A DNA stretch of 46,000 bases, taken from assembly GCA_025612245.1 (NCBI GenBank), contig JAAXKQ010000024.1, positions 1-46,000 on the forward strand. Direction: 5' to 3'. A model generated the notes under the pieces. The model was not told where the DNA came from, did no database searches, and saw nothing but the letters and a program-made list of their open reading frames with translations. Below are positions 1-46,000 of this stretch, in pieces. This DNA is from Ignavibacteria bacterium. Lineage in GTDB: Bacteria; Bacteroidota; Ignavibacteria; Ignavibacteriales; SURF-24. Made by a program: the position numbers and the translations under genes. Numbering within the stretch: the first letter of the stretch is position 1; every line of letters starts with the position of its first letter.

Positions 1-1059
1 AAGAAGGTGGTCTATGCCTTTATCGCCACACTCTCTTTCAGCCGCCACAAGTACGTCGAGTTTGTCTATACACAGAACGAGAAGAGCTTCATTCAGTCCC
101 ACATTCATATGTTCCGATTCTTTGGCGGGGTACCCGTAACAATAAAGCTCGATAACTTAAAAAGCGGAGTAATAAAGCCTGACCTCTATGATCCTAATCT
201 AAACAGGGCCTATGCCGAGATGGCAGAGCACTACGGGCTTTTTCTTGACCCCTGCCGTGTAGCAAGTCCACAGGACAAAGGGATCGTAGAACGTGACGTT
301 CAGACCATAAGAGAAGAGTTCAGGAAAATGCTGGCCCTAAATCCCTTGCTTACTCTTTCTGAGGCAAATGAGGGGATACTGAGCTGGATAGAGAATCTTT
401 ACGGCAGAAGGAAGCACGGCACAACCCAGGAAGAACCTTATACTCTGTTCCTTAAGGAAGAAAAGCCCAGGCTTTTGTCACTTCCCATGGATGAATATGA
501 AATATCGGAGTGGAAAATGGCTACCGTGCATCCTGATCACTACATACAGGTAAACAAGAAAGCCTACTCGCTGCCTGAAGTATACATAGGAAAAGAGGTC
601 ATGGTTAAAATAAGGCAGAATACCGTAAGCATTTATTACAACGATGAACTCATAAAGCAGCACATAGTCCCTTACGGCTTCCGTCAGACAGACATAAACG
701 ACTTCCCTGAGCATATGCGCCACCGCCTGGACACCGGGATGCCGTTCTACTTAAGGGAAGAGGCCCAGAAGATTGCGCCTGAATTTGAAAAACTGATCGT
801 CAAAATACTCTCTCCCAACGCCTACATTAACCTAAGGCGTGCCCAATCCATCGTAAATATTGCAAAAGGGTACCCCGGTGAGATCATTAAGCTTGCCAGC
901 ATGACAGCTCTGGAGGAGTACTCAAATGTTCACCCGAAGCTCTTTAGAGCGATCATAGAAAAGCACCAGGAACTTGAAAGTGACAAGGAATCTCACGAGA
1001 TGAGCCTTTCACTTGAAACAGAAAGCTTTGTCCGCACTTCGGACTATTTTACACACTAA
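1..1059 (+). CDS. istA: IS21 transposase IstA, C-terminal part (5' end outside window)
   Basis: This is the DDE-type integrase/transposase that cuts and joins the IS21 ends. The frame is open to the window edge, so the GTG at 7 is not a real start; about 350 residues are visible and full IstA proteins are usually near 500. The rve core is recognisable: the second catalytic Asp lies in KLDNLKSGV near visible residue 48, and the catalytic Glu in KGIVERDVQ near residue 95. The first Asp would lie upstream of the window. The stretch after residue 170 matches the usual beta-rich C-terminal domain (VNKKAYSLPEVYIGKEV). It is followed after 9 bases by istB, as expected for a co-transcribed pair. Identification is firm; the missing N-terminal HTH cannot be assessed. 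Confidence 0.93.
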   Translation, partial: KKVVYAFIATLSFSRHKYVEFVYTQNEKSFIQSHIHMFRFFGGVPVTIKLDNLKSGVIKPDLYDPNLNRAYAEMAEHYGLFLDPCRVASPQDKGIVERDVQTIREEFRKMLALNPLLTLSEANEGILSWIENLYGRRKHGTTQEEPYTLFLKEEKPRLLSLPMDEYEISEWKMATVHPDHYIQVNKKAYSLPEVYIGKEVMVKIRQNTVSIYYNDELIKQHIVPYGFRQTDINDFPEHMRHRLDTGMPFYLREEAQKIAPEFEKLIVKILSPNAYINLRRAQSIVNIAKGYPGEIIKLASMTALEEYSNVHPKLFRAIIEKHQELESDKESHEMSLSLETESFVRTSDYFTH

Positions 1060-1077
1060 CAAAAAGGAATGTTTTAT

Positions 1078-1818
1078 ATGCCCAACTACTCAGAACTTGT
1101 AAGACAACTCAAAAGCCTTAAGCTCTCGGGGGCAGCCGAGACACTGGAAGTCAGGATAATGGAAGCCGAGCAGAACAGGCTCTCATACTCAGAACTACTG
1201 CAGATGATAGTAGGTGATGAAATCCAGACTAGACGGAACAGAATGCTCCAGAGGCTAATAACAAATGCAAAACTTGAGTCCTCAAAGACGCTTGAGGCAT
1301 TTGATTTTACATTTAACGCATCCATCAATGCCCAGCAAATAAGGGAGCTTTCACTCTGCCGCTTCATTGAAAAAGCCGAGAACGTCTTCTTCATTGGCCC
1401 TACCGGAACAGGGAAAACCCACCTGGCCAAGGCACTCGGGCACTCGGCATGCAGGAAGTATATGACCGTACAGTTCTTTAACTTCCATGACCTCTTTGCC
1501 CAGCTCTCAAAGGCAGATCTTTCGAACAAGCTTGAAAACATGTTAAAAAGTCTGATCAAGGCAGAGCTTTTAATCATAGATGACTTTGCCTTCAAGAAAA
1601 TAGACCAGAAATATGCCGAATACTTCTACGCCGTTATTGACCAGCGCTACGGGCTTAAGTCTACCATCATTACGAGTAACAGGTCTATTAGTGACTGGGC
1701 CGGGATATTCCCTGACCCCATAATGGCCAATGCCCTAATGGACAGGCTCTGCCACAATGCCCATCAGATTGTAATTAAGGGAGAGTCTTACAGGAGGAAA
1801 TCAAGGCCGAAGAGTTAA
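1078..1818 (+). CDS. istB: IS21 helper ATPase IstB
   Basis: IstB is the AAA+ ATPase that assists IstA in target selection and strand transfer. The protein shows a DnaC/IstB-like core with Walker A GPTGTGKTH, Walker B LLIIDDFA and the sensor region STIITSNRS, followed by the typical IstB ending with GESYRRKS. Length (246 residues) is normal for the family. I chose ATG 1078 because AAGGA at 1064-1068 gives a 9-base spacing, whereas the in-frame ATG at 1069 would touch the ribosome binding site. Intact, with no frameshift seen. Confidence 0.93.
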   Translation: MPNYSELVRQLKSLKLSGAAETLEVRIMEAEQNRLSYSELLQMIVGDEIQTRRNRMLQRLITNAKLESSKTLEAFDFTFNASINAQQIRELSLCRFIEKAENVFFIGPTGTGKTHLAKALGHSACRKYMTVQFFNFHDLFAQLSKADLSNKLENMLKSLIKAELLIIDDFAFKKIDQKYAEYFYAVIDQRYGLKSTIITSNRSISDWAGIFPDPIMANALMDRLCHNAHQIVIKGESYRRKSRPKS

Positions 1819-1873
1819 ACTACTTGAAAGTAAGTTTTCTTTGTTTTATATATCGCTAGCTAATTAAAATGGG

Positions 1874-1945
1874 TGGGGAATACTTTTGATCCACCCTGGG
1901 GAATACTTTTGACCCGGAGGTGGGGAATAGTTTTGGCCCTCGACA
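1874..1945 (+). repeat. IS21 right-end repeats (three spaced copies)
   Basis: Copies of TGGGGAATACTTTTGAY start at 1874 and 1897, and a variant TGGGGAATAGTTTTGGC starts at 1921, with spacing of 23 and 24 bases. The last is followed by CCTCGACA. IS21 elements normally carry such repeated transposase-binding sites inside each end. About two helical turns between copies would place them on the same face of the DNA. Confidence 0.8.
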
Positions 1946-1997
1946 CCCAAACAAATAATTTACATAATCTATTAAATATTTTGCAATTTGCCAATTT

Positions 1998-2435
1998 ATG
2001 AAATATTCAATAATACTTCTGTGTCTTTTAACAATATCTTGTTCTACAGAAAGAGAAACAAGTAAGAAAAGTGCCTCACAGTTATCAAAAGCCCTAATTG
2101 AATTTAATGTCTCAAAGATTGATACAACAAATGTAAGCCTTAAGAGGTCATTAATATTAAGTGATACTATTCATCCGCAAATGTCACAGATATATCCTAA
2201 TCCATTTTCACCAGTTTTTATTTGGTATGCTTTTTTGCCATTTGCAGATTCACTCAATTTACAAATTGATTTTGATAAAGTTGATTCAAGTCTTAAGCCT
2301 CTAAATAATGAAATATTTAATAAAGGATATTATAAAATTGAGTTAAAATCATTTAAAGCTCCTGCTGGAGTTTATTTCTTTAAGGCAAGGTATTGTGATT
2401 CCATATTTGTAAATAAATTCATATGGTTACAGTAA
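1998..2435 (+). CDS. Small lipoprotein with a degenerate T9SS-type C-terminal domain
   Basis: The 145-residue product starts with a hydrophobic signal ending in LTISCS, a good lipobox with Cys15. From about residue 64 to the end it resembles the T9SS type A sorting domain: IYPNPFSPV, then a region with alternating hydrophobics, then KGYYKIELKS and APAGVYFFKAR and a hydrophobic last strand FVNKFIWLQ. In the family the equivalents are YPNPFNP, GxYxVxxD, LxSGVYxYxL and KKMLLLK. The resemblance is what I see; that it works as a sorting signal is doubtful because lipidation and T9SS sorting are normally alternatives. The gene is AT-rich, has no obvious Shine-Dalgarno, and sits about 50 bases beyond the IS21 end. 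Could be a cargo remnant or a free-standing beta-sandwich lipoprotein. Confidence 0.65.
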   Translation: MKYSIILLCLLTISCSTERETSKKSASQLSKALIEFNVSKIDTTNVSLKRSLILSDTIHPQMSQIYPNPFSPVFIWYAFLPFADSLNLQIDFDKVDSSLKPLNNEIFNKGYYKIELKSFKAPAGVYFFKARYCDSIFVNKFIWLQ

Positions 2436-2509
2436 TGAAGAGTAAAAGTTCGACTTAAAAGTTGTATAAACCACTATAAAGTAATATATTACATTCAAGT
2501 CTTAAGAAA

Positions 2510-2606
2510 TCGCCAAAGTATTAAAATAAGAGTTTGATTTGAAAATAGCCGGAATAGGTTTGTAAGAGTTTGGCGACTCTTTAGGCTTACTAATTCGGCT
2601 ATTTTC
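2510..2606. repeat. Nested palindrome, RNA-like, with possible loop pairing
   Basis: Outer arms GAAAATAGCCG (2541-2551) and CGGCTATTTTC (2596-2606) are perfect 11-base complements. Inside, AAGAGT and ACTCTT form a 6-bp stem around the loop TTGGCG. The loop region TTTGGCGA (2569-2576) is also perfectly complementary to TCGCCAAA at 2510-2517, so a pseudoknot or an alternative fold is possible. No ORF uses this stretch. It lies between the small lipoprotein and the tRNA-Phe remnant. It could be a structured RNA, a bidirectional terminator or a mobile palindrome. Confidence 0.5.
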
Positions 2607-2680
2607 TTATTAAAATGTTCTAAAAATTGTGTTTAGGTAATTAAAAAAGTAATTAAGTGTCGGTAAGCTCTTGTAAACTA

Positions 2681-2737
2681 TGGTAGAGCAAAGGACTGAA
2701 AATCCTTGTGCCGGCGGTCCGATTCCGTCTATGTCCA
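2681..2737 (+). pseudogene. tRNA-Phe 3' fragment (GAA anticodon), no matching 5' half
   Basis: From TGGTAGAGC onward the sequence follows bacterial tRNA-Phe closely: anticodon stem-loop AAGGACTGAAAATCCTT with GAA, variable region GTGCC, T-arm GGCGG-TCCGATT-CCGTC, then TATGTCC and discriminator A at 2737. The 5' side does not fit: the bases expected for the acceptor (GGACATA) are absent, and the sequence upstream would give a 15-base D loop. The T loop has TCC instead of TTC, and no CCA is encoded. I read it as a 3' remnant, such as is left when an element integrates into a tRNA gene. A divergent working tRNA is much less likely. Confidence 0.7.
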
Positions 2738-2752
2738 CAGGAAAATGCAAAA

Positions 2753-2778
2753 CGCTGATACAGACAGCGCTTTTTTTT
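2753..2778 (+). terminator. Rho-independent terminator after the tRNA-Phe remnant
   Basis: Stem CGCTG (2753-2757) and CAGCG (2765-2769) with a 7-base loop, followed by C and eight T. It lies 15 bases after the tRNA fragment, as terminators do after real tRNA genes, so it probably belonged to the original tRNA-Phe unit. Confidence 0.75.
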
Positions 2779-2922
2779 ATTTTAACCTGAATCTTTTAGA
2801 TTTGTTCTCAAGACTTTTTAGGTAAAACTGATGCCTGGAACATCAGAATAATCCAAGGCCTCAATTTAACCTGAGAGTACAGGAAAACACTAAATTTTTG
2901 TTTCACTAAGCAAAATTCCATT

Positions 2923-3561
2923 ATGAATGAGAGTAATATAAAACTTCCATTTGGCGTTGATGGTATTTCCATTACACTTATTTATCTCCGCAAATATGAT
3001 AATCAACTTGATAACTCCTTTTCTCAGGTTGATTATCTCCATACTTCTCGTTCTCCAGCTTTTCAAAGCGATAAACAATTGAGCGAAAATAAAAGACTTC
3101 AATATGAATCCGGTATAAACAGTTGTGTCAATAAAATACTGGAGACATCTGCAAAATGGGAAGATGCGGATATAATCGTCTCGGCTCCATCAAAATCAGA
3201 TTACCAAAAGCCGTATTTCGATAAAGTGAAACTTAAAACATTTAATGCAAAAGATTTAACGGAAAAATTCTCCAAAGGCATTAGGGCGGGAGATCCTGGC
3301 AATTTTAAGAAATTTTATTCGGAATTTCATTTTGATAAAAAAGAAATGAAGCCCATTCATTACAATAAATTGTTAATTGTCGACGACGTATACTCAGATG
3401 GCAAGACGGTTTCTGCTATTGTTAATAAACTTGTATCCGCTGAAATTACTTTTAATAGCTATTTCGTAATTTGCCCATTGCTAATTGAGCACAAAGACAA
3501 AATTGATTATAGTAAGTTTATTTTTACGCAGTATCCTGAACATCCTGTAAATGATAAATAA
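2923..3561 (+). CDS. Orphan phosphoribosyltransferase-fold protein
   Basis: The 212-residue product has one clear motif: LLIVDDVYSDGKTVSAI around residues 150-165. It matches the PRPP-binding signature of type I phosphoribosyltransferases (hydrophobic strand, two acidic residues, then a small-residue loop). A preceding strand DIIVSAPSKS near residue 85 would correspond to the pyrophosphate loop strand. No N-terminal zinc finger of ComF type is seen, and no base-specific hood motif I recognise, so the substrate is unknown. There is no signal peptide. The start is uncertain: no Shine-Dalgarno precedes ATG 2923. The gene is AT-rich relative to the core genes and flanked by a tRNA remnant and repeats, which suggests acquired DNA. 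The stop codon lies inside a 24-bp repeat (3547-3570), so the C-terminus may have been altered by that repeat. Confidence 0.6.
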   Translation: MNESNIKLPFGVDGISITLIYLRKYDNQLDNSFSQVDYLHTSRSPAFQSDKQLSENKRLQYESGINSCVNKILETSAKWEDADIIVSAPSKSDYQKPYFDKVKLKTFNAKDLTEKFSKGIRAGDPGNFKKFYSEFHFDKKEMKPIHYNKLLIVDDVYSDGKTVSAIVNKLVSAEITFNSYFVICPLLIEHKDKIDYSKFIFTQYPEHPVNDK

Positions 3562-3748
3562 TTTAATCCCAACCGCCGGTTCAGGAAGGTTACTGAATCC
3601 AAAACCCGGTTACAGAAGGTAGTATCTAGAATTAAGTGTAAATGATTTATAATTCAATCCCGGAGTGGAGCCCCAGGGGCGGACAGCGGAGGGATTGAAT
3701 TTATAGTGACTCTGGAAGTTAACCAGAGGAATCAATAAATTAAATCAT
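3547..3748. repeat. 24-bp direct repeat plus split inverted copy; multi-stem structure
   Basis: Copy A (3547-3570) and copy B (3638-3661) are 24-base direct repeats of the form GTAAATGAT..ATAATT.AATCCC with 3 differences (21/24). A third copy is inverted and split: GGGATTGAATT (3691-3701) and TAAATCAT (3741-3748), separated by about 40 bases that contain their own hairpin (CTCTGG 3710-3715, CCAGAG 3723-3728). B and C would pair: 11 bp AATTCAATCCC with GGGATTGAATT, and 8 bp ATGATTTA with TAAATCAT, giving a multi-branched fold. Copy A overlaps the end of the preceding ORF; the structure ends just before a strong AAAGGAGG and the transposase remnant at 3771. Confidence 0.65.
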
Positions 3749-3770
3749 CTACAAAGGAGGGATAGATACG

Positions 3771-3908
3771 ATGGAACTGACCAAGGAACAGGTTGAGCAG
3801 TTGCAAAAAGACCTGGCCTAGGCCAAAAACTATTCTGACCTCTTGGGCAAGTATGGAGCCATAAGGAAGCTCCTTAAATCTTCAGTTTCTCTCTGGAGTT
3901 TACCTTAA
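3771..3908 (+). pseudogene. IS256/mutator-type transposase remnant (N-terminus only, nonsense mutation)
   Basis: A strong AAAGGAGG at about 3752-3759 precedes ATG 3771. Translation gives MELTKEQVEQLQKDLA, a TAG stop at 3819, then in the same frame AKNYSDLLGKYGAIRKLLKSS followed by unrelated residues and TAA at 3906. The pattern 'Y.DLLGK.G.IRKLLK' is typical of the start of IS256-family transposases (usual length near 400 residues). The frame loses similarity after about 40 codons, so the rest of the gene is deleted. Clear pseudogene; the exact family assignment is from memory of the motif. Confidence 0.65.
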
Positions 3909-4010
3909 ATTCTAGACAGACTCATTCCACTCTTCAATTTCCATGGCCCAAAGCATCGAATTGTTCCAATGACACGAACTGAGTTTTTCATAGGTGCAAT
4001 ATCTGAGTTC

Positions 4011-5159
4011 TTAGAAGTTTCTAATTGCTTTTTCAATTACTTCTGGCAATCCGCTTTGTTTGTAGAACTTGGAATGGGGCACAATGTCGGCCTTGAAATT
4101 CTTAACCGCCAACTTTTGTCCGGTTATATAATGCACTGCATATTCATAGATTAAATCATCAGCCGAATTATAATGATCCGGGTCGTAATAATTCATTTTA
4201 ATATCGGGTTCAACACCATTGCCTTCTAGCGGCAGGCCGTTTGTATTATAATATGCCGCCATTGGAACCGAATATACCGTATTATCCGGGAGTTTGAATT
4301 CCGCCGGCGCCACAACACTTCCTCTTGTAGTCTCACCTACAAGAATTGCATTATCAAAGTGTGAGAAGGTTTCGGCAAATATTTCGCCTCCGCTGCCGCA
4401 GGTTTTCCCAATGAGTACTACGACCTTTTTTGTATACTGCCATGGCCCTTTAGGCTGTGCTCTTACGTATTCCTTTGGCGCAAAATCATCGTGAGATGGA
4501 CCGTTCCTGTAAAGATAATAACCGACTATGGTTTCTTTACCTGCAAACCTGTTCCAGAGAGACTCGCATACCAGCAAATTGCCGCCGGAATGCTTTCTTA
4601 GGTCGATTATAATACCCTCGGTTTCCCTCAGGCTGTCCATCGCCCTGGAAAAAGCAATTGTATCAATTGACTGTTCAAAAAAGTCATTAAAAATCATATA
4701 GCCTATCTTGCCGTTCCTTTCCCATCCCCAGTGTGAATTTTCCTGATTCCAGTTTGTCGTACTGATTAAACGCGATAAAAAGACCGGATTGTCGTTGGCG
4801 GATACCTGTTTTATATACGAGTGTGTTACCCTGCCATCGGGAGATAATAAATAGCAATGCTCATCTTTTAGAACACTAAGCATTTCCGAAAGAATATTGT
4901 CCCTTGCTGAGGCGTCCATATTTATATTGAACTGGTCCTTATACACAGTATAAGATTCTTTCCAGTTAACCTTTTTGTAGCTGAACAATGGATAATACTT
5001 TTCATAATTCGCCCATACAGAACCAAAATCTGCCGCATAGCCTGTCTCTTCTGGTGAAGTAATGCTATGTTTGCATCCGGTGATAAACACAATTAAAAGT
5101 AATACAACAAGAGATTCTAAGCGTTTACTTTCAGGTAAAATAACGCTTCTGGTAAGCAT
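4011..5159 (-). CDS. S41-family (C-terminal processing/tricorn-like) peptidase, lipoprotein
   Basis: The 382-residue product has an N-terminal hydrophobic segment ending in FITGC, a lipobox with Cys29, so it should be a membrane-anchored periplasmic or surface protein. The S41 catalytic domain is recognisable: strand KIGYMIFNDF (about 151-160), GIIIDLRKHSGGN (182-194), and the catalytic segment VVLIGKTCGSGGEIFAE with candidate nucleophile Ser256 and Glu259. NGVEPDI near residue 315 is the usual late S41 element. I see no PDZ domain, which separates it from classical CtpA. No partner gene lies next to it. It faces the accessory region on its left and about 900 bases without a convincing gene on its right, so it is probably monocistronic. 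Substrate unknown. Confidence 0.85.
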   Translation of the reverse strand: MLTRSVILPESKRLESLVVLLLIVFITGCKHSITSPEETGYAADFGSVWANYEKYYPLFSYKKVNWKESYTVYKDQFNINMDASARDNILSEMLSVLKDEHCYLLSPDGRVTHSYIKQVSANDNPVFLSRLISTTNWNQENSHWGWERNGKIGYMIFNDFFEQSIDTIAFSRAMDSLRETEGIIIDLRKHSGGNLLVCESLWNRFAGKETIVGYYLYRNGPSHDDFAPKEYVRAQPKGPWQYTKKVVVLIGKTCGSGGEIFAETFSHFDNAILVGETTRGSVVAPAEFKLPDNTVYSVPMAAYYNTNGLPLEGNGVEPDIKMNYYDPDHYNSADDLIYEYAVHYITGQKLAVKNFKADIVPHSKFYKQSGLPEVIEKAIRNF

Positions 5160-6057
5160 AATTCTCTCCGTTTAATTGATCAAATGAGTGCAGGTAATCT
5201 GTATAGTAGAATTTATCTCTGTCTTATTTACCTCTTGTGGCACTCGGAAAGTAAAAACGCCGAGGAAATGCATTAAAAAGACGGGCAGCTTTAATTTTGA
5301 AGCTATCATAATTTACTCTATAAGTTATTTTAAGTGCTGTTACTTCAAATATAAAAGAGTAGAATTATTGCTTTAGGTATCCTTATGGCTGTTATATTTC
5401 CAATAAAGTTAATATTTAAGAACTTAAGATGCAACCGCTGGCCTGTCTATATTCAAAACTTGTGATAGCAATTTAGAAATGTCAGCACAAACATAATTGG
5501 TTTATTAACAAATGGCTTTGGGGTTAACGGAAGGTAAAGTTTCATTATCAACCTGTGGGGTCCTGCAGCTGTATATGATTTTGGAAACGCCAGGCAGTGT
5601 AGCTGCATTGAAAAGTGCTCGGGCAAAAGGGAGCAGAAAGTATTTGCTTCATATTTACTTCAAACCTGAGATAATCAATAGATCATCATCTGATGCTTTA
5701 TGTAATCCGCTTTCGAATGCTGCTGCTGGTCATTGCTTTTTACACGGCTTGCTTTTGAAATTTAATTGACAGGAATTCTGAAATAGTTTATACTTTATCA
5801 TGCTAAATTACTTGGGATATGCTTTTTTCGGCTCGACTTCCCATTTATCAATTGACCTCAACAAAAATATCTGCCGGTTTGCTGCGGATCATTAGCCAGG
5901 CGAACTCCAAACCGCAGTATTCAGCTACGCCCCAGATCCTCCCGTTCCGTCTGGAACAGTGAGAGATGTATGTTTGGCGGTGGGATAAAGAGAACGCATT
6001 AGTCCGGTCTCTTCATTCTGCCCGCTCACATTTTTATAACTTAAATGTGGAGGAGTT
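5160..6057. other. Region of about 900 bases without a convincing gene
   Basis: Three short open frames occur here, but none has a ribosome binding site, a recognisable domain or composition like neighbouring genes. The left part is AT-rich and may hold the promoter of the minus-strand S41 gene. The right end carries GGAGGAG just before ATG 6058. This may be decayed coding sequence; I cannot identify what it was. Confidence 0.5.
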
Positions 6058-6528
6058 ATGTCATCCCTTGATGAGATTCAACTGCCCGAGGATGCTTTAC
6101 GCCTTGTACTTTTATACAGGCGGAATGCACCTCCCGGAGAGGAAATTACTTTGCGCGAGGTAATCCGCGTAAAAAAGACCGTCATGCCTTCCGACAGGCT
6201 GCCCCTTGAACTCGACAGACCGCTCTCGGGCTTCTGGTATGAATTGCGAAATGCCGCCGGAGACGTGCTCTACAGGCGCATTATTGGTAACCCGATTAAA
6301 AATTCTATCGACCTGCCTGCCGAAAAGGAACCTGATCATCTCGTCCATTATGAATCAATTCCGGACGAGAAAACATTCTCGATTCTTGTTCCCGCTTTTG
6401 CCGAAGGCACACAGCTCATTCTCTTCAGCAGCCCGCTGGAGCCCTCAGCCAGAACATCATCCGTAGAACCTAAATGGCGGATCTCACTGCCGCCTCAAAA
6501 GAAAGAGGAGGTGCACCATGGGAAGTAG
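6058..6528 (+). CDS. Unknown 156-residue protein coupled to the M64 peptidase
   Basis: A strong GGAGGAG six bases before ATG 6058 and an 11-base overlap with the next gene support this as a real, translationally coupled gene. The product has no signal peptide, no membrane segment and no motif I recognise. The first half is charged and contains SGFWYELRNAAGDVLYRRI (about residues 57-75), which reads like one or two beta hairpins. The middle (SILVPAFAEGTQLILFSS) looks like further beta strands, so a small beta-sandwich is plausible. Its only clue is the neighbour: it may be a partner, chaperone or inhibitor of the downstream metallopeptidase. This is inference from overlap alone. Confidence 0.65.
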   Translation: MSSLDEIQLPEDALRLVLLYRRNAPPGEEITLREVIRVKKTVMPSDRLPLELDRPLSGFWYELRNAAGDVLYRRIIGNPIKNSIDLPAEKEPDHLVHYESIPDEKTFSILVPAFAEGTQLILFSSPLEPSARTSSVEPKWRISLPPQKKEEVHHGK

Positions 6529-8269
6529 TGACGGAAAAGACATCAAAACAACTAAAATCGTGGATAAGGGACCGGCAAAGGACTGCTTTAATGTGGTGCT
6601 CATTGCCGAAGGCTTTAAGGCCGATGAACAAATACTCTTTGAGCAGGACTGCGATACATTCATAAAAGCTTTCAACGGCACAAGTCCCTTCAGCGATTGC
6701 GGTATGGGAATTAACTTTTACCGCATCAATATCAGCTCAACCGACTCCGGCGCAGATGATCCAGCCGACTGTCAGGGTGGCAGCGGCGCGGCTCCAAAGA
6801 CTTACCTGGATGCCACCTTCTGCACCGGCTATCCAAAGATCAGGCGGCTTATCGGTTTCGATACGACGCTGGCTACACAGCTCCTTAACAAGGAAGTGCC
6901 TGAATGGGACCAGGCTCTGGTCATCGTAAACACTTCCATCTACGGAGGAGCCGGAGGTGGTATCGCCATTACCAGTACCACAAGCGGCTGGACATATATT
7001 GCAATTCATGAGATGGGGCACGCCGCCTTCGGACTTGGTGATGAATACGGGTACTGGGGCGGATGCCCGCCGCCGTCTGAACCGGCTTTTGAACACCACC
7101 CGGCAATTGAACCCGTCTACCCAAACTGCACTATTGAGAAACAAAGGGATAAGGTTAAATGGCGCAACCTGATACTTGCCACTACGCCTGTTCCTACAAC
7201 GGTGAACTCCGACTGTACGAAATGTGACACACAGGCCGACCCCATGACTTCCGGAACAATTGGGCTCTACGAAGGGGCTAACTATCACCACTGCGGAGCA
7301 TACCGTCCCGCGTACGACTGCATGATGCGCAACTTCGCGGATTTCTGCAGCGTCTGCTCACAGACCATCCGTAAAAAACTGGCTCCCTACATTCATGAAG
7401 CCGATATTGCCATTACTCCATGGGGCTATGCGCAAACGCCGCCTCAGCAGCCGCTCTGGCAGACCCCGGATATCTGGGGCAGCCCTGTTGTTAACCAGGC
7501 TCAGAACGACCTGTTCGTGCGTGTCCGCAACCTCGGCACTAAGATTTCCCAGCCCTTTAAGGTTAGGGTGTCTTTTGTGCCCTTTACAACGGTGGTCGAC
7601 CTGGCAAATGAAATCCTGATCGATGAGGTTAGCCGCCCGGCGCTTCCTGCTGGCGGCACGGACCTGTTTTCGGTTAACTGGGATCTGACGGCGCCCAAAC
7701 TGCCCGCCAAGTACGCCAACTTCAATCATTTCTGCGTCATAGCACAAATTAATGCTAAGGAATGCAACATAACCAATAACCAGGCGCAGAATAATTTCAT
7801 TAACGTTCCAATCAAACCCGAAGCCGCTCCGCTGCCTCTGCGCTTCGAAATCGCAAATCCATGGAGACGGCGTGCCACGGCCAGGCTGGTCCTAAAAAGC
7901 GACGAGGATCAGCTGATGCTTGAACCATTGAACTTCGAACCTGCAGCTATACCTCTTTCACCGGGCGAAAGGCGTACTGTTGAAGTGGCTTTGCACCCGG
8001 CAAAAAGGAGGAAGGATATAAATGCCATCTTCGAGATTACGCAGCTGCTGCGTGCAGAGGGAACAGAGGATGAACAGACTCTAGGAGGCATCAGCGGATT
8101 AGTTACTTCGAAAGCCGAACACCCGAAGGTTGCCGAACCAAAATGCCCTGTTTGCGGCGGCCACCGCTTTGTTGGTAAACCCCTGGATCAAATTGACGGG
8201 ACAAAAATTTCAGGGGCAATTATTTATTGCGCTTACTGCGGCGAAATTCTTACGGCCAGCCTGAAATAA
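6518..8269 (+). CDS. M64-type (IgA-peptidase family) zinc metallopeptidase with C-terminal zinc ribbon
   Basis: The 583-residue product has the zinc site HEMGHAAFGLGDEY at residues 164-177: His164, Glu165, His168, with Asp175 as likely third ligand. This HExGHxxxxLxDEY pattern is the hallmark of peptidase family M64. The upstream segment NVVLIAEGF and the GGAGGG strand before the zinc helix also fit. Residues about 300-430 look like a CARDB-type beta domain (VVNQAQNDLFVRVRNLGT). The last 45 residues contain CPVC and CAYC pairs, a typical zinc ribbon. Unlike secreted family members, it starts with no signal peptide. ATG 6518 has GAGGAGG 6 bases upstream and overlaps the preceding gene by 11 bases. 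A strong terminator follows at 8325. Family assignment is firm; location and substrate are unknown. Confidence 0.85.
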   Translation: MGSSDGKDIKTTKIVDKGPAKDCFNVVLIAEGFKADEQILFEQDCDTFIKAFNGTSPFSDCGMGINFYRINISSTDSGADDPADCQGGSGAAPKTYLDATFCTGYPKIRRLIGFDTTLATQLLNKEVPEWDQALVIVNTSIYGGAGGGIAITSTTSGWTYIAIHEMGHAAFGLGDEYGYWGGCPPPSEPAFEHHPAIEPVYPNCTIEKQRDKVKWRNLILATTPVPTTVNSDCTKCDTQADPMTSGTIGLYEGANYHHCGAYRPAYDCMMRNFADFCSVCSQTIRKKLAPYIHEADIAITPWGYAQTPPQQPLWQTPDIWGSPVVNQAQNDLFVRVRNLGTKISQPFKVRVSFVPFTTVVDLANEILIDEVSRPALPAGGTDLFSVNWDLTAPKLPAKYANFNHFCVIAQINAKECNITNNQAQNNFINVPIKPEAAPLPLRFEIANPWRRRATARLVLKSDEDQLMLEPLNFEPAAIPLSPGERRTVEVALHPAKRRKDINAIFEITQLLRAEGTEDEQTLGGISGLVTSKAEHPKVAEPKCPVCGGHRFVGKPLDQIDGTKISGAIIYCAYCGEILTASLK

Positions 8270-8324
8270 GAGTTCGTAAAAAGGCTGTAGCCCGAAACTG
8301 CTACTCCAATAGAGGCATATAAAA

Positions 8325-8351
8325 GAGGCTGCTAAACACGCAGCCTCCTTT
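8325..8351 (+). terminator. Terminator after the M64 gene pair
   Basis: Perfect 8-bp stem GAGGCTGC (8325-8332) and GCAGCCTC (8340-8347) with a 7-base loop, followed by CTTTC. The T-run is short, but stem and position, 55 bases after the peptidase stop, fit transcription end of the two-gene unit. Confidence 0.65.
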
Positions 8352-8467
8352 CAAAGCATAAAAGCTCCTCCATCCGGCGCTTGACTATGTAAACCTGGTT
8401 TGTTAAATTATTTCCGGCATTGCTGGTTTATGAAATCTCAATTCTTAATAATATAGGAGAAGTAAAT

Positions 8468-9706
8468 ATGCCATTCAGAATCAAACCGTATTTTCTTTGC
8501 TTAATTATTCTTGTCTCATTTTTTGCCGGGTGCAAAAAGGATACTGATCCGGCTTCCCCCTCGGCAACTAAAATGAATCTTAATTACACGCTTAAGCCCG
8601 ATTCTATTGCTTTAATTGCTGTTAATGACATTCATGTAAGTGCCTCACGGGACGGACTTATCTCTAACTCGTCCTTGTTACCGGACCAGTTTTACGTCCA
8701 ATCCAATACGCAGGTGCACCTTAGTAATGCAGGGTTATGGGTTTCCGCGGTTCAAGATAATGCCCCGCGCGCAAATCTCAATATCGGCGGTTTTAGCAAT
8801 TATACTTCCAAATGGGACGGCAATAACCTGGGTGTCTTTCATATAACACCTGAAATTCTAAAGAATAATATTTCAAACTGGCCCGCTCAATACGGCGCCC
8901 CGGTGGACCAGAACGGAAATCCGGCCATCTATGGCGATGAAATGCTCTTTTCATGCCTGAAGGGAACCGTGAATCCTTCCCAAATGGCCCTTAATAGCCC
9001 AATTGAAAATTTGAGAGTTACACAGTCTGTCTATGCTTATCAAAGGTCCGACCTCAAAAACGTAATTTTTATTAGATATGAACTGAAAAACATGGGCTCG
9101 AAAGACCTCAATGACGTCTTTGCTGGTTTCTATAGCGACGTGGATATCAATACCGACCAGGTGAATAATGCCATTGGATACGATGCCGCAAGCGGAATGA
9201 CATATACTTATTTTAACCCGAAGGACCCGAATTCTTCAAAATTCATAAACTGCGTCAGCGGTAACGTATTCCTTGAGTCTCCAGTTTCCGACAGCAGATT
9301 CCCGTATTCAGTTACTGGTCATAGGATGATTGAAAGGGACTATGGCGCAAAGGACTCACAGTTCGGCGAGCTCCTCGGGAATGCTGTTCAGGCATTAAAT
9401 GTTCTTAAAGCCCTTGGCAATGACGGCAGCAGCATGATTGACCCTGTTACAAATACTCCTACTATTTTTGCCTTCACTGGCAATCCTCTTACGGGTACCG
9501 GATGGCTGGACCAGTCTAGAGACAGCCGTAACATGATAACAACAGGGCCTTTTAACCTGAAAGCCTCTGAAAGCAGAGTCATTACAGTGGCTATGGTTAC
9601 CGCAGGTGAAAAGGAACTTGGGGCAAGCCTTAATAAGCTAAAATCTCAAATTGATCTTATACGAAACGAAAGGTCACTCTGGAGCTTCCCGGTTTCCAAA
9701 CAGTAA
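8468..9706 (+). CDS. Lipoprotein of the Ignavibacteria extracellular-protein type, function unknown
   Basis: The start at 8468 has AGGAG about 9 bases upstream and gives MPFRIKPYFLCLIILVSFFAGCKK, a clean lipoprotein signal with the lipid Cys in FAGCKK; an upstream in-frame ATG at 8420 would bury this signal. The 412-residue product is mostly beta-like, with VTQSVYAYQRSDLKNVIFIR and ELKNMGSKDLNDVFAGFYSD. That pattern (a statement that an organism-typical 'ordinary' fold carries a YxLxNxGxxxLxDVYxGxxxDxD motif) recurs in large secreted proteins of this group, often with T9SS tails; here no T9SS tail is present, since the protein ends WSFPVSKQ. The gene stands alone between two terminator-like hairpins. 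Likely a surface or periplasmic lipoprotein; no catalytic motif is seen. Confidence 0.75.
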   Translation: MPFRIKPYFLCLIILVSFFAGCKKDTDPASPSATKMNLNYTLKPDSIALIAVNDIHVSASRDGLISNSSLLPDQFYVQSNTQVHLSNAGLWVSAVQDNAPRANLNIGGFSNYTSKWDGNNLGVFHITPEILKNNISNWPAQYGAPVDQNGNPAIYGDEMLFSCLKGTVNPSQMALNSPIENLRVTQSVYAYQRSDLKNVIFIRYELKNMGSKDLNDVFAGFYSDVDINTDQVNNAIGYDAASGMTYTYFNPKDPNSSKFINCVSGNVFLESPVSDSRFPYSVTGHRMIERDYGAKDSQFGELLGNAVQALNVLKALGNDGSSMIDPVTNTPTIFAFTGNPLTGTGWLDQSRDSRNMITTGPFNLKASESRVITVAMVTAGEKELGASLNKLKSQIDLIRNERSLWSFPVSKQ

Positions 9707-9911
9707 TTCCTCATGCCGCCGGTCCGCTTCGGCTACTTTGCCGGAGGATAAGACTACTGCCCGGGAAGAATTTTGAAAGGGCAGTGTAAATCCACGGCTT
9801 GTAACCGGGTCAAAGGACCGGCACTTTCGTCCTGTTATCGACGGCACTGCCTGTAAAATGAGTTAAAAACAAAAGTCGCTGCTATTATCAGGCGGTAAAA
9901 TTGCCCGGAGG

Positions 9912-9929
9912 CGGTATAAACCGTTTTTT
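9912..9929 (+). terminator. Weak terminator-like hairpin after the lipoprotein gene
   Basis: Stem CGGT (9912-9915) and ACCG (9920-9923) with loop ATAA, followed by six T. It lies where two convergent genes meet, about 205 bases after the plus-strand gene. The stem is short, hence the moderate confidence. A 7-bp hairpin ACTGCCC/GGGCAGT lies about 130 bases upstream. Confidence 0.4.
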
Positions 9930-10599
9930 ATTGCGGCTTGTCAAAAATGCTGTCAGGGAATTTTTGATTAAGGTCAATGTTCCTCATTTGTAAAAATGTC
10001 CTTTTACATAGATTGTCATAATTCCAGGCTCTTTTATACTGAACAGGCAGTAAATAATTATGCCATACCCATTCCTGAAATCCGCTTTTGTCTTCAAAAA
10101 CATCGCACAGTATGCTCCCCATATTTTCTTTCCCTACGTATTGCAGAGGCTCCTCAAGCTGGCTTCCTAGAATCTGCCGGATTTCATGGTTATATGCATT
10201 TTTAATATATTCTATGTCCGTATTTATGTTGGCCGCTTTTCCGCTCGTGCTTTCCCAGGATAGTTTTTTACCGATGTCATACACGGTAATATTCCGGCCT
10301 GAATTTCCCGCAACATACTGTATTTTCTTCAGGCGGCTTTGATCGATGTAGTATTCAGTTTTCGCTACGGAGGCATTTTCGGTATGGCCATTTACTATAG
10401 AAGAATCACATATTATGCAGTGGATTGAGGCTATTCCCTGTAGCCGCATTATTTTATTTGCTGGCAATGTATTCTCCGGAGCCGGTTCGGGCTCCCAGGG
10501 ATAGTTATAAGGCTGGCTGGGGGAGAGCTTACAGGAATGGGCAGAAACCATAATGCAAATAGTACACAAAAAGACAGCTGCTTTGGTAAAGTTTTTCAT
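9928..10599 (-). CDS. Lipoprotein, possibly LolA/DUF4412-like fold
   Basis: The 223-residue product has a signal with lipobox SAHSCK (Cys23) followed by a Pro-rich linker. The remainder alternates strands such as KTEYYIDQSRLKKI, NITVYDIGKKLSWE and GSILCDVFEDKSGFQEWVW, and ends with IDLNQKFPDSIFDKP. This order (reporter strands, a conversion phrase with Cys-Asp-Val-Phe, then 'W...LP...', then '..FPDSIFDKP') resembles LolA-like or DUF4412-like proteins of Bacteroidota, which have an open beta-barrel that holds lipids or other hydrophobic ligands. That is a similarity by eye, not a firm assignment. It stands alone; the convergent gene on the left is another lipoprotein. Confidence 0.65.
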   Translation of the reverse strand: MKNFTKAAVFLCTICIMVSAHSCKLSPSQPYNYPWEPEPAPENTLPANKIMRLQGIASIHCIICDSSIVNGHTENASVAKTEYYIDQSRLKKIQYVAGNSGRNITVYDIGKKLSWESTSGKAANINTDIEYIKNAYNHEIRQILGSQLEEPLQYVGKENMGSILCDVFEDKSGFQEWVWHNYLLPVQYKRAWNYDNLCKRTFLQMRNIDLNQKFPDSIFDKPQ

Positions 10600-10990
10600 T
10601 TGCAGTCCACTTGGGTATAAATGATAATTTAAATTTAGAAAAACTCAGCCGGTTTGCAAAGAAATAATTGCGGCTTCTTAATAATTGAGCCTGGAAAATA
10701 TTAACTGGAAAATATCCTGCAACTTTCCTAAACAGTGACCTCTAAGGTCCCTGAGGCACGGGAAATGAAAGATTTCCCAAAGGACGTGCAAATTGAAACG
10801 GTTGATGATTCGCTCAGAGGGTTCGGATTTCCCTTAGGCCGGCGCAAATTTACAAAAGAAATAAAAAATGCCAAATTGTGTAATTGGGAACGGATTCATG
10901 CAATCCTTACGTTATAAATTTTTTTTGCACATTTTTGCAAATCTTTTTGAACTTTCTTAAGTTTTGAGGAATTTTTTTGGAAATATATTA
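10600..10990. other. Intergenic region of about 390 bases
   Basis: It separates divergent genes, so it should contain promoters for the minus-strand lipoprotein and the plus-strand DUF805 gene. A 60-codon open frame starting at 10735 has no ribosome binding site or recognisable product. A 7-bp hairpin GGGAAAT (10760-10766) and ATTTCCC (10772-10778) with a 5-base loop lies inside it. The last 80 bases are very AT-rich. Confidence 0.45.
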
Positions 10991-11233
10991 ATGAAAAACC
11001 CTTTTAGCTTCAAAGGAAGTATCGACAGGACTAAATATTTTTATACCTGTATCATTGCATATACAATAGTAATTGTCTCCGTTATATTAATTATTGCGCC
11101 TTTATTCAACAGCTGCTCCGTGCTTAAAGCGGCAATGTACGTCTTTATTGTTGCTTCACAATGGGCTGTTATTGCCGCTTCAGTAAGAAGACTTCATGGC
11201 TGGGGACAAGCTGGCCCAAAAGAACAAGTCTGA
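10991..11233 (+). CDS. Short DUF805-family inner-membrane protein
   Basis: The product begins MKNPFSFKGSIDRTKY, close to the classic DUF805 opening (NPFSFKGRISRxEY), has two hydrophobic membrane segments (about residues 20-40 and 45-67), and ends RRLHGWGQAGPKEQV, matching the family's RRLHDxGKSG motif. It is only about 80 residues; most members run on to 110-130 with a further membrane helix after this motif. So it is either a natural short form or C-terminally truncated. I chose ATG 10991 because it starts at the domain boundary; the ribosome binding site is weak. A good terminator follows immediately, which argues for a complete transcription unit. Confidence 0.7.
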   Translation: MKNPFSFKGSIDRTKYFYTCIIAYTIVIVSVILIIAPLFNSCSVLKAAMYVFIVASQWAVIAASVRRLHGWGQAGPKEQV

Positions 11234-11257
11234 GGCTCTGGAGGCTGGCTCCACCAT

Positions 11258-11280
11258 AAAAAAGGGATTTTCCCTTTTTT
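11258..11280 (+). terminator. Terminator after the DUF805 gene
   Basis: Perfect 10-bp inverted repeat AAAAAAGGGA (11258-11267) and TCCCTTTTTT (11271-11280) with a 3-base loop, ending in six T. The A-run on the other side makes it able to act in both directions. Confidence 0.8.
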
Positions 11281-11369
11281 AGAAGAATGCGACAGAAATT
11301 TTTACTATTTTGCAATTAAGAGAATTTTAACTAATTTATTTCATTATCAACATTTCAATAAGGAGATTT

Positions 11370-11468
11370 ATGCGTAAGCAGGATTATGTAGCCTTAGTTA
11401 ATTCAGAGCTTGTGATGTTACGGGATATTGCGGTTCCTACGGTATCCGGGGGTGCAGAAGTTTACTAA
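11370..11468 (+). CDS. Possible 32-residue peptide gene
   Basis: ATG 11370 is preceded by AAGGAG with a spacing of about 5 bases, one of the best ribosome binding sites in this part of the window. The product, 32 residues, begins MRKQDYVALVNSELVMLRD, which could form a short helix, and ends PTVSGGAEVY. There is no membrane segment and no family I recognise. About 400 bases of unassigned sequence follow. It could be a small regulatory peptide, a leader of a modified peptide, or the intact start of a decayed gene. The ribosome binding site is the only real support. Confidence 0.35.
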   Translation: MRKQDYVALVNSELVMLRDIAVPTVSGGAEVY

Positions 11469-11899
11469 AAGCGCACTGAACGCTCGCTTTGTGCGGCGGT
11501 TTAGTCAGCGTATCGGTCCTGACGAAAAAAAAAGGAAAACAGCCTTTGTTAATGCCTGACTGAAATTTCAGCCGGACTATCCAATTTTTTCAGGATGCAC
11601 TTTACTTTTCACCTTTACTTCTGCTTATTTTTCAGGCCCCTTTAAGGAAACTAATGCTGAACGGGTATTAGACCTGCTGTGCAGTTATTTCCTTATGCCT
11701 TCAGAATTCCGGTATTTCCAGAGCGGAGAACCCATGGCTCCCGGCTGCCTGTTCCGTTGTTATCCAAAATAATAACTATGGAATAAGTTACTCATATCCC
11801 GGCATCACCTCACTTTACAATTCCAGGCGTAATGTATCTTACAGCCAGGAAATACCATTAAAGAATTAACAAATTCACTACAATTTTGAAGGTTAAAAA
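11469..11899. other. Region of about 430 bases without a convincing gene
   Basis: A stretch open for 70 codons (11560-11772), with a protein-like composition but no start codon near its beginning, may be the remains of a gene. GTTAAAAA with an upstream AAGG precedes rsgA at 11900. Nothing else is recognisable. Confidence 0.4.
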
Positions 11900-12967
11900 A
11901 TGCAGGATTTATATAAACTCGGTTTTAATGAATTTTTCAGCAGCGGGCTCGATATGGATAGTTACAATGGCTTCAAACCTGCGCGCGTAACTTCCGTAAA
12001 TAAAAACAGTTACACCGTCTCCAACGGCAGTAAAGAAGCTTTTGCCGAAGTAACGGGAAAGTTTCTCTATAACTCCGATTCTTCAGCCGGTATGCCCGCA
12101 ACGGGCGACTGGGTACTGGCGCAGTTTTTTGACGACGACTCCTTTGCCGTTATTCATGAAATATTTCCCCGTAAGTCGCTTCTGAAAAGAAAAACCGCAG
12201 GGAAAAAAGTAGAATACCAGATAATTGCGGCAAATATAGATACAGCCGTTATCGTGCAGGCCCTGGACGAAAATTACAACCTCCGCAGGCTCGAGCGCTA
12301 CCTGGTAATGGCCAACGAATGCAGGATAAAACCTGCCGTACTTCTCAGCAAAAGCGACCTGGCCTCGCCCGAAGAGGTTAAACTGAAGGAAACGGATATC
12401 AGGAAAATTGTGCCCGGTATTAAAATTGCTTCTTTCAGCAACAATATTTCCGGGGATGTTGAAAGGATCAGTTCATTTTTTGAGCCCGGCAAGACGTACT
12501 GTCTGCTTGGTTCATCGGGAGTGGGGAAGACTTCTCTTCTTAACAACCTCCTTAATCAGGACCTGTTCAAAACCGGTGAGATCCGGGAGAAGGATGGCAG
12601 GGGAAAGCATACTACAACCAGGCGCGAACTGATCATTCTGGATAACGGAGCCGTTATTATAGATAACCCCGGAATGCGCGAACTGGGTATTATTTCGGCT
12701 GAGACCGGCCTGGATGAAACTTTTGGCGAAATTTCCGCTCTTGCCGGGAACTGCCGCTTTAATAACTGCACTCATACGGTTGAAAAAGGCTGTGCGGTGC
12801 TGCAGGCCATTCAGGAAGGGACCCTTTCGAAAGAGAGATACCATAATTACATGAAAATGCAGAAGGAAACCGAATTTAATGAAATGTCCTACACGGAAAG
12901 ACGCCAGAAGGATAAAAAGTTCGGTAAATACGTCCACTGGTACCTGAAGCATAATCAAAAAAAATAA
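11900..12967 (+). CDS. rsgA: Ribosome small-subunit maturation GTPase RsgA
   Basis: RsgA (YjeQ) is a circularly permuted GTPase that helps late 30S subunit maturation in the cytoplasm. The 355-residue product shows an N-terminal OB-fold region (about 25-95), then the permuted motif order G4 LLSKSD (148-153), G1 GSSGVGKT (204-211) and G3 DNPG (255-258). The C-terminal zinc module follows, with Cys285, Cys290, His292 and Cys298 (CRFNNCTHTVEKGC). Length and order are normal. G4 is SKSD rather than NKxD, a mild variation. AAGG lies 10 bases before ATG 11900. The gene stands alone; a hairpin follows at 12996. Assignment is firm. Confidence 0.95.
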   Translation: MQDLYKLGFNEFFSSGLDMDSYNGFKPARVTSVNKNSYTVSNGSKEAFAEVTGKFLYNSDSSAGMPATGDWVLAQFFDDDSFAVIHEIFPRKSLLKRKTAGKKVEYQIIAANIDTAVIVQALDENYNLRRLERYLVMANECRIKPAVLLSKSDLASPEEVKLKETDIRKIVPGIKIASFSNNISGDVERISSFFEPGKTYCLLGSSGVGKTSLLNNLLNQDLFKTGEIREKDGRGKHTTTRRELIILDNGAVIIDNPGMRELGIISAETGLDETFGEISALAGNCRFNNCTHTVEKGCAVLQAIQEGTLSKERYHNYMKMQKETEFNEMSYTERRQKDKKFGKYVHWYLKHNQKK

Positions 12968-12995
12968 ACTTCTCCCCAGAGAGGAGCCTGGGCGC

Positions 12996-13028
12996 GGGGA
13001 AGCATCGGCAAAAAGAAGATGTTTCCCC
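12996..13028. repeat. Inverted repeat after rsgA
   Basis: GGGGAAGCATC (12996-13006) and GATGTTTCCCC (13018-13028) pair at 10 of 11 positions around an 11-base loop. There is no T-run, so it is not a classical terminator, though it may slow or protect rsgA mRNA ends. A related GGGGAA/TTCCCC palindrome follows purD. Confidence 0.45.
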
Positions 13029-13138
13029 GGCACTCCGGGCTAACGGTGAAAAAAGGGGGGTAAATTACTTACATAGTCTTTAAGCGGAAAATTTCTATAT
13101 ATAAGAGTTCACATTCTGTGCAAAAAGAAAGTGAGGAG

Positions 13139-13819
13139 ATGAAATTGAAGGTCTCAATTCTTATTATTGTTCTATCAGCCGTTGTATTCCAAAACGGCTG
13201 CATGAGAAAAAACTCCAATCAAAAAGAAAGCAGGGTAGTAATGAATTCTCAGAATGAACGTGAAAGCGGAAATAAATACGAGGTTGCTACTTTCGGCGAA
13301 GGCTGCTTCTGGTGCACCGAAGCCGTGTTCCAGAGGCTCAATGGCGTCATAAAAGTCGAAAGCGGTTATTCCGGAGGCATAGTCAAAGATCCAACTTACC
13401 GCGAGGTATGCTCCGGGCAGACCGGGCACGCTGAGGTAAGCCGCATAACGTACGATCCGGATAAAATCTCCTACGTGGAGCTCCTGGAGGTTTTCTGGAA
13501 AACGCACGACCCAACCACATTAAACCGCCAGGGGGCAGACGTGGGCACGCAGTACAGGTCCGTTATCTTTTACCATAACGACGAGCAGAAACGCCTTGCA
13601 CTGGAATATAAAAGAAAGCTTGAGGAAGAAAAAATCTGGGATGACCCTATTGTCACGGAAATAAGTCCCGCAAGGGAGTTCTATATGGCTGAAGAGTATC
13701 ATCAGAACTACTACAACAATAACACGGCCCAGCCTTACTGCACTTTTGTAATTACGCCCAAGCTTGAGAAGTTCAGGAAGGTATTTTCCGGAAAAATAAG
13801 GAAAGTAGCAGAGCCTTAA
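13139..13819 (+). CDS. msrA: Peptide methionine sulfoxide reductase MsrA, exported lipoprotein form
   Basis: MsrA reduces the S-form of methionine sulfoxide in proteins. The catalytic motif GEGCFWCTEA places the nucleophilic Cys at residue 56, and the family elements GYSGG, GHAEV, FWKTHDPT, GTQYRS and QPYCTFVI follow in normal order. The N-terminus is a signal peptide with lipobox QNGC (Cys21), so the enzyme should be anchored outside the cytoplasm, where it would repair oxidised envelope proteins. Start choice is uncertain: GTGAGGAG directly abuts ATG 13139. TTG 13145 would have better spacing, and GTG 13118 gives a longer form with an acidic stretch before the signal. No MsrB domain is fused. 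Confidence 0.92.
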   Translation: MKLKVSILIIVLSAVVFQNGCMRKNSNQKESRVVMNSQNERESGNKYEVATFGEGCFWCTEAVFQRLNGVIKVESGYSGGIVKDPTYREVCSGQTGHAEVSRITYDPDKISYVELLEVFWKTHDPTTLNRQGADVGTQYRSVIFYHNDEQKRLALEYKRKLEEEKIWDDPIVTEISPAREFYMAEEYHQNYYNNNTAQPYCTFVITPKLEKFRKVFSGKIRKVAEP

Positions 13820-13841
13820 AAAGCTCCTGCCTTAAGGCTTT

Positions 13842-14207
13842 TCAGGTCTCGTGTTTTTCCATCAGGGGCTGGACCTCCCCGGTTTCTTCAATAATTACGG
13901 GGTAACCTTCCAGCTTCTGCGGTATCTTTTTCTTGTGAAGTGCTGTTTTCTTCGAAACCAGCACTGTAATGCACTCACGTCCGTCTTCCAGCTCGCCAAT
14001 ATAAACCCCGTTTACATCCGGAATTGCCATCAGTTCATCCGTGTGTGCATTCATAACCTCTTCAATAGAACGCTTGTGTTGCGTCCTTAGCGTATCCATT
14101 ACGGGTATACTGCGCCTGTGTTCACTTTTGCACCCGGTGTACAAGGCTGAAAACGTATATGTAAAAATAAAAATTACGGATAAAAAATTTAGCTTCATTA
14201 CTTTCAT
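13842..14207 (-). CDS. Small lipoprotein of unknown function
   Basis: The 121-residue product has a signal peptide with lipobox LYTGCK (Cys26). The mature part contains a compact pattern: AHTDELMAIPDVNGVYIGELEDGRECITVLV and later KIPQKLEGYPVIIEETGEV. This resembles a small alpha/beta module found as a stand-alone protein or in front of trypsin-like proteases in many bacteria (GVxGVGIG, IxVxV, IPxxLEGxPVxVxETG). I know no assigned activity. It is convergent with msrA, with only 22 bases between stops, and stands upstream of nothing else on its strand. Gene reality is well supported by signal and domain. Confidence 0.75.
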   Translation of the reverse strand: MKVMKLNFLSVIFIFTYTFSALYTGCKSEHRRSIPVMDTLRTQHKRSIEEVMNAHTDELMAIPDVNGVYIGELEDGRECITVLVSKKTALHKKKIPQKLEGYPVIIEETGEVQPLMEKHET

Positions 14208-14301
14208 TTCATGGTTAAATTAAGGATGTGCTTCAAATCACAATATGCAGATTATGCTATTAAAGCAATACCGAATTTTTAACATGAAATGACTTGCTCT
14301 T

Positions 14302-14323
14302 AAAACCTCCCGCAAATGGGAGG
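14302..14323 (-). terminator. Terminator for the minus-strand membrane-protein gene
   Basis: Read on the minus strand: stem CCTCCC and GGGAGG (14306-14311 with 14318-14323) with a 6-base loop, followed by TTTT. It lies 8 bases after the stop of the gene at 14332. Confidence 0.65.
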
Positions 14324-14331
14324 GCGCATAT

Positions 14332-14757
14332 TTACCTGGGACTGATGTTCTTTTTAACCCTTCCGCCCATAATGAGCAGAACGGAGCCGGATATGAGTAG
14401 TAGCCATCCCCAGCTCAGACTTATGGGGTCGTAACCGGCCCAGCTGTTCAGGCTCGATTGAATGAAGAAGATGGAAATGAAAATTATTATGCTGATAAAA
14501 AGCGTCAGTATGCCGCTAAAAAGCAGTCCGGCGTACTTTTTCCTAATTACGAAATAAAAGGACAAAAGTGCCAGGACGGCAAAAGAGACTACCAGGAACG
14601 CAATGTCCAGCCAGTTCCAGAGCCCGTTATCCAGGTGCAGGTTGTGCCAGACGGGGAAAAAAGTGATTATTCCGCCCTTCAGGGCGGCCACCGGCAAAAA
14701 TCCCGCAATTATCAAAATTGCCGAACCAGTTAAGGCCTCAATCTGATTTTTGTTCAT
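14332..14757 (-). CDS. Four-helix inner-membrane protein, unknown function
   Basis: The 141-residue product contains four clear hydrophobic segments (about residues 9-28, 50-70, 77-98 and 116-133) joined by short loops and ends with a basic tail KKNISPR. The first loop holds FFPVWHNLHLDNGLWNW, probably outside. I recognise no family and no catalytic residues. The start has no strong ribosome binding site, but GGGAGGGG lies about 4-11 bases before the ATG on the minus strand. The gene has its own terminator and is separated from purC by a divergent promoter region. Confidence 0.6.
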   Translation of the reverse strand: MNKNQIEALTGSAILIIAGFLPVAALKGGIITFFPVWHNLHLDNGLWNWLDIAFLVVSFAVLALLSFYFVIRKKYAGLLFSGILTLFISIIIFISIFFIQSSLNSWAGYDPISLSWGWLLLISGSVLLIMGGRVKKNISPR

Positions 14758-14878
14758 AGCCCCTCCCGCTTTTGTTATTTCGTTTATTTCGGTATTTTTA
14801 AATAATCTAATTCTTTTTCAATAAAAGAACAATTACATTATAAACAGTACAACAACTCCAAAATTAAATTCTTTAAGG

Positions 14879-14907
14879 TTGAATTATCATAATCAGCTTT
14901 TTATATT
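14879..14907 (+). promoter_or_regulatory. Candidate sigma-70-type promoter of purC
   Basis: TTGAAT (14879-14884) and TATATT (14902-14907) are separated by exactly 17 bases, 24 bases before the purC ATG. An AAGGA ribosome binding site follows at 14921-14925. No PurR-like operator or guanine riboswitch motif is recognisable. Confidence 0.5.
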
Positions 14908-14930
14908 AGCACATAAAATTAAGGATTCTT

Positions 14931-15830
14931 ATGCAGTCTGATGTATTACTTCAGGGAAATTTTCCCAAACTAAAACTCGTTAAGCAGGGGAAAGTAAGAG
15001 AAATCTACGACCTGGGTGAATATTTTTTATTTGTGGTTACCGACAGGCTATCTGCATTTGATGTTATCATGGGTCAGGGCATCCCCTACAAAGGCGAAGT
15101 ACTAAACAGAATCTCTGAGTTCTGGTTTAACTTTACGAAAGATATCATTCCAAACCACCTGGTTTCAACGGATATAAAGGATTTTCCAAAGGAATGTCAG
15201 GAATACGCCTCTCAGCTTGCAGGACGCTCAATGCTCGTCAGGAAAGCAGAAGTCATTCCTATTGAATGTATCGTTAGAGGCTATATTACCGGCTCGGGGT
15301 GGAATGATTACCTCAGGACGGGCAGGGTCTCTGGCATTGAACTCCCGAAGGGGCTTCAGGAATCTGAAAAGCTCCCGGAACCGATCTTTACTCCTTCTAC
15401 AAAGGCCGAGATCGGAGAGCACGATGAAAACATCACTAACGAAAAAGCCAGGGAAATTGCGGGCGAGGAAGTCTATAACAAAATTAAAAATGCAACTATT
15501 GCCATCTATAAGGCCGCTTCGGAATTTGCCCTATCAAAAGGGATCATTATTGCCGATACAAAAATGGAATTCGGCGTCTATAACGGGGAGGTAATCCTGG
15601 TCGATGAACTCCTTACGCCCGATTCCTCGAGGTTCTGGCCTTTGGATAAATACCAGAAGGGGAAGACACAGGAAAGCTACGACAAGCAGTTCGTGCGCGA
15701 TTACCTGGTCTCAACAGGGTTTAATAAACAGCCTCCTCCGCCTCCGCTTCCGGAGAATGTCATCAGGGTTACTAGTCAGAAATACCTGGAGGCACTTTAT
15801 AAGTTAACAGGGAATAAAATAGCAGATTAA
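14931..15830 (+). CDS. purC: Phosphoribosylaminoimidazole-succinocarboxamide synthase (SAICAR synthetase)
   Basis: PurC joins CAIR and aspartate with ATP in de novo purine synthesis. The product shows [15 protein letters not shown] near the start (the ATP-loop motif GKVRDIY), [26 protein letters not shown] in the form [16 protein letters not shown], then ADTKMEFG and the metal/nucleotide segment [14 protein letters not shown]. At 299 residues it belongs to the longer class found in yeast and many Bacteroidota, with a C-terminal extension after SRFW. AAGGA lies 5 bases before ATG 14931, and the gene abuts the next ORF without a gap (TAA then ATG), so the pair is probably one operon. Assignment is firm. 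Confidence 0.96.
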
Positions 15831-16127
15831 ATGGCTCCAATTCAAATTAAAATTAAAGATAAAAAGTATCTGTTTATCAAGTGGCAGGACTCTTCCGAGA
15901 GTTCTGTCCGACTTACCAGCTTAAGACGCATATGCCCTTGCGCAATGTGCAGCGAGGAAAGGAATAAGCAGGGTAAGGACTATATTCCCATCTATAACGA
16001 TGACCAGGTGACCATCCAGAACCTGAAGCTGGTTGGCTATTATGGCATTAATGTCCAGTGGAAAGACGGGCATAAGCTGGGTATATACGAGTACGGGTTC
16101 TTAAAAAGAATAGCCGAACCGCAGTAA
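15831..16127 (+). CDS. DUF971 protein (gamma-butyrobetaine hydroxylase N-terminal-like)
   Basis: The 98-residue product matches the DUF971 module: LFIKWQDSSESSVRLTSLRRICPCAMC, then YYGINVQWKDGHKLGIYEYGFL. In the family, a Lys/Trp strand and a Cys pair (here CPCAMC) lead to the pattern 'v..W.DGH..Giy...L'. The module occurs alone, or fused to Mrp/ApbC Fe-S carrier proteins and to 2-oxoglutarate oxygenases, and probably binds metal or an Fe-S partner; the activity is unknown. Its ATG directly follows the purC stop, so translation is likely coupled. A function in purine synthesis should not be concluded from that. Confidence 0.85.
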   Translation: MAPIQIKIKDKKYLFIKWQDSSESSVRLTSLRRICPCAMCSEERNKQGKDYIPIYNDDQVTIQNLKLVGYYGINVQWKDGHKLGIYEYGFLKRIAEPQ

Positions 16128-16206
16128 CAGTGCCGGGGCCTTATTGTGGGCGAGCACGCAGATTTTTTACTAAATTGTTTCTAATTGTAATCGGAATTTA
16201 GAATAG

Positions 16207-16803
16207 ATGGTATTACCAAATCAACTGACCGTTCTGAGAATTATATTAACCCCGGTATTCCTCTTTCTCTTTATCTCAGATGAGCCGCTGCTTAAACAGC
16301 TCTCTCTGGCCGTCTTTATTGTTGCTGCCGTCACCGACTGGTACGACGGCTGGCTTGCGCGCAAGTTTAACTACATTACCAACTGGGGCAAGTTCATGGA
16401 CCCGCTGGCAGACAAGATACTTACTTCTACTGCCTTTTTTGCCTTTGTTTTCCTGGGGGTACTGCAATTGTGGATGGTTGTGGTTATCGTATTCCGCGAC
16501 TTTATGGTGACCTTCCTCAGGCTCTATGCCGATACGAAAGGTGAGTCGATGTCAACAAGCTACATGGCAAAGTGGAAAACATTTATTCAGATGGCTTTCA
16601 TCTATTACCTCCTTGCAGTTGATACGCTTCAGACGGTGGGCTGGATTTACAGGGGCAATGAAAGTGTATTCAGGATGCTCATGAACCCGGAACTCATTTA
16701 TATCTGCATGCTCGTTATTACAATCCTCACCATCTATACGGGTGTTGCATATCTTTTTACCAACAGGAAACTTTTTTTAAGGTTTTTCCCGAATGAAAAA
16801 TAA
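16207..16803 (+). CDS. pgsA: CDP-diacylglycerol-glycerol-3-phosphate 3-phosphatidyltransferase
   Basis: PgsA makes phosphatidylglycerol phosphate from CDP-diacylglycerol and glycerol 3-phosphate in the inner membrane. The CDP-alcohol phosphotransferase signature is complete: Asp44, Asp47-Gly48, Ala51-Arg52, Gly61, Asp65 and Asp69 in DWYDGWLARKF...NWGKFMDPLADK. The beginning VLPNQLTVLRIILTPVF is typical of PgsA, and about five membrane segments are seen over 198 residues. The stop overlaps the start of pgpA by 11 bases, which puts two consecutive steps of phosphatidylglycerol synthesis under translational coupling. Firm assignment. Confidence 0.94.
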   Translation: MVLPNQLTVLRIILTPVFLFLFISDEPLLKQLSLAVFIVAAVTDWYDGWLARKFNYITNWGKFMDPLADKILTSTAFFAFVFLGVLQLWMVVVIVFRDFMVTFLRLYADTKGESMSTSYMAKWKTFIQMAFIYYLLAVDTLQTVGWIYRGNESVFRMLMNPELIYICMLVITILTIYTGVAYLFTNRKLFLRFFPNEK

Positions 16804-17248
16804 TTTTTTTCTGAAGATTTTAGGATCCGGCTTTTACACCGGATATATTCCATTTGCCCCGGGCACGTTCGCAAGCCTGGCCGCGCTCATTCTTTACTAC
16901 CTTATCCCGGGCTTTGAGCTGCCTTACGTCTTGATCCCCATGATCGTTGTTTTTGCCGCCATCGGAATTAAGGCCGGCGACAGGTTCGAAATTATGTACG
17001 GGAAGAAAGATCCATCGCAGTGCACAATTGATGAGGTCGTGGGCATGTGGATTTCGCTGCTCTTTTTGCCGAAGAGATTAAATTATGTGATTTTAAGCTT
17101 TATTATTTGGCGGATTTTTGATATAATTAAACCATCCCCGGCCAGAAATGCCGAAAAATTGCCCGGCGGGCTCGGCATTATGCTTGATGATATTATAGCA
17201 GCAGTTTATTCTTGTATTCTCGTTCATTTAATAATTTTTCTTTTTTAG
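16793..17248 (+). CDS. pgpA: Phosphatidylglycerophosphatase A
   Basis: PgpA removes the phosphate from phosphatidylglycerol phosphate to give phosphatidylglycerol. The 151-residue product has the family elements GSGFYTGYIPFAPGTFASLAA near the start, DPSQCTIDEVVGMW (with the conserved Asp-Glu) in the middle, and RIFDIIKPSPARNAEKLPGGLGIMLDDIIAA towards the end, with three to four membrane segments. The order pgsA-pgpA with an 11-base overlap fits consecutive reactions. No peculiarity seen. Confidence 0.93.
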   Translation: MKNNFFLKILGSGFYTGYIPFAPGTFASLAALILYYLIPGFELPYVLIPMIVVFAAIGIKAGDRFEIMYGKKDPSQCTIDEVVGMWISLLFLPKRLNYVILSFIIWRIFDIIKPSPARNAEKLPGGLGIMLDDIIAAVYSCILVHLIIFLF

Positions 17249-17275
17249 CAAAACAGGATAAAACAAGGGGAATTT

Positions 17276-18532
17276 ATGCAGGCGCAAATCATTACCATTG
17301 GGGACGAAATCCTCATTGGACAGACCATCAACACAAATGCCGCATATATAGGGGAAGAACTCACCAAAATTCAGATCGCTGTCTCAAAGACGACCGTCGT
17401 TGGCGATGAGGAATCTGTCATTCTGCAGGAATTTAAGTCAGCATTTGAAAATAACGACGTTGTTATCGTTACCGGGGGCCTTGGGCCGACGCACGACGAC
17501 ATTACAAAGGATTGCATCGTAAAGTTCTTCAATACGGAACTCGAAATGAATTATGAGGTGCTCGAAGACGTCAGGTCCATCTTTCAAAGGCGCGGCCGCC
17601 AGATGGCAAAGATCAATGAAACTCAGGCCCTGGTGCCCAAAATTGCGCGCGTCATACGTAATACACGCGGTACTGCACCGGGAACCTGGATAGAAAAGGA
17701 TAAGAAAATTTTCATCTCTCTGCCCGGCGTGCCTCACGAAATGAAGGAAATGATCGATACAGAGGTCATTCCGGGAATCGCAAAACTCTACAAGCCTGAG
17801 AACCATTCCATTAAAATCAGGAACCTCTTAAGCACGGGAATTGCAGAATCCACGCTCTTCGAAAGGCTCGGCAACATCAGTGAGCTCCTCGAAGGCGCCA
17901 AACTGGCTTTCCTGCCCAGCCAGTTCGGCGTTAAGATGCGTATTACGGCAGAGGAAAAAAACGAAGACCTGGCACTGAACAAATTGAGCGAAATTGAGCA
18001 GAAGATCCGCTCACTTGTCGGAAGATATATCTACGGAATTGAAAATGATACGCTTGAAGAGGTGGTCGGCCGCCTGCTGCTCGAAAGGGGACTTACAATT
18101 GCCGTTGCCGAATCCTGCACCGGGGGCCTCATAAGCCACAGAATTACAAATGTTGCAGGCTCCAGCAGCTACTTCGAGCGCTGCGTGGTTTCATACAGCA
18201 ACGCAGCCAAGGTGGAAATTCTTAACGTAAACGAGAATACAATTGCACAGTACGGCGCCGTTAGCCTTGAGGTTGCCCGACAGATGGCCGAAGGCGTTAA
18301 ATCCGTAAGCGGAACAGACATCGGCCTTTCCATAACGGGCATACTCGGACCCGGAGGGGCAACCAGGGAAAAACCGGTCGGACTGGTCTATATCGGCATC
18401 TGCAATGAAACGCTCTGTACGGCAAAGAAATTCCAGTTCTCGGAAGACAGGCTCTTAAACAAGGACAGGGCCGCGCAGGCGGCACTTGAAATCCTGAGAA
18501 GGCACCTCCTGGGGATACCTTACGATGAATAG
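17276..18532 (+). CDS. cinA: CinA: NMN deamidase / ADP-ribose pyrophosphatase-type two-domain protein
   Basis: The 418-residue product joins two known domains. The N-terminal MoaB/MogA-like domain (about 1-170) opens with ITIGDEILIGQTINTNA and contains VTGGLGPTHDDIT; the C-terminal CinA/PncC domain (about 255-415) contains VAVAESCTGGLIS in the form AVAESCTGGLISHRITNVAGSS and SITGILGPGGATREKPVGLV. In characterised homologues the C-terminal domain deamidates nicotinamide mononucleotide for pyridine salvage. AAGGGG lies 6 bases before ATG 17276. The gene overlaps thpR by 8 bases and recA follows; a cinA-recA linkage is common in bacteria, where cinA may be competence- or damage-induced. Confidence 0.94.
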   Translation: MQAQIITIGDEILIGQTINTNAAYIGEELTKIQIAVSKTTVVGDEESVILQEFKSAFENNDVVIVTGGLGPTHDDITKDCIVKFFNTELEMNYEVLEDVRSIFQRRGRQMAKINETQALVPKIARVIRNTRGTAPGTWIEKDKKIFISLPGVPHEMKEMIDTEVIPGIAKLYKPENHSIKIRNLLSTGIAESTLFERLGNISELLEGAKLAFLPSQFGVKMRITAEEKNEDLALNKLSEIEQKIRSLVGRYIYGIENDTLEEVVGRLLLERGLTIAVAESCTGGLISHRITNVAGSSSYFERCVVSYSNAAKVEILNVNENTIAQYGAVSLEVARQMAEGVKSVSGTDIGLSITGILGPGGATREKPVGLVYIGICNETLCTAKKFQFSEDRLLNKDRAAQAALEILRRHLLGIPYDE

Positions 18533-19067
18533 GCTTTTTGTGGCTTTGAAGCTGCCGGATGAGGTAATTGAGAATATAGTTTCCATGAGGGACTCAATTA
18601 ACCCCGAAGTTGCTTCGGACTTTAGGTGGGAGGAGAAAAACAAGCTCCACCTGACGCTCAAATTCCTGGGCGATACGGAGGAGGAAAAGAACGGAAACGT
18701 GATAAAAATTCTCTCCCAGGTTACCTCCTCTTACAGCAGAATTTCTCTTGAGTACGACCGTTTTGGCTTTTTTATGCCGCGCATATTTTGGTTCGGATTA
18801 CGGGCCGAAAACGCACTTTTTGAGCTCGTCAAGGATATAAATAATGACCTGGAAATACTCGGCTTTCAGAAGGAAAACCGGAACTTTAAACCCCATATAA
18901 CGCTTTTACGTATTAAAAGAAATCTTAGCGGGGAATTTGTCTCTGCATTCAGGAATTTTCAGGTGCCCGGGCGCAAATTTTACGCAAGTGAAGTTGCCCT
19001 GATGAAAAGCAAACTTCTTTCGGGCGGTTCTGTTTATTCGGAAATTGAAAGGTTTAATTTAACATAA
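18525..19067 (+). CDS. thpR: RNA 2',3'-cyclic phosphodiesterase (2'-5' RNA ligase family)
   Basis: The 180-residue product has the two HxT/S-x motifs of the 2H phosphoesterase superfamily: HLTL at residues 42-45 ([10 protein letters not shown]) and HITL at 124-127 ([11 protein letters not shown]). The N-terminus [12 protein letters not shown] is typical of the LigT/ThpR branch. Bacterial members open 2',3'-cyclic phosphates on RNA and can join 2'-5' linkages in vitro; the in vivo substrate is unclear. Its ATG lies inside the end of cinA (8-base overlap) and recA begins 11 bases after its stop, so cinA-thpR-recA forms one transcription unit by spacing. Confidence 0.92.
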
Positions 19068-19078
19068 TCGGAGAAAAA

Positions 19079-20143
19079 ATGGCTAGCGAAAAAGATGAAA
19101 AACTAAAGATCCTTGGCGATTCCATTGCTGCAATTGAAAAGGCACATGGCAAGGGATCCATTATGAAGCTGGGTGATGGGGTGGTTATGCCCGTGGAATC
19201 GATTTCCACAGGGTCTATTTCACTCGATTATGCACTTGGCATCGGCGGCGTTCCAAGAGGCAGGATTGTTGAGATCTATGGCCCCGAATCCTCGGGAAAA
19301 ACTACCGTCTGTCTGCACATAATTGCCGAAGCTCAGAAAGCCGGCGGTCTGGCCGCTTTCATTGATGCCGAGCATGCCCTCGATATACAGTATGCCCATA
19401 GACTGAATGTGGATATTCAGAACCTGCTCGTTTCACAGCCGGATTACGGCGAACAGGCACTGGACATTGTTGATACTCTCGTCAGAAGCAATGCACTCGA
19501 CGTCATCGTAATCGACTCGGTTGCAGCACTGGTCCCGAGGGCTGAGATCGAAGGCGAAATGGGCGACGCACACATGGCCGTTCAGGCAAGACTTATGTCG
19601 CAGGCATTAAGAAAGCTCACGGGAGCAATCGCAAGGAGCAAAACCTGCGTTATCTTTACTAACCAGTTAAGAAGCAAGATCGGTGTCATGTTCGGTAACC
19701 CTGAAACTACAACTGGCGGTAATGCCCTTAAGTTCTACGCCTCCGTTAGGCTCGACATACGCAGGATCTCTGCAATCAAGGATGGCAACGACGTCATCGG
19801 AAGCCGTACAAAGGTTAAAGTGGTCAAAAGCAAGGTCGCTCCCCCCTTCAAAGAGGTGGAGTTCGATATTCTTTATAACGAAGGTATCAGCAAGACCGGC
19901 GATGCGCTCGACCTGGCGGTGAACTTCGGGATCGTCAAAAAAGGCGGCGCCTGGTTTACTTACGGCGAGGACCGCTTCCAGGGCAGGGAGCAGTTCAGGC
20001 AGAAACTCGTTGAAACCCCTGAACTCTACGAGAAATTACTCCTGGACGTGAAGAAAAAACTCGGCATGATCAAATCCGAGGAGCCCGAGGCTGAAGCCGA
20101 ACTGGCTGAGGCCGGACCCGCGGTAAAGGAAAGAAAAAAATAA
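19079..20143 (+). CDS. recA: Recombinase RecA
   Basis: RecA coats single-stranded DNA, drives strand exchange and triggers LexA cleavage. The 354-residue product has Walker A GPESSGKT (68-75), Walker [13 protein letters not shown], the MAW motif region and L2-loop [22 protein letters not shown] with normal spacing, and an acidic, alanine-rich C-terminal tail ([13 protein letters not shown]). CGGAG lies 5 bases before ATG 19079. A strong terminator follows, then recX. No LexA-type operator palindrome is visible directly upstream, which is expected since the promoter would lie before cinA. Confidence 0.98.
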
Positions 20144-20150
20144 CATAAAT

Positions 20151-20173
20151 AAGGCGGCTTTTGCCGCCTTTTT
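20151..20173 (+). terminator. Terminator between recA and recX
   Basis: Perfect 8-bp stem AAGGCGGC (20151-20158) and GCCGCCTT (20163-20170) with loop TTTT, followed by TTT. It is close enough to the recX start (20186) that partial readthrough may set the recA to recX ratio. Confidence 0.85.
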
Positions 20174-20185
20174 AATAGTGTCCTT

Positions 20186-20827
20186 ATGAAAATTGAATCG
20201 ATCTCAGAAGCAAAAAACAATATTAAGATCCTGCTCGATAACGGTGAAAAGCTGTTCTTAAGGCTGGAGGTATTTCTTAAAAGCGCCCTCAGGAAAGGCG
20301 ACGAGATTTCCGAGGAGGAAATCTCCGGACTCATCAGGCAGAATCAGTTCTATTTCGTAAAGGAATCTGCCTTCAGATTCCTGGGGCGCAGGATCCATTC
20401 CGAAAAAGAGCTCCAGAGAAAGCTCTCGGCAAAAAAATACGACAAGGAGATAATTTCTCAGGTCTTAAGGGAGCTCAGGGAAAGCCACTACCTGGATGAC
20501 GAGCAGTTTGCCAGGGAGTTCTCCGAGGAAAAGATAAGCAGGAAAGCCTTCGGGCAGAATAAGCTGAAGGCGGAACTGAGAGCACGCGGGGTCTCGCAGG
20601 AGATAATAGACCGCGTCCTGGAGGCAAAACCGGCTGACGTGGAGTTTGAAAATGCATTAAGCCTGGCCGAAAAGAAGCTTTCTTCACTGAAAGGCAGAAA
20701 CCTGGACGGGAAAAAGATCACTCAGAGGCTTTATGCATACCTTTTATCCAAGGGGTTCGATTACGACGTAATTAAGGCCGCTGTTGGCAGGCTCAATGCC
20801 ACAGGCGATGATGATGAGGAGGAATAA
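20186..20827 (+). CDS. recX: RecA regulator RecX
   Basis: RecX binds the RecA filament and limits its activity. The 213-residue product is charged and helical, as usual, with the family patterns ALRFLGRRIHSEKELQRKL in the form AFRFLGRRIHSEKELQRKL (about 61-79), ELRESHYLDDEQFAREF (about 97-113) and KLKAELRARGVSQEIIDRVL (about 124-143). Those correspond to the three tandem three-helix repeats. The first 50 residues form an N-terminal extension. It lies 42 bases after recA, beyond the terminator, a common arrangement that lets recX be expressed by readthrough. Confidence 0.93.
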   Translation: MKIESISEAKNNIKILLDNGEKLFLRLEVFLKSALRKGDEISEEEISGLIRQNQFYFVKESAFRFLGRRIHSEKELQRKLSAKKYDKEIISQVLRELRESHYLDDEQFAREFSEEKISRKAFGQNKLKAELRARGVSQEIIDRVLEAKPADVEFENALSLAEKKLSSLKGRNLDGKKITQRLYAYLLSKGFDYDVIKAAVGRLNATGDDDEEE

Positions 20828-20949
20828 ATCCCTGAAAACAGGCCCTGATGCCGAAATTGGCATTAATCCTGCATTTCATTTATCAACATGGTTGCATATC
20901 TTTATGTCATTTAATAATTTTATGTACCACATTAAAATTTTTACTGAAA

Positions 20950-22119
20950 ATGGAAAAATTTACCGGCGTTGACTATTTAAATATTGACAGTCTTTATAGC
21001 GAGGAAGAACTGCTGGTCAGGGACACTGTAAGGGAGTTTGTTTCCGGTGAAATAATTCCAATCATTGAAGAATATAACCGCAAAGGGGAATTCCCAAGGC
21101 ATCTGATCCCTAAGATGGGAGAGCTTGGGCTTTTCGGCAGTACACTCCCACAGCAATTCGGCTGCGCAGAAATGAACAATGTGGCTTATGGCCTTGTAAT
21201 GCAGGAGCTCGAAAGGGGCGACAGCGGAATCCGCAGTTTTGCTTCCGTTCAGAGCGCCCTGGTCATGTATCCCATTTTTACATTCGGAAGCGAGGAGCAG
21301 AAGTCCTTCTGGCTTCCCAGACTTGCGTCTGCCGAGAAAATCGGATGTTTTGGCCTTACGGAGCCCGACTTCGGCTCAAACCCCGGGGGCATGGTAACGC
21401 GCGCAGAGAAAACCGAAGGCGGATATCTCTTAAACGGCGCCAAGATGTGGATTACAAACGGTACGATTGCCGACGTGGCTGTCGTCTGGGCAAAGCTGGA
21501 CGGCGTTGTTAATGGCTTTCTTGTTGAAAAGGGGAGTAAGGGATTCAGCGCTCCGGCGATGAAGGGCAAGCATTCACTGAGGGCTTCAGTAACCTCGGAA
21601 CTAGTTTTTGAGGACGTCTTCGTCCCCGAGGAGATGAGGCTTCCCAGGACAGGGGGCCTTAAGAGCGCTCTTATGTGCTTAAACCAGGCACGCTACGGAA
21701 TTGCCTGGGGCGTCGTTGGCGCTATGATGGCCTGTTACACCTCAGCACTCGATTACGCAAAGTCCAGGGTGCAGTTCAGTAAACCCATTGCAGCCTACCA
21801 GATGACACAGGAAAAGCTGGTCTATATGCTGAGTGAAATTACAAAGGCACAGCTCTTAAACTACCGCCTCGGGCGAATGAAAGACGAGGGAACCCTGAGG
21901 TTTACGCACGTCTCTCTTGCAAAGAGAAACAACTGCGAGAAGGCGCTTGAAATTGCGCGCATTTCCCGTGAAATTCTAGGCGCCAACGGCATACTGGATG
22001 AATATCCTGTCATGCGGCACGAGGCAAACCTCGAGTCCGTGAAGACTTACGAGGGTACGCACGAGATGCATACTCTCATTGTGGGGGAAGACATAACCGG
22101 CTACCCGGCTTTTGAATAA
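20950..22119 (+). CDS. gcdH: Glutaryl-CoA dehydrogenase-type acyl-CoA dehydrogenase
   Basis: The enzyme oxidises an acyl-CoA with FAD and passes electrons to ETF. The 389-residue product has acyl-CoA dehydrogenase motifs CFGLTEPDFGSNPGG and WITNGTIADVAVVWAK, and the C-terminal YEGTHEMHTLIVG with candidate catalytic base Glu368. The segment ERGDSGIRSFASVQ (Arg95 in this numbering) and RYGIAWGVVGAMM match glutaryl-CoA dehydrogenases, where Arg94 binds the glutaryl carboxylate. That points to the lysine/tryptophan degradation branch, but related enzymes act on other acyl groups. ATG 20950 is at the domain start; the open frame extends 34 codons upstream with a composition unlike the protein. It lies alone between recX and a terminator. 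Confidence 0.85.
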   Translation: MEKFTGVDYLNIDSLYSEEELLVRDTVREFVSGEIIPIIEEYNRKGEFPRHLIPKMGELGLFGSTLPQQFGCAEMNNVAYGLVMQELERGDSGIRSFASVQSALVMYPIFTFGSEEQKSFWLPRLASAEKIGCFGLTEPDFGSNPGGMVTRAEKTEGGYLLNGAKMWITNGTIADVAVVWAKLDGVVNGFLVEKGSKGFSAPAMKGKHSLRASVTSELVFEDVFVPEEMRLPRTGGLKSALMCLNQARYGIAWGVVGAMMACYTSALDYAKSRVQFSKPIAAYQMTQEKLVYMLSEITKAQLLNYRLGRMKDEGTLRFTHVSLAKRNNCEKALEIARISREILGANGILDEYPVMRHEANLESVKTYEGTHEMHTLIVGEDITGYPAFE

Positions 22120-22134
22120 ATAAACCTGCACGTG

Positions 22135-22159
22135 TCCGCTAAAGAGGCGGATTTTTTTT
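22135..22159 (+). terminator. Terminator between the acyl-CoA dehydrogenase gene and guaB
   Basis: Stem TCCGC (22135-22139) and GCGGA (22147-22151) with a 7-base loop, followed by eight T. It sits 16 bases after the dehydrogenase stop and shows that any guaB start upstream of 22160 is unlikely. Confidence 0.8.
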
Positions 22160-22176
22160 ATAAATTTGAGGATCAT

Positions 22177-23643
22177 ATGAATACAAATAAAGTTATTACT
22201 GATGGCTTGACCTTTGACGATATACTTTTAGTGCCCGCAAGATCAGAAGTCCTGCCAAGGGAAGTGGATCTGACGGCAAGGCTTACCCCTGAGATTACAC
22301 TGAATATTCCTTTCCTTTCAGCTGCAATGGACACGGTTACAGAATCAAAAATGGCAATTGCAATGGCTGTCCAGGGCGGCATTGGTATTATTCATAAAAA
22401 CATGACCATAGAAAGACAGGCCGAGGAAATAGACCTCGTTAAACGCTCGGAAAGCGGCATGATACTTAAACCTATTACGCTCGATAGCGAAAAGACGGTT
22501 GAAGATGCTATGCAGCTCATGGAAAAGTACCACATCTCAGGCATTCCTATCGTGGATAATGCCGGTAGGTTAATAGGAATTCTGACCAACCGCGACCTCA
22601 GGTTCGAGCCTAACGTTCACCTGAAGGTAAGGGACGTTATGACAAAAGAAAACCTCATTACGGCACCCGTCGGTACGGACCTTGCAAAAGCCGAAAAGAT
22701 ACTCCAGCAGTATAAGATTGAAAAGCTCCCCATAGTAGATAAAGGCGGCCTTCTTAAGGGCCTCATTACCTTCAAGGATATTCAGAAAAAGAAAAAGTAC
22801 CCTCTTGCCTGCAAGGACGAGCACGGAAGGCTCCGCGTTGGCGGCGGCGTTGGCGTTACACACGACACAATTGAAAGGGCTGAGGCTCTCCTGAAGGCTG
22901 GTGCAGACGTAGTAGTTGTTGATACGGCTCACGGCCACTCGATGGGTGTAATTAAGACAATTAAGGAGCTGAGGAAAAAATTCAAGGACGCACAGCTTAT
23001 TGCAGGCAACATCATATCGCCTGAGGCGGCACACGACCTTATTGAGGCCGGCGTTAATGCCGTCAAGGTCGGCATCGGTGCCGGATCCATCTGCACCACA
23101 CGCGTTATTGCAGGCGTTGGCGTCCCGCAGATCTCGGCAGTAATGAATGTTTCCAGGGAAACCGGCAAAAGAGGAATTCCGCTTATTGCAGACGGTGGCA
23201 TAAAACAGACCGGGGACGTTGCCAAGGCAATTGCCGCCGGGGCAGACACGGTTATGATAGGCGGCATGTTTGCCGGCGTTGATGAAACTCCGGGCGATAC
23301 GGTCCTTTTTGAAGGCAGAAGCTTCAAGGTCTACAGGGGAATGGGTTCTCTTGGAGCAATGAAAAAAGGAAGCAGCGACCGCTACTTCCAGGATATGGAA
23401 GAGGACATTAAGAAGCTCGTGCCCGAGGGTGTCGAGGGCAGGGTCCCTTTCAAAGGCCCTCTTTCGGAAACCATATACCAGTTCATCGGGGGGCTCAGGG
23501 CCGCAATGGGCTACTGCGGTACAAAAAATATCGAAGAACTGAAGGAAAAGGCTCAGTTCATAAAAATGTCAGTTGCGGGCCTGAGAGAAAGCCATCCCCA
23601 CGACGTTATAATTACTGATGAAGCTCCGAATTATCATTCATGA
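22177..23643 (+). CDS. guaB: Inosine-5'-monophosphate dehydrogenase
   Basis: GuaB converts IMP to XMP with NAD+, the committed step to GMP. The 488-residue product starts [25 protein letters not shown] as usual, carries the two CBS modules (about 95-205), and has the catalytic loop [11 protein letters not shown] with Cys306, followed by [17 protein letters not shown], the flap region [18 protein letters not shown] and the C-terminal [17 protein letters not shown] precedes ATG 22177 by 5 bases. An in-frame GTG at 22132 falls inside the terminator hairpin and is not used in my reading. Neighbouring purD and purC suggest a loosely grouped purine region. Confidence 0.97.
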
Positions 23644-23711
23644 TTTGTTTTGCATTGTGATATGGACCTCTATATAAGGGCGGCTTTCAAAATTAGAATT
23701 TACAGGTAAAA

Positions 23712-24992
23712 ATGTTCAAAGTACTCGTTATTGCATATTATTTCCCTCCCATGGGCTTAAGCGGCGTCCAAAGGACGCTTAAGTTCGTCAAGTACATGAA
23801 AAAGTACAACTGGGAACCAACCGTTCTTACAACCGGAAATACCGGCTATTTCGCGCACGACATGTCGCTCATGAAAGAGTGCGAAAACGCCGGCATCAGG
23901 GTCGTGCGCACCGAAGGGCTGGACCCATATTCAATGCTTTCAAAGTACAAAACAATTAAAATGCCTCCGGAATGGCTGAGAAAACTTCTCAGCCGCCTGA
24001 GCAAGACTTTTTTCATCCCCGATAACAAGATCTTCTGGTCCAAAAAAGCATACGGCGTGGCCAAAGAGCTCCTGGAAAAGGAAAAGTTCGACATAATCTT
24101 TGTTACCATTCCTCCTTTCTCAGCCTTCAGAATGGCATCGCGCCTGAGCAAGGAATTCGATATTTCACTTTTTGTGGACTACAGGGACCTCTGGACGGGT
24201 AACCAGTTTGAGTTCAACCTCACGCCTTTGCACAAGTATATCCATAAAAGGATGGAGTACAAGGCGCTTAAGATTGCCGACAAGGTTATTGCCGTCAACA
24301 GGAAGGTAAAGGAAAAGCTCCTTAATTCATTCCCGTTTCTGACTTTTGAGGACGTAATCATTCTGCCTCACGGCTACGACGAAGAGGATTTTATAGACGT
24401 AAAGCCGGTACCGAAGGAAAATACAAAACTGCGCCTTACGCATGCGGGCATTTTCTATGAGTATATCACTCCCAAATACCTGCTCAAAGCATTTAAGAAG
24501 CTTTCCGAGGAAAGACCCGATGTGGCACAGAATTTTGAACTCATATTCCTGGGACACCTGAGGAAAGAAAACGTAGGCCTGATCAATAAGCTGGGGCTCC
24601 AGCAGTACGTGAAAAACCTCGGATACCTGGATCACAGGGAAACAATAAGACGAATCGTTTCAAGCGACGTTCTCTGGCTCATGGTTGGCAAAAAAAACAG
24701 CGCCGATGCGCATACACCGGGAAAACTCTTTGAATACTTCGGTACTCGCAAACCCGTTCTGGCCTGCCTTCCCGACGGGGCAGCAAAAATGGCCGCTCAG
24801 GAATACGGCGCCGCTTTTATTACAGAGCCCGATAACGTTGAACAGATCAAGCAGGCACTCCTTAAGATGCACCAGCTCTACAAGGCGGGCAGGCTTCCAA
24901 AGCCGAATGAAGATTTCATACAAAAGCACAGGCGTGAACTGTTTACAGAACAGCTGACTAAAAGTTTTCAATTTTACTTAAGGGCATTATAA
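23712..24992 (+). CDS. GT4-type glycosyltransferase, substrate unknown
   Basis: The 426-residue product is a GT-B glycosyltransferase of the GT4 kind. The N-terminal half opens VLVIAYYFPPMGLSGVQRTLKFVKYM (acceptor-side Rossmann fold). Other family elements are LFVDYRDLWTGN in the middle and the C-terminal donor domain with HAGIFYE, FLGHLRKENV, VKNLGYLDHRETIRRI, and HTPGKLFEYFGTRKPVLAC with the Glu of the EX7E region. No signal peptide or membrane helix is seen, so it acts at the cytoplasmic face, probably on a polysaccharide or lipid-linked acceptor. Its TAA overlaps the purD ATG by one base. The wall or capsule pathway it serves is not in the window. Confidence 0.88.
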   Translation: MFKVLVIAYYFPPMGLSGVQRTLKFVKYMKKYNWEPTVLTTGNTGYFAHDMSLMKECENAGIRVVRTEGLDPYSMLSKYKTIKMPPEWLRKLLSRLSKTFFIPDNKIFWSKKAYGVAKELLEKEKFDIIFVTIPPFSAFRMASRLSKEFDISLFVDYRDLWTGNQFEFNLTPLHKYIHKRMEYKALKIADKVIAVNRKVKEKLLNSFPFLTFEDVIILPHGYDEEDFIDVKPVPKENTKLRLTHAGIFYEYITPKYLLKAFKKLSEERPDVAQNFELIFLGHLRKENVGLINKLGLQQYVKNLGYLDHRETIRRIVSSDVLWLMVGKKNSADAHTPGKLFEYFGTRKPVLACLPDGAAKMAAQEYGAAFITEPDNVEQIKQALLKMHQLYKAGRLPKPNEDFIQKHRRELFTEQLTKSFQFYLRAL

Positions 24993-26284
24993 TGCATGTT
25001 GTAGTTATTGGTTCAGGCGGAAGGGAACACGCCATTTCATATAAAATCAAAGAAAGCAAAGCTTTAAGACGTTTATATAATATCCCCGGAAACCCCGGTA
25101 CAGACACCCTGGGCGAAAATATCAGCCTCGACGTCTCTTCTCAGAAAGAATTGCTGCAGTTCTGCAAGGACAATACGGTGGACCTGGTTGTTATAGGACC
25201 TGAAGTGCCGCTGATGGAAGGACTTGCCGACACGTTAAGACTAGGGGGTATCAACGTCTTTGGACCTCAGGCTAATGCCGCGGTAATTGAAGGGGATAAG
25301 GCTTTTGCCAAGAACTTCATGAAAAAATACAATATCCCTACGGCGGACTTTGTGGTTTTCGACAAGAAAGACTACGGGAGTGCCAAAGAATACCTTGGCA
25401 AAGTTAAATTCCCTGTTGTCGTAAAAGCCTGCGGCCTTGCCGCCGGAAAGGGAGTTTTAATCTGTAAGGACAGGCAGGAAGCCGAAAGTGCCTTAAGAGA
25501 ATGCTTCGAGACCTCCAGCTTCGGCTCAGCGGGCGACAGGATTGTAATTGAGGAATTCATGACAGGGCAGGAGGCTTCTGTTTTTGCCATTACCGACGGC
25601 GAAAACTTTATCTGCCTGCCTGCAGCTCAGGACCACAAGCGCATTGGCGACAACGATACCGGAAAAAATACCGGCGGAATGGGCGCTTATGCACCGGCTC
25701 CCATTGTAACACCCGAAATTCAGGAGGAAATTGAACGTAAAATCATTTCCCCGGTGCTAAAAGGCATGAAAGCCGAGGGTCGCCCTTTCTCAGGGTGCCT
25801 TTACTGCGGACTCATGCTTACAGAAGAAGGACCCAGGGTCGTGGAATTTAACTGCAGGTTCGGCGATCCCGAGACCCAGGCGGTTCTACCCGTGCTGGAA
25901 GGGGACTTTTTGTTGCTCCTTTATTCGGCGGCAAGAGGTAATCTGGATAAAAATGCCGTCAAGTATTCCGGCGGCTCGGCTGTCTGCGTCGTGGCGGTTT
26001 CGAGCGGATACCCCGAGAGCTACAGGAAAGGCTTTGAAATCTCAGGCCTGGAGCATGAGGAAGATGGCGTTATTGTGTTTCACGCAGGAACCAAAAAAGA
26101 TAGTGATAAAGTGGTAACTAACGGCGGCAGGGTCCTGGGCGTTACTGCCTTCCTTAATAAAAACGACCTTAAAGCCTGCAAGGAAAAGGCCTATAAGGCG
26201 CTTGAGAATATCCATTTTGAAAACATTTTCTTCAGAAAGGACATTGCCGATAAAGCCATAGGAAAAATACCTTCTAAATTCTGA
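24992..26284 (+). CDS. purD: Phosphoribosylamine-glycine ligase (GAR synthetase)
   Basis: PurD couples phosphoribosylamine and glycine with ATP in purine synthesis. The 430-residue product begins MHVVVIGSGGREHAISYKI, then DLVVIGPEVPLMEGLAD, and the ATP-grasp elements FPVVVKACGLAAGKGV, EEFMTGQEASVFAITDG and FNCRFGDPETQAVLP with normal spacing. AAGGG about 9 bases before the ATG lies within the end of the glycosyltransferase gene. It is the last gene of a two-gene unit. Assignment is firm. Confidence 0.97.
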   Translation: MHVVVIGSGGREHAISYKIKESKALRRLYNIPGNPGTDTLGENISLDVSSQKELLQFCKDNTVDLVVIGPEVPLMEGLADTLRLGGINVFGPQANAAVIEGDKAFAKNFMKKYNIPTADFVVFDKKDYGSAKEYLGKVKFPVVVKACGLAAGKGVLICKDRQEAESALRECFETSSFGSAGDRIVIEEFMTGQEASVFAITDGENFICLPAAQDHKRIGDNDTGKNTGGMGAYAPAPIVTPEIQEEIERKIISPVLKGMKAEGRPFSGCLYCGLMLTEEGPRVVEFNCRFGDPETQAVLPVLEGDFLLLLYSAARGNLDKNAVKYSGGSAVCVVAVSSGYPESYRKGFEISGLEHEEDGVIVFHAGTKKDSDKVVTNGGRVLGVTAFLNKNDLKACKEKAYKALENIHFENIFFRKDIADKAIGKIPSKF

Positions 26285-26314
26285 TATCGGTTAAAACTTA
26301 ATCAGGAAATTGTC

Positions 26315-26364
26315 TTTCCCGGGGGAAAGGGAAATATATTGTTTCATCCCCGTTCCCCGGGAAA
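26315..26364. repeat. Long GC-rich inverted repeat after purD
   Basis: TTTCCCGGGGGAA (from 26315) pairs with TTCCCCGGGAAA (26353-26364) apart from one extra G, around about 25 bases containing a further GGGAAA/TTTC pairing. No T-run follows, so it is not a standard terminator. Its core resembles the GGGGAA/TTCCCC palindrome after rsgA and may be a dispersed intergenic element. Confidence 0.45.
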
Positions 26365-26521
26365 AAATTCCAACCTCCATAAAAAGAAAAACTTATTTTT
26401 TAAGGCAATACTGAATTCTTACAAAAATTAGCCCTTCAGCTTCAGCTCAAATATAGAAATTTAATCATTTTCTGTTTAAGTTTGACCGACACACAATTAC
26501 TGAAATATTTGAGATTGCAAG

Positions 26522-28126
26522 ATGAAAGTACGTTGGGTAAAGTTATTCATATTGGCTTTTCTGGCATTTAACAGTTCGGTTTTCTCACAGTCAGCACTTA
26601 ATGTAAAAGACAGCCTCGGCAATTCACTTTTATTTATAAGGAGCGACGGTAATATAGGCCTCGGTTCGATGAACCCGCTCGTAAAACTCCAGGTTATGGG
26701 GGACGTAAGGTCTTCTGTCCTCTCTGGCACGGGTGCAAGGCTCCTTTTTGCAGACGATAGGGGCACCATTTTTGCTCGCGGCACACTCCCAAAGCCCGGC
26801 TGGTCGCTCTCGGGAAATAAAGGCATAAATTCAGACAGCAACTTCATCGGCACACTGGATGAAAAGGCTCTCATATTCAAGACCGGGGGCAGCAGGCCCG
26901 CGAATGAAAGAATGAGGATACTTCCCGAAGGAAATATTGCCGTTAACGGCACCAGCTTCAGGGCGGGCGACCTTTTCTCGGCCTATGGAACGGGCTACCC
27001 CAATGCAATTAACCAAACCGAAGGGCTTTCGGATTACCCGGTTAACGGATACTCCACGGGGAATTTTTCCGGTATCTACGGCGAAAACTCGGGTCCTGGA
27101 GAAGGGGTGCTGGGTGTAAATACCTCATCTGGAAGCGGAGTCTTTGGGCAGAATACGGCCTCCGGCTTCGGCTTAAGGGGCATTTCGTTTAATGGATTCG
27201 GTGCTGCCGGCTTTTCAAGGGGCATTGCTGCTGCAGGATTACTGGGCGTAAGCCAGGATCCAATGGGAACAGGCCTTTTGGCAATTGGCAACGGCCTAAG
27301 CGGAGGACTCTTTCTAAAAGAGGGAGCAGGACTGAGCTCAATTGGAAAATTTACCGGACTTTTTGCCTTTGCCTCAGATTCCGCTGCGGGGACGGGTATC
27401 ATTGGCACAGGGAACAATCTTAACTATGCCTCAGCGCTTCAAATGGGATCGGGCCTCTCCGGAAACGGGAGATATTTCGGCATAGCGGGCTTTGCGCACA
27501 GCGATACTTCTGCCAGGGAAAAGTGGGGTGGATATTTTGAAGCCTCGGGTGCCCCGGATGCTTATGCATTCTTAGGCGGCAGACTTGGAAAAACAGACTT
27601 CGGCATACTGACCTTAGGCACAAATGCAATTATGGTTAAGGACGGGGCGGGGCAGAACAGGGTTATGTTCAATACGGCTTCTCCTGAAGTGCTGCTCGAG
27701 GATTACGGGACCGGCCAGCTTGAAAGGGGATTTGCCCACGTCAGCCTGGACTCGCTTTTCTCGGGTGCAATTGTAATAAACGACGTGAACCCCATGAAGG
27801 TCTTCGTTCAGGTTGAAGGCGACTGCAACGGGGTTTTTGTAGCGAATAAGACGAAAGAAGGCTTCGACGTAAAGGAGCTAAGAAACGGAAGGTCACGCGC
27901 TGCATTCTCCTGGCATGTAGTTGCAACCAGGGCAGACCTAACAGGTCCTGAAGGCAGCATAATGACAGACTATTCAACTCTCCGTTTTCCTGCAGGAAGT
28001 AGAAGGCCTGCTTCAACGGTTATTGAAACTTCAAGGGTTAATCTTGGTAGCGAAAAGATTACTGAGAAAAGTAAAAAGCAGCCCTCGGAATATAAAAAGC
28101 CCACAGTTAAGAAAAAGAAAAGATAA
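26522..28126 (+). CDS. Secreted glycine-rich repeat protein, probably a surface fibre-like protein
   Basis: The 534-residue product has a signal peptide (about 1-22, ending VFSQS). Then comes NSLLFIRSDGNIGLGSMNPLVKLQVMG, the 'DGNVGIGTTNPxxKLxV' module that heads many surface and phage-fibre-like proteins. Residues about 155-330 are irregular glycine-rich repeats of the form GVxGQNxxxGxGxxG, typical of a beta-helix. The segment around 395-470, with FVQVEGDCNGVFVANKTKEGFDVKEL and FSWHVVATRAD, matches a terminal module common in such proteins. There is no T9SS YPNPF tail; instead the end is very basic (PTVKKKKR). It stands alone and convergent to the next gene. The identity as a structural surface protein is inferred. 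Confidence 0.75.
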   Translation: MKVRWVKLFILAFLAFNSSVFSQSALNVKDSLGNSLLFIRSDGNIGLGSMNPLVKLQVMGDVRSSVLSGTGARLLFADDRGTIFARGTLPKPGWSLSGNKGINSDSNFIGTLDEKALIFKTGGSRPANERMRILPEGNIAVNGTSFRAGDLFSAYGTGYPNAINQTEGLSDYPVNGYSTGNFSGIYGENSGPGEGVLGVNTSSGSGVFGQNTASGFGLRGISFNGFGAAGFSRGIAAAGLLGVSQDPMGTGLLAIGNGLSGGLFLKEGAGLSSIGKFTGLFAFASDSAAGTGIIGTGNNLNYASALQMGSGLSGNGRYFGIAGFAHSDTSAREKWGGYFEASGAPDAYAFLGGRLGKTDFGILTLGTNAIMVKDGAGQNRVMFNTASPEVLLEDYGTGQLERGFAHVSLDSLFSGAIVINDVNPMKVFVQVEGDCNGVFVANKTKEGFDVKELRNGRSRAAFSWHVVATRADLTGPEGSIMTDYSTLRFPAGSRRPASTVIETSRVNLGSEKITEKSKKQPSEYKKPTVKKKKR

Positions 28127-28170
28127 AAGGGGCTTTCTCTGCCGCTGCTCCAGGCGCACGCTCCAGGTCA

Positions 28171-29541
28171 TTATTTGAGCAGCAGCATTTTCTTTATCTG
28201 TACAAAGCTTCCTGCCGTCAGCTTGTAGATATAAGTGCCGCTGGCAAGGTTGGAGGCATCAAAATTACACGTGTAGCGCCCTGCAGACTTAAATTCACTG
28301 ATGGGCTGTGCTACCAGCTGTCCCTGGATGTTAAAAATGGAAAGCGTTACCATTGCATCCTCAGGAATTGTATAGTTTATTGCAGTTGAGCTGTTAAATG
28401 GGTTGGGGTAATTTTGCCCGAGGTCGGCCAGAACCGGCTTCGAGATTTCAAGGGTTATAGGTTCTGAATACTTTAACTCCCCGGCGCTTCCGTGCATTGC
28501 GAGCCTGTAGGCATAAAAGCCCGGCGTAAGGCTGTTATCAATAAAAGAATACTCCTGAAGGGTGTTGCTGTATCCAAATGCCTGAACCTCACCCGTTTTC
28601 TGCCAGTTGTAGTCGCGTGAATTCTTATTGAAAAGTGCCGAGCGCTCAACGTCGAAAGTGCTGCTGTTGACTTCAGTCAGCGTCTCCCAGAGGAGAGTCA
28701 CGTGGCTGCCAGATTTGGCAGAGGTAAAGCTGGAAAGGTCAACCGGTATCGGGGGTATTTTGCCGATCGTCCAGTCGGCCGAAAAATTTGTCACTCCTTC
28801 AATGCTGGCTGTATGCTTCTGCTGGTCGAGCTTGCATTGCGGAAAGTTCCACCTTCCGGTAAATATCCCAAGGTTATATTCCTCCTCGCTTCCGACAACG
28901 TCATCCGGAAGGTAGTTAAAGGTCATGTCGGCCTTTGAGATTCCGTCGCTGTCAATTGTCCAGTATCTTTTCAGGTTCTTTTTCCCGATGGCATTTGGAT
29001 GTATGCCCTGGAACTCCTTTACCGTGACGCTGCCTGAGCCCTCGGTGGCCTTAATTACAACAGGGGCATAGCCTCCTTCAAGGGTCCCCATTTCAAAGAC
29101 CTTTGAGGTGGAGTTTGGAATTCTTTTTCTGAGCGTTCCGATTACAAAGCCTCCCCCCGTCCTTCTGACCGCCGAATATGCGCCGAGCGAAAGGGTGTAA
29201 AAGTCCGTGTTAAGCCTGGCTGAATTGAGCAGAAGATTCCCCTTCAAGAAAACATTGCCTTTAAGCGTGATAAGTCCGGTCTTGTTTATAATTTCCAGGT
29301 TGCAGAAGGTGGCATCCATGCGGTTTGTGATAGTCTGAGGGACCTGGCCGTTAAGAGTAATCGTGCTGCGCCCGGGGTAAAAGCTTCCCTTATTGTTCCA
29401 GTCGCCGCTGACTTCCATGTCAATTTTATTTTGGATTTCCAGCGAACAGCCGGAAGAAATTTCTATACTGCCCTGAGCTGAAATGTCATTTGAGATAATA
29501 CAAAGTAAAAATATGACTGCAATTAAATATTTTCTCATCAT
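28171..29541 (-). CDS. Secreted protein with T9SS type A sorting domain
   Basis: The product (about 456 residues) has a signal peptide (ending SNDISAQG), a beta-rich body beginning with SIEISSGCSLEIQNKIDMEVSGDW and WNNKGSFYPG, and a FN3-like linker with PPIPVDLSSFTSAKSGSHVTLLWETLTEVNSSTFDVERS, a phrase very common in Bacteroidota secreted proteins. The last 80 residues are a textbook sorting domain: NYPNPFNSSTAINYTIP, MVTLSIFNIQGQLV, GRYTCNFDASNLASGTYIYKL, ending KKMLLLK. So it should cross the outer membrane through T9SS and have the tail removed. I chose the ATG at 29541; one 18 bases further upstream (29559) is possible. No catalytic motif is seen. Confidence 0.88.
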   Translation of the reverse strand: MMRKYLIAVIFLLCIISNDISAQGSIEISSGCSLEIQNKIDMEVSGDWNNKGSFYPGRSTITLNGQVPQTITNRMDATFCNLEIINKTGLITLKGNVFLKGNLLLNSARLNTDFYTLSLGAYSAVRRTGGGFVIGTLRKRIPNSTSKVFEMGTLEGGYAPVVIKATEGSGSVTVKEFQGIHPNAIGKKNLKRYWTIDSDGISKADMTFNYLPDDVVGSEEEYNLGIFTGRWNFPQCKLDQQKHTASIEGVTNFSADWTIGKIPPIPVDLSSFTSAKSGSHVTLLWETLTEVNSSTFDVERSALFNKNSRDYNWQKTGEVQAFGYSNTLQEYSFIDNSLTPGFYAYRLAMHGSAGELKYSEPITLEISKPVLADLGQNYPNPFNSSTAINYTIPEDAMVTLSIFNIQGQLVAQPISEFKSAGRYTCNFDASNLASGTYIYKLTAGSFVQIKKMLLLK

Positions 29542-29666
29542 CAATAAACTTAAATCCAAATAAGAATAGACTAACCGGACAAAAATATTTAATTATGGGA
29601 ATATATGCAAAACTTCCGGCGGTGCCTTAAAATATACATGTGAAGTGCATAAAACGCAAATACATA

Positions 29667-30017
29667 TCAGCCCGGAGGCCAGTGCATTTTGCGTCCGCCC
29701 AGAATGTGCAGGTGCAGGTGCAGTACATCCTGGCCGCTTTCGGGGCCAGAGTTAATCACTACGCGGAAACCCTTTTCAGAGATGCCTTCGGCTCTTGCAA
29801 TTTCATTTACTGCATCAAACAGTTTGCCAAGCAGCTCGGCGTGTTCTGAGCCCTTAATTTGCGTGGTATTTTCAATTTCCAGCTTTTTAGGGATAACTAA
29901 AATGTGTACGGGAGCCTGGGGATTAATATCCCTGAAGGCCAGGACGTCTTCGTTCTCGTATACGATTTTGGCAGGGATTTCCTTGCGGATTATTTTCGAA
30001 AAAATAGTCTCGCCCAT
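29667..30017 (-). CDS. hinT: HIT-family (HinT-like) nucleotide hydrolase
   Basis: The 116-residue product has the histidine triad HLHLHILGG (His100, His102, His104) in the usual place, preceded by the FRDINPQAPVHILVIPK segment typical of HinT/PKCI-type proteins. These hydrolyse purine nucleotide phosphoramidates such as adenylated lysine. The ATG is 1 base beyond the stop of the response-regulator gene upstream, with GGGAGAG in front, so it is the last gene of that unit. Length is normal. Cellular role in this context is unknown. Confidence 0.93.
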   Translation of the reverse strand: MGETIFSKIIRKEIPAKIVYENEDVLAFRDINPQAPVHILVIPKKLEIENTTQIKGSEHAELLGKLFDAVNEIARAEGISEKGFRVVINSGPESGQDVLHLHLHILGGRKMHWPPG

Positions 30018-30018
30018 G

Positions 30019-31377
30019 TTATTCTCTCCCTTTTTCTATGTCGTATTTTTTCATCTTTGCGTACAGGTGGCTTCTTTGAATGTCCAGAAGCTCTGCCGTC
30101 TTGCTGATGTTCCAGTCATTTGCCTCCAGCTGCCTCAAGATAAAAGCGCGTTCAGCCTTTTCCTTAAAGTCCTGGAAGGAGTTATTTATGTTCATAATGT
30201 CATCCATGCCTGAAGGGGAGGGGGGAACGACCTTAAAGACGTCCTTATCCGTAATTTCCTTCTGAGGCATCATGATGATAATTCTTTCTATAATGTTCCT
30301 CAATTCGCGCACGTTGCCGGTCCATTCAAAGCTCTGGAGGGCCTTAACCGCGCCCGGTGTAAACTTTACGGGCGGAATCTTGTACTTTGTATGGATTTCG
30401 TGTGCAAAATGCGCTACCAGAAGGGGAATGTCCTCAACCCTGTCCTTAAGAGGTGGTACCACAATTGGTATGACGTTAAGCCGGTGGTAAAGGTCCTCCC
30501 TGAAGTTTCCTTTTTCTATCTCCTCTTTCAGGTTCTTATTGGTAGCAGATATGATCCTGACGTCCACGTCAATTTTCCTGTTACCCCCGACTCGTTCAAT
30601 TTTGCCGTCTTCAATTGCCCGTAAAACCTTTGCCTGCGCCTGAAGGCTCATATCCCCGATCTCGTCAAGGAAAAGTGTGCCCTTGTTTGCCAGCTCAAAC
30701 TTCCCGATCCTCTGCTGGAAGGCACCCGTAAAGGAGCCTTTTTCGTGCCCGAAGAGCTCCGACTCTATGAGCTCATTTGGAATGGCTGCGCAGTTGACTT
30801 CTACAAAACTCTCTTTAGCCCTCTGGCTCTGGCGGTGGATTTCCCTTGCCACGAGCTCTTTTCCGGTGCCGTTCCCGCCTGTAATTAAAACCCTTACGTC
30901 TGCCTGTGCAACGCGGGAGATTACCTGAAGGACGTTCTCTATGGCCGGACTTTTGCCGATGATTACCGAGTTTTCATTCAAGCTTTTCTTGAGCTCCTTA
31001 TTCTCCTTTACCAGCTTTACCTGGCTTAAGGCGTTGCGTATGCTCAGAAGAAGCTTATCGCGGTCGATTGGCTTTTCCAAAAAGTCGAATGCCCCGAGCT
31101 TGGTTGCCTTTACGGCATTTTCAAGGCTGCTGAAGGCAGAAATTATTATGACGTTGACGTCGAGCTTCAGCTCTTTTAATTTATTCAGGACTTCAAAGCC
31201 GTTCATGTCGGGCATTTGTATGTCCAGGAGCGCAACGTCGAAGCTTCCCGAGGTGAGTTTTTCCACGCCCTTAATAGCCTCTGTTGAATAATCCACCTCG
31301 TAGTCCTCGTACTCGAGTATCATTTTTATGCTTTCGCATATTTCTTTTTCGTCGTCAATTACTAAGACAGAGTTCAT
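30019..31377 (-). CDS. NtrC-family sigma-54-dependent response regulator
   Basis: The 452-residue product has three domains in order. The receiver (1-120) carries Asp8-Asp9, phosphoacceptor Asp52 (VALLDIQMPDMNG) and Lys100. The AAA+ domain has Walker A GGNGTGKE (165-172), the sigma-54-contacting loop GSFTGA (212-217, a variant of GAFTGA), and Walker B GTLFLDEIGD (231-240). The C-terminal Fis-type helix-turn-helix (about 425-448, NISKTAELLDIQRSHLYAKMKK) binds DNA. It should activate RpoN promoters when phosphorylated. No histidine kinase gene lies nearby. It overlaps the upstream gene by 4 bases (ATGA) and is followed by the HIT gene. Targets are not known. Confidence 0.94.
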   Translation of the reverse strand: MNSVLVIDDEKEICESIKMILEYEDYEVDYSTEAIKGVEKLTSGSFDVALLDIQMPDMNGFEVLNKLKELKLDVNVIIISAFSSLENAVKATKLGAFDFLEKPIDRDKLLLSIRNALSQVKLVKENKELKKSLNENSVIIGKSPAIENVLQVISRVAQADVRVLITGGNGTGKELVAREIHRQSQRAKESFVEVNCAAIPNELIESELFGHEKGSFTGAFQQRIGKFELANKGTLFLDEIGDMSLQAQAKVLRAIEDGKIERVGGNRKIDVDVRIISATNKNLKEEIEKGNFREDLYHRLNVIPIVVPPLKDRVEDIPLLVAHFAHEIHTKYKIPPVKFTPGAVKALQSFEWTGNVRELRNIIERIIIMMPQKEITDKDVFKVVPPSPSGMDDIMNINNSFQDFKEKAERAFILRQLEANDWNISKTAELLDIQRSHLYAKMKKYDIEKGRE

Positions 31378-32051
31378 AAATTATATCTGAAAAAAATTAA
31401 AGGATACGTAAGGAGCACTTCCGAAGGAAGCACGTCTTCATTTTTTTTTAGAGCCTTTCCAAACATTTCCCCGAGCTCGTCTGCTGCAATATCCCTTGGG
31501 TCGGCCGAGGACTGGATGTAGAATTTTTCTTCGAATTCTTCCACAAAGATGCCAATTATTTTCGTAAAATCAAATATTCCGGAGCTGTATGCAAGATATG
31601 CGCTCCCGAAAAAATGAGCAAGCTTATCCCTGTCGCCTCCCTCATCTATTGGGGAATTGTAGAACAGGTCGCGCGGGAGATGGCTGTTCTTCAGGTGGAA
31701 TATGCTGTCTCCCGGTGCGTAGAAGGGGATGTCTACTTTCAGCTTTATTAAAGGCAGTATTACGGGCACCTTCTTATAAGGAACCGTGGCGAAGGTAAGC
31801 GAGAGGAGCGCTTTAGAGACGTTGCCATCATAAAGCCTGAGGGCATGGTGGAAAAGTGTGTCCGTAAGCTCAAGAGAACCTCTATGGCTCTGAAGCCCCA
31901 GGAAATAATCCGAGGCAATGAATCTCGAAATGGAATCCACCGTTCCGCCAAGCCTTGTCACCTGAGCCTGAAGAGGCAGATGGACAAAGGATAGCATCAG
32001 TATCATTACCGGCAAAACACGGCTGAGGATATGTAAAAAGCGCTTATGCAT
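31374..32051 (-). CDS. Exported protein, YfiM/DUF2279-like
   Basis: The 225-residue product has a signal peptide (about 1-29, ending LPLQAQ). The interesting part is near the C-terminus: GDRDKLAHFFGSAYLAYSS (about 140-158), then SADPRDIAADELGEMFGKAL (about 187-206). This resembles the 'DKxxHfxgsaxla' and 'DxxADxlGexxG' pattern of YfiM/DUF2279 lipoproteins, which are thought to sit at the periplasmic side of the outer membrane. The rest has no family I recognise. It begins 2 bases after the carboxyltransferase stop and shares 4 bases with the regulator gene, so the three genes are probably one unit. The role is unknown. Confidence 0.65.
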   Translation of the reverse strand: MHKRFLHILSRVLPVMILMLSFVHLPLQAQVTRLGGTVDSISRFIASDYFLGLQSHRGSLELTDTLFHHALRLYDGNVSKALLSLTFATVPYKKVPVILPLIKLKVDIPFYAPGDSIFHLKNSHLPRDLFYNSPIDEGGDRDKLAHFFGSAYLAYSSGIFDFTKIIGIFVEEFEEKFYIQSSADPRDIAADELGEMFGKALKKNEDVLPSEVLLTYPLIFFRYNL

Positions 32052-32053
32052 TT

Positions 32054-33709
32054 TCAGGTTTGTATTACACCCGGGTTAAATCTCTGTATTTCAGGGTTAT
32101 TATTTGCTATTTCAATTGCCATGGAAATGTAGTCTCTCGTCTCAGCCGGGTCAATTACTTCATCTACCCAGAGGCGTGCGGCCGCATAGGAAGGGACGCT
32201 TTTCTCCTCATAGGAATCTTCAATTTCCTTAAGGAGCTTTTCCGATTCCTCTTTGCTGATTTTTTTTCCTTCTTTTTCCATCTGTTTAACTTTAATTCCG
32301 AGAAGCGTATTGCTGGCCTGGCTTCCTCCCATTACAGCAATTCTTGCATTCGGATATGCAAATATAAACCTTGGATCGTATGCTTTTCCACACATTGCGT
32401 AATTTCCTGCCCCGAAACTGTTGCCCACGATAATTGTAATCTTTGGCACTACAGAGTTTGCCACGGCATTGACCATCTTGGCTCCGTCCTTTATTATTCC
32501 CCCGTGCTCGGCGCGGCTTCCTACCATGAAGCCCGTGACGTCCTGCAGGAATATGAGGGGAATCCTCCTCTGGTTGCAGTTCATGATAAAGCGCGAAGCC
32601 TTGTCGGCGCTGTCTGAATAAATGACGCCTCCGATCTGCATTTCGCCTTTTTCCGTCTTTACGATGTTTCTCTGGTTTGCCACAATGCCCACGGCCCAGC
32701 CCTCAACCCTGGCGTATGCCGTAATGACAGACTTTCCGTATCCGGCCTTGTATTCGTCAATTTCAGAATCATCCACAATTCGCGCAATGATTTCGTACAT
32801 GTTGTATGTCTTCAGTGGGTCCTCAGGCAATAACCCGTAGATTTCCCTGGGGCTGAATTTCGGGCTCTTTGGTTCGGCCCTGTTAAAGCCAGCTTTGGCC
32901 CTTTCGCTGAATTTGCCGGCAAGGCTTCTTATCTGCTCCAGGCATTCGGTATCGGTTTTCATCATATAATCCGTAACGCCCGAAATGTTCGACTGAACGA
33001 GTGCGCCTCCAAGGCTTTCATTGTCTATATCCTCTCCAATTGCCGCCTTAACCAGGTGGGAACCGGCAAGGAATACAGAGCCTTCGCCTTCAACGATCAG
33101 AGCCTCATCGCTCATAATGGGCAGGTAAGCGCCTCCTGCAACGCATGGACCCATAATGGCTGCAATCTGCGGAATGCCGGCAGAAGACATCCTGGCGTTA
33201 TTTCTGAATATGCGCCCGAAGTGTTCTTTATCCGGAAATATATCCTCCTGCAGCGGCAGAAATACGCCTGCGCTGTCAACCAGGTAAATTATCGGCAGAT
33301 GATTATCCATGCTTATTTCCTGGGCCCTAAGGTTCTTCTTTGCCGTTATTGGGAACCAGGCCCCGGCCTTTACGGTGGCGTCATTTGCCACTATCATAAC
33401 GTATTTGCCGTGAATCCTGCCAATTCCCATCACGGTTCCTGCACTGGGTGCCCCGCCATATTCCTTGTACATGCCGTGTGCCGAGAGAGTTCCTATCTCA
33501 AAGAACCTGGAGCCTTTGTCAATAAGTGAATTTATTCTTTCCCTAGCCGTCAGTTTCCCTTTCGCCTTGTGTGCCTCGATTGCCTTTTTGCCGCCTCCAA
33601 GCTTCATCTTGTCTTTCTCGGCGTTGAGTTTACGGATGAGGTTTTTGTAGAAGTCGTCCCTTTTTAAGTATGTCTCGTTTGCAGCTGCAGAATTTCCAAT
33701 TTTTTTCAT
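32054..33709 (-). CDS. Acyl-CoA carboxylase, carboxyltransferase (beta) subunit, methylcrotonyl-type
   Basis: The 551-residue product transfers CO2 from carboxybiotin to an acyl-CoA. It has LTARERINSLIDKGSRFFEIG, the N-terminal oxyanion loop GPCVAGGAYLP and the C-terminal one GNSFGAGNYAMCGKAYDPRF, plus YPNARIAVMGG. The combination GAGNYAMCG and PNARIAVMGG is closer to methylcrotonyl-CoA carboxylase beta subunits than to propionyl-CoA carboxylase; the full length is normal for that group. A biotin carboxylase and a biotin carrier subunit are needed, and neither is in the window. The acyl-CoA dehydrogenase gene 75 bases upstream fits leucine or other branched-chain degradation, and a propionyl role cannot be excluded. 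Confidence 0.88.
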   Translation of the reverse strand: MKKIGNSAAANETYLKRDDFYKNLIRKLNAEKDKMKLGGGKKAIEAHKAKGKLTARERINSLIDKGSRFFEIGTLSAHGMYKEYGGAPSAGTVMGIGRIHGKYVMIVANDATVKAGAWFPITAKKNLRAQEISMDNHLPIIYLVDSAGVFLPLQEDIFPDKEHFGRIFRNNARMSSAGIPQIAAIMGPCVAGGAYLPIMSDEALIVEGEGSVFLAGSHLVKAAIGEDIDNESLGGALVQSNISGVTDYMMKTDTECLEQIRSLAGKFSERAKAGFNRAEPKSPKFSPREIYGLLPEDPLKTYNMYEIIARIVDDSEIDEYKAGYGKSVITAYARVEGWAVGIVANQRNIVKTEKGEMQIGGVIYSDSADKASRFIMNCNQRRIPLIFLQDVTGFMVGSRAEHGGIIKDGAKMVNAVANSVVPKITIIVGNSFGAGNYAMCGKAYDPRFIFAYPNARIAVMGGSQASNTLLGIKVKQMEKEGKKISKEESEKLLKEIEDSYEEKSVPSYAAARLWVDEVIDPAETRDYISMAIEIANNNPEIQRFNPGVIQT

Positions 33710-33784
33710 TATGGCCTTTCTATGTTTTTTATTAAACCCGGGTCAAAGGATCTTTAACATATGCCCCCCAAAAACGGTTCAGGC

Positions 33785-34945
33785 TTACATCAGGAAGCTT
33801 TTTGCTATTAGCATTCTCTGCACCTCGGAGGTGCCTTCACCAATCGTCAGAAGCTTGACGTCCCGGTAGAACTTTTCCACCGGATAATCCTTTACAAATC
33901 CATAGCCTCCCAGGATCTGCACGGCTTCGTTTGCCGCGCGTGTGGCAATTTCGCTGGCAAACAGTTTAGCCATTGAGGCTTCGCGCGCAATTTTTTCCCC
34001 TTTGTCCTTCTTTACAGCAGCACGGTAGGTTAAAAGCCTGGCCGATTCTATGTCTGTGGCCATTTCGGCGAGCTTAAACTGTATGGCCTGAAAATCCGAC
34101 AAGCGCTGCCCGAACTGTTTTCTCTGCTTCGAGTAGCTGAGCGCGGCTTCAAGGCAACCTTCTGCAAGCCCGAGGCTTAAGGCTGCAATGGAGATCCTTC
34201 CGCCTTCGAGTATCTTTAAGGCCTGAATGAGCCCTTCGCCTTCTTGACCGATCAGGTTTTCTTCCGGCACCCGGCAGTTCTCGAAAATGAGCTGTGTGGT
34301 TTCACTTGACCTCATGCCGAGCTTGTTTTCTTTCCTTCCGACTGAAAAGCCCTCGTAGCCTTTCTCAAGAATGAAGGCAGAGATCCCTTTTTTCCCCTTC
34401 TGCTTATCCGTTACTGCCATGACAACGACAGTCTTGCCGACGCCGCCGTTTGTAATAAAATTCTTTGTCCCGTTCAGCACGAAATAGCTGCCTTCTCTGT
34501 GTGCCGTGGTTTCCATGCCCGCGGCGTCGCTTCCCGAGGCGGGCTCTGTAAGGCCCCAGGCTCCGAGCTTTTTACCCTCTGCAAGTTCTTTCAGATAGCT
34601 GGCTTTCTGCCGGCTGTTTGCAAAGAGGTTGATGTGGTTTGTGCAAAGACCGTTATGAGCTGCAACCGAAAGGGCAACCGAAGGATCGACCCTTGCAATT
34701 TCTTCCACTACAATTGCATATTCAACGTAGCCAAGGCCCGCGCCCCCGTCCTCTTCGGGAACTAGTATGCCTAAGAAGCCCATATCGCCAAGCGCGTTAA
34801 AAATGGGAGCCGGGTGTTCCTGGCTTTCGTCGTACCTCATTACAAAGGGCTTTATGCTGTCTTCCGCAAAGTCGCGTATGGTCTGCCTTATGGCTTGCTG
34901 CTCTTCAGTAAGTTCAAAGGTAAAAGGAGTGTTTTCGCCGGACAT
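33785..34945 (-). CDS. Acyl-CoA dehydrogenase, short/branched-chain type
   Basis: The 386-residue product has the family elements GAWGLTEPASGSDAAGMETTA (substrate and FAD loop), NGTKNFITNGG, GMRSSETTQLIFENCRVPEENLIG and RKQFGQRLSDFQAIQFKLAEM. The last motif IGEGTSEVQRMLIAKSF keeps the Glu of the EGT motif that serves as base in short- and branched-chain enzymes; isovaleryl-CoA dehydrogenases carry a different residue there. No membrane segment or signal. Upstream of the methylcrotonyl-type carboxyltransferase on the same strand, 75 bases away. The chain preference cannot be read reliably. Confidence 0.9.
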   Translation of the reverse strand: MSGENTPFTFELTEEQQAIRQTIRDFAEDSIKPFVMRYDESQEHPAPIFNALGDMGFLGILVPEEDGGAGLGYVEYAIVVEEIARVDPSVALSVAAHNGLCTNHINLFANSRQKASYLKELAEGKKLGAWGLTEPASGSDAAGMETTAHREGSYFVLNGTKNFITNGGVGKTVVVMAVTDKQKGKKGISAFILEKGYEGFSVGRKENKLGMRSSETTQLIFENCRVPEENLIGQEGEGLIQALKILEGGRISIAALSLGLAEGCLEAALSYSKQRKQFGQRLSDFQAIQFKLAEMATDIESARLLTYRAAVKKDKGEKIAREASMAKLFASEIATRAANEAVQILGGYGFVKDYPVEKFYRDVKLLTIGEGTSEVQRMLIAKSFLM

Positions 34946-35209
34946 AAATAGTTTCCCTCTTCTAAAGTTAGTTGGTTTATACTTCTTTTTTTAGAGTCTT
35001 TTCAAAGGTGTAGTTTATATAAAATATAAAGAAGCTTCTGATAAAACAACGTCCTAATGCGGCGCATGGTTTTGAGGCGCTGGAAAGGGAAGGGAGGCTG
35101 AAAGTAAATTTAATGCGGAAGAGATATTTAGGGGCAGTCAGTAAGGTTAAGAATAAAGGCAAAAAGTCCCTCACAAAAAGGAAGCCTCTTGCCTCAATAA
35201 AGTAGTAGT

Positions 35210-36181
35210 TTATTCAAACTGGCTTTTATATTCTTCAATGATGTCTTCGGCCAGATGGTACGGGGAGATGCGTCCCAGCACAACTTTCTCAAGAGAGTTG
35301 TTCAGCGAGGTTTCCCTTTCTTTTGTCCAGATTTCCGAGCGGATCTGGTCTTCTACGATCTCCTTGATCCTGATCCTGGAATTCAATTCTCTTTTCTTCT
35401 GAAAAGAGTCGTTGCTGAGGAGGTATTGCCTGTGCGACTCAATCTCGCGCGCAATGTCCTCAATTCCTGAATTTTCCGTTGCAATGGATTTAATGATGCG
35501 CGGAAGCCAGGAGGTTTCATCGTGGCTTTTCATCATGAGCATCGTCTGAAGCGCAATGATGGCGCTGTCGGCACCCGGCCGGTCGCTTTTGTTCATGACA
35601 AAAAGGTCGGCAATTTCCATGAGCCCGGCCTTCATGGCCTGTATCGAGTCGCCGGATTCCGGTACGAGCACGACCAGCGTTGTGTCTGCCGTGCGTGCTA
35701 TGTCCAGCTCCGACTGACCAACACCCACGGTTTCAAAAAGAATTACGTCGTAGCCTGCGGCATCCAGAACGTCGGCAGCGTCACTTGCAGTTTTACTGAG
35801 CCCTCCAAGACTGCCCCTGGTAGCCATGCTCCTGATAAAGACCCCCTCGTCACTTCCAATTTCACTCATCCTTACGCGGTCGCCCAAGAGTGCGCCTCCC
35901 GTAAATGGGCTAGTCGGATCGACTGCAATTACGGCAACGGTTTTACCCAGGTTCCTGTAGTACTTTGTAAGCTGGTTTGTAAGCGTGCTTTTACCCGCTC
36001 CCGGAGGTCCCGTAAGGCCAATTCTGTAGGCCGAGCCCGTCTTTGAGTATATGGATTTCAGCAGGTCCCTGGCGCGTGAGTTACCGTGTTCAACAATTGA
36101 AATTGAACGCGATACCGTTCTTTTATCACCCTTGAGCAGCTTATCTATAAACGAATTATCTGAAAATGAATTTTCTGACAT
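35210..36181 (-). CDS. meaB: MeaB-type GTPase, methylmalonyl-CoA mutase chaperone
   Basis: MeaB protects and reactivates B12-dependent methylmalonyl-CoA mutase. The 323-residue product has Walker A GPPGAGKS (58-65), the MeaB/ArgK segment VIAVDPTSPFTGGALLGDRVRM, the GTPase motif FETVGVGQSELDIARTAD and base-recognition NKSD. This family was long misnamed ArgK (an arginine transporter kinase). Its presence implies a mutase elsewhere in the genome, as in propionyl-CoA metabolism. It follows nadD in the same direction with 42 bases between stop and start, and 264 bases separate it from the dehydrogenase gene downstream. Confidence 0.93.
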   Translation of the reverse strand: MSENSFSDNSFIDKLLKGDKRTVSRSISIVEHGNSRARDLLKSIYSKTGSAYRIGLTGPPGAGKSTLTNQLTKYYRNLGKTVAVIAVDPTSPFTGGALLGDRVRMSEIGSDEGVFIRSMATRGSLGGLSKTASDAADVLDAAGYDVILFETVGVGQSELDIARTADTTLVVLVPESGDSIQAMKAGLMEIADLFVMNKSDRPGADSAIIALQTMLMMKSHDETSWLPRIIKSIATENSGIEDIAREIESHRQYLLSNDSFQKKRELNSRIRIKEIVEDQIRSEIWTKERETSLNNSLEKVVLGRISPYHLAEDIIEEYKSQFE

Positions 36182-36223
36182 ATTAGCGAATGAATTTTTC
36201 TAAAATGAATGACTTAATGAATA

Positions 36224-36799
36224 CTATTTGTAGAGATTGTACCTGAAAATATATTCTTTTATCTCCTTAGGCACAAGGAAATCGATCGGCAAATTTTGCC
36301 TCACTCTTTGCCTTATCGTAGTGGCTTTGATCTCTATGAAAGGGGTCCTGATGAACTCGGCAGCCTCATAGAACCTGTCTATCGGAATCTCCCTTGGCTT
36401 AGCCTGCCTTTGCATTACAACCAGCTGCGCAAGCCTTATTACCTCATCGGGCTCTTTCCAGGTATAGAACTTCTCCAGGTTATCCATTCCAATTATGAGT
36501 TCAATTTCGGGGTAAACATTTTTTAGTTCCCTCAGTGTGTCGACTGTATAGGAAATTCCGCCGCGTTCAATCTCCAAAGGTGAAAATGTAAAGTATGGAA
36601 CGTCCTTAATCGCCAGCTTAAGCATGTTAAGCCTGTCCTGGCCCGAAGAATTGATGCCGTCCGTCTTGTGCGGGGATATGTAGCACGGTATGAAAATAAT
36701 TTTCTCCAGGTTCCGGATTTCCATTAAGGCCTGTGCCGTAATCAGGTGACCATGGTGTATGGGGTCGAACGTGCCTCCTAAGATTCCAACTCTTTTCAA
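36224..36799 (-). CDS. nadD: Nicotinate-nucleotide adenylyltransferase
   Basis: NadD adenylates nicotinate mononucleotide to NaAD in NAD synthesis. The 191-residue product begins VGILGGTFDPIHHGHLI, the nucleotidyltransferase HxGH motif, followed by PCYISPHKT, the FTFSPLEIERGGISYTVDTLRELK segment and ELIIGMDNLEKF, and the late ISATxIR element in the form IKATTIRQRVRQ. All are standard. It begins 2 bases after the unknown gene upstream. Firm assignment. Confidence 0.95.
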   Translation of the reverse strand: MKRVGILGGTFDPIHHGHLITAQALMEIRNLEKIIFIPCYISPHKTDGINSSGQDRLNMLKLAIKDVPYFTFSPLEIERGGISYTVDTLRELKNVYPEIELIIGMDNLEKFYTWKEPDEVIRLAQLVVMQRQAKPREIPIDRFYEAAEFIRTPFIEIKATTIRQRVRQNLPIDFLVPKEIKEYIFRYNLYK

Positions 36800-36801
36800 T
36801 T

Positions 36802-37497
36802 TCAGAGAAGCTCCTTATACTCGATAAAAAGATGCGTAAACTGCTCGTAGATCTCGTGGCTGCAGAATTCAATGCTTTCCTTTGTGGAAAGAACCTTGTA
36901 GAGCTTCCTGAAGTCATCAAGCTTTTCAACCGCGTTAAAGCCGTCTACAATGAACAGGAAGTTATCGAGCCTGTTGACGTACTTCAGGAATTCCTCAAGC
37001 CTCAAGTAACAGGACGTAAGTCCATCGAACATCCTGCCTTCAAAGTAATTTACGCCTATTAGCGAGACCATCTGGCTGGAAGTCCTGCCGATGAGCATGT
37101 TGCGGTCTTCGTGGTTTAAGAGGTTAAAATACTTTTCGATCTTCTGCGGCGAAATGCCAATGGTGTGTGAGAAAAGAATGAGTATATTGGTTGAATCCTG
37201 GTTGATCTTCTGTGAGATGAAGTTTGCAATGCAGCTCCAGCCTTCGGCGCACCGGATGAACTGTTTTTTGATCCCTTCGGCCTCGAAATCCGCAGGAATG
37301 CAGTCTTTGTCTTTTTCATCAAAAAAGTAAATAACCTCATAGCCGTTCGGGCCTTTTGAAAGCATATCCTTATAGTTAAGGTATAGAGTCGACTGCAGGA
37401 GGGAAGAGTCCCCCTGGCTAAGGTTTTCAAATGTCTGTACCTCCCCGGCATTAAAAACGGGTCCCGGGGGAACGATGAAAATGTAGCATTTGGGCAT
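36802..37497 (-). CDS. Unknown 231-residue protein, possibly a degenerate GT-A/DUF2064-like fold
   Basis: I do not recognise this gene with certainty. The product has no signal or membrane segment. It starts MPKCYIFIVPPGPV, has YEVIYFFDEKDKDCIP near residue 50, then STNILILFSHTIGISPQKIEKYF and NHEDRNMLIGRTSSQMVSLIGVNYFEGRMFDGL. A strand with an acidic tip, then an ILI-F-S-H-T-I strand, then a 'DG..LIG' step is reminiscent of CofC/DUF2064-type nucleotidyl or glycosyl transferases. However, the metal-binding Asp pair is not evident, so catalysis is doubtful. Two-base spacing on both sides ties it to nadD and the PrsW-like gene. Homology search would decide. Confidence 0.6.
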   Translation of the reverse strand: MPKCYIFIVPPGPVFNAGEVQTFENLSQGDSSLLQSTLYLNYKDMLSKGPNGYEVIYFFDEKDKDCIPADFEAEGIKKQFIRCAEGWSCIANFISQKINQDSTNILILFSHTIGISPQKIEKYFNLLNHEDRNMLIGRTSSQMVSLIGVNYFEGRMFDGLTSCYLRLEEFLKYVNRLDNFLFIVDGFNAVEKLDDFRKLYKVLSTKESIEFCSHEIYEQFTHLFIEYKELL

Positions 37498-37498
37498 A

Positions 37499-38449
37499 TT
37501 AAAACTGGGAATTAATTAATAAATCTCTAATCAGGCTTCTTAAGAGTTCAACCTCCCGGGCATAGAACTGCTGTTCTTTTCCGGTAGTCTGCCTGAACTG
37601 CTTTTTCCTGAAAGCCAGCCTTGTAAGGGCCTTAATGTAATCCTTTCTTATAGCTTCATCAATCCAGCCTTTTTGGTATCTTTCCTTTGAGGCAATTATC
37701 CTCGGGTGGCCTTCCGGCACCAGACTTGCCTTTACCTCCTCATCCAGCTCTTTAAGTATTATTCTCCTTTCGTTATAAATTGACAGCATAAACACCGTAA
37801 TAAAGGCCGTAACTGCAAACATAATAAATAAAATACCTAATAATAAAGTAATTCTGAAGCTGACGGTAAAATTCCATATGAAATGGATTGTCATGGCCAC
37901 AAAAAAGCCCATTACGGGGGCAAATACTTTCGTCCATGCTTTGCCGAACCTGGCAATTGCAAGGAATGTGCCCAGAGAGGCCGTTGAGATGCAGTGCATA
38001 AGGGCTGAGAACGAGGTCCTTACAAAAACAAGAAATACCCAGGAGGCCAGTGTATTGCCGTAAGTAATAAAATAAAGAAAGTTTTCCGTCATTCCAAAAC
38101 CAAGCCCAATAGCCCCGCCATAGATCAGTCCGTCTGTAATGTTGTCAAAAACCTTGCTGCGCGCTAAAAAAAAGAGGAAAATTCCCTTTGCCGATTCCTC
38201 CACCAGAGGGGCAAAGACCAGGGGCCCAAGAAGCCTTTCCCCGCCTGAGGCATCCATTAAGACCGCTTTCAGTCCTTCGTTCAGCAGCCAGCTTGCCAGT
38301 GAAGCCAGCAAAATGGCGCCTACGGCACCCCAGAGGAAGCTGGCCATAACGTACCTGAAAGGTTCGCGGTCGTATTTATCCAGCCGCCATAGTACCGTCA
38401 TATATAGGATCATCGGAATGGCGGCTGCAAGAAGAGAAATGACGATCAT
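37499..38449 (-). CDS. prsW: PrsW-family intramembrane metalloprotease
   Basis: The 316-residue product has about eight hydrophobic segments and the PrsW motifs APLVEESAKG (zinc-helix EExxK), DGLIYGGAIGLGFGMTENFLYF, MHCISTASLGT and MTIHFIWNF. The Glu-Glu, the ENxxY and the two His regions are the presumed metal ligands and catalytic residues. In Bacillus PrsW does the first cut of an anti-sigma factor; homologues elsewhere are little studied. The C-terminal 60 residues form a cytosolic, charged tail. The gene lies between the ABC permease (25 bases) and the unknown gene (1 base). No anti-sigma gene is in the window, so a target is not known. Confidence 0.88.
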   Translation of the reverse strand: MIVISLLAAAIPMILYMTVLWRLDKYDREPFRYVMASFLWGAVGAILLASLASWLLNEGLKAVLMDASGGERLLGPLVFAPLVEESAKGIFLFFLARSKVFDNITDGLIYGGAIGLGFGMTENFLYFITYGNTLASWVFLVFVRTSFSALMHCISTASLGTFLAIARFGKAWTKVFAPVMGFFVAMTIHFIWNFTVSFRITLLLGILFIMFAVTAFITVFMLSIYNERRIILKELDEEVKASLVPEGHPRIIASKERYQKGWIDEAIRKDYIKALTRLAFRKKQFRQTTGKEQQFYAREVELLRSLIRDLLINSQF

Positions 38450-38474
38450 AGATCCAATTCCAAAGCTGATTAAA

Positions 38475-39719
38475 TTATTTTTCCTTTATCCACGCCACCA
38501 GTTCCTTCAGCGTAGGGCGTTTTCCGTAAGAGAGAATTCCGATTCTGAAGATCTTCGAAGTTATCATAATCGTAAGATAAATAGAAAGGATCAGAATTAG
38601 TGTGCTAAGAATTATCTCCCACACGGGAGGCGTCATTACCTTTATCCTTAAAAGCATAATGGGCGGAGAGGTAAAGGGAATAAGTGAAAGTATCTTAACC
38701 AGGAGTATGTCCGGGGTCTGTATGACTTTTAAGGAAATGACCAGCGGCAGTATGAGCACAATGCTGAGGTATCCGGTAAAATGCTGTGCTTCCTGCTCTG
38801 TCGTTACAACCGAGCCCACACCGACAAATATGGCGGTATAAAACAGGTATCCGAGCACAAAGTAGAGCATTGAAAGCCCTATGCCGTCAAAGATCTCGAG
38901 GGGGATGTAATTCCCACCGAGGAGAGCCAATGCTATTACGGCCCATACGAAGATCTGGAAAAGTCCCAGCATCCCGAGCCCCAGGATCTTACCCGTCAGC
39001 AGTTCGTCGGGAGTGCAGCTTGAAAGGAGTATCTCTATAATTCTGTTCGACTTTTCCTCAACAACGCTTCTTATAAGAAGCCCGCCCGAGAAGAGGATCA
39101 TCATAAAAAGGAGCATGAGGAATATGATGGAAGAAAAGTACATCGTCTCGAAACTGGTTTCCTTGGAGCCGGAGGGCTGCTCGATTTTAACAGGCTTAAG
39201 GGGAACATTGCTGATAAGGCGCTGGATCTCCACGGGGTTAAATCCGTGGCGCAGGAGTCTGACCGACGAATAGACGTTGTTGAATATCTTCTCAAAGCGC
39301 GGAAGGTCGTTAAAGCCTCCAAGGTTCCTGTTCCTGTAGCTGACAGAAACGCTGTCGCTTTGGCGGGGTTCAACCATTAAGTAGCCGTCTATGCTCCCGT
39401 CGAGCACGAGCTTGTCTGCAAAGCTCTTCATCTCACCGGGTGTTTTCCCAGAAGAAGAAAGATTAATGACTATATAATTGGGCTGCCCGTCGGCGAGCTT
39501 ATACTCATTTAGCTGCCTTGCGATGCCTCCCAAATACCTGCCCGTAAGGTCCAGCACGCCAACCGGGTGCGTTATTTCTTCTTTTGTGTCAACCAGCATT
39601 GTAGGCACTATGCTGATTGCAATGACAATAAGGGGGAATAGGATCATGAATACCAGGAAGGCCCTGGTTTTGATCTTTTCCATGAACTCGAAAAGAGCTA
39701 TTTTCATTATCTTTTTCAT
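38475..39719 (-). CDS. ABC-2 type permease, NatB-like
   Basis: The 414-residue product has one N-terminal membrane segment (about 18-40), a large extracytoplasmic region of about 150 residues, then five or six membrane segments in the C-terminal half. The motif RIIEILLSSCTPDELLTGKILG after the second membrane segment is typical of NatB/CcmB-related ABC-2 permeases. It follows the ATPase gene with a 1-base gap, so the two form a complete exporter. NatAB in Bacillus exports sodium, but this family also exports drugs and peptides. Substrate cannot be read. Confidence 0.9.
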   Translation of the reverse strand: MKKIMKIALFEFMEKIKTRAFLVFMILFPLIVIAISIVPTMLVDTKEEITHPVGVLDLTGRYLGGIARQLNEYKLADGQPNYIVINLSSSGKTPGEMKSFADKLVLDGSIDGYLMVEPRQSDSVSVSYRNRNLGGFNDLPRFEKIFNNVYSSVRLLRHGFNPVEIQRLISNVPLKPVKIEQPSGSKETSFETMYFSSIIFLMLLFMMILFSGGLLIRSVVEEKSNRIIEILLSSCTPDELLTGKILGLGMLGLFQIFVWAVIALALLGGNYIPLEIFDGIGLSMLYFVLGYLFYTAIFVGVGSVVTTEQEAQHFTGYLSIVLILPLVISLKVIQTPDILLVKILSLIPFTSPPIMLLRIKVMTPPVWEIILSTLILILSIYLTIMITSKIFRIGILSYGKRPTLKELVAWIKEK

Positions 39720-39720
39720 A

Positions 39721-40641
39721 TTATCTCTCTGTCCGGGCCTCCGGTTGTGATCCTTTTGTTTTAACGGATTGAAGAAAAATCTTGTTCAAGGTTGGCTCCA
39801 CTTCGGAAAAGTGGCTTACCTTGAGCTTATCTACAGCGCACCTGAGAAACTCATGGGGCTGCACGCCATCCTTGAGCTTAATTTCGGCTGAATTGCCGTT
39901 TTCGTGGATGACCTCTGCAAGGCTGATGGCGTATAATGCCGAAGAGTCGCCTTCAAACTCGATGCGGTAGAGGTTGCTTCCGAAATTCCTTTTTATCTCG
40001 CTCAGAGAACCGCTTAGGACCTCAAGTCCGTTATTCATGAGGAGAATACTTGAACAGAGGTTTTCTGCAACTTCCATCTGGTGAGTGGAAAGGAGAATGA
40101 GCTTTTCCTTTTGGACCATCTCCAGGAGTATCTCCTTTACCAGCTGCTGGTTAATCGGGTCAAAGCCCGAGAAAGGTTCGTCAAGAATAAGGATTTCAGG
40201 GTCGTGTATTACTGCCGTAATGAACTGTATCTTCTGCTGGTTGCCCTTGGAAAGCTCCTCAATCCTGCGCGCCAAGTAGCTTTCTATGTCCAGTCGCCTA
40301 AGCCATGCAGTGGCTTCCTTTAGGGCTTCCTGCTTACTGAGGCCCTTTAGTTCGCCGAAATAGCGCAGTACGTCAATTACCTTGCTTTTCTTATAAAGGC
40401 CCCTTTCTTCAGGCAGGTAGCCTATCAGGTTCTCGAAGCCTCTTTGTGTCTTTTTCCCGTTGAATTCGATACTGCCCTGTGTAGGCTTGATTATATTGAG
40501 TATCATCCTGATGGTGGTCGTTTTACCGGCCCCGTTGGGGCCTAAAAGCCCGAAAATCTTCCCCGGATGAATTTCAAAGGAGATATTATTAACAGCTACA
40601 ACATTGTTGAATTCTTTGGTAAGATTTTGAACTTTTAGCAT
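39721..40641 (-). CDS. ABC transporter ATPase, NatA-like
   Basis: The product has Walker A GLLGPNGAGKTT, Q-loop region, signature LSKGNQQKIQF (an LSxGxQQK form typical of this branch), Walker B LILDEPFSGFDP and switch His in LLSTHQM. After about residue 215 a C-terminal DUF4162-like domain follows. I chose the ATG at 40641, at the domain start (MLKVQNLTKEF); an extension of 8 codons upstream is AT-rich and has no family match. First gene of the minus-strand block, facing the yceD operon across a roughly 340-base gap. Pairs with the permease downstream. Confidence 0.92.
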   Translation of the reverse strand: MLKVQNLTKEFNNVVAVNNISFEIHPGKIFGLLGPNGAGKTTTIRMILNIIKPTQGSIEFNGKKTQRGFENLIGYLPEERGLYKKSKVIDVLRYFGELKGLSKQEALKEATAWLRRLDIESYLARRIEELSKGNQQKIQFITAVIHDPEILILDEPFSGFDPINQQLVKEILLEMVQKEKLILLSTHQMEVAENLCSSILLMNNGLEVLSGSLSEIKRNFGSNLYRIEFEGDSSALYAISLAEVIHENGNSAEIKLKDGVQPHEFLRCAVDKLKVSHFSEVEPTLNKIFLQSVKTKGSQPEARTER

Positions 40642-40981
40642 AATAATAATGTAATTAATTAACAATTATTTTGAGACCGGTATTATTTAACTGTGCTGAT
40701 GCATAATCCCGCCTGATAATATGGCTAGCTTACAGGGCATAAAAACCGGGGAGAATAAAGGAAATATCGTCTGCTTAATTTAATTAAATTTAACTAAACA
40801 AAAAAAATGACTTTATATTTAACTTACAATTTTTGATTTTATATACAAAATTTGATTTTATGCCTGAATTATGTATTTTATGAACCTGAGAGGGGCATTT
40901 TTCAATAATTACATAAATTATTCGTCAAAAGTTGACTATAAAGTTGAAGATAATTATATTTTGATGCTTTTTTTTAAAGTT
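40642..40981. promoter_or_regulatory. Divergent intergenic region between the ABC operon and the yceD-fab operon
   Basis: About 340 bases separate two divergent operons, so promoters for both should lie here. The stretch is strongly AT-rich, with A- and T-runs near 40800-40860. No perfect promoter pair or FabR/FapR-type operator palindrome can be pointed out with confidence. An open frame extending from 40871 into yceD has AT-rich, non-family sequence and is treated as leader. Confidence 0.5.
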
Positions 40982-41494
40982 ATGAAACCTATGATAATAA
41001 AATACACGAACTACACAGACGGCATTCACGAATTTGAGTTTAATGAGGATGCTAAGACGCTTGGGTTGAATGAGCCTCTGTCTGGTAATGTAAACCTGAT
41101 GGTCCGTATGGATAAGTCACACAGCCAGATTGTACTCAACTGCAAGCTGACTGTAAATGCAAAGTTTGACTGTGACAGGTGTGGGGAAGAGTTGACGGCA
41201 GAATTAAAGAGTGATTTCAAGCTTGTCTATCTGTTCGGAAACAATCCCGACAATAGTAGTGAAACGGTAAATCTTTATTACCTTACTCCGGAGCAGGACA
41301 AGATAGACCTGAGGCCGGATATAAATGAATATGCAATACTTTCTATACCGATGAAAAAGCTGTGTAAGGAAGATTGCCGCGGCTTGTGCCCGACTTGCGG
41401 GGCAAACCTGAACAAGGAAACCTGCAATTGCACGAAGGAAAATATAAACCCTGTTTGGGCACCCTTGCTTAAACTGAAGAATAATTCAAAATAA
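40982..41494 (+). CDS. yceD: YceD/DUF177 protein, rpmF-linked
   Basis: YceD-type proteins are linked to 23S rRNA accumulation and almost always precede rpmF. The 170-residue product has CDRCGEEL (about residue 61) and the family end LCKEDCRGLCPTCGANLNKETCNC, a zinc-binding-like pattern, followed by 'WAPLLKL', which is usual. I chose ATG 40982 because the upstream frame is AT-rich and unlike the family; ATG 40991 is an alternative. It starts an operon with rpmF 15 bases later. Confidence 0.88.
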   Translation: MKPMIIKYTNYTDGIHEFEFNEDAKTLGLNEPLSGNVNLMVRMDKSHSQIVLNCKLTVNAKFDCDRCGEELTAELKSDFKLVYLFGNNPDNSSETVNLYYLTPEQDKIDLRPDINEYAILSIPMKKLCKEDCRGLCPTCGANLNKETCNCTKENINPVWAPLLKLKNNSK

Positions 41495-41509
41495 ATCATG
41501 GAATAAAAA

Positions 41510-41689
41510 ATGCCAAATCCTAAACGTAGATGGTCCAAAAGCAGAAGAGATAAAAGAAGAACTCATTACAAAGCCGAAGCTCCGACTTTGGGCACCTGCA
41601 GCAACTGCGGTGAAATGAAGTTAAACCACAGAGCTTGCCCTAACTGCGGATATTACGCAGGACGTTCAATGTTTGTACCTAAGGGCTAA
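41510..41689 (+). CDS. rpmF: Large-subunit ribosomal protein L32 (bL32)
   Basis: The gene encodes 59 residues: MPNPKRRWSKSRRDKRRTH at the start, then CSNCGEMKLNHRACPNCGYYAG with two CxxC pairs that bind zinc, ending MFVPKG. This is a typical Cys+ bL32. It lies between yceD and plsX, the normal neighbourhood, and 8 bases separate its stop from plsX. Confidence 0.97.
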   Translation: MPNPKRRWSKSRRDKRRTHYKAEAPTLGTCSNCGEMKLNHRACPNCGYYAGRSMFVPKG

Positions 41690-41697
41690 TCCTTTCT

Positions 41698-42729
41698 ATG
41701 GCACAATCCGATGTAAATGCTCATTGTAGAATAGTAGTGGATGCGATGGGGGGCGATTTCGCCCCTCAGAATGCCGTTCTGGGTGCTATTCAGGCGGCCA
41801 ATGAGGATCCATCCATAGAACTGTACCTGATCGGTAAGGAAAAAGAGATCCTGAATGTCATCTCAGGAAACAACCTTTCATTTGACAAGTCGCATATTGT
41901 AAATGCCGATGAAGTCATTACTATGTCCGATCATCCGACTGACGCAATTAAAACCAAGAGAAACAGCTCGATTACTCTGGGTGCCAGAATGGTCAGGGAG
42001 AAAAAGGCAGAAGCCTTTGTCTCTGCCGGCAATACGGGCGCTATGCTTGTTGCCTCAACTCTCATGATGGGCAAACTTCCCGGAGTCGAAAGACCTACTA
42101 TTGGTACCGTCATGCCTTCGGAAAATGGTATCGTTACCGTTTTTGACGTTGGAGCCAGCGTGGATTCAAAAGCCAGACACATGCTTGACTATGCCATCAT
42201 GGGCTCTATATTCGTCAGAGAAATTCACAACATCAGTAATCCCAAAATCGGGATCTTAAGCGTTGGAGAAGAGGATACAAAGGGAAATGAAGTCTCTTTG
42301 AACGCTCTCGAACTCATAAGAAAAACAAATCTGAACGTTGTGGGAAACATTGAGGGGCGGGATATCCTGAACGGCAAGGTAAACGTCGTTGTTTGCGACG
42401 GCTTTGTGGGGAATATCATTCTTAAATTTGCTGAAAGCTTTATGAGTCTGTTAAAGACTAAAATCAAACTTTTTGCGGATAAAGGACTCTTAAACAAGCT
42501 CAGAGTACTCCTGATGAAGGGCACACTGAAGAAGGTAATGAAACAGTTCGATTACCAGACTTATGGCGGGGTTCCGCTTCTTGGCGTCAACGGAATCAGT
42601 ATAATCGGGCATGGATCCAGCAGTGTGCTGGCTATTAAGAACATGGTGCTCAGAGCAAAAGAAATGCACGATAAAAAACTAACACAAAAAATTGAAGAGT
42701 CATTAAAAGAATATGCAAATATCTCCTAA
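41698..42729 (+). CDS. plsX: Phosphate acyltransferase PlsX
   Basis: PlsX converts acyl-ACP to acyl-phosphate for phosphatidic acid synthesis, at the membrane face. The 343-residue product begins with IVVDAMGGDFAPQNAVLGA, contains SAGNTGAMLVASTLMMGKLPGVERP and GNEVSLNALELIRKT, then VCDGFVGNIILKFAES and GGVPLLGVNGISIIGHGSS, all family hallmarks. Stop overlaps the fabH start by 17 bases, which couples phospholipid and fatty-acid initiation. No peculiarity. Confidence 0.96.
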   Translation: MAQSDVNAHCRIVVDAMGGDFAPQNAVLGAIQAANEDPSIELYLIGKEKEILNVISGNNLSFDKSHIVNADEVITMSDHPTDAIKTKRNSSITLGARMVREKKAEAFVSAGNTGAMLVASTLMMGKLPGVERPTIGTVMPSENGIVTVFDVGASVDSKARHMLDYAIMGSIFVREIHNISNPKIGILSVGEEDTKGNEVSLNALELIRKTNLNVVGNIEGRDILNGKVNVVVCDGFVGNIILKFAESFMSLLKTKIKLFADKGLLNKLRVLLMKGTLKKVMKQFDYQTYGGVPLLGVNGISIIGHGSSSVLAIKNMVLRAKEMHDKKLTQKIEESLKEYANIS

Positions 42730-43732
42730 CGGAAAAAACAGAAAGTATAACGCCGTTATTACCGGCGTAGGAATGTATGTTCCTGAAAAAGTGCTCGATA
42801 ACAAGTACTTTGAATCCATAGTTGATACTAACGACGAATGGATTATGACAAGAACCGGTATCAAAGAGCGCAGGATACTTGAAAACGGGGCAACCAGCAC
42901 GCTGGCTACAGAGGCCGTTAAGGACCTTCTTAGGTCCAGGAACCTTTCACCCGAAGAAATTGACGTAATAATTGTTGCTACAGTTACTCCCGATATGTTT
43001 TTCCCTGCCACGGCATGCCTGGTTCAGGATAATGTAGGGGCTAAAAACGCCTGGGGCTTCGATATCTCGGCTGCCTGCTCAAGCTTCCTTTTTGCCCTCC
43101 GCGTAGGCTCGGGCTTAATTGAAAGCGGCTTATATAAGAAAGTCGTCGTCGTTGGCGCAGACAAGATGAGCGCCATAGTTGACTATACTGACAGAAACAC
43201 GTGCATCCTTTTTGGCGATGCCGGAAGCGCGGTGCTCCTGGAGCCGACGGAAGATTTTTCATACGGCATTCAGGATTCGATACTGCACGTGGATGGTTCG
43301 GGGCGTAATTCCCTCTACATGCTCGGAGGCGGCAGTATGAACCCTTCTTCTCACGAAACCGTGGATAAGAAGATGCACTATATCTACCAGGACGGAAAGG
43401 CCGTCTTTAAGGTGGCTGTTGTCGGTATGGCAAACGTGTCTTACGAAATTATGCAGAAGAACCACCTCTGCTCTGAAGACGTGGCCTACCTGGTGCCTCA
43501 CCAGGCAAACCTGAGAATCATAGACGCCACGGCAAACAGGATGGGCATCTCTAGAGACAAGGTGATGATTAATATCCATAAATTTGGAAATACTACTTCG
43601 GCTACTATTCCTCTCTGCCTTACGGAGTATTACCGCAACGGCAAGGTCAAAAAGGGCGACAAGCTCGTTCTTGCTGCCTTCGGAGCAGGCTTTACTTGGG
43701 GCTCAATCTATCTAACATGGGGGATGGACTAA
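42713..43732 (+). CDS. fabH: 3-oxoacyl-ACP synthase III (FabH)
   Basis: FabH condenses acetyl-CoA with malonyl-ACP to start fatty-acid synthesis. The 339-residue product has the catalytic triad Cys122 (DISAACSSFLF), His263 (LVPHQANLRI) and Asn293 (HKFGNTTSATIP), and GAGFTWGSIYLTW at the end. The N-terminal NDEWIMTRTGIKERRI segment is standard. About 12 extra residues lie before the core strand YNAVITGVGMY, which may mean a start slightly further in. It overlaps plsX by 17 bases and fabD starts one base after its stop. Confidence 0.96.
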   Translation: MQISPNGKNRKYNAVITGVGMYVPEKVLDNKYFESIVDTNDEWIMTRTGIKERRILENGATSTLATEAVKDLLRSRNLSPEEIDVIIVATVTPDMFFPATACLVQDNVGAKNAWGFDISAACSSFLFALRVGSGLIESGLYKKVVVVGADKMSAIVDYTDRNTCILFGDAGSAVLLEPTEDFSYGIQDSILHVDGSGRNSLYMLGGGSMNPSSHETVDKKMHYIYQDGKAVFKVAVVGMANVSYEIMQKNHLCSEDVAYLVPHQANLRIIDATANRMGISRDKVMINIHKFGNTTSATIPLCLTEYYRNGKVKKGDKLVLAAFGAGFTWGSIYLTWGMD

Positions 43733-43733
43733 C

Positions 43734-44648
43734 ATGGGTAAAATAGCTTTCGTATTTCCGGGACAGGGTGCCCAGTATGTAGGAATGGCAAAAGACCTTT
43801 ATGAGAACTCTGTCGAAGCAAAAGAAATGATTCAGATGGCCGATGACGCCGTTGGCGTTAAGCTCTCTGAAATACTTTTTAACGGGCCCGAAGAGGCCTT
43901 AAAGCAGACTGAAAACACGCAGCCCGCAATATTTTTGCACAGCGTGCTTCTAAACAGCCTTATGAGAAATGCAGGCGCCGATATGACGGCCGGGCATTCC
44001 TTGGGCGAATACTCGGCACTCGTTGCCGCAGGCGCCATTCAGTTCCTGGATGCCTTAAGGCTCGTTAGGACAAGAGGATGCGCCATGCAGAAGGCGGGTA
44101 CCATCTATCCCGGCACAATGGCCGCTGTAATTGGAATGGCTCCGGAAAAACTTCAGGAGGTCTGCCTTCAGGCTTCGGAAGCAGGAATCGTTCAGTGCGC
44201 AAACTTTAATTCACCGGGACAGATCGTTATCTCGGGTTCAGTCGACGGGGTCAGAAAGGCAATGGAGCTTGCAAAGGCCTCTGGCGCCAAGCTCGTAAAA
44301 GAGCTCGTCGTAAGCGGAGCTTTCCATTCACCTTTAATGCAGCCTGCAACAGATGAGCTGAAGGAAAAACTGGATTCGACGCCGATTTACGACGCCAAAA
44401 TTCCGGTTTATGCTAACGTGACGGCAAAGCCTGAAACAAAGAAAGAAGAAATTAAGGACCTGCTCTTAAAGCAGCTCAACGCGCCTGTACGCTGGGAGGA
44501 GACTATTGTCAATATGATCAGCGACGGTGCAGATGAATTCATTGAGATCGGACCTGGAAAAGTGCTCCAGGGCCTCATTAAAAGGATAAATCCCAGCGTA
44601 AAGTGTTCCGGAATCGACAAATTTTCAGATCTTGAAAGGTATCTCTGA
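43734..44648 (+). CDS. fabD: Malonyl-CoA-ACP transacylase FabD
   Basis: FabD moves malonyl from CoA to ACP. The 304-residue product has FVFPGQGAQYVGM, the nucleophile elbow GHSLGEYSAL with Ser89, Arg113 in RLVRTRG-like context, and GAFHSPLM with His198; length is normal. Its TGA overlaps the ATG of the next gene by one base (TGATG), so translation is coupled to the DUF3109 gene. Firm assignment. Confidence 0.96.
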   Translation: MGKIAFVFPGQGAQYVGMAKDLYENSVEAKEMIQMADDAVGVKLSEILFNGPEEALKQTENTQPAIFLHSVLLNSLMRNAGADMTAGHSLGEYSALVAAGAIQFLDALRLVRTRGCAMQKAGTIYPGTMAAVIGMAPEKLQEVCLQASEAGIVQCANFNSPGQIVISGSVDGVRKAMELAKASGAKLVKELVVSGAFHSPLMQPATDELKEKLDSTPIYDAKIPVYANVTAKPETKKEEIKDLLLKQLNAPVRWEETIVNMISDGADEFIEIGPGKVLQGLIKRINPSVKCSGIDKFSDLERYL

Positions 44649-45238
44649 TGGCTGAAAAACCGATGCGTGTAATTAAAGGGCTCAAAATCGATCCTTTGAT
44701 CTTTACCCAGAAGTTCGTAAACGGATGCAATATCCATAACTGCTCGGGTGAATGCTGCTACTACGGCGTTTATGCCGAAAGCACAGAGTTCGAAGTGATA
44801 ATGGGGATAAAAGACAGGATCATTCAGTCGATGGATGACTCCCAGACAAAAGATTACACAGCATGGTTTGAGGAACCGAACGAGGACCCAGATTTCAAGT
44901 CCGGCATTGCCGTGGGAACTGAAGTTTATAACGGGAAATGCGTATTTTTAGATAAGCAGGGCTTCTGTACGCTTCAAAAAATTGCACATGAAAATGGTGA
45001 AAATAAGTGGAAATATAAACCTCTTTATTGTATATTATTCCCGCTTGTTATTTCAGATGGTGTATTTACCATCGACGACGGCCACCTGGAGCGTATGCAT
45101 TTCTGCAATAGAAAAGAGGTCCAGACCTCTACGGTTTTTGAAGTCTGCACTGAAGAGATTATTCATGTCCTTGGTCAGGACGGCTATGAAGAGCTCCTGA
45201 AGTACAGGGATGAGTATTTTAAAGAATTAAACAAGTAA
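44648..45238 (+). CDS. DUF3109-family Cys-rich protein inside the fab operon
   Basis: The 196-residue product has a conserved Cys pattern: CNIHNCSGECC near residue 27, NGKCVFLDKQGFCTL (about 97-111), YKPLYCILFPL and MHFCNRK. This is the DUF3109 signature, related to small zinc- or iron-cluster-binding families annotated only as conserved proteins. Nothing suggests a lipid enzyme. Yet it starts inside the last codon of fabD (TGATG) and lies 20 bases before fabG, so it is expressed with the fatty-acid genes. In many Bacteroidota it lies elsewhere; the linkage to fab genes may be local. The function is unknown. Confidence 0.85.
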   Translation: MAEKPMRVIKGLKIDPLIFTQKFVNGCNIHNCSGECCYYGVYAESTEFEVIMGIKDRIIQSMDDSQTKDYTAWFEEPNEDPDFKSGIAVGTEVYNGKCVFLDKQGFCTLQKIAHENGENKWKYKPLYCILFPLVISDGVFTIDDGHLERMHFCNRKEVQTSTVFEVCTEEIIHVLGQDGYEELLKYRDEYFKELNK

Positions 45239-45258
45239 TAAATTTATAAAGGATAGCA

Positions 45259-46000
45259 TTGGACTTAAAGGGTAAAAAGGCAATTGTTACCGGCGGAACG
45301 CGCGGTATTGGCCGGGCGATAGTAACCGAGCTTGCGGCAAAGGGCTGCAGCGTGGTCTTTACTTATCAGAGCTCGGAAGAAACAGCCAGACAGATTGAGT
45401 GCGAGCTTTCTACCGACGGCGTAAAGGTGATTGGCTTTAAGGCCGATGCCTCCAGCCTCATGGAAGCCGAGAAGACCGTTGCTTTTGCAGTTGAAAGCCT
45501 GGGCGGAATCGACATACTGGTCAACAACGCCGGCATTACGCGCGACGGCCTTTTAATGAGAATGAGCGAAGGGGACTTTGACGCTGTCATCAGTGCAAAC
45601 CTTAAGAGTGTTTTTAATTATACAAAAGCTGCCGTCAGGCCGATGATGGTGCAGCGCTACGGCAAAATTGTAAACATCGCTTCTGTAGTTGCAATAATCG
45701 GTAACCCGGGCCAGGCAAATTATGTTGCTGCCAAGGCGGGTGTAATTGGTCTTACAAAATCTAGTGCAAAAGAATTTTCATCCAGAAATATAAATGTTAA
45801 TGCTGTTGCTCCGGGTTTTATCTCTACGGATATGACTGCGAAGTTGAATGATAAGCAGAAGGAAGCTATACTGACGGGGGTGCCGATGAAAAGAGAAGGA
45901 CGCCCTGAAGAGGTAGCCAAGACGGTATGTTTCTTGTGCAGTTCAGATGCTGATTATATAACAGGACAGGTAATTTCCGTTGACGGCGGAATGGCAATGT
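45259..46000 (+). CDS. fabG: 3-oxoacyl-ACP reductase FabG (3' end outside window)
   Basis: FabG reduces 3-oxoacyl-ACP with NADPH. The frame begins with TTG at 45259, five bases after AAAGGA, giving MDLKGKKAIVTGGTRGIGRAIV with the TGxxxGIG cofactor loop. It continues with NNAGITRDGLL, the Ser of IVNIASVVAI, the catalytic Tyr-Lys pair (in NYVAAKAG, where Tyr is followed by Val-Ala-Ala-Lys), and PGFISTDM. 247 codons are visible, ending SVDGGMAM, which is where FabG proteins normally stop, so only the stop codon is missing. The TTG start is why it is easily overlooked. An ACP gene would be expected next. Confidence 0.95.
   Translation, partial: MDLKGKKAIVTGGTRGIGRAIVTELAAKGCSVVFTYQSSEETARQIECELSTDGVKVIGFKADASSLMEAEKTVAFAVESLGGIDILVNNAGITRDGLLMRMSEGDFDAVISANLKSVFNYTKAAVRPMMVQRYGKIVNIASVVAIIGNPGQANYVAAKAGVIGLTKSSAKEFSSRNINVNAVAPGFISTDMTAKLNDKQKEAILTGVPMKREGRPEEVAKTVCFLCSSDADYITGQVISVDGGMAM

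Follow-up and report, generated by a model that had tools for sequence, protein, structure and literature searches.

We found that a short segment of the window (i.e., the whole 46,000-nucleotide stretch of Ignavibacteria DNA analyzed here), spanning 3618-3923 on the forward strand, is, as judged from its sequence, a single, internally deleted and decayed copy of an insertion sequence (IS) of the IS256 family (Mutator-type), which is predicted to carry a structured leader between its left terminal inverted repeat (IRL) and the transposase start. We posit, with a probability of roughly 0.6, that in live relatives this leader would function as a read-through insulator of transposase translation, with the copy in the window being a fossil. 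The initial annotation had noted here three related 24-base repeats (A, B and C) forming a multi-stem structure, and had offered a terminal structure of a mobile element, a recombination site or a structured RNA as its nature. The first of these options holds, with the structure forming the left end of an element of the IS256 family. The last also finds support, as the segment is likely to be a structured leader with compensatory changes in its homologs; nothing observed here favors a recombination site.

The identity of the element is established by an intact copy in the same genome (locus L002 on contig C39; L002 1662-244, minus strand), by comparison with which the borders of the copy in the window were set. 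The intact copy is 1419 bp long, as against 306 bp in the window, begins with GGTAGTATC and ends with ACAGACTC, and shows the 8-bp target duplication TTCTGGTA on both flanks. Its single 408-aa ORF matches the Pfam Transposase_mut (PF00872, E=1.3e-120) and NCBIfam transpos_IS256 (NF033543, E=4.9e-128) models. The subterminal TGTAAA motif, described in the terminal repeats of the IS256 family (PMC7780238), is present at both ends, such that this copy shares with IS256 and ISCth4 a Mutator/IS256 transposase, imperfect terminal repeats with TGTAAA and an 8-bp duplication. The window likewise has imperfect terminal inverted repeats: the IRL lies at 3618-3642, with TGTAAA at 3637-3642, and the right repeat (IRR) at 3899-3923 on the minus strand, where it reads GGTAAA (inverted pair 3625-3642/3899-3916, 83% complementary); the segment 3875-3923 and the right end of the intact copy share 82% identity. 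What the initial annotation called a dead transposase is a gene remnant (3771-3890, forward strand) with codons 1-40, which match residues 1-40 of the intact transposase at 80% identity and are interrupted by one TAG (3819-3821, codon 17), followed by the internal deletion; because of this stop codon and deletion, the copy in the window is dead and constitutes a fossil. Its flanks (TTACAGAA and ATTCCACT) display no visible target duplication, and its classification as a decayed descendant therefore relies solely on sequence similarity.

A search of the own genome with 3530-3780 recovers three places, namely the window (whole query), C39 (query 88-251, 95%) and C26 (query 89-233, 92%). Since the latter two matches start at query 88-89, the recurring unit begins near 3617 and not at repeat A. 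The recurrence that the initial annotation had proposed to look for is therefore real for the unit with B, which is found at two further places, but these lack A; its borders also have to be moved, the natural unit being the insertion sequence from 3618, with a structure that extends further outwards. The C26 copy (L003) is leader-only, matching only to about the Shine-Dalgarno sequence, and no right end is recognizable in it. We also considered a reading of the window copy as a MITE and rejected it: both ends are present, but only one copy with such a deletion was found in the genome. Further fragments include a diverged right end in the own genome (L008, C31:127555-127712, 79%) and a left end in a genome of the same genus (L067, G001 C52:1157-1223, 88%).

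Repeats A (3547-3570) and B (3638-3661) are identical at 21 of 24 bases, as first reported, and at 31 of 41 in a longer frame (3530-3570 versus 3621-3661); the second-best matches in the 46-kb window reach 17/24 for B (both strands) and 25/41 for the longer frame, and the likeness of A and B is beyond chance for the window. The split inverted third copy is also present, and B and C are predicted to fold together, with copy B furnishing the 5′ sides of two helices, P1 and P2, and C the 3′ sides of P2 and P1. The 5′ arm of P1 (3637-3649), comprising the inner IRL and beyond and the first half of B, pairs with the second part of C, extended to 3741-3753 directly 5′ of the Shine-Dalgarno sequence, by way of 3642-3649/3741-3748 and TGTA 3637-3640/TACA 3750-3753. 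The second half of B (3651-3661) pairs with the first part of C (3691-3701) to form P2, which encloses a small inner GCCC/GGGC hairpin. Between the two parts of C lies the hairpin noted earlier, P3 (3710-3728; CTCTGG/CCAGAG, 3710-3715/3723-3728). The result is a predicted three-way junction of P1, P2 and P3, to which is added an outer helix, P0, joining GTATCTA of the outer IRL (3622-3628) to TAGATAC (3763-3769) in the spacer between the Shine-Dalgarno sequence and the ATG. The initial annotation had missed P0 and the TGTA/TACA pairing, both of which lie outward of its repeats. Pairing with the start region thus runs from IRL base 5 onward in the window, and the Shine-Dalgarno-like AAGGAGG (3754-3760) is flanked by P1 and P0. 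The multi-branched fold anticipated for B and C is recovered as the minimum-energy structure of 3618-3773 (-49.3 kcal/mol, z -5.3), against -30.1 ± 3.6 kcal/mol for dinucleotide shuffles (n=200). Hence, of the three repeats that had been treated as one unit, B and C belong together, whereas the direct repeat A lies outside the element and takes no part in the fold. No Rfam 15 family reaches its gathering score in the window, and the three matches at a lax threshold in 2500-4000 cover neither the repeats nor the leader.

Relatives were collected by a transposase query, which gave 53 loci in named genome contigs, and by a further transposase search of 142 genomes (own and relatives), 63 of which had a match, within the same order at the farthest among the matches listed; the start regions of relatives were delimited by tblastn. 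The main set comprises 25 leaders: the window, L002, L013 (an Ignavibacteriales MAG), L014 (labeled Bacteroidia), L038 (Stygiobacter) and 20 loci of the 142-genome search; L079 and L096 from that search were left out as having no left end. Three of the 53 loci went to the main set and 16 to a second set, and the remaining 34 were left out, being truncated, near-duplicates, of actinobacterial origin or devoid of a recognizable start codon or left end. The 24-element tests given below use the main set minus L087, whose start had been set wrongly; several of the main-set leaders come from broken transposase genes, and L100 has no ATG at the aligned place. The main set displays a common layout of an IRL (GGAGTGTAAATAATTTTGTGTAAATGG-like), hairpins, a 3′ arm (often TTAACCAT-like), Shine-Dalgarno-like bases and the start, with the exception of L088, whose minimum-energy fold departs from it (leader z -0.9); L038 and L077 have an extra hairpin between P1 and the Shine-Dalgarno sequence. 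In L084, L097 and L100, longer hairpins with GGATAAACTC in common take the place of the P2 tip, as though this hairpin were an exchangeable module. The second set, picked by eye (n=16; 11 from Bacteroidota, three from Campylobacterota and one each from Gastranaerophilales and Tatlockia), features a short hairpin instead, in which the IRL pairs with bases immediately preceding or surrounding the start codon. As a DNA query, the leader matches 7 of 146 genomes, own included; elsewhere, L067 and L068 are clear left-end pieces and L069-L072 weak matches of 24-51 bases.

The multi-branched fold is conserved in relatives, with compensatory changes. As a MAFFT alignment of 26 leaders misaligned the variable hairpins (and had L087 trimmed at the wrong end), the pair count was restricted to 12 of the 26, hand-chosen for the absence of large inserted hairpins and realigned. 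The structure counted consists of 28 pairs of P1 and P2 drawn from L099. With three of the 20 P2 column pairs omitted (paired in 1-3 of 12 cells), which favors the percentage, 89.4% of 320 cells are paired, as against 81.4 ± 1.2% in shuffles (0/500 as high). Cells changed on both sides number 31, against 13.3 ± 2.8 in shuffles (0/500), the covariation score is 0.295 against 0.173 (0/500), and 11 pairs have a double change against 8.0 (17/500); the count of further pair types does not rise above shuffles (24 versus 24.3, 344/500). Slid versions of the structure are paired at only 21-47%, and RNAalifold, unaided, finds the P1 and P2 stem, with double changes in 8 of 21 pairs, 7 of them in P1/P2. 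The covariance folding suggested in the initial annotation hence comes out in favor of the stems, and its reading for the case of repeats that are absent elsewhere and arms that vary randomly, namely a decayed palindrome, does not apply, as homologs with compensatory changes exist. The relatedness of the sequences inflates such shuffles, and the slid controls and the IRL pairing tests therefore also carry weight. The three own-genome copies show no double changes among themselves, as is expected from their closeness. P0 is outside the structure used for covariation and accordingly rests on the pairing of the IRL with the start region.

For this pairing, the mean predicted duplex energy across the 24 elements is -14.38 with the element's own start region versus -12.18 with permuted partners (0/5000), with the inner part of the IRL (-12.83 own versus -9.60 permuted) and the outer part alone (-8.40 versus -7.46, 18/5000) both showing the effect. 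The effect varies between elements: in an initial version of the test, 10 of 24 had their own start region at rank 12 or below (at worst 21st in L077 and L088, 20th in L038 and 18th in L083). In the 16 elements of other clades, the corresponding values are -15.48 and -10.12 (0/5000), and in 15 of 16 the own start region comes among the top four of the 16 tested, L039 (11th) being the exception. The pairing of the 5′ end with the transposase start region, as expected of a read-through insulator, is thus recovered by prediction and permutation, if not in every element.

The predicted energies for opening the start site point in the same direction. Across the 24 elements, opening -18 to +3 costs a mean of 9.20 kcal/mol in a read-through RNA and 4.94 kcal/mol in one starting at IS base 20, with a drop of more than 2 kcal/mol in 20 of them; for the window copy, the cost goes from 12.1 to 3.1 kcal/mol. 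In L083 the cost rises with the base-20 start and in L089 it hardly falls. Replacing the IRL by its shuffled sequence lowers the mean to 5.77 (own higher in 21/24), by the IRLs of other elements to 7.48 (own higher in 18/24) and by flanking sequence to 5.31 (n=23). An exception is the intact own-genome copy L002, where the shuffled IRL gives 12.5 against 8.8 for the real one. In the other clades (n=16), the cost of 13.01 decreases to 8.14 for RNAs starting at base 20 (by more than 2 kcal/mol in 13/16) and to 3.11 for those starting at base 28 (by more than 2 kcal/mol in 16/16), while swapped IRLs give 7.89 (own higher in 16/16).

We envision that a host transcript running into the element would yield an RNA with the whole IRL, in which the outer repeat (P0) would pair with the spacer between the Shine-Dalgarno sequence and the AUG, the inner repeat (P1) with the bases just 5′ of the Shine-Dalgarno sequence, and the P2 and P3 hairpins would fill the loop, potentially trapping the ribosome-binding site between two helices. 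An RNA with an internal start, or one initiated where IRR and IRL meet in the excised circle (around IS base 20), would be devoid of the outer repeat and leave the site open. Elements of the IS256 family transpose in a copy-out/paste-in manner, via a circle that carries a junction promoter. We infer the start near base 20 from two sources. In ISCth4, another IS256-family member, the -10 element of this promoter was placed at bases 8-13 of the left end, and the -35 element in the right end (PMC7780238); and all 40 of 40 elements have -10-like hexamers (3-5 of 6 matches to TATAAT) near IRL bases 8-15, taken as the best of seven positions in AT-rich sequence with no chance control. In three Campylobacterota elements (L016, L018 and L024), the best-scoring -35/-10 pair, likewise scored with no chance control, has a 17-bp spacing with the -10 in the loop between the arms, and would put the start inside that loop. 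Neither the promoter-pair scoring nor the hexamer search identified a promoter for the window's own clade. Action of the leader as RNA and its effect on translation are likewise inferred from the predicted fold and opening costs.

The symmetry of the fold between strands raises an alternative: the 3′ arm might be an internal copy of the terminal inverted repeat serving at the DNA level, as a site for the transposase or a host factor (autoregulation), or as part of a cruciform or a hairpin of a single-strand intermediate. Against shuffles, the leader 3618-3773 folds as well in the form of single-stranded DNA (z -5.3) or minus-strand RNA (z -7.0), the mean z over 24 elements being -5.8 for the plus and -5.6 for the minus strand, and the partner of the 3′ arm in L075 and L014 is the outer terminal repeat itself. 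The P2 tips of L077, L081 and L099, for example, read GC-GTA-GC, flanked by purine-rich 3x3 loops (GAA/GAA, GGA/GTA); as sequences of the GCGAAGC type form unusually stable DNA mini-hairpins, such tips would fit a role as DNA. We nevertheless regard a DNA-level role as unlikely, given that the 3′ arm stays at the Shine-Dalgarno sequence and AUG, whereas its matching stretch of the IRL varies between elements. Cells of the G-U type also outnumber those of the A-C type 20 to 3 in the 12-element alignment, although strand composition may favor that and the whole-leader test is neutral. A bias toward the plus strand was discarded as evidence for RNA: this strand is more stable in 23/24 main-clade and 11/16 other elements, yet the strand difference (-6.4 versus -7.4 kcal/mol) is nearly the same in shuffles as in the real sequences.

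If the leader does act as RNA, it might instead be a structured 5′ UTR dampening translation whichever transcript carries it, or else be targeted by an antisense RNA or an RNA-binding protein, with ISPpu9 as a precedent. The tnp gene of that element has a long structured 5′ UTR thought to bury its ribosome-binding site, with mutations weakening it raising a reporter 26-fold and an antisense RNA proposed to unfold it (PMC8450116). Judged from the fold, P1-P3 could still form in RNAs starting at base 20, and such a role can overlap with read-through insulation. By itself, it appears doubtful to us, in that the predicted closing depends on the IRL in most elements, which is the very part differing between transcripts from outside and those from inside. 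Altogether improbable is a third alternative, in which A and B would have arisen together, not as transposon ends but as a recombination site or tandem array belonging to the phosphoribosyltransferase-like gene. A is 31/41 identical to B and contains the stop codon of that ORF, but this alternative is contradicted by the B unit, whose two further occurrences in the genome lack A and whose start coincides with that of the intact, target-duplicated element.

The preferred reading, read-through insulation, has parallels in IS families other than IS256: in IS10 and IS50, as in IS200, expression from impinging transcripts is insulated by end or leader sequence that folds over the transposase start. 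RNA folding over the transposase start is hence a known device, which the leader described here resembles by prediction; it differs in using the terminal inverted repeat as its pairing arm and in having additional hairpins in the loop. In IS200, one stem-loop terminates impinging transcripts and a second occludes the ribosome-binding site (PMC3196728). The leader shares with that of ISPpu9 tnp a long structured 5′ UTR, but belongs to a different IS, with an antisense RNA being proposed to act on the latter. As far as the cited account of IS256 and ISCth4 goes, the multi-branched leader and the predicted pairing of the IRL with the ribosome-binding site set the present elements apart, as do the deletion and breakage of the window copy. 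We found no report of such a leader in the IS256 family among open-licence papers; based on this, and on the absence of an Rfam 15 family at gathering score in the window, its occurrence in this family with a multi-branched form appears to be new. More tentatively, and as a possibility that we would not yet favor, the left terminal repeat might, in a broad part of the IS256 family, also be a cis-acting RNA switch, elaborated into a multi-branched leader in the window's order. The transposase would then be translated only from RNAs beginning inside the repeat, such as those made by the circle-junction promoter, and its translation would be licensed by the transposition intermediate. If read-through insulation is the right reading, a large IS family would possess a built-in guard against activation by insertion into transcribed genes, the same bases would be transposase binding site, part of the promoter and regulatory RNA arm, and circle formation would be linked to transposase translation in a simple, testable manner; the structured leader would also be one that Rfam 15 did not report in the window.

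Repeat A, in its full extent (3530-3570, forward strand), is a putative degenerate copy of the outer 41 left-end nucleotides of the element, situated outside of it. It scores 0.6 with a clade-wide left-end profile, against 18.9 for the true left end in the window, and its likeness is accordingly limited to the element's own subfamily; it was not found elsewhere in the own genome at the sensitivity of the 3530-3780 search. The likeliest explanation from these comparisons is that A would be what remains of another left end from this subfamily, and would supply the last codons of the upstream ORF. Among 24 elements, such a second left end upstream is seen in one, L038, where a terminal-repeat-like sequence (score 24.1) lies 61 bases before the leader start, with the other 23 having none above 8 (22 to 1588 upstream bases each). 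The upstream ORF (2923-3561, forward strand, 212 aa) does end within A, its stop codon being at 3559-3561 as initially noted, but its designation as an orphan phosphoribosyltransferase should be softened to weakly phosphoribosyltransferase-like: the best NCBIfam match covers 51 residues at E=0.0012 and 18.2 bits against a cut-off of 181. Relatives of this ORF were found neither in the other 145 genomes searched nor in viral contigs. Further upstream, 2667-2737 is a degenerate tRNA-like sequence (Rfam 23.7 bits against a cut-off of 29), which ARAGORN does not call. At the start of the window (7-1818), a 350-aa ORF (7-1059), which we take to be IS21-type transposase-like, is followed by an IstB ATPase (PF01695, E=5.8e-74), with the two presumably constituting an IS21-type gene pair.
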